DNA of 23,828 nucleotides from a virus. A program made the translations under genes and the position numbers. Below are positions 1-23,828 of this stretch, in pieces (within the stretch, counting starts at the first letter, position 1; each line of letters starts with the position of its first letter). The stretch is from IMG/VR virus record IMGVR_UViG_3300008262_000310, positions 14,525-38,352 of that record. The stretch is one strand, 5' to 3'. The notes beneath the pieces are model-generated. The model did not search any database and had not been told where the DNA came from. It was given only the letters and a program-made list of their open reading frames with translations.

Positions 1-1164
1 TTGGTTACCTTGAGCGCCCTGAAAACCTAAATTGCCTTGTTCGCCTTGGTTTCCCTGCCGTCCTTGAGAGCCTTGTGAACCTATACCGCCTTGATTGCCT
101 GCTGGGCCTTGCACCCCAACAAAACCCTGCGGCCCATGAAGTCCTTGGCTTCCTTGGGAACCCTGCGCGCCTACAAAACCTTGCAAACCAGAAATTCCTT
201 GAGGGCCTGCCGTACCTTGGAAACCTTGAAACCCGTTAGTTCCGTTAACCCCAGAAGCTCCTTGGCTGCCTTGCAACCCCTGAGAGCCCTGTAGTCCTTG
301 AGGGCCCGAAGAACCTTGAAACCCCTGCCCTTGGTATCCTTGAGCTCCAGACCCGCCTTGATCACCTTGGCTCCCCTGGCGTCCTTGAGCGCCCTGAGCT
401 CCAGTAATGCCTTGAGTCCCGACAAGCCCCTGCAGCCCAACAGAACCTTGCAGGCCCTGGAACCCTTGAAAGCCAGCTCCAGTTTCGCCTTGGTAGCCTT
501 GCTGCCCAAAACTACCTTGGTCTCCTTGCACGCCATCTGATCCTTGGTCTCCCTGAAATCCCTGCGCCCCCTGACTTCCCTGCGCCCCTTGAACGCCGAG
601 ATCTCCTTGAAAACCCTGATCTCCCTGGGGGCCTTGGTAACCTTGGTCTCCCTGTGCTCCTTGTACGCCGAGATCTCCTTGAAAACCCTGATCTCCTTGG
701 GGGCCTTGGTAACCTTGGTCTCCCTGTGCTCCTTGTACGCCGAGATCTCCTTGAAAACCCTGATCTCCTTGGGCTCCTTGCGGCCCCGGCACACCTGGCA
801 CGCCCTGGTCTCCTTGAGCTCCCCCACTTGGGCCTTGTAGCCCTTGAGAACCCTGAACTCCTTGAGCGCCTCCTCCACCACCAACACCAGTTAGCTCCAC
901 CCAAAAAGAATCAACCCAATCGTAAATTCTACCATCACTTGTATTTACCCACCTTAGACCTTGATACGGGTTCTCCGGTGCGGTGGGGCCAAAAACTACA
1001 CTTGCGTTACCGCCGCCACCGCCTCCTCCAGATATTTCTTCTACAGACCCATCAGGCGCTACAGTTTTAAAGACGCCATCAGCCCCATAAAACAACTTCA
1101 CTCCTGTAGTTGGGGGTGACGGGCTAGTGCTAGGCACTCCAAACTGTATAGATTTTACAGGCAT
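1..1164 (-). CDS. Collagen-like tail fibre protein, 3' part outside window
   Basis: Reading the minus strand from the ATG at 1164 gives 388 codons without a stop, running off the left edge. The first 95 or so residues form a head domain: a Gly run near residues 46-51, then a W-V-N-T-S-D-G-R-I-Y-D-W segment near 71-82 of a type common in phage fibre proteins. From about residue 97 to the edge there is an almost unbroken Gly-X-Y repeat, mostly G-x-Q (Q-G-D-Q-G-F-Q-G). Collagen-like triple helices of this sort form trimeric fibres in many phages; I infer a receptor-binding or tail-fibre role. The ATG lies two bases after the stop of the upstream gene, so the two are probably co-translated. The receptor-binding end lies beyond the window. 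The repeats make spurious ORFs in the other frames. Confidence 0.85.
   Translation of the reverse strand, partial: MPVKSIQFGVPSTSPSPPTTGVKLFYGADGVFKTVAPDGSVEEISGGGGGGGNASVVFGPTAPENPYQGLRWVNTSDGRIYDWVDSFWVELTGVGGGGGAQGVQGSQGLQGPSGGAQGDQGVPGVPGPQGAQGDQGFQGDLGVQGAQGDQGYQGPQGDQGFQGDLGVQGAQGDQGYQGPQGDQGFQGDLGVQGAQGSQGAQGFQGDQGSDGVQGDQGSFGQQGYQGETGAGFQGFQGLQGSVGLQGLVGTQGITGAQGAQGRQGSQGDQGGSGAQGYQGQGFQGSSGPQGLQGSQGLQGSQGASGVNGTNGFQGFQGTAGPQGISGLQGFVGAQGSQGSQGLHGPQGFVGVQGPAGNQGGIGSQGSQGRQGNQGEQGNLGFQGAQGNQ
598..772 (-). repeat. 72-bp tandem repeat inside the collagen-like gene
   Basis: Two complete 72-bp units (598-669 and 670-741) differ at about one base, and a third partial copy follows from 742 to about 772. 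Each unit encodes 24 residues, that is eight Gly-X-Y triplets, so gain or loss of a unit keeps both the reading frame and the triplet register. Confidence 0.9.
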
Positions 1165-1166
1165 AG

Positions 1167-1733
1167 TTACATAAACTCGATGCCAGAAAGCCGATTACTT
1201 ATGGCTTGGAATGTCCTTAGAGGGGACATCCAATTAACATTGCTTACCCCAGCTTCGGCTTCAGATTGAGTTGCTAAAGAGCTTACAGAAACAGTAGGCC
1301 CTGGGTTTCCGGAAATGAAACTACGTCGCGAGATCGAAGCTTTTATAGGGAGACAAGATACCTCCTCTTCATCACTAACTAAAGTCACCTCTAAAGAAGC
1401 GTTTATAACTTTAGTTTTTACTCTGGCGTTAGACTCAATTGAGTCTAAAAGATCGTCGACCTCCTGAGTGTTTAAGTTTAGTTCCCCAAAGTATTCGCTA
1501 TTCCCAACAGAAACAATAGGAATTAGCCCTAAAGCAAGATAATCGGAGTTAGGCAACTTAGATTGCTTAACAGCAATAGCTAGATTCCCGTCAACTCTGT
1601 AGTTGGAATTGTACTTACGTAAAGAAATCTTAATTGGGTATTTGTCCGGAAACGACAAAGGGAAAGAAGATACCTTGCCACCTTCGTCAGCATCCAAAAT
1701 AGTTCGCTCATCTAGATCAAAAACCCAGTTCAT
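1167..1733 (-). CDS. Hypothetical virion-module protein
   Basis: A 188-residue protein beginning M-N-W-V-F-D-L-D-E-R. I do not recognise the family. It has no obvious signal peptide or membrane segment. The composition is that of a soluble mixed alpha/beta protein, with an acidic patch (S-D-E-E-E-V-S) around residue 120 and a Ser/Ala-rich stretch near the C-terminus. It sits between the small gene downstream of capsid and the fibre gene, and its stop is two bases before the fibre ATG. In tailed phages this place is often held by head-completion or tail-attachment proteins, but that is a positional guess only. No Shine-Dalgarno is visible before the ATG at 1733. Confidence 0.75.
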   Translation of the reverse strand: MNWVFDLDERTILDADEGGKVSSFPLSFPDKYPIKISLRKYNSNYRVDGNLAIAVKQSKLPNSDYLALGLIPIVSVGNSEYFGELNLNTQEVDDLLDSIESNARVKTKVINASLEVTLVSDEEEVSCLPIKASISRRSFISGNPGPTVSVSSLATQSEAEAGVSNVNWMSPLRTFQAISNRLSGIEFM

Positions 1734-1754
1734 TAAATTACGGAGTTACGACCG

Positions 1755-2051
1755 CTATTTCATGCTTTTAGAAGCCCCCTTTTCGATAGCCATCAAAAAA
1801 CCTTCTCCTGGAGGAATCTCATTCTCACCAGTTTCAGTCTGGTTTTCGGCTTCAGACTCAGCTGAGCTTTCGTTTTCGGCTTCCTCATCGTATTCAGAGT
1901 TTGCCACAGGTACTCCATCAACAGCGCTAAGCGTCAATAGCCCGTCACCACCCATTACAACAGTGGCCATTACTTCAAAAGGCTGACCGGGTTTAGAGTC
2001 CTCTGGAGCCGAAAAACCATTAGGAGCGGGAAAAGAAATAGAACTTTTCAT
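1755..2051 (-). CDS. Small acidic protein downstream of capsid
   Basis: A 98-residue protein starting M-K-S-S-I-S-F-P-A-P. The first 55 residues look like a small beta-rich domain (F-E-V-M-A-T-V-V-M-G-G-D-G). They are followed by a strongly acidic, Glu/Ser-rich linker (about residues 56-80) and a short C-terminal segment ending K-G-A-S-K-S-M-K. It is the first gene after the major capsid gene, from which it is separated by a GC-rich hairpin. A head-decoration or accessory capsid role is possible from position and size, but no family signature supports it. The start is the only sensible ATG; there is no Shine-Dalgarno. Confidence 0.7.
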   Translation of the reverse strand: MKSSISFPAPNGFSAPEDSKPGQPFEVMATVVMGGDGLLTLSAVDGVPVANSEYDEEAENESSAESEAENQTETGENEIPPGEGFLMAIEKGASKSMK

Positions 2052-2069
2052 ATAATTTATGCTAGGCTT

Positions 2070-2098
2070 GGCCAGCCCCGCGTTTAACGAGGCTGGCC
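2070..2098 (-). terminator. Hairpin after the capsid gene
   Basis: Perfect 8-bp stem GGCCAGCC (2070-2077) with GGCTGGCC (2091-2098) and a 13-base loop, placed between the capsid stop (2122) and the next ATG (2051). No T-tract follows on the minus strand, so it is more likely a partial terminator or an RNA-stabilising 3' hairpin for the abundant capsid message than a complete stop. Confidence 0.55.
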
Positions 2099-2121
2099 GT
2101 TCATGCCAGAGCAGCTACTTA

Positions 2122-3312
2122 TTAGCAGCTGAGGAGTCCGAGCGAGGAATCGCAACGTGCGTGACGAATCACATAGCCCCATTCAGGGAACACGGGCTTA
2201 CTTCCAGAGCTAAGAACAGCGCGGAAATATCCGATGGTGCCGTCAGGATTGTCGGCAGTGTCACGGATGTTGAGCCACTTAAACTCGCCCATGTACGAGA
2301 CAGGGTCGAACTTAGTGTTGCCGCCAGGAGCGGTGATTGGGGCGGGAATCATGCACTCCAACACATCAGTGTGGAACACGAAGGTATCTTCGTACGTAGC
2401 AGTAAGGTAGTCAGGATTGATGTCCCAACGGCCGGAACCAGTATTAAAGGTGCCAGTAGTGCTACGAACGTAATGCGGAACACGGACCCAGGCGCTGCCA
2501 CTCCAGTTCCAACGAGGTGCGAAGTCGTCGATGAGGTGGTAGAAGCCCTTGTAGGCGCGCTCAACGCCAAGAGGAGCGAGGAGCTCGCTAACCTTGGTGC
2601 TGTAGCGGTAGTCTTCGCGAACAGCGGTGTTCTCAAGAATGAGGCCGTTGCTCTGCTCCGAGCTAGTGATGATGGCGAACTGAGGACGGCCATTCTCGCG
2701 GCCGAAAGGATTGTTGCCAGCACCATCGCGAATGAGGCGCATATACAAGCGATCAAGGATGCCCTGAGTCAAGCGGCTAGGAGCAGCTCCAACGGGAACG
2801 TTGGGGAAGTTGCCGCCAGTGCCGAACACCAACTGCGCCGTCGTAGAAACAGTGACAGGAAGCACTTTGTTTTCAGCCAAGCGGCTGTATTCACTACGAT
2901 AACGCTCAATCCACGCATAGCTTGTATTCTCAGTGAGGATACGGAAGATGTTGGAGAGTTGCTCTTTGCGCTTCATAGTGAAGCGAAGGTCGTTTACGCA
3001 AATCTTCGGAGACTCGATAGCAGTCTGCTGAAGGTTGAAGTTACGAAGGGTCTGAGCGAACTCAACTACAGTGGCAGAAGGAACGCAGTTAGAGCCCGAG
3101 CCAGTATTGAAACCTACATCAGACCACGCCTGAGCTGCAGTAGGAAGCGAACGCTGATAGGTCATCACGGAAATGGAAGTGCCCATCTCATCAGGCCATG
3201 TAGCTTTTTTGCAAAGCTTAAGCCAAGGTGACGTGTTAAGGGATTTATGGTAAATGTCAGGACCGATACGGTTAGCCTCATTCACCAAAAGATGATCAAT
3301 ATCGAAAGGCAT
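2122..3312 (-). CDS. Major capsid protein (probable)
   Basis: A 396-residue protein beginning M-P-F-D-I-D-H-L-L-V-N-E. The call rests mainly on order: terminase, portal, scaffold-like protein, then this gene, which is the usual head-gene order, and on a size normal for an HK97-fold capsid. Near the C-terminus it has a segment on genome-relative location of a beta-strand type (P-E-W-G-Y-V-I-R-H-A-R-C). I cannot confirm the fold by eye. Codon choice is visibly different from neighbouring structural genes, with many more C- and G-ending codons, as expected for the most highly expressed virion gene. It has its own promoter-like boxes and a hairpin-rich leader of about 120 bases. No strong Shine-Dalgarno is seen. 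Confidence 0.75.
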   Translation of the reverse strand: MPFDIDHLLVNEANRIGPDIYHKSLNTSPWLKLCKKATWPDEMGTSISVMTYQRSLPTAAQAWSDVGFNTGSGSNCVPSATVVEFAQTLRNFNLQQTAIESPKICVNDLRFTMKRKEQLSNIFRILTENTSYAWIERYRSEYSRLAENKVLPVTVSTTAQLVFGTGGNFPNVPVGAAPSRLTQGILDRLYMRLIRDGAGNNPFGRENGRPQFAIITSSEQSNGLILENTAVREDYRYSTKVSELLAPLGVERAYKGFYHLIDDFAPRWNWSGSAWVRVPHYVRSTTGTFNTGSGRWDINPDYLTATYEDTFVFHTDVLECMIPAPITAPGGNTKFDPVSYMGEFKWLNIRDTADNPDGTIGYFRAVLSSGSKPVFPEWGYVIRHARCDSSLGLLSC

Positions 3313-3353
3313 AAATTACTTTCTTGGTTGAATTTTGGGTTGGGTTGTTGTTT

Positions 3354-3435
3354 CCCTTCCCGAGCCAAGGAAGGGCCCCTTGCGGGGCGTTAAGCTCTTT
3401 GAATTGTCCTGAATATTTAGCGGTATCCAGACCGC
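3354..3435 (-). promoter_or_regulatory. Three-hairpin 5' leader of the capsid mRNA
   Basis: Between the promoter-like boxes and the capsid ATG lie three stems: GCGGT/ACCGC (3420-3424 with 3431-3435), GCCCC/GGGGC (3375-3379 with 3384-3388, loop GCAA on the minus strand, a GNRA tetraloop), and CCCTTCC/GGAAGGG (3354-3360 with 3369-3375). Strong 5' hairpins commonly protect abundant phage messages from decay; that role is inferred. Confidence 0.6.
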
Positions 3436-3441
3436 GATAGC

Positions 3442-3469
3442 AAAATAAGTAAAGACATAATGATGTCAA
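3442..3469 (-). promoter_or_regulatory. Promoter for the capsid gene
   Basis: On the minus strand a perfect -35 box TTGACA (3469-3464) is followed after 16 bases by TATTTT (3447-3442). It lies just past the scaffold stop and points to the capsid gene, giving that gene a supply of mRNA separate from the upstream operon. Confidence 0.55.
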
Positions 3470-3477
3470 TACTTTTT

Positions 3478-4647
3478 TTACATGACGAAATGTTTTTCTA
3501 TGGAGTCCAAAAAACTTAACGTAGAATCAACATCTTTAGGTTTAGAGTCGCTTCCAACTCCAGCGCCAGGGGTGGCTTTCTGATATTTCTTCAAAGCGTT
3601 TTTAAGCTCAGATACTTCTGAAGATAAAGCTTTGTTTTTTTTAATAACTTCTGGGAGTACCGCGCCGGAGTACGCTGCAAAAGCCTTGTGCTCATTAGAA
3701 AGCTTGTCAAAATTAACGTTAGAAACCTGAGAAACCACTTCAGATTCAAACTTAGACCTCTCCTCTGCAGATTCCGGCATTGGTATTTTGCTTTTAAACG
3801 TCTCCCAAACAGATTTAACAGAATCCCCCCACGCAGCTTTCGACTCTTCGGATTTTTTGCTTTCTTGGAGCTGCAAAGCTTTATCTCTAGCAGCTAAAGC
3901 TTCAGAAGCCCTCGCTCTAAGAGTATCTCTCTGTTCAATTACAGCAGCATAGTCATCCCCTAACTGATATAAGCTAAACCTGTCGCGCTCAGAAAAATTA
4001 CCGGCCAAATCGGAGATCATTTGCCCCTGCTTCTTATGGTTTGGCTCTTCAAGCACGTTCAAAATAGCTCTCTCAGAAATGTCGTACTCCTTAGAAAGTT
4101 CTTCCACAACGCCTAGAATAGCCGCCATTGGTGCGACAACAGACTCTTTGTACTCCTGCGTCGCCTCAAACCTAGAAATGGCCAACTCCTTTTCATACTC
4201 AGAGATCTTCAACTCTTTTTCGGACAACGCAGATTTTAGTTTTTCAGGATCCTCCAAAGTCTCAGATTTAGCGCTTTCTAGCTGCGTGATTTTAGCTTCT
4301 AATTCCGCTACTCTGGCTCGTGCTGCTTTGGCTTCTGCTTTAATCTCTTTAAACCTAGCCCCAGCGTTGGCTGTCATAGACTTAGTTTCGTCTTCGACCT
4401 CTTTAACAGTAGACTCGTCAGTTTTATCCTCCTCACTAGACGGCTCTTCCTCAGCGTTATCTTCAGGCTTTTGATCGTCAGAGGCCTCGGCCTCTTCAAA
4501 AGCTTTATCTAAAGCTGCAAACCAAGACGGCTCATACTCACTGTTAGGCTCAGGAGAGGTCGTTTCCCCCAAACTGTTTTGTTGAGTTTCTGTAGCTTGG
4601 CTGTCTTGGTGTGTTTGTGCATCCGAAGATGGTTCTGTATCTGGCAT
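3478..4647 (-). CDS. Scaffolding-like head assembly protein
   Basis: A 389-residue, very acidic protein. The N-terminal 90 residues are rich in Glu, Ser, Asp and Gln and look disordered. From about 95 to 160 there is a strong coiled-coil pattern (A-R-V-A-E-L-E-A-K-I-T-Q-L-E), with further helices to about residue 360 and a short Gly/Pro-rich joint before the C-terminal helix. Lack of a globular core, high helix content and position between portal and capsid are the classic features of phage scaffolding proteins, which guide procapsid assembly and then leave. No serine-protease motif is visible. The upstream gene ends at 4651, three bases before the ATG at 4647. No Shine-Dalgarno. Confidence 0.75.
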   Translation of the reverse strand: MPDTEPSSDAQTHQDSQATETQQNSLGETTSPEPNSEYEPSWFAALDKAFEEAEASDDQKPEDNAEEEPSSEEDKTDESTVKEVEDETKSMTANAGARFKEIKAEAKAARARVAELEAKITQLESAKSETLEDPEKLKSALSEKELKISEYEKELAISRFEATQEYKESVVAPMAAILGVVEELSKEYDISERAILNVLEEPNHKKQGQMISDLAGNFSERDRFSLYQLGDDYAAVIEQRDTLRARASEALAARDKALQLQESKKSEESKAAWGDSVKSVWETFKSKIPMPESAEERSKFESEVVSQVSNVNFDKLSNEHKAFAAYSGAVLPEVIKKNKALSSEVSELKNALKKYQKATPGAGVGSDSKPKDVDSTLSFLDSIEKHFVM

Positions 4648-4650
4648 GAT

Positions 4651-4944
4651 TTATTTTTGGTTTGTTGGTTTAACGTGGCCCCAAGGTTCCGAAAAACCAA
4701 GGGGCTTGGTTGGCTCTTTTGTAAGCGCTTTTAAATTCCGGTAAAACCGGAAATACCCTTCTCTAGCGGACCCGCTAAGAGCCGCTTGATGTAGTATGTC
4801 TACTGCTCCTACAAAGTGATTAGGTATGTCTGTCTCCATCGAGAGGCAAACCTCTAAAGCTTGTTTCAGCGGCTCTTCGTTAAGAATATCTGCTAATTTA
4901 GTTCGAAGAGACTCATTACGGTCCCAATCTGCTTTTGTCGTCAT
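4651..4944 (-). CDS. Small hypothetical protein between portal and scaffold
   Basis: A 97-residue protein beginning M-T-T-K-A-D-W-D-R-N. It is mostly helical and soluble, with no membrane segment. I do not recognise a family. Twelve bases separate it from the portal gene and three from the scaffold gene, so it belongs to the head operon. Small genes in this place occur in several podoviruses, but no role can be read from the sequence. Confidence 0.7.
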   Translation of the reverse strand: MTTKADWDRNESLRTKLADILNEEPLKQALEVCLSMETDIPNHFVGAVDILHQAALSGSAREGYFRFYRNLKALTKEPTKPLGFSEPWGHVKPTNQK

Positions 4945-4956
4945 GTGACTTGAATA

Positions 4957-7194
4957 TTACACCCCAGACGCAATCTCTTGAGCTTTATCGGCGTCTTTAA
5001 AAGCCCGTTCTTGAGCCGCATCAGCCATACGAATCTGGCGTTTGGTGTCCGCTTCTTCCATCATAAGCCTCTGCTTAACTCTGCTTTCTTCTATCTTAGA
5101 AGCTAGAGCCGATTGCTGGTCAGAATTACCAGGCTCAGAAGCTACATTAGCCGACTGCTCATTTAATTTCTGAACATGCTTAGCGCCATTAGTGACGACT
5201 TCAGTTAATTGAGACAAAATCTTTCTATTTGCAGCTGCTTCTTCAGTTACTGTTGGGTCTGCAGATTGGGCTTCGATATGTAAAGTTGCGTGCTCTAGCA
5301 AGGCAACCAACCCCGGAATCACGGTGGCTATGTCGGAAGCGCCCTCATTCAAACCGTTAACTCCTTGAGACAGGGCAGCGATATGGCTCTTAGCATGTAC
5401 AGTGTGGTTATCGTTAGGGTAGGTAGGCAGCTGGGTCCCAGCCATCAATGTGTTATTCTCAAGATTAGCAAACTTCTCGTCCATCAAAGGTCGGCTTTCA
5501 GAAGTAGGTTTCTGTACGTACCTGTCGGAGTTAGCGTAACCGATCCTAGCCGCCACCCTATCCCTCAAAAGATTCTGTCTGCCAAACTCGTCAAACGCCG
5601 GGGCTATCTGGCTAAACTCATCAAAAGTTAACTGACGCATCTGCTCGCTTCCAGCGCCTATGGCTCTTACAGCGGTTACACGAGCCAGATCTACCTGATA
5701 TATCGCCTCCAAAGGCACCCCTCGCTCAAAACAGCGCTTTTTAAACTCTCTAACAGAGTCTCCTCCTGGCTCAGAAGGGTAGTAATCCCTACGGCATACA
5801 CGACGAACAACCTCTCTAAATAATCGCTCTAGAGGGTCGTAGAATAAAGAAAGCGCGGAAGTGCTAAGCCTAGCTCTGTCACTTTGTTGAGATTGTATTT
5901 CGTATTTAGTTTTTTGGCGTGTGTCAACTTCTGTAGCGGAAGCCTGGTATCCGCTTGTACGATTCGTAATCAACCTAGACATGTCTTGTAACACAGGAAG
6001 AACACTGGTAGACATGTTAGGGATAGACCGCTCTTGGATCTCAACCCCAGGAGACAATATGCTGTACGGTCCAAAATAAGACAACTGCAAATTCTGGAGA
6101 GCGTCTTCGTTGGCTGGTTGAAGTATGACGCTGCTGCTAAGAAGCGCTCCGTCGACCATCTGGCACCTTAGCCTATTACTGGTTTGTATTTCAGTAAATA
6201 TCTTAGCGCCTAAACCTCGTATACTGTGGTACTGGCCGTTAACCCCTACGCCATATGTAAATATTGTAAACGCCTGCTCCATACGAGAAAACTTCCCAAC
6301 TCTGCGATACAAAAAGTCTTCTTTATCAGTAGCGTCATCTCGAAGGATAATAGAATGAGTAACAGTCCCGTCGAACTCTACATTCCAAATATGCACAACT
6401 TTAATTTCAGACGATGTAGCCACGCCAACATATAGATCGTTGCTTTTCATCTCCCTAACAATAGCCTCCCAGTCAGTAGAGTGCCCGCCAGAAGCAGGGG
6501 AGTTGGAGACAGCGTCCTTGATAGCTTTCTTAACCGCACTAACGTTCCACCCTAACTCTAAAGCCTTCTGCTCGTCTTCTATAAAACGGTACAACTGCTG
6601 AGCCTGCATAACTCTAGAACAACACGCTACCTCTATCTCAGACTCACTAGCTAAAGTCTTACGGGGAATCAGAAAATCGCTCCACCCACCGACGCGCCAA
6701 CGCCAGTCCAAGTCAGACTCAAAATACGTAAAACCGACGCCGTGCGCTACAAAATGTGTAGCTAGCCTTAACCAGTTAGGTGTGTACGAGTTCCACCCAC
6801 GGAGCATACGAGTAATCTCTTCACTAATAGTGTCTTCGTAATCCAACCTCTCTTGAGGGTCGCCAAACTTGGTCTTGAAGTTTATCAAAACCTCGACACT
6901 GGAAAGCAAATCAACATACCCAGACAAAGCAGACTCCAGTAGTGCGTCAGCTTCCCCAAAGTTAACATTAGCTCTAGCGGCCTGTCCAGTAGCCCTCAGC
7001 TCAGCATCATCGTAAGGAGGGGCCCCGGCAAACATTTCATCTATAGCCGCCCTGTTTCTAGCAGACTGCTCGTCAGCTTTTAAAAGCCTGTGGTAGATCT
7101 CCCTCGCACTCTTTGCATCTTTGATGCGAGTTCTAGGGGGAGTCCCACTATCATCAAGCGTCTCCAAAAGAAGGTCGTTTGTAGAAGAAGACAT
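4957..7194 (-). CDS. Portal protein
   Basis: A 745-residue protein, the length range of podovirus portal (head-tail connector) proteins, which form the dodecameric ring through which DNA enters and leaves the capsid. The N-terminal 110 residues are helical (A-R-E-I-Y-H-R-L-L-K-A-D-E-Q-S). The middle has a basic, helix-rich region with S-G-Y-Q-A-S-A-T-E-V (near 410) typical of the portal stem and wing. The C-terminal 150 residues are Gln/Glu/Ala-rich and probably form the helical barrel. I chose the ATG at 7194; a TTG at 7203, directly after the previous stop, is possible and would add three residues. It is followed by the small gene and the scaffold. Confidence 0.85.
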   Translation of the reverse strand: MSSSTNDLLLETLDDSGTPPRTRIKDAKSAREIYHRLLKADEQSARNRAAIDEMFAGAPPYDDAELRATGQAARANVNFGEADALLESALSGYVDLLSSVEVLINFKTKFGDPQERLDYEDTISEEITRMLRGWNSYTPNWLRLATHFVAHGVGFTYFESDLDWRWRVGGWSDFLIPRKTLASESEIEVACCSRVMQAQQLYRFIEDEQKALELGWNVSAVKKAIKDAVSNSPASGGHSTDWEAIVREMKSNDLYVGVATSSEIKVVHIWNVEFDGTVTHSIILRDDATDKEDFLYRRVGKFSRMEQAFTIFTYGVGVNGQYHSIRGLGAKIFTEIQTSNRLRCQMVDGALLSSSVILQPANEDALQNLQLSYFGPYSILSPGVEIQERSIPNMSTSVLPVLQDMSRLITNRTSGYQASATEVDTRQKTKYEIQSQQSDRARLSTSALSLFYDPLERLFREVVRRVCRRDYYPSEPGGDSVREFKKRCFERGVPLEAIYQVDLARVTAVRAIGAGSEQMRQLTFDEFSQIAPAFDEFGRQNLLRDRVAARIGYANSDRYVQKPTSESRPLMDEKFANLENNTLMAGTQLPTYPNDNHTVHAKSHIAALSQGVNGLNEGASDIATVIPGLVALLEHATLHIEAQSADPTVTEEAAANRKILSQLTEVVTNGAKHVQKLNEQSANVASEPGNSDQQSALASKIEESRVKQRLMMEEADTKRQIRMADAAQERAFKDADKAQEIASGV

Positions 7195-7203
7195 AAACGC
7201 CAA

Positions 7204-7944
7204 TCACTCTACGGCGGCTTTTTCAGGTTGTTCTTCGGCTTTCACCGAACGTTTCACCGAAAGTTTCACCGAACGTTTCACCGAACTTTCCGTAGGCTCC
7301 AGAACAAATTCTTTTAAGGCTCCGTGGTACAATACAGAAGAAGGTTTAACATCGCCATCTACTTGAATTAAAGAAGTGTTGTGAGCCATAGGAACTATTT
7401 CGTTTTGGCAGAATACCTCATAATTGATGGGGAACATCGGGGAGTGTGCCGCCAAAGAAGAGTTAGGGAGGTAGTCTTGAGAGTATACTGCGGACCTGAC
7501 TAAGTGTTGCCCTTCCTTATACGTAGCTCCATCAGCAGATACTAGCTCAGTGTCCACAAGCGCCCCCAAGAAAGGCATTTTAGCTAAGTTATACTCGGAC
7601 TCTAAAGAGTCCAGCCAACCCGACTTCAACGGCGTAGCCTGAGCTCCAAACCAAAGCCAGGGGGCCGCGCTATTAGCAACATACTTCAAGTAATGCGCAG
7701 AGTTAAACCAACAAAAATTGATGTCTAGTGGGGGGATGGAAGGGCCGTCTTGGCTGAAAACATAAGCGGAGACTTTAGAAAAAAGATTCTGGACCTTGTC
7801 AAACACGACTTTAAGGTTAGCCTCGTCGGACGGCTTGGCTACAACTACAGCTTCGTGGTTTTGATACGGCCCAAATTTGATAAGGGCCTCCAAACCTTTT
7901 TCTGTGACAGCGTCTTCGCTGGATGCGGGAATTACAATGATCAT
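7204..7944 (-). CDS. Glycosyltransferase-like protein with degenerate metal motif
   Basis: A 246-residue protein. The N-terminus (M-I-I-V-I-P-A-S-S-E-D) and the segment A-P-W-L-W-F-G-A-Q-A-T-P-L-K-S-G-W-L-D (about 94-112) match the layout of GT-A-fold glycosyltransferase-like proteins found in phage structural operons. Those proteins carry an E-P-D or D-x-D metal site where this one has G-A-Q-A-T. The family call comes from memory of the pattern, so confidence is moderate. Loss of the acidic residues suggests no metal-dependent transfer. The last 40 residues are a charged tail with a four-residue repeat, S-V-K-R/L. It lies between terminase and portal, with a promoter-like sequence before it. 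An alternative is a virion protein that only retains the fold. Confidence 0.55.
   Translation of the reverse strand: MIIVIPASSEDAVTEKGLEALIKFGPYQNHEAVVVAKPSDEANLKVVFDKVQNLFSKVSAYVFSQDGPSIPPLDINFCWFNSAHYLKYVANSAAPWLWFGAQATPLKSGWLDSLESEYNLAKMPFLGALVDTELVSADGATYKEGQHLVRSAVYSQDYLPNSSLAAHSPMFPINYEVFCQNEIVPMAHNTSLIQVDGDVKPSSVLYHGALKEFVLEPTESSVKRSVKLSVKRSVKAEEQPEKAAVE
7241..7288 (-). repeat. 12-bp tandem repeat in the C-terminal tail of the glycosyltransferase-like gene
   Basis: Four consecutive 12-bp units of TTCACCGAACGT type (7241, 7253, 7265, 7277), differing at one or two bases. They encode S-V-K-R, S-V-K-L, S-V-K-R, S-V-K on the minus strand, a basic repeat next to an acidic end. The 12-bp period keeps frame under slippage. 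Confidence 0.9.
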
Positions 7945-7964
7945 GGATGGTATGTTAAACAGAT

Positions 7965-7994
7965 ATTATTGAACTGCACTTCAGCAACTGTCAA
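7965..7994 (-). promoter_or_regulatory. Promoter for the glycosyltransferase-like/portal operon
   Basis: Minus strand TTGACA (7994-7989), an 18-base spacer, then AATAAT (7970-7965) continuing ATC, which resembles the recurrent TATAATATC element seen elsewhere in the window. A start seven bases downstream would leave a leader of about 13 bases before the ATG at 7944. Confidence 0.55.
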
Positions 7995-8001
7995 ATTTTT
8001 T

Positions 8002-9795
8002 TTATCTTAACAAGGTTTTAGGCAAGTTGGCGCGATTCAATCGGCTAAATAGGCCCCCTAAATTGCGAGCAGTTGGACTGTTTTTAGTTTCAGACTTTCT
8101 ATCCGCCCCAAACCCAAACTTTTCGCGACACAACGCCACTAACATTAACGCAGCGTCGGCCTCATCGGGGGATTTCCCAATCCTCATTTTCATATCTGGC
8201 TTAGGCTCAGCTACCAATCTCATGTTAGACCCTTTTTTAGTGGAATAAGTCCTAGCGCATAACTCTCTAGCGAGGGTAGCTGTAACTCCGCGTATCTGCC
8301 CCGTCCTCATCAGTTCTTTAGCGCCGAACCAGATCTCAGTGACTCTGTTAGCGTATCGCTCGTTTGAAGGTGTGGGGTCAGAAACACTAGCTGGGAGTTC
8401 GCTAGCTTGACCGCCGAAATCAATTCGAACCACCCTATTAGACCACTCTCTAGCCACAATGTCCCCAAAAGGCTTCCCGGCCCCGCTGGCGTCAAAACAA
8501 GCATTTTCAGGAGCCACACCATTACTGATGCAGCGGTCTCTAAAAGTTTGCACTATTTGAAAGGATCTAGGTACTGAAGTCTTGGTTACGTCCTCACGTA
8601 AAAACTCAACTCGGTCGAAACACAAAGTTTTCAGCCCGTCTCCATTCTCTCCGTACCACCCAAAATAAAGAGCCGTTCGATCGCCGCCATTTGTAAAAGC
8701 CGGGTCTAAAGCAGCAATCTTAACCGGAGGGGTCAGCCAGATCGCGGGTTGATCCGCTTTAAATTTTATAATGTCCGCTTCGGAATATATCCCATCAGCC
8801 GCACCAGTGGGGCTCCAGTAGCCGCGAATCATTCGCCAATACGCGTTAGAGTTTTCACCCAAAGATTCTCTTTGCTGCTCCAGAAAATCTGCAGTGATCA
8901 GCCACGGATACAGCGTCGAACCAGCAGAAATGTTAGGGCTCTTTTCGCCGTCCAACCTCAAACACTTCCCCCGGTCAGTCTCCCATTCCTCGCTCTCTGA
9001 GTTTATCGAGGCCCAGCCAGCTTTAGGTTTTGCGAAGACGCCAAAAGCGTCGTAGTAGCTTGCAGGGTTTCCGAGACCGACCATCTGAAACCAAGGATTC
9101 ACCGCCAAGTTGGAATACGCCGCTCCAACAACAGACTCGCCCAACTCAGGGAGCTCGTCCGCGATCAGCAAAACGCGAGGGGCCTTAAACCCGATCAATT
9201 TTCCGTAGGCTTCCTTGTCCTTACTTTTTTCGGCAGCGATCAAAGAAATTCCACTGCGATCTGAACCAGTCGAATCTTTCGTCCCCATATCAAAACGAAT
9301 CAATCCGACGGAGTCCACGAGCTTGCCCGGGGCTCTTCCTGGTATCGCCTGCCAATAATCTCGGATAGCTCCCCAAATGCGCTTCCGAGAATCTTTCAAA
9401 GATGTCGACGTCACGAGCACCATTGTTTTGCTTGGCAAGCATAAAAAATTTACGATTGCCCACACGGCCCCAAAATCAGATTTGCCCGTGCTGGCGGCCC
9501 CAGCTATCGCCAAAAAACTTTTTGGTTTTTCCATAGCCTCGCAAGCTTCTTCGAGCATTCGTTCCGCCCACGGGTGCCACACAAATTTTTTCCTTTTGTT
9601 GTTCGGCCCCCAAAGCATGTCCGAGATGGCTTTGAAATGCCCCGCTCTACCAAGACCGCCTGGGATCTCTGAAGGCCCTAACCGGAACGCCTTCAAATGC
9701 CGCATGAGTTGATTGTCAGTTTTCTTCCACCAAACACCCCACTGCAGTTCTACGTCTGAAGAGGGTGCGGGTGGGTTTACGGTTATAGAACTCAT
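8002..9795 (-). CDS. terL: Terminase large subunit (TerL)
   Basis: A 597-residue DNA-packaging motor: an N-terminal ATPase that drives DNA into the procapsid and a C-terminal RNase H-like nuclease that cuts concatemers. Visible motifs are Walker A G-A-A-S-T-G-K-S (99-106), Walker B V-L-L-I-A-D-E (208-214, catalytic Glu 214), nuclease acid Asp 364 in A-L-D-P-A-F, Asp 435 in A-C-F-D-A-S-G, and the last pair in S-P-D-E-A-D-A-A-L (544-547). I place the start at the ATG at 9795 (M-S-S-I-T-V) rather than a longer in-frame start at 9819, because promoter-like sequence lies directly in front of 9795 and would make the mRNA nearly leaderless. No small terminase gene lies next to it. Confidence 0.93.
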   Translation of the reverse strand: MSSITVNPPAPSSDVELQWGVWWKKTDNQLMRHLKAFRLGPSEIPGGLGRAGHFKAISDMLWGPNNKRKKFVWHPWAERMLEEACEAMEKPKSFLAIAGAASTGKSDFGAVWAIVNFLCLPSKTMVLVTSTSLKDSRKRIWGAIRDYWQAIPGRAPGKLVDSVGLIRFDMGTKDSTGSDRSGISLIAAEKSKDKEAYGKLIGFKAPRVLLIADELPELGESVVGAAYSNLAVNPWFQMVGLGNPASYYDAFGVFAKPKAGWASINSESEEWETDRGKCLRLDGEKSPNISAGSTLYPWLITADFLEQQRESLGENSNAYWRMIRGYWSPTGAADGIYSEADIIKFKADQPAIWLTPPVKIAALDPAFTNGGDRTALYFGWYGENGDGLKTLCFDRVEFLREDVTKTSVPRSFQIVQTFRDRCISNGVAPENACFDASGAGKPFGDIVAREWSNRVVRIDFGGQASELPASVSDPTPSNERYANRVTEIWFGAKELMRTGQIRGVTATLARELCARTYSTKKGSNMRLVAEPKPDMKMRIGKSPDEADAALMLVALCREKFGFGADRKSETKNSPTARNLGGLFSRLNRANLPKTLLR

Positions 9796-9798
9796 AAA

Positions 9799-9832
9799 GG
9801 TATAATATCCAAGTAACAATAAAACATGTCAA
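9799..9832 (-). promoter_or_regulatory. Promoter for terminase, overlapping a GGTATAATATCC element
   Basis: On the minus strand TTGACA (9832-9827) is followed after 17 bases by GATATT (9809-9804), inside the reverse complement of an exact GGTATAATATCC (9799-9810). A start seven bases downstream falls within two or three bases of the terminase ATG at 9795. The element could also act on the plus strand, towards attP. Confidence 0.55.
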
Positions 9833-9875
9833 TATTGTGTCATGTCAGTGTTTTTGTCGGGTTAAAAAATCCGAC

Positions 9876-9911
9876 AAGAAAAAACCCGCAGAGCCAGTAT
9901 TCATGCGGGTT
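9876..9911 (-). terminator. Rho-independent terminator downstream of the tRNA-Thr 3' end
   Basis: Stem AACCCGCA (9883-9890) with TGCGGGTT (9904-9911) and a 13-base loop. On the minus strand it is followed by TTTTTTCTTG. It begins nine bases beyond the tRNA 3' end, exactly where a host tRNA terminator would lie, so it is probably part of the phage-carried host-identical segment. A second inverted repeat, TTGTCGG/CCGACAA (9854-9860 with 9871-9877), lies next to it. Confidence 0.8.
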
Positions 9912-9920
9912 GGGGAGGGG

Positions 9921-9967
9921 AGCCGACACTCGGATTCGAACCGAGGACCGACGGTTTACAAAACCGT
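9921..9967 (-). other. attP: attP core: 3' part of a tRNA-Thr(TGT) gene
   Basis: The minus strand shows the 3' half of a tRNA: anticodon stem ACGGT/ACCGT (9967-9963 with 9955-9951), 7-base loop TTTGTAA with anticodon TGT (9960-9958), a five-base variable loop, T-stem CTCGG/CCGAG with loop TTCGAAT (9945-9929), the 3' acceptor strand TGTCGGC (9928-9922) and discriminator T. No D-arm or matching GCCGACA 5' acceptor strand is present upstream, where the sequence is AT-rich. A tRNA 3' end next to a tyrosine integrase gene is the standard form of a phage attachment site: integration rebuilds the host tRNA. Phage genes on both sides mean attP, not attL or attR. Confidence 0.85.
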
Positions 9968-10223
9968 TTATACTGGGGTAATATCCTAGAAATACACCTA
10001 AGTTAAAAATATCAAAATCAAACATTTAAAATAAAAAGTGGTATATTATTGAATGTCACTAGGATGTTATAAAGTACCGTTTTTTCGCCAATTTTCTGGT
10101 ATTTTGCGTCATTAGTCCGTCTATACTTTCAACGAGTTACTAGGGGTTTTAATCGCGGTAGCGGTCAAAAAAACCGTTGAACATTTTTTGTCATGTGGTG
10201 TCAATACTAGCACAGAAAATTTT
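9968..10223. other. Gene-free region between attP core and integrase
   Basis: AT-rich and without a gene. It has several TACTAG/ACTAGG-type words (around 10056, 10135 and 10203) that could be integrase arm sites, a near copy of the promoter element lacking two bases (GGTAATATCC, from about 9977), and TTGAAC (10177-10182) ahead of the integrase. None of these is proven. Confidence 0.4.
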
Positions 10224-11396
10224 ATGCCAAAACAAAAATCAAACGGCGAATACCCGAAGCATCTGGTTTCTCGCTACGGGAAGGTTCACATTTATAAAAA
10301 CTCCAACCGGGGGGCTTGGGTAGTGTATGTGGTGGCCTGGTCAATAGGCAGAAAAAGGCATCGTCTCAGTTTCTCCGACGAGATGGCTGCCTTAAATCAC
10401 GCCGAACTCGTGCAGGAGCAGTTCAAAAAAGGAGAGCAGTTGGCCACCGCGATTTCATCCAGCAAGGCTCTCTACTACGAGACCTGTGAACAAAAGCTCA
10501 ACGGCGTGTCTCTACTAGACGCCGTAGATTACTACATGCGGATGCACGGTGAGACTAAATCGGGAGTTTCCCTCCAGAAAGTCAAAGACGAATTTATGGA
10601 GGGCGTGAAAAAACTTGGTAACCAGCCACGAGACATCTCCACGCTTAGGGGGCACCTAAACAAATTCGCCGACTGCATGAAGGTTCCGATGGAGTCAATA
10701 CGGGCCGTTGATATTGATAGGTATCTTCAGGGGCATGAGAGCTGGTCAAATCGAACGCGCATAAATCATCGAAGTTCGATCATGCGGCTTTTCAACTGGG
10801 CGATAGAAAAAGAACGGTTGCCATCCAACATGGCGAACCCCGTAGAAAAATCGTCCACATACAAATCGGAGACGACTGGATCCCCAGGAATTTTCACACC
10901 TTCCGAGCTACAAAAACTTCTCGACACTGTCGAAGAAGATTGGATGCCATACATCGCTATCGCCGCGTTTGCGGGGCCTCGATCTGCTGAGATTCCTCGA
11001 CTAGAGTGGGAGTCGGTGTTGTTCGACGAAAAAGTAATTGTGCTCGACGCCAGGCACACAAAAACAAAGCGCCGAAGAGTTGCGCAAATGCCGGACAACC
11101 TCGTTTTGTGGCTCAAAAGTTACAGCGGAAAAAAAGAGGGCCCCATATGCCCCTCAAAAAATCCGAACAAAATGACGAACAGGTTGTCTAAAGATGCAAA
11201 GGTACTATGGAAACACAACGGACTTCGGCACTCATATGTGTCCTACCAAATGGCAATCCTCCGAGACGCCGCAAAAGTAGCGGAGCAATGCGGAAACTCT
11301 CCCGAACAAGTTCAAGCGAACTACAAGGCCAACGCTCTTGAGAGCGAGGCTAAAAAGTGGTTTGCGATCAAACCAAAAAAGAAAGGTACAAAATAA
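10224..11396 (+). CDS. int: Tyrosine recombinase (phage integrase)
   Basis: About 390 residues. It catalyses attP x attB recombination by a Tyr-DNA intermediate. Numbered from an upstream ATG at 10188: Arg 265 in A-G-P-R-S-A-E-I (motif I), Lys 292/294 in the beta-hairpin T-K-T-K-R-R-R, N-G-L-R-H-S-Y with Arg 347, C-G-N-S-P with Asn 370, and the nucleophile Tyr 379 in Q-A-N-Y-K. The usual His of H-x-x-R is Asn 344 and the usual His of G-H-S is Asn 370. The N-terminal half holds a DNA-binding SAM-like domain. I prefer the start at 10224 (M-P-K-Q-K-S) because the extra 12 residues from 10188 look unlike coding sequence; the longer start cannot be excluded. attP lies directly upstream. Confidence 0.92.
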   Translation: MPKQKSNGEYPKHLVSRYGKVHIYKNSNRGAWVVYVVAWSIGRKRHRLSFSDEMAALNHAELVQEQFKKGEQLATAISSSKALYYETCEQKLNGVSLLDAVDYYMRMHGETKSGVSLQKVKDEFMEGVKKLGNQPRDISTLRGHLNKFADCMKVPMESIRAVDIDRYLQGHESWSNRTRINHRSSIMRLFNWAIEKERLPSNMANPVEKSSTYKSETTGSPGIFTPSELQKLLDTVEEDWMPYIAIAAFAGPRSAEIPRLEWESVLFDEKVIVLDARHTKTKRRRVAQMPDNLVLWLKSYSGKKEGPICPSKNPNKMTNRLSKDAKVLWKHNGLRHSYVSYQMAILRDAAKVAEQCGNSPEQVQANYKANALESEAKKWFAIKPKKKGTK

Positions 11397-11403
11397 GAGA
11401 ACC

Positions 11404-11450
11404 GTCAACACCAAAAAAAACTGTTGACACGAAAAATATCTGGGTATCAT
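11404..11450 (+). promoter_or_regulatory. Promoter with overlapping inverted repeat before the first RHH gene
   Basis: TTGACA (11424-11429), a 15-base spacer and TATCAT (11445-11450). The -35 box overlaps one arm of a perfect inverted repeat GTCAACA (11404-11410) / TGTTGAC (11422-11428). This is a good place for an autoregulatory operator, perhaps bound by the RHH proteins. Confidence 0.55.
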
Positions 11451-11484
11451 ATTCAGGTATCAAACCAGAAAACCAAACACTAAC

Positions 11485-11700
11485 ATGCCAAATAAACTAG
11501 CAGATGATCGTCGGCGAGCGGTCTTCATCGTCGACAGCAAAGATTATCAAGACCTAGAAGACTACGCAAAAATGATGGGGTTCACCGCATCAGTCCTACT
11601 TCGAGAGGCAGTATACCGGCTTGCCAAAGAGCTCAGAACCGAAGGCAAGACTATTCTAGAAAGACAACCCCGCCCAGATGAAGGTCACACAACAAAATAA
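11485..11700 (+). CDS. Ribbon-helix-helix (CopG/Arc-like) DNA-binding protein
   Basis: 71 residues. The short N-terminal strand (R-A-V-F-I-V) followed by helix Y-Q-D-L-E-D-Y-A-K-M-M-G and a second helix starting S-V-L-L-R-E-A-V-Y-R-L-A is the RHH pattern; such proteins dimerise and insert a beta-ribbon into the major groove. It is probably a transcription regulator of the early region. The C-terminal half E-A-V-Y-R-L-A-K-E-L-R-T-E-G-K matches the second RHH gene (E-A-L-R-R-L-L-N-E-I-R-T-D-K-K), so the two are paralogues. No toxin gene lies beside it. The leader is A/C-rich without a Shine-Dalgarno. Confidence 0.7.
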   Translation: MPNKLADDRRRAVFIVDSKDYQDLEDYAKMMGFTASVLLREAVYRLAKELRTEGKTILERQPRPDEGHTTK

Positions 11701-11734
11701 ATATTTAATGCGTCCAAAATTATTTATTGATTTT

Positions 11735-11746
11735 GGTATAATATCC
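11735..11746 (+). promoter_or_regulatory. GGTATAATATCC promoter element
   Basis: Exact copy with TATAAT at 11737-11742. It lies 78 bases before the second RHH gene but only 12 bases before an 11-codon ORF (11759-11794, M-N-H-D-N-T-N-P-S-R-Q), which could be a leader peptide or chance. No convincing -35 box. Confidence 0.55.
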
Positions 11747-11824
11747 CAAATACAAAAAATGAACCACGATAACACAAACCCAAGCCGACAATAGCACCCT
11801 AACACTCAACTGTTCTAGCACAAC

Positions 11825-12010
11825 ATGTCAACTCCACACTACACACAAACAAGCGTATCAATCGAACTGCCACAACACCATGAAACCGTATTAGACGAAG
11901 CCTCCGAAACAACAGGGCTGACTCGCGATCAAATCGCAAAGGAAGCTCTCAGGCGGCTTTTAAACGAGATCAGAACCGACAAAAAAGGGCACTACCACGC
12001 AGTCATATGA
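11825..12010 (+). CDS. Second ribbon-helix-helix DNA-binding protein
   Basis: 61 residues. Strand T-S-V-S-I-E-L-P is followed by helices H-E-T-V-L-D-E-A-S-E-T-T-G and T-R-D-Q-I-A-K-E-A-L-R-R-L-L, a compact CopG/Arc-like RHH fold. It is a likely early regulator, possibly an antirepressor or repressor partner of its paralogue at 11485. Its stop overlaps the ATG of the next gene (ATGA, 12007-12010), so it is translationally coupled to the winged-helix gene. No toxin partner is seen. Confidence 0.7.
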   Translation: MSTPHYTQTSVSIELPQHHETVLDEASETTGLTRDQIAKEALRRLLNEIRTDKKGHYHAVI

Positions 12011-12339
12011 CAATATCACCAAAGCTAGTGGTGGAATGCGCCGGATCGTTCAGAGTAAAAGTTCTCCAAGGAGGCCGCGTAGAGATTAGCATGGAGGACG
12101 CAACCGGAGAGTTAACGGCGGATGATGTCCTTTATGACAAAAAAGGCGCAGCAAACAGGCTGGGCACCACTATTAGGTCCATAGACAATTTTATGTCGCA
12201 AAAGAAAAACCCGCTACCTTTCATCAGGAACGCAGGAAGACCTAAATTCCGAGAGTCGGACATTAAGTGGTGGCTCGACCAAGGATGCTCCGTTGCCGCT
12301 AGAAGGGCGGCAACGAGGGCTTTGGGTATAATATCCTAA
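12007..12339 (+). CDS. Winged-helix/excisionase-like DNA-binding protein
   Basis: 110 residues. The first 40 form a beta-rich segment (F-R-V-K-V-L-Q-G-G-R-V-E-I-S). Residues 44-90 (K-K-G-A-A-N-R-L-G-T-T-I-R-S-I-D-N-F, then P-F-I-R-N-A-G-R-P-K-F-R-E-S-D-I-K-W-W-L) match the helix-turn-helix and wing of MerR/excisionase-type domains. Near an integrase this is a candidate recombination directionality factor, but such a domain may also be a repressor. The end of the gene contains an inverted repeat and the promoter element for the next gene. Confidence 0.65.
   Translation: MTISPKLVVECAGSFRVKVLQGGRVEISMEDATGELTADDVLYDKKGAANRLGTTIRSIDNFMSQKKNPLPFIRNAGRPKFRESDIKWWLDQGCSVAARRAATRALGIIS
12292..12314 (+). 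repeat. 8-bp inverted repeat upstream of the resolvase promoter
   Basis: Perfect arms GTTGCCGC (12292-12299) and GCGGCAAC (12307-12314) with a 7-base spacer, within the 3' end of the winged-helix gene and 12 bases before the TATAAT box at 12327. It could be an operator or an RNA hairpin. Confidence 0.6.
12325..12336 (+). promoter_or_regulatory. GGTATAATATCC promoter element for the resolvase operon
   Basis: Exact copy with TATAAT at 12327-12332. Only 11 bases separate the box from the ATG at 12344, so a start about seven bases downstream leaves a leader of four or five bases, too short for a Shine-Dalgarno. No -35 match at the expected place. Confidence 0.6.
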
Positions 12340-12343
12340 TAAC

Positions 12344-12811
12344 ATGACAACTCTCGTAGGAATAGACCCAGGGGCGAACGGAGGTTACATGGTCCGGTTT
12401 GGCGGTGGTACAACATTAACTGGGCCGCTTCCGGAAACCGAAGGGGACTTACTAAGCCTGATAGAAATGATCAGCATGTCGGAAGCTGATGAGCGGATAT
12501 GCTACCTAGAAAACTTAGTTAAGTTTACAGGCAACCCAATGCCGTCTTCAGCTATGGCTACATACGCCTCAAACTGGGGAGTGCTAAAAGGGATGCTCAT
12601 GGCTTTGAAGTTTCAGCTGGTGTTAGTCACGCCTCAAACGTGGCAAAAAGCACTAGGAATGGGCAGCAGCAAAGGAATGAGCAAACCCGAATGGAAAAAT
12701 AAACTAAAATCAGAAGCTCAAAGGCTCTACCCGACACAAAAAATAACCCTATCAAACGCGGATGCAGCTCTAATATTTAGACATGCAGATTTACAAGAAA
12801 GAAAAAAATGA
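12344..12811 (+). CDS. RuvC-like Holliday junction resolvase
   Basis: 155 residues with the RNase H-fold layout of RuvC-family resolvases: G-I-D-P-G-A-N-G-G near residue 8 (first catalytic Asp), an acidic residue in C-Y-L-E-N-L (Glu near 56), and the C-terminal pair in S-N-A-D-A-A-L-I (about 138-145). It would cut four-way junctions in replicating or recombining phage DNA before packaging. The length equals that of typical phage and bacterial RuvC. It starts directly after the promoter element and heads an operon of small genes, ending in an ATGA overlap with the next one. Confidence 0.8.
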   Translation: MTTLVGIDPGANGGYMVRFGGGTTLTGPLPETEGDLLSLIEMISMSEADERICYLENLVKFTGNPMPSSAMATYASNWGVLKGMLMALKFQLVLVTPQTWQKALGMGSSKGMSKPEWKNKLKSEAQRLYPTQKITLSNADAALIFRHADLQERKK

Positions 12812-13065
12812 AAACACAAACTAGAAAAAAATACAAAACCCAAAAACAAACCCCAGATCTATATCAAATAGTCTGGAAGCATCAGACCATAGAGCAGCGA
12901 TTTAAAATGTGGCTCAAAGGAATCTACGACTCTGTTAGGTACTTCCCAGAGGAGAAATCCCCACAATTGATAGCAAAAAAAAGAAGGGGCAGGCCGCGCA
13001 AAGACTGGTTATACAACCCAACAACAAACACCACTTACACTAAGTCTACAGGCTGGGAACTATGA
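12808..13065 (+). CDS. Small basic protein with AT-hook
   Basis: 85 residues, very basic. K-K-R-R-G-R-P-R-K (about 57-65) is a canonical AT-hook (R-G-R-P core), which binds the minor groove of AT-rich DNA. The rest has an aromatic-rich helical stretch (Q-R-F-K-M-W-L-K-G-I-Y). It starts in an ATGA overlap with the resolvase stop and ends in another ATGA overlap. A DNA-organising or recombination-accessory role is inferred from the motif only. Confidence 0.7.
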   Translation: MKTQTRKKYKTQKQTPDLYQIVWKHQTIEQRFKMWLKGIYDSVRYFPEEKSPQLIAKKRRGRPRKDWLYNPTTNTTYTKSTGWEL

Positions 13066-13226
13066 ACGAAAAAGATTCGGGCCCAAACAGAACCAGAGCT
13101 GAAGAACAGCGGTACATAAACGACATGTACATAGCAGGCACAATGTCTAGAGAAGAGTGGAGAGAAAAGACAGAGGAGCTTAGCGATCTGGGGAGGTGGG
13201 ACGCAAACGGGCGGATAAAAAAATGA
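13062..13226 (+). CDS. Small hypothetical protein (54 aa)
   Basis: 54 residues starting M-N-E-K-D-S-G-P-N-R-T. Both ends overlap neighbours by ATGA (13062-13065 and 13223-13226). This regular spacing is the main support that it is real. The sequence is charged and helical (M-S-R-E-E-W-R-E-K-T-E-E-L). No family recognised. Confidence 0.65.
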   Translation: MNEKDSGPNRTRAEEQRYINDMYIAGTMSREEWREKTEELSDLGRWDANGRIKK

Positions 13227-13423
13227 GCTTAAGGCACGAACAATACCACGCGCTTAAAAAAACTAGAGAGTTTCTTAGAGAGCTTCTAGTCTCTAAAACT
13301 AGGCCCAAAACCTCTCAAGAGTTTAAAGACAAAGCATACTCGTGCCTTAGGCATTTCCCTTTTCTAGATCAAAACGGAAAGCCGATGTTTTCGCAAGACG
13401 ATTTTGGGCCCGACAAACTATGA
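13223..13423 (+). CDS. Small hypothetical protein (66 aa)
   Basis: 66 residues starting [13 protein letters not shown]. An in-frame ATG at 13196 also exists, but the ATGA overlap at 13223-13226 fits the pattern of its neighbours. It has a basic helical N-terminal half, an H-F-P-F-L motif and a C-terminus with D-Q-N-G-K-P-M-F. I do not recognise it; small proteins of this layout occur in phage replication operons. Confidence 0.7.
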
Positions 13424-13734
13424 CGTGCCCTCACTGCAACGTCAAAAAAACATCGACTAAGATTACGGACTCCAGGATGACGGGAGATAGAAAACGCCGT
13501 CGAAGAGAATGCCAGTTCTGCGGAAATAAGTTTACCACCTACGAATACGTAGATCTCTACCCCTACAGAAACTCAGGCCCCGACAAAGTGCCAAAAAAGA
13601 AAAAACCCGGCCCTAAGGCGCGCCCTAAAAAAGTTAGGACAAGCGAATCTAACTGGCTGCAACGACTAATGGCTAAATTAGATAATGAAAACTCCGTACC
13701 CAGTACAACAGTCGCACATAAATCTGCTGTATAG
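13420..13734 (+). CDS. Orphan NrdR-type zinc-ribbon protein
   Basis: 104 residues. The N-terminus matches the zinc ribbon of NrdR, the repressor of ribonucleotide reductase genes: C-P-H-C (Cys 3 and 6), the T-D-S-R segment near 16-19, a basic run [11 protein letters not shown] (Cys 31 and 34) and F-T-T-Y-E. The ATP-cone domain that normally follows in NrdR (about 100 residues) is absent. Instead there is a Lys/Pro-rich tail ([13 protein letters not shown]) like an AT-hook-type DNA-binding extension. It probably binds DNA but cannot sense nucleotides as NrdR does. It starts in an ATGA overlap and its 3' end overlaps the helicase gene by 50 bases. Confidence 0.75.
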
Positions 13735-16132
13735 TTCTCTTGTAAAGAACAAGGCGGCTTTAGATGCCTCAGCGACGGGGACTGGAAAAACATTATGCGC
13801 AATAATGGTCGCCAAAAAGCTCGGTAGACCAGTCGTTGTAGTGTGCCCAAAAGCAGTTATCCCCGCTTGGAGAAAAGAGCTAGAAGAACAGGGGGTTCCC
13901 TCGGCTGCCGTGATAAATTACGAAAAGTTACGCACTGGAAAGTCTGGTCTAGGCGCATGGAACAGTAAAAAATGGGAGTGGGGCCTAAACGAAGAGCATT
14001 TAATAGTGTGGGACGAGGCCCATAGGTGCAAAAGCCCCTCCGCTCAAAACACAAAAATGCTGATTGCATCAAAAAGCCACTACAACTTGATGCTTTCGGC
14101 GACAATCGCAGACGACCCAACCGAATTGAGGGGGGTTGGGTTCTTATTAGGGCTGTTCGAGCTGCCTAAATTTTGGAACTGGTGCCGATCGCACGGGTGT
14201 CGACCTAATCCATGGGGCGCAATGGAGTTCGACAGACGGAAAACGGGGGCTTTAGAGAAAATCCACAACCAAATAATGCCAAATAAGGGCGGCAGAATGA
14301 CTGTAGACGACATGAAAGGGCACTTCGCGGACAACTTCATTATAGATGACCCGCTAGACTTCTCGGACGACGGTAAAATTAAAGAGCTGTACGAGGAAAT
14401 GGAGCTTGAGCTTGAGGGGTTGAAAAAAGAGATGGCCGACGACAGCGACAACCCAGCAGCAAAAGCTTTGGTTGCTCAACTCAGGGCACGGCAAGCAGTG
14501 GAGTTATACAAAGTGCCTCTTATTTGTAATACAATTGAGGAGATTGTTAACGACGAACACCGCAATGTTGCGGTATTTGTCAACTTTGACGCCACAATAA
14601 ACGCTATTTTAGATAGACTGCAAAAAACAGAAAGCACAGTTTCTGTAATACGCGGGAAACAGTCTGAAAAAGAAAGGGAAGTTTCTATCTTGAGGTTCCA
14701 AAATAACACCTCAAGAGTGATACTTTGCAACATGGAGGCTGGGGGAGTGGGAGTCTCTCTACACGACACAACCGGAGAAAGGCCGAGAACCGCACTTATA
14801 AGCCCGAGCTTTAACGCAAAATCTATGGTGCAAGTTCTAGGGAGAATCCATAGAGCGGGGGGAAAAAGCCCAGCCATTCAAAGAATTTTAGTCGCCGAGG
14901 GCACCGTTGAAGAGAAAGTAGCGAAATCTGTAAAAGAAAAAATTAAAGCACAAGAAATTTTGAACGGATCTAAAAGTTCGTTGTCTAAAGACGGAGCTGG
15001 GGTATATTACCCAGCTGACAACACAGTAACATCACCAATGCCAGAAATAGATCACGCTTCGCGAGCTCACGCAGAACATAGCCCCTCAGCACTAAAGAAT
15101 TTTGAAGTTTGCCCAGGATACCTCCCAAGAGAGGGGACTAACTGGGCGGCAGAGCGCGGAACTAGAATCCACGAGGCTCTCGAAGCAGAAGATATTTCTA
15201 GGCTTGTCGACCCAGACGAACAAGCCATCGCGCAAAAGTGCTACGACTATGTAGCACAACTGGAATCAGGCCACTCTTTTAAACACAAAGAGGTACGATT
15301 CGACATAGATTTGGGTGGTGGAGAAAGCACTTTTGGAACCGTCGATCTTTGTCTTGGGTTTCCGAAAAAACTGATGCGATTGGTAGACCACAAAACAGGT
15401 TACGGAGCTGTCGAAGACGCGGAGATAAACACCCAAGCCTGGGCTTACACAATTGGTGCATTTCAAAAGTTTGATGTAGACACTATTGAGTTTTACTTCC
15501 TTATGCCGGTGCGTGATGAGGTTAGCTACGCGGTATTTAAACGGGAGCAACTCCCTGAGATGCAACTTCGGCTCCAAACAATTATTAAGAGAGCGAAAGA
15601 CGGGAAGATCTTTAACCCGCAAGCAGGGGTATGCGACTACTGCGGAAACCAAGCCAAGTGCCCAGCACTAGCTAAGAAGGCGCTTCTTATTGCCAATAAA
15701 TACCCCGAGACAGGTTTTGAGGTTCCAAACGATATTACCGGAGACAAGGCCGACTCTGAGGAGCTGGCGCAACTTTTGAAGTTGGCCCCCATAATGGAGA
15801 GCTGGGCTGCAGGGATTAGAGAGCTATCCAGAGAAAGGGCTGTTAACGAGGGGTGGGAGCTTCCTGGGTTCCGTCTGCAAGAGCAAAAGCTCCCAAGAAA
15901 AATTACATCAGCTATTCAAGCATACGACGCAGTTAAAGATACTGTGTCGCTCACAGATTTTCTAGCGGCCTGCACAAAAGTAAGTGTGCCGGACCTAGAA
16001 GACTATTTTGCTGAGTCGGTCCCAAAAGGGAAGAAAGGCCAAGCAAAACAACAGCTTGTCGACCGACTTACGGACGCAGGCTGTCTCAAGCAAGAGGGCA
16101 CCACATTTGTCCTCAAGCAAGAGAAAAACTAA
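13685..16132 (+). CDS. Fused SNF2-type helicase and Cas4/RecB-like nuclease
   Basis: 815 residues. Residues 1-430 are a superfamily 2 SNF2-like ATPase: Walker A A-T-G-T-G-K-T (30-36), D-E-A-H (110-113), L-S-A-T (137-140) and [10 protein letters not shown] (383-392). Residues 452-815 are a PD-(D/E)XK nuclease of the phage DUF2800/Cas4-like type: Cys 476 in E-V-C-P-G-Y, His 496 in G-T-R-I-H-E, Asp 554 in G-T-V-D-L, Asp 568 and Lys 570 in V-D-H-K-T-G, Q-A-W-A-Y (584-588), and Cys 650, 653 and 659, a four-Cys set that fits an Fe-S cluster. In many phages these two are separate genes. It probably unwinds and resects phage DNA with the downstream ssDNA-binding protein and polymerase. The start overlaps the zinc-ribbon gene. 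Confidence 0.85.
14995..15016 (+). repeat. Inverted repeat with TATATT at the helicase/nuclease junction
   Basis: Arms AGCTGGG (14995-15001) and CCCAGCT (15010-15016) around GTATATTA. It lies 22 bases before an in-frame ATG (15038) that would begin the nuclease domain alone. The sequence GGGGTATATTA resembles the GGGGTATAATAT in front of the primase gene, so it may be an internal promoter or operator. Confidence 0.4.
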
Positions 16133-16169
16133 CAACCCAAACAACCAAAAATCCAAACATCCAAAACAT

Positions 16170-16973
16170 ATGGCGTCCATATCATTCGCAGCTAAGCCCC
16201 CAACAAAGAAACAAGAAACAGTCGCGCAGGAGGTATCATATCCTAGTGACACGACAGAAAGCTCGCTGGCTGTAGTAGACCAGGGATTCAACAACGCGGT
16301 AGCCGTGCCTAAAGGGCCAGCCGTGGCTTCAGGCATCGTTGGAGAAGTCTCTATGCGTGACATCAAGCTTCCACGACTCAACTTGGTGCAGAAAGTAGGC
16401 TCGCTGGCAGACAACTTCCAACCTGGCAGCATTGTGTTTGAGAAGACGTTCGTGCTGTCGGACGGTAAGCCCCAAAACACGTTGGACCTGACTCCGCTGC
16501 AACTCAGGAAGCAATACCAGAAAAAGACCGCTTGGGGTGAAGGCGACAACACAGAGCAGCCAGAGGTCTACGACACTGCTGAACAAGTCCGTGAGGCCGG
16601 GGGCTCGTTGCAATACGGTGACGAGAACTACTTTCAGGAGATCGCCCACATTGCGTTTGCGGTCAAGCTGCCTGAGAATATCGAAGCTCCGGACGAACTT
16701 ACAGACCTGTTCCCGCACCAGTTCGCGGACGCTCTTTATGCGGTCGCAATGTGGACTGTGGCTAGCTCCAGTTACACGGCCCTTGGGAAACGAATCATTA
16801 GCGACTCGGCGATGACTCTCCGAAACGGTCTGCATACAGGGCACTACCTTGTGGGCAGCGAGATCAGGAAGAACGCGCGTAACTCATGGTATGCGCCACG
16901 TGCTACGTTTGCAGGTAGGCACACTCCGGAAGCGGCTGAGTTCTTTGCCTCGATCCTGAAGTTGAATTCCTAA
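16170..16973 (+). CDS. Probable ssDNA-binding/replication accessory protein
   Basis: 267 residues from the ATG at 16170. The first 50 residues are Thr/Ser/Lys-rich and look disordered. A compact domain follows (I-K-L-P-R-L-N-L-V-Q-K-V-G from about 65), ending F-A-S-I-L-K-L-N-S. The position between a Cas4-like nuclease and a family A polymerase is the place of the DUF2815-type ssDNA-binding protein in many siphophage replication modules, but I cannot confirm the fold by eye. Codon use is clearly more biased (C/G-ending) than in the helicase gene, which suits a protein made in large amounts. An in-frame ATG at 16008 lies inside the helicase-nuclease gene and is not credible as the start. No Shine-Dalgarno. 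Confidence 0.6.
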   Translation: MASISFAAKPPTKKQETVAQEVSYPSDTTESSLAVVDQGFNNAVAVPKGPAVASGIVGEVSMRDIKLPRLNLVQKVGSLADNFQPGSIVFEKTFVLSDGKPQNTLDLTPLQLRKQYQKKTAWGEGDNTEQPEVYDTAEQVREAGGSLQYGDENYFQEIAHIAFAVKLPENIEAPDELTDLFPHQFADALYAVAMWTVASSSYTALGKRIISDSAMTLRNGLHTGHYLVGSEIRKNARNSWYAPRATFAGRHTPEAAEFFASILKLNS

Positions 16974-16983
16974 AACAAGAAAT

Positions 16984-17068
16984 TTCGAAGTGGGGGCGTA
17001 GAGCGCAGAGATGTTCTGCGACTAGGGTTAACTGCATTGGCTCCCTCTGTTGATCACCCCACTTCGAA
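16984..17068 (+). ncRNA. Structured RNA element after the ssDNA-binding gene
   Basis: A perfect 12-bp stem TTCGAAGTGGGG (16984-16995) / CCCCACTTCGAA (17057-17068) closes about 60 bases, inside which CGCAGA/TCTGCG (17004-17009 with 17015-17020, loop GATGT) forms a second hairpin. No T-tract follows, so this is not a plain terminator. It ends 11 bases before the next ATG. It could stabilise the upstream message, control the next gene, or be an independent small RNA. Confidence 0.6.
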
Positions 17069-17078
17069 CTCCCCTAAA

Positions 17079-17276
17079 ATGTCCTCCGATAAAAAGCTTT
17101 TAGAAGCTACAGAACGAGCTTGCCACAGATGGCTTTGTATACACAACCCCGAATACAGACGGGCTTGGCTGCAGGAATGCGTAATAAAATACAATGCTAA
17201 CAGATGTAAAGACCTATGCAAAATGTTATCTACTCCCTTGATACTGAAAATTACTACGATTCAGAACTCAGTATAA
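17079..17276 (+). CDS. Small hypothetical protein overlapping the polymerase start
   Basis: 65 residues from the ATG at 17079 (M-S-S-D-K-K-L-L-E-A-T-E-R-A). An earlier in-frame ATG at 17037 lies inside the structured element and is less likely. The middle (H-R-W-L-C-I-H-N-P-E-Y-R-R-A-W-L) looks like real protein, but the last 20 residues overlap the polymerase gene by 61 bases, more than usual here. No family recognised. Confidence 0.45.
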   Translation: MSSDKKLLEATERACHRWLCIHNPEYRRAWLQECVIKYNANRCKDLCKMLSTPLILKITTIQNSV

Positions 17277-18967
17277 CCACAATGGGAGCGTGGAAGTACA
17301 CGCGGGCTTCCGAAAATTACATGCTCACAATTTCGGGGTCCGATGGGCTTAAGTACGCAGGAAACCCAAAAGATTTCGATTGGGGCATCCTGAGAGGTAA
17401 GACTATAGTCATGGCCAACGCGGGCTACGACCTCACAGTTCTAGAGGCTGAAGGGGAGAAGGGGAACATACCAAAAGATCTCGGGTTTAAAGAGGTCGTC
17501 GATGTCCTAGACATGGCTAGATATATGGGGCGTCCAGGGTCGCTGGCTGGAGCATCACAAAGCTTGCTTGGCATCGAGGTAGACAAAAAGACCCGAGCCA
17601 ACATGAAGGGCAAGCAGTGGGAGACGATGTCGGCGGAGTTCAAAAAAGAAGTCACCGACTACGCCATCAAGGACGCTGAGATGACTCTGAAACTGTGGCT
17701 GGAGTTCGGACACAAATGGCCGTGGCACGAAAGGGAGCTGTCTAGGCAAACAAGGGAGATAGGAATGCGCGGAGTTCCTGTGGACATAGAAAAAGCTCAG
17801 CAATACAAAAAGCATTTAGAGGGGCTTATCTGGAACGCGGAACAAAGCATCCCTTGGGCTAAAGAAGAGGACGCTAAGATTCTATCCCCAAAAGCGCTGG
17901 CAGAAGAATGCCGTAAAGTAGGGATCGAGCCTCCAAAGTCGCTGGCCGTGGATAGCGAAGAGTGCCAGCGGTGGGAGGACAAATACGGAGAAACTTATCC
18001 TTGGGTCGGAGCCATGCGAGATTGGAGACGCTGCAATATGTTGTTGAAAAAAGTATGCACTTTTATCAACAGAACCAAGCCGGATGGGTGGATGCCGTTT
18101 TCCCTAAAATACTTTGGAGCTGGCTCTACGGGACGGTGGAGCGGGGATGCAGGGTTGAACCTCCAAAACTTGAATAGGAAAGAGCTATACGGGGTAGACC
18201 TACGCGGGCTCATCAAAGCCCCAAAAGGCACCAAGATTGTAGCGGTCGATCTAAGCCAGATTGAACCTCGTTGTCTTGCTTTCCTGTCTTCTGACGCAAA
18301 TCTCATAGACTATATCCGTCAAAGCGACGACCTTTATGACGCTCAGGCGCGAGCTTGGGGCCTGCACGAAGGGCCGGACCCGCTACGTAAAAACCCTGCA
18401 AAAAGGTTAATGATTAAGCAGCTGAACTTGGGCTTGGGGTACGGTATGTCGGCATCCAAGTTTAGCATGGTCTCAGGGACAGAGGCGGCCGAGGCAGAGC
18501 GACTGACAACGCTGTTCAGGACCAAAAACCCAAAGCTTAAGGCTCTGTGGAAGGCGTTGGAGACCTCGATGAAGCGGCACGCTTCGCGGGGGGCCGACTT
18601 CAGCTTAGAGCTTCCGAGCGGAAGAGAGATCACCTATTGGTCGGCCAGCAACGCAGGGGGAGGGCTCACCGCCGTCACGTGCCGAAACGGAAAAATGATG
18701 CGTTCGAAGTACTGGTATGGGCTGCTTGTAGAAAATTTAACACAGGCTACCGCAAGAGAAGTATTTGCTGAAAAGCTACTTAATATAGAGGCTGCCGGAC
18801 ACACGATTTTGTTTTCCGTCCATGATGAGGTAGTGTGTCTAACTCGCGAAGAAGAGGCTGAACAATCTCTAAAAAATATTGTCGAAATAATGTCTGAGAC
18901 TCCGGAATGGATGCCTGGGCTGCCTCTCGCCGCCGAAGGAAGTATCGAGGACAAATACGGAAAATGA
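17216..18967 (+). CDS. polA: DNA polymerase, family A, with 3'-5' exonuclease domain
   Basis: 583 residues; the replicative polymerase of the phage. The N-terminal proofreading domain shows D-T-E (Asp 9, Glu 11; Exo I), N-A-G-Y-D-L (Exo II) and Y-A-I-K-D-A-E (Exo III). The polymerase domain shows motif A V-D-L-S-Q-I-E-P-R (Asp near 344), motif B R-L-M-I-K-Q-L-N-L-G-L-G-Y-G (Arg 397, Lys 401, Leu 405, Tyr 409) and motif C H-D-E (536-538). There is no 5'-3' exonuclease domain, as is usual for phage forms. The residue matching E. coli Phe 762 is Leu 405. The start ATG is directly before M-Q-N-V-I-Y-S-L-D. It ends in an ATGA overlap with the next gene. Confidence 0.95.
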   Translation: MQNVIYSLDTENYYDSELSITTMGAWKYTRASENYMLTISGSDGLKYAGNPKDFDWGILRGKTIVMANAGYDLTVLEAEGEKGNIPKDLGFKEVVDVLDMARYMGRPGSLAGASQSLLGIEVDKKTRANMKGKQWETMSAEFKKEVTDYAIKDAEMTLKLWLEFGHKWPWHERELSRQTREIGMRGVPVDIEKAQQYKKHLEGLIWNAEQSIPWAKEEDAKILSPKALAEECRKVGIEPPKSLAVDSEECQRWEDKYGETYPWVGAMRDWRRCNMLLKKVCTFINRTKPDGWMPFSLKYFGAGSTGRWSGDAGLNLQNLNRKELYGVDLRGLIKAPKGTKIVAVDLSQIEPRCLAFLSSDANLIDYIRQSDDLYDAQARAWGLHEGPDPLRKNPAKRLMIKQLNLGLGYGMSASKFSMVSGTEAAEAERLTTLFRTKNPKLKALWKALETSMKRHASRGADFSLELPSGREITYWSASNAGGGLTAVTCRNGKMMRSKYWYGLLVENLTQATAREVFAEKLLNIEAAGHTILFSVHDEVVCLTREEEAEQSLKNIVEIMSETPEWMPGLPLAAEGSIEDKYGK

Positions 18968-19236
18968 CAATCGCACAATACGCTTCAAAGTGGGCTGTGG
19001 TCGAGCACAAAGCCGAATACAGAAACAAGCCTTTATGGTCTAGGTACGATAGGCAGCAGATATTTTTCAACTGGGCTGTAGATGACGCAGAAAGCCCTAT
19101 ACGAAAAGCCATAGACGCTGGAGCTCACGAAGAAGACATCCATGCTGAATTTGACGCTGCTTTTGAAGAAATGATGTCACTTTTAGCAAGAATGGAAGGC
19201 GATAGCCACGCGCACCCAGACGAGCCGCCATTTTAA
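18964..19236 (+). CDS. Small hypothetical protein downstream of polymerase
   Basis: 90 residues from the ATG at 18964, which overlaps the polymerase stop as ATGA (18964-18967). The sequence is acidic and helical with several Trp and Tyr (Y-A-S-K-W-A-V-V-E-H-K-A-E-Y-R) and a His/Asp/Pro-rich tail. No family recognised. The overlap suggests coupled translation with polymerase, so a replication-accessory role is plausible. Confidence 0.75.
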   Translation: MTIAQYASKWAVVEHKAEYRNKPLWSRYDRQQIFFNWAVDDAESPIRKAIDAGAHEEDIHAEFDAAFEEMMSLLARMEGDSHAHPDEPPF

Positions 19237-19245
19237 TTTAGCAGG

Positions 19246-19257
19246 GGTATAATATCA
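19246..19257 (+). promoter_or_regulatory. GGTATAATATC promoter element for the primase/helicase gene
   Basis: Matches the recurrent 12-mer at the first 11 positions, with TATAAT at 19248-19253. Fifteen bases separate the box from the ATG at 19269, giving a predicted leader of about eight bases. No -35 match. Confidence 0.6.
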
Positions 19258-19268
19258 CAGTAACAAAA

Positions 19269-21431
19269 ATGCCAACACAGACGACCTATCTCGCAATCAA
19301 GAACCTCAGGAGCAACGACGCCTTCGACATCGGAGGCAAGCCATGGGAAGCCAGTATCCCGCCGCGCCCAGGACTCCAGTCGGGGGCGACTAAAGAAGCT
19401 TATCGGGTTTGGTGCTCCGACCCAAACACCGACTGGGTCTTCTATACTTTTGCAGAGGGGCTCACCCCATCCCTAAGAGTTTCGGAAACAAATCCGGTCA
19501 AGTACCAACACGGCATTATTGCCGACTATGACTCGGTAGTTCCCATCGCCGACGCGAAGCAGATCCTCGCTAACAACTGCCCGGCTGGGCTGGAGCCCAC
19601 AGGAATCTCTCAAACATTCAGCGGGGGGATTCGTGTGGTGTGGGAGTTCGAAGAGCCGCTGATGTTGGACAACAAGGGTCTCTACGAGTCTTTCATGGCT
19701 TACGCAGCAAAAGAACTGCGTGTAAAGAAACTGCTGCCACATTTTGACGAGACCTCCTTAAAGTCAAACCAGGTGTTCGAGATCGGTAGCGACTGGGAGC
19801 AGATTCCAGGTTCCCTTCCGATCTCATGTAATGTGGTCCATCATTGGCTGGCCGAATCCGCGCTTAAAGCCAAGAAGGTATCGGATAACAATACTTCAAT
19901 CCCATACGATCGCATCGCAGCCGAGATCGAGAAACAGTTCCCAGGAAAGCTGCAGGGCGACATTAGAGAAGGTCTACGCGTGCCGCTGTTCTGGATCGAC
20001 GACGGGATTGACCGTGTCGGTGCAGTCATGGGAGAGCACGGGGTTATATGTTTCTCGGACCGCGCAGGTAAGTCTTTTGTGCCGTGGGTAGAGATACTGG
20101 GTAAAAAGTTTGTTTCGGAATACGAAGCCGAGCGCACCGGAGCTGCCGCAGCAGACTTCTGGTATGACGGACGCGCCTATTGGGTCAAAGACAACGACCT
20201 ATGGTGCCGACTCGTCAGCGAGGAGATGGGCCGTCGGTTGAAAGTCCTGTACAGGCTTTCCAGCAAGAACGGTAACAAGGACACCGCAAGCGAAGTAGAT
20301 AAGGCTATGGTCGCAATCCAACAGACCAAGCGGGTGCAGTGCGTAGCGCCGTTCGTCTACAATCCGGTCGAAATTCTAGACTTCAATGGAGCCAAGTACC
20401 TAAACACCAGCCAACGCAAAATGATGGAGCCCGCTGCAGAGGATGGGGATTTCCCCTGGCTCAAGAAGTTTTTGCTGGAGCCTGGTATCTGGGATAGCGC
20501 CGTGGATGAAAACGGAGTCGGCCAAAGAGACTACTTCTTAGCTTGGTTAAAAAGATTCTGGGAATCGGGCAGAGCGGGACGGCTGCTTTCGGGTCAAATG
20601 GTGTTCATCGCCGGAGGCGCGGGACAGGGTAAGACCTTTCTATCCTCGTTCATCATGGGCCAGATTTCAGGGGGACATAGCGATGCGAGCGGATACCTGC
20701 TAGGGGGAGGGGACTTCAATAAGGAGCTAGTCGAAGTCGGAGTGTGGAGCGTTGACGACGGTATGGCCACTATCGACGGGACTAGCCGAAAGACTTTCTC
20801 AGCTAACGTTAAAAAGGTCGTCGCTCAAACCGAGATCCTTTACCATCCAAAGTTCCAAGATGCTACGAAGCTTCCGTGGCAGGGTAGGGTAGTCGTCACC
20901 TGTAACACGGACGAAGAGTCTCTCTCGATCGTCCCGACCACGGACAATTCAATCACAGATAAACTCATGCTGTTTAAACTCGGAGAATGGTATCCAAGTT
21001 TCCCACCTAACCACGTCATCGAGGCACAGGTCAATGCAGAACTGCCGTTCTTTCTAAGGTGGCTCTCCCAGTGGACCCCGCCACCCTGCATCATGGCATC
21101 GTCATCACGAAGCCGCTATGGAGTGAAGTCCTTCCACCACCCAGAAATCCTGGCTCACAGCCAGAGTCTCGCAGCAGCCACCCACCTCCGAGAAGACATT
21201 GACACCCTGCGACACCTGAAGGACAGCATCCTGTTCATAGATGGGGCGAAGGTGTGGGAGGGCACCTCAGGAGACCTACTCCGAATCGGCAAGGACTTCT
21301 TTGCTACCAGGGCGAGTGCAGCGCAAATGGGCGTATGGTTGGCTCAAGTTCACAAAAGCAATGCAGCCCCGTGGCTGGGTCGCAGGGAAGGCAGGGCCCG
21401 GAAGACTCTCTGGATAATCTCCAAGCCGTAG
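19269..21431 (+). CDS. Primase/helicase (AEP-type primase fused to SF3-like helicase)
   Basis: 720 residues. The N-terminal part has an archaeo-eukaryotic primase-like signature: I-I-A-D-Y-D-S (Asp 86, Asp 88) and F-S-G-G-I-R-V-V-W-E-F about 40 residues later. The C-terminal part is a helicase ATPase: Walker A A-G-G-A-G-Q-G-K-T (448-456), Walker B V-W-S-V-D-D-G (492-498) and a sensor Asn in V-T-C-N-T-D-E (Asn 546), which fits superfamily 3/D5/VirE-like helicases. Such proteins open the origin, unwind and prime phage DNA. It has its own promoter element and codon use more biased than the polymerase. The gene-free stretch with iteron-like repeats right after it is a candidate target. Confidence 0.85.
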   Translation: MPTQTTYLAIKNLRSNDAFDIGGKPWEASIPPRPGLQSGATKEAYRVWCSDPNTDWVFYTFAEGLTPSLRVSETNPVKYQHGIIADYDSVVPIADAKQILANNCPAGLEPTGISQTFSGGIRVVWEFEEPLMLDNKGLYESFMAYAAKELRVKKLLPHFDETSLKSNQVFEIGSDWEQIPGSLPISCNVVHHWLAESALKAKKVSDNNTSIPYDRIAAEIEKQFPGKLQGDIREGLRVPLFWIDDGIDRVGAVMGEHGVICFSDRAGKSFVPWVEILGKKFVSEYEAERTGAAAADFWYDGRAYWVKDNDLWCRLVSEEMGRRLKVLYRLSSKNGNKDTASEVDKAMVAIQQTKRVQCVAPFVYNPVEILDFNGAKYLNTSQRKMMEPAAEDGDFPWLKKFLLEPGIWDSAVDENGVGQRDYFLAWLKRFWESGRAGRLLSGQMVFIAGGAGQGKTFLSSFIMGQISGGHSDASGYLLGGGDFNKELVEVGVWSVDDGMATIDGTSRKTFSANVKKVVAQTEILYHPKFQDATKLPWQGRVVVTCNTDEESLSIVPTTDNSITDKLMLFKLGEWYPSFPPNHVIEAQVNAELPFFLRWLSQWTPPPCIMASSSRSRYGVKSFHHPEILAHSQSLAAATHLREDIDTLRHLKDSILFIDGAKVWEGTSGDLLRIGKDFFATRASAAQMGVWLAQVHKSNAAPWLGRREGRARKTLWIISKP

Positions 21432-21448
21432 GGCAACTGTTAGGAAAA

Positions 21449-21503
21449 GCCTAGTAGTTCAAGTCACGCTAGACTTGCAGCCCAGTTTCTAAGCAGACTA
21501 GGC
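21449..21503 (+). terminator. Two-tier hairpin after the primase/helicase gene
   Basis: Outer stem GCCTAGT (21449-21455) / ACTAGGC (21497-21503) encloses CAAGTC/GACTTG (about 21460-21477). No T-tract follows, so it is an RNA 3' structure or weak terminator. An imperfect palindrome around ATTCGCGAAT follows near 21514-21523. Confidence 0.45.
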
Positions 21504-21590
21504 ACTAATCGCCATTCGCGAATAGCGTTCAGCGCATAAACTCGACATATACGCTTAAACGCATCATAGTATCCAAGGTTGCGGGGCAAC

Positions 21591-21882
21591 CATCACCCCA
21601 CCAAACCATCCCCCACCAATGTAAGGGCAACAGGGCGAAAGGGATGACCCCAAATGGTGATGGTGGTGATGGTTTTTGGCTATACCGTGCTTCCGGCGCT
21701 GTTTTCGCTGTTCCGTCCGTCAGGCGTGTGGGCTTTCTCTATTTCTCTATTATACCCCCCTTTTTATTATAAACCATCACCACCATCACCATTTTAAATA
21801 TAAGTATAAAAATTATCAACGACTTAAGTGTGGTGATGCCTGCTCAAAAATGCCTTCACCAACCCTCACCACATCACCACTT
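21591..21882. other. Candidate replication origin with iteron-like repeats
   Basis: The heptamer GGTGATG occurs at 21656, 21665 and 21832, and its complement CATCACC at 21591, 21775, 21784 and 21872: seven copies in under 300 bases. Four of them build a perfect 24-base inverted repeat (21652-21675 with 21771-21794) around a 95-base loop. Another imperfect pair is 21826-21838 with 21872-21882. An AT-rich run (21791-21820) lies between. Iterons, dyad and AT-rich unwinding element next to a primase/helicase gene are typical of replication origins. No coding potential is seen. It might instead be an RNA with a long stem. Confidence 0.55.
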
Positions 21883-22004
21883 GGTTTTGCCGCCCTCCCG
21901 AGCGGGAAGTTTTGTTCCATTTTTACGCGGATGCTTTGATTTGTTCCCGAGCGGGGTTGCAGGCTTTTTCGGAAAAAAATTTTTCAACCTATCTATGTAT
22001 AGTG

Positions 22005-22545
22005 CTCGATCCTGCGCCACGGCCCCACCCCCCTACCCGCGTGGTGTGTGCGCGCATGATGCACGCCGCGTAGCGCGGCCCGCGCACGCAGGCCCTCAGC
22101 TTCGCTGAGGGTTGGGGGGTTGGTTTGCCGTCGATCGGTTCGGTCGAATGGCATCGCTCTTTGCAGTGCAGGATGGAAGCCCTGCCGACAATCGAATCGG
22201 TCTGAATGCCTCGGCAAACTCGAAGCAAGACATCAGGATAGATCCCAAACGGAAGTAGATGATGTGGATGGAAGAACTGATGCACCTTGCAAGCGAAAAG
22301 TCGGAAAAGAGAATGGATAGGATCGAAGGAACAGAGAAACCCGAAAGGGTTAGTCCGCTCTGGAAATGATGGGACTGGTAGCGTCGAAAGACTTTATAGA
22401 TTTAATCTATATTAAGCCGTGACCATGCCGTAGCGATCAGGGTAAGTATGTTTCGCAGAACAGAAAGCCTCGCCGAAATCGGAAGATATGTGGAACATAT
22501 CAGCGAGCACCCCACGCCGGATTAAAGTATGGGAAATGTAAACTC
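22005..22545 (+). ncRNA. Large structured RNA candidate
   Basis: About 540 bases without a credible ORF but with many strong stems: GTGCGCG/CGCGCAC (22048-22054 with 22081-22087) around GCCGCG/CGCGGC; CCCTCAGC/GCTGAGGG (22093-22111); TCGATCG/CGGTCGA (22131-22147), extended by GCC/GGC; TGCCGA/TCGGCA (22183-22216); CAGAG/CTCTG (22332-22362), holding AACCC-GAAA-GGGTT; TATAGAT/ATCTATA (22395-22411); CTCGC/GCGAG (22469-22507), holding GATATG/CATATC. AGTCC (22352-22356) can pair with GGACT (22372-22376), a pseudoknot. The GNRA loop and purine-rich linkers favour the plus strand. TATAGT at 21998-22003 could be its -10 box. The size is in the range of phage-borne ROOL or GOLLD RNAs, but I cannot assign a family. 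Confidence 0.55.
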
Positions 22546-22552
22546 ATCACTT

Positions 22553-22667
22553 GAGTTGTGCAGTAAGAAGTTTTCTGAAGTGTATTTACGGCAGTTTGCC
22601 TCAATATCAATACACCCTGCACAACTCCTGTCTGGAGTTCTCCTATGCACCGCTCTCCGTTGGAGAG
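22553..22667 (+). promoter_or_regulatory. Structured leader with two exclusive folds before the 22714 gene
   Basis: An 11-bp stem GAGTTGTGCAG (22553-22563) / CTGCACAACTC (22617-22627) encloses GTGTATT/AATACAC (22580-22586 with 22609-22615), which in turn encloses GGCA/TGCC. AACTCC (22623-22628) can instead pair with GGAGTT (22634-22639); the two folds share bases and cannot coexist. A further hairpin CTCTCC-GTT-GGAGAG (22653-22667) follows. Such a layout suits an attenuator or riboswitch-like control, or the 3' domain of the large RNA upstream. Confidence 0.5.
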
Positions 22668-22713
22668 TTGGAGCCAAGTCAAGTAGGAGGATTCCATTAT
22701 CAGGAGTAAAGTT

Positions 22714-23133
22714 ATGATCACTAAAGAACTAGCTAATGTCGGCCCCATCACTAATCGTCTTTCTGCTAAAGGCAAAGACCTCGGCTCAAGGATTGCATAC
22801 AATGGCAATCAAACCGCAAGTGAAATCCGTGCTTCCCTTCGGGAATCTGGGTTCAAGGGCAAAGAGTTGACCTATAAGGTCAATGAAATCCTCTCCGGTG
22901 AAGCTGATGTTCGCTGGGTTAAGCACGAGCAGATTGTGTCTATTGCTAGAAGCAATGGGTTCGTTCCAGATTACACCGACGCAAGTGCCAAAGGCACTTC
23001 TATGACGACTCGTTATGTCCGCCCTGAACAGCAATTCATTGCTGCGTCGGATGTCGCCGAAAAGAATGCCGTGATTGCCGCACTCCAAGCGGAGCTTGCT
23101 GAACTCAAGGCACTTGTGGCCCCACAATCCTAA
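22714..23133 (+). CDS. Hypothetical protein with Shine-Dalgarno start
   Basis: 139 residues starting M-I-T-K-E-L-A-N-V-G. AGGAG (22702-22706) lies seven bases before the ATG, a proper Shine-Dalgarno and the clearest in the window. The middle is basic and helical (A-S-E-I-R-A-S-L-R-E-S-G-F-K-G-K-E-L), possibly nucleic-acid binding. The last 25 residues (V-I-A-A-L-Q-A-E-L-A-E-L-K-A-L) form a short leucine-zipper-like coiled coil. No family recognised. It is downstream of the structured leader and probably controlled by it. Confidence 0.7.
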   Translation: MITKELANVGPITNRLSAKGKDLGSRIAYNGNQTASEIRASLRESGFKGKELTYKVNEILSGEADVRWVKHEQIVSIARSNGFVPDYTDASAKGTSMTTRYVRPEQQFIAASDVAEKNAVIAALQAELAELKALVAPQS

Positions 23134-23154
23134 CGGATTTCGTCAGACACCTAG

Positions 23155-23176
23155 CCTCTCCCCTTCGGGGGAGGGG
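23155..23176 (+). terminator. UUCG-loop hairpin between two small genes
   Basis: Nine-bp stem (CCTCTCCCC with GGGGAGGGG, one G-T pair) capped by TTCG, a very stable tetraloop. The following T-tract is poor, so termination may be partial. It ends ten bases before the next ATG. Confidence 0.6.
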
Positions 23177-23186
23177 TTGTAGTCTT

Positions 23187-23450
23187 ATGAAAACCTATAT
23201 GCCCAGCGGATCTGTCCGCTCTAATTACCCTCAGATTGAAGAGATATGCAGGCTCTATCGCAGTGAACGAGCCGAATACATCCCAAAGTCCAAGCTGCCT
23301 GACCCAAGCGAGGTGCGTCTCCGCATGGAGATCGCCTTGTTCAAAGCTGATCTCTCACGAGCTGGCTGGCTCCGCGAACAAGCGGTAGCTAAAGCTGTGG
23401 CCAGAATCGCTGAGATAGAGTCCACTTGGCCTCAGTTGACGGGTTGCTAA
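23187..23450 (+). CDS. Small hypothetical protein
   Basis: 87 residues starting M-K-T-Y-M-P-S-G-S-V-R-S-N-Y. It is basic and mostly helical (A-V-A-K-A-V-A-R-I-A-E-I-E). I do not recognise a family. The gene is separated from the one before it by the UUCG hairpin, and its stop codon overlaps the stop of the convergent minus-strand gene within a small hairpin. A second ATG at codon 5 is possible. Confidence 0.6.
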   Translation: MKTYMPSGSVRSNYPQIEEICRLYRSERAEYIPKSKLPDPSEVRLRMEIALFKADLSRAGWLREQAVAKAVARIAEIESTWPQLTGC

Positions 23451-23455
23451 CCCGT
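23439..23455. terminator. Hairpin over the overlapping convergent stop codons
   Basis: ACGGGTT (23439-23445), loop GCT, AACCCGT (23449-23455). The loop and stem contain both stop codons: TAA of the plus gene at 23448-23450 and TAG of the minus gene at 23449-23447. The hairpin forms on either strand. There are no T-tracts. Confidence 0.55.
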
Positions 23456-23828
23456 AGGCTCACCCTCTGCAGGGCTGTCGAGTAATGACACACTCTGGAC
23501 AAAATCACCCTCGAAATCAGCCTTAACAGGCCCGTCCTCAAGACTACCAATGCCTATTATTGTATTTACCTGTGTTTCGAGATTGTCCAACCCTGCCGCC
23601 CTGCGAGCCATCTTATCCACAATATCCGCATCTTTCCAGTTCTTGGGAGGAGCGAGCGTAGCCTGTTGCATAAGTTCAGAGGTTTTCTCGAACATCATAC
23701 TACGATACGCCTCACCACGCTCCGCCCATGTCTTTCCGACCTGCTTTGCGGCCTGTTTTTGGGTCTCCAAAATGGTCGGTTGCACCTTTGTTGCATGAGA
23801 TGCAACCTCGGTTATATGGGTCTCTGGC
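23447..23828 (-). CDS. Partial gene, possible small terminase-like protein
   Basis: The frame is open from the stop at 23447 to the right edge, at least 126 residues, so the true start is probably outside the window; a GTG at 23785 is the only internal start near there. The visible part is helical and charged, with a segment P-P-K-N-W-K-D-A-D-I-V-D-K-M-A-R-R-A-A-G-L that resembles the C-terminal region of some phage small-terminase proteins. I hold that identity loosely. It is on the same strand as the virion genes. If the genome is circular it would lie upstream of further structural genes. The last 40 residues are acidic and probably flexible. Confidence 0.55.
   Translation of the reverse strand, partial: PETHITEVASHATKVQPTILETQKQAAKQVGKTWAERGEAYRSMMFEKTSELMQQATLAPPKNWKDADIVDKMARRAAGLDNLETQVNTIIGIGSLEDGPVKADFEGDFVQSVSLLDSPAEGEPTG

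Follow-up and report, generated by a model that had tools for sequence, protein, structure and literature searches.

A candidate large structured RNA element with its own start block, located before a small basic-protein gene in related virus records

A structured element to which Rfam has no counterpart recurs in ten distinct versions, always in one gene context, and one of these versions lies in the window analysed here, a stretch of 23,828 bases out of a 38,352-base IMG/VR virus record. The full unit of the window extends over approximately 700 bases, from an A/T block at 21978 to an ATG at 22714, and its gene context and start block place it among the members of this covarying element. An undescribed large structured RNA had been proposed at this place in an initial annotation. 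This proposal holds in so far as the element has ten versions, shares one gene context and covaries without being known to Rfam, but the relatives are unalignable to the window past approximately 110 nt, these first nucleotides being the limit to which the window's RNA can be aligned with its covarying relatives. The same annotation had named beforehand three outcomes that would speak against an RNA (no covariation, a conserved frame, or a folding energy at the level of shuffled sequence); what was found favours an RNA, the covariation being observed in the relatives only.

The interval first annotated, 22005–22545, is situated between a DUF5906-containing gene, which we infer to be a helicase/primase (hereafter the helicase), and a 139-aa ORF (table 1). 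This ORF is followed by an 87-aa ORF, then by a convergent ORF that we take from its position to be terminase-small-like, and for which no PHROG match was found. Upstream, the stretch 21652–21880, which includes the origin-like region, is 71% identical to positions 7661–7894 of a related record, L004 (L numbers designate such records throughout). G-rich/C-rich inverted repeats occur upstream of the element in all ten distinct elements, those of L088, L089, L090 and L092 having been seen via sub-cut-off Rfam matches with such arms; the inter-arm distance is about 85–96 nt in several relatives, like that of the window, and the repeats of four relatives match a microRNA family below the cut-off.

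Table 1. Positions of the element's parts and of neighbouring features (window coordinates unless a related record is named; p, pairing probability).
Feature	Position	Strand	Remarks
DUF5906-containing gene	19269–21431	+	upstream of the RNA element; neighbour kept in relatives
Origin-like region	21652–21794	.	24-bp perfect inverted repeat 21652–21675 / 21771–21794, 95 nt between arms
Long G-rich/C-rich inverted repeats before the element, relatives	L011 8502–8636; L088 3027–3171; L089 6519–6660; L090 3012–3150; L092 7125–7262; L094 4027–4159; L095 3082–3212; L097 3196–3347		
Promoter-like block	21964–22003	+	TTTTTCGGAAAAAAATTTTTC ... TATAGT (21998–22003); common to window and L004
5' domain	22024–22123	+	C-rich/G-rich closing helix 22024–22038 with 22109–22123, 87% complementary
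ACCCGCGTGGTG	22035–22046	+	31 nt 3' of the TATAGT box
Second domain	22124–22218	+	TTTGCCG/CGGCAAA (22124–22130:22212–22218), p 0.35
Second domain, inner helix	22133–22143:22192–22202	+	GATCGGTTCGG/TCGAATCGGTC, p 0.63
GNRA hairpin AACCC-GAAA-GGGTT	22338–22351	+	p 0.90
Hairpin adjoining GNRA stem	22351–22356:22372–22377	+	p 0.80
Paired hairpins	22485–22537	+	GATATGT/ACATATC (22485–22501), p 0.52; CCCACGCCGGATTAAAGTATGGG (22511–22533), p 0.97
3' competing helices (predicted)	22541–22707	+	22541–22546:22552–22557 (arms 1:2); 22553–22563:22617–22627 (2:3, 11 bp); 22624–22630:22701–22707 (3:4, covers the Shine–Dalgarno); 22633–22646:22683–22696 (14 bp)
Shine–Dalgarno AGGAG	22702–22706	+	7 nt before ATG; paired with p ~1 in the fold of 22011–22760
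Small basic-protein gene, 139 aa, pI 8.9	22714–23133	+	directly 3' of the RNA; variability near that of the RNA
Two small ORFs compared	22714–23450 (window); 8955–9687 (L004)		divergence near that of the RNA

Other features of the window were noted in passing. A very stable hairpin, CCTCTCCCC-TTCG-GGGGAGGGG, stands between the two small ORFs (23155–23176), and in L011, the one relative compared with the window in this respect, GCACATCC-TTCG-GGGTGTGC occupies the equivalent place, near 10275–10294. A weak and short tRNA-like match on the minus strand (9921–9977; 29.4 bits for a cut-off of 29) just precedes a phage-integrase gene (10188–11396, +) and is perhaps a tRNA-derived attachment site, so that the phage may be temperate. 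Finally, a long run of G-x-Q collagen-like repeats (1–1164, -) belongs to a predicted protein that leaves the window end, perhaps a tail or fibre protein.

Relatives were sought through the helicase and through the start block. The helicase protein search retrieved two records identical to the window (L002, L003), one with 85% amino acid identity (L004), one whose contig ends (L005) and two distant ones (L006, L007), while 523 relatives matched a five-sequence helicase alignment, the analysis covering the best 80 of them. The window, L004 and L011 have in common a block composed of an A/T tract, a TATA box and ACCCGCGTGGTG, from which the search pattern AATTTTTN{6,30}TATAN{22,48}ACCCGYGTGGTG was built; as it derives from three elements, letters in common are partly so by construction. 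In IMG/VR, this pattern was found in 13 stretches of 69–73 nt total each, corresponding to 10 distinct elements after copies identical over 640 nt and second stretches of one contig had been set aside. These elements form three groups, namely C (the window and L004), A (L011, L088 and L090) and B (L089, L092, L094, L095 and L097), and in the relatives the order is helicase/primase, G-rich inverted repeats, A/T tract and TATA box, ACCCGCGTGGTG, element and small basic-protein gene. No new element came from the 11 stretches matching a relaxed start pattern, and no further RNA carrier from searches with the small-ORF alignment and the A/B helicase alignment; nucleotide searches of phage records with the window, L094 and L011 returned nothing or short chance matches, and a helicase tblastn against phage records gave nothing at E ≤ 1e-5. 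Three bacterial-genome matches to the start pattern (L098–L100), with differing sequences and looser spacing, were taken as chance.

The layout of A/T tract and TATA box is alike in all 10 distinct elements, the search pattern having required it. ACCCGCGTGGTG is present as a single copy in 10 of the 11 records searched, each time at the element locus, the eleventh record being L006; the A/T block AATTTTTTCTNNGAGGG, with at most one mismatch, has nine matches in 7 of the 11 records, seven at the locus and two elsewhere. The region of ACCCGCGTGGTG could form a CCCACC-CGCGT-GGTGGG hairpin in several relatives, reduced to ACC/GGT in the window. From its letters, the A/T and TATA block may function as a promoter; compared with the sigma-70 consensus, it gave no match.

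The distance from the helicase to the element varies from approximately 0.5 kb (window) and approximately 1 kb (L004, L094, L095, L097) to 1.7–2.3 kb (L090, L011, L088) and approximately 3.0 and 3.7 kb (L089, L092), and small ORFs can therefore intervene. At the protein level, the helicases of L011 and L094 are 62% identical, that of L004 is 38–39% identical to both, and those of the window and L011 share 38%. Among the 13 contigs with an A/B-type helicase, three (L109, L114, L116) stop short of the element, and the remaining 10 all possess it. A crude ORF rule was applied to 40 helicase loci: besides the window, L004 and L011, 26 of 37 lack a non-coding gap of at least 300 nt in the flank past the helicase, and gaps near the helicase are seen in L006, L012–L014, L058 and L061. 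Two stretches of L006 were inspected by eye. The first (7128–7654) has a C-rich part (CCACCCCCTCCCGTGGTGG) that looks related, but the leader before the first small ORF is short; the second (7993–8473) is a separate, non-coding-looking stretch with the competing arms CTGCGCATGG, CATGCG and CCATGCGCAG, before the second small ORF. This more distant phage is possibly a variant in which the RNA has moved.

The proximity of a helicase/primase-type gene (0.5 to 3.7 kb upstream) and of large G-rich inverted repeats, which the element follows in all ten cases, together with the A/T-rich block and a fast divergence, would suit an RNA of replication control, i.e. a primer or counter-transcript at a phage origin whose structure would control priming, by analogy with RNA II of ColE1. 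We nevertheless consider such a role quite improbable, as the minimum of the cumulative GC skew lies near 12 kb of the window and not at the element (a calculation covering part of the record only), no primer-transition feature was identified, and the 3' helices are located at a start codon.

The interval had initially been described as devoid of ORFs. In fact, six mechanical ORFs of at least 60 aa overlap it (21830–22108, 22120–22320 and 22529–22717 on the plus strand; 21989–22285, 21993–22217 and 22500–22808 on the minus strand), and what remains of the description is the lack of a conserved frame. Between the TATA box and the following ATG, the 10 elements measure 644–873 nt without such a frame, and a coding region was rejected since pairwise gaps are divisible by 3 in only 6 of 41 cases in group A and 39 of 161 in group B.

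Folding statistics depend on the interval considered. Within 22005–22545, the many stems, the GNRA hairpin and the TATAGT box initially pointed out are real, but the interval folds only modestly beyond shuffled sequences (z -1.58, 5 of 100 shuffles equally good; reverse complement, z -2.76, 0 of 100). The end set at 22545 is too early: the full unit extends to 22713, somewhat beyond the continuation to about 22690 that had been half suspected, and the plus strand between the TATA box and the following ATG reaches z -4.2, with none of 40 shuffles equally good (minus strand, -4.9). All 10 distinct elements fold better than their shuffles on the plus strand (z -2.3 to -4.5, 0 or 1 of 40 equally good). 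Minus-strand values range from -0.7 to -4.9, about equal to the plus strand in groups A and C and below it in group B (-0.7 to -2.5). Consequently, the assignment of the strand rests on the start block, the gene direction and group B.

Covariation was evaluated in groups A and B. For the three sequences of group A, RNAalifold gave 172 pairs, with 94.3% of cells paired, and 34 of these pairs are changed on both sides, compared with 13.6 +/- 2.9 after shuffling of the 3' letters (a count this high in 0 of 500) and 1–3 with slid partners. For the five sequences of group B, 35 of 146 pairs (88.6% paired) are changed on both sides, compared with 20.3 +/- 2.9 in shuffles (0 of 500 as high) and 7–11 with slid partners; one of the five measures, that of further pair types, was not above control in this group (107 of 500). 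These structures were derived from the very alignments on which they were tested and are thereby favoured, kinship inflates the letter shuffles, and certain RNAalifold pairs include the A/T block, which is unlikely to be transcribed. Against column-shuffled alignments, z reached -9.6 (A) and -7.5 (B) on the plus strand and -10.8 and -6.4 on the minus strand, values flattered by a shuffle that does not keep dinucleotide order. The clearest covariation is found in neighbouring hairpins of group A, where GTGATCGCC/GGCGAATCAC corresponds to ACTCATGCC/GGCATGGGT, and TCCCAC/GTGGGA to TTCCAGA/TCTGGAA. A large module insertion, of more than 200 columns, distinguishes L088 from L011 and L090. On the minus strand of L097, the module TCTTCGCG.GCAT.ATGCGCAGGAAAGAC is present twice, approximately 83–128 and 217–284 nt from the AATTTTT start, as against once in the other group B elements; judging from these letters, it is a domain duplication.

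Two readings that dispense with an RNA can be confronted with these data. In the first, the element would be structured DNA, that is, single-stranded or cruciform hairpins or protein-binding sites, as the good folding of both strands in groups A and C and the position of ACCCGCGTGGTG inside a near-palindrome in several relatives could indicate. G-U cells exceed A-C cells in the consensus structures (57 versus 12 and 97 versus 29), and they do so as well when the other strand is folded (54 versus 19 and 111 versus 25), so that these counts leave RNA and DNA undecided. The better folding of group B on the plus strand and a covariation that keeps helices rather than sequence nevertheless make structured DNA very improbable. 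In the second, the elements would have no common function and would be spacer DNA with chance folds; such spacer would explain why the identity of the window and L004 in the RNA body is no higher than that of shuffled sequences, but it is already contradicted for groups A and B, and the covariation, the fold statistics, the gene context and the start block leave it hardly any probability.

The window's own helices (table 1) have partial counterparts in the relatives. The core of the 5' domain closing helix (22027–22033:22114–22120) has an ensemble probability of 0.92, and in L004 the domain is closed by CCCCA (8239–8243) with TGGGG (8312–8316), p 0.98; by eye, the second domain of the window corresponds to TTTGTCG with CGACAA at the equivalent place in L004. 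A pseudoknot initially suspected between 22352–22356 and 22372–22376 turned out to be the ordinary hairpin that adjoins the GNRA stem. The paired hairpins at 22485–22537 resemble a motif of groups A and B, GGGGCCAAGTGTCCCC (or GGAGCAAGATGTCTCC) followed by TCCCACGCCGGAAAGTGGGA, the likeness of the second hairpin being judged by eye; compared with group A, the likeness of this stretch is not significant by sequence alone.

Sequence similarity between the window and L004 collapses in the RNA body. Nucleotide identity amounts to 76.7% for the helicase gene, 74.1% for the start block and first hairpin, and 74.3% for the terminase-like gene, versus 42.3% for the RNA body in global alignment, which is inside the shuffled range (40.0–43.3). 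In local alignments past the first 75 nt, the score of the window is reached by 1 of 200 shuffles against L004 and 4 of 200 against L094, and it is not above shuffles against L011, L088, L090, L089 and L092 (33 to 146 of 200).

Structural comparison was performed with a purpose-written aligner rather than a published tool. The score of the window with L004 was reached by 3 of 100 shuffles; L004 with L094 gave z 5.7 (0 of 70), L094 with L089 z 3.1 (0 of 70), the window with L097 z 2.6 (0 of 70) and L011 with L094 z 1.6 (5 of 70), these shuffle controls covering five pairs only, among which window–L097 and L004–L094 had been picked as the top cross-group scores of the window and of L004. The aligner paired the hairpin at 22485–22501 with GGAGCA/TGTCTCC of L097, and matched the terminal helix near the ATG between the window (GGAGTTCTCCTA/TAGGAGGATTCC) and L097 (TGCTGTTGGTTC/GAATCAATAACA) as well as between L004 and L094. 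Cross-group scores were higher on the plus strand than on the reverse complement in 16 of 16 comparisons, a result confounded by base composition, and the banded aligner fails on L011–L088 owing to the large insertion. A covariance model of the group A core hit the expected motif in L094, L095 and L097 with only 10.9 bits (E 0.46), at ranks 2 to 4, the top rank in that search being a match elsewhere; it did not find the elements of the window and L004, and in a second set it gave weight only to its own three members. Taken together, comparative support for the window's own structure is weak. Gene context and start block make it likely that the RNA is homologous as a whole across groups; structure lends this moderate support, and sequence does not prove it.

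The gene that follows the element varies along with it. In the comparison of the window with L004, the downstream ORF has 46.3% nucleotide identity (shuffled 37.6–44.3) and the second small ORF 47.3% (shuffled 39.3–49.4). The five downstream small proteins examined are all basic (pI 8.9–10.3). In pairwise comparisons, the number of shuffles out of 300 that reach the score is 0 for L094–L092, 1 for L092–L011, 4 for window–L004, 9 for L011–L004 and 18 for L094–L011, and it is higher for the other five pairs, including the window's other three; profile comparison of the group A and group B proteins yielded a probability of 1%. For the 139-aa protein of the window, neither Pfam (E ≤ 0.001) nor PHROG (E ≤ 0.1) gave a match; the L011 and L004 proteins matched PHROGs only weakly (best E 0.0039, function unknown), and the group B protein alignment found nothing in the PDB at E ≤ 1. 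The small proteins of the window and L094 were modelled by AlphaFold with low confidence (the two pLDDT values being 62.4 and 55.1); both models combine helices and a beta hairpin with a helix at the C terminus, a predicted fold that would suit nucleic-acid binding, which is only a hint.

As the start codon of this small gene marks the end of the element and its Shine–Dalgarno (SD) sequence is predicted to be sequestered, we tentatively read it, with a confidence a little below even, as the leader RNA, structured and approximately 700 nt long, of a phage regulatory module that would control translation of the small gene. Transcription would start just after the TATA box, and the body of the RNA would fold into domains that receive a signal, be it a protein, perhaps the downstream product, or the state of phage replication. 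This signal, or a ribosome, would then shift the balance of the 3' competing helices, in which the SD is either locked by 22624–22630 or free, 22617–22627 pairing in the latter case with 22553–22563. The predicted 11-bp helix formed by these two arms shares bases with two others, namely the SD-locking helix (in its 5' strand) and the hairpin 22541–22546:22552–22557 (in its 3' strand). Locally, the optimum fold is at -67.9 kcal/mol; holding the SD unpaired costs 5.9 kcal/mol (-62.0) and gives a fold that contains the 11-bp helix, whereas forcing this helix alone (-64.1, a cost of 3.8) does not release the SD, which then pairs with 22628–22630 and 22542–22545. On this prediction, a simple two-state switch was set aside for the window, and a second input, ribosome or bound factor, would therefore be needed.

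The competing arms are unevenly predicted among the elements. Near the ATG, none of 200 shuffles reaches their score in L004, L011, L088 and L090, against 18 of 200 in the window and 4, 28, 30, 41 and 113 of 200 in group B; the prediction is thus strong for four elements out of ten, of which three are closely related, and weak for the window. The change from CACCTAG to CACCCAG in L090 affects the three copies of the arm jointly. By eye, a clear SD precedes the ORF in the window and not in L011, L090 and L094. Moreover, much of the covariation is located in the body, far from the ATG, where a simple leader does not need it.

An alternative is a free-standing large ornate RNA of the GOLLD/ROOL kind, whose body would be the product, processed or terminated near 22540–22713, the downstream gene being a mere neighbour with its own control. 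The size of the elements, their many helices and module insertions of more than 200 columns, the strong covariation in the body, the phage location and a dedicated start block all agree with this picture, which we still hold to be rather unlikely. Indeed, no terminator-like match was found near the 3' end of the RNA (one exists inside it, at 22093–22118), the aligner equates the terminal helix close to the ATG in two cross-group pairs (window–L097 and L004–L094), and no tRNA island accompanies the element: ARAGORN detected no tRNA in the window, whose weak Rfam tRNA match is 12 kb away, and the ten related loci contain a single real one, in L092, outside the element and some 2 kb downstream of it. 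Of the separate transcript initially suggested, the conserved start block is retained, and the free-standing picture is not favoured by an element that ends at a start codon with its SD predicted to be sequestered, an arrangement that speaks no less for a leader.

If the leader reading is followed, the joint divergence of RNA body and small gene, not shared by more distant neighbours, is what would be expected of a cognate RNA–protein pair or of an exchangeable specificity module. More speculatively, and in our opinion improbably though by no means negligibly so, the elements could represent a new class of large phage RNA in which start motif, context and 3' helix are kept while the body changes more quickly than the conserved genes flanking it, in step with the small protein, as an RNA–protein specificity pair under diversifying pressure; such a pair might serve, for example, in immunity between related phages or in escape from a host sensor. 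Only a few large structured RNAs are known from phages, and the present element brings a fixed gene context and a start motif by which members can be found, while its 3' model is concrete enough for a simple reporter. A conserved context without detectable identity in the body, in spite of helicases as close as those of the window and L004, would also explain how covariance-model surveys could overlook such RNAs.

With regard to known families, the Rfam scan (4227 models, on the window stretch and ten related loci at E ≤ 5) bore out the initial annotation, with no gathering-level match in 22005–22545. Only two matches overlap an element, both far below the cut-off: sR2 in the window (14.4 bits), which is a chance match, and mir-3613 in L004 (22 bits, minus strand, 8872–8939); others below the cut-off fall on the upstream inverted repeats (best E 0.0056). 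Two pieces of group B, GCAGGAAAGACGAGGGCTTGG and CCGGAGCAAG, recall conserved stretches of RNase P when judged by eye, and this candidate was rejected, RF00010 matching 0 of 11 records at E ≤ 10 and 11 of 14 control genomes. In the scan at E ≤ 5, which covered the window stretch and the ten related loci, neither GOLLD nor ROOL (RF03087) was matched, and membership of these families was rejected accordingly; the per-record ROOL search matched 0 of 11 records, control genomes likewise giving no match. None of the known families tested includes the element. No description of it was found in the open-access literature, which is weak evidence of novelty, most subscription papers and preprints being outside that scope.

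In riboswitch-type or autogenous leader RNAs with translational control, a helix sequesters the SD of the next gene, and the element would resemble them in its predicted SD-sequestering helix and in a predicted competing fold in which the SD is free. Unlike riboswitch-type leaders, it is far longer, has no Rfam-recognized aptamer, is nearly unconstrained in the sequence of its body, and would not reach the ON state via one alternative helix alone. Like ROOL, it would be a large structured phage or prophage RNA of unknown function, and of similar length (659 nt for ROOL env-120; PMC12286853). ROOL forms a homo-oligomeric nanocage. It is often near tRNA islands (PMC12286853), whereas the element has neither a Rfam match nor such an island, and ends at a start codon with, in the window, a predicted SD-locking helix. 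With GOLLD, it shares the character of a large phage RNA with a less conserved part and module insertions, but the part best conserved by sequence is the first approximately 110 nt of the element, as opposed to the 3' region of GOLLD (PMC12286853).
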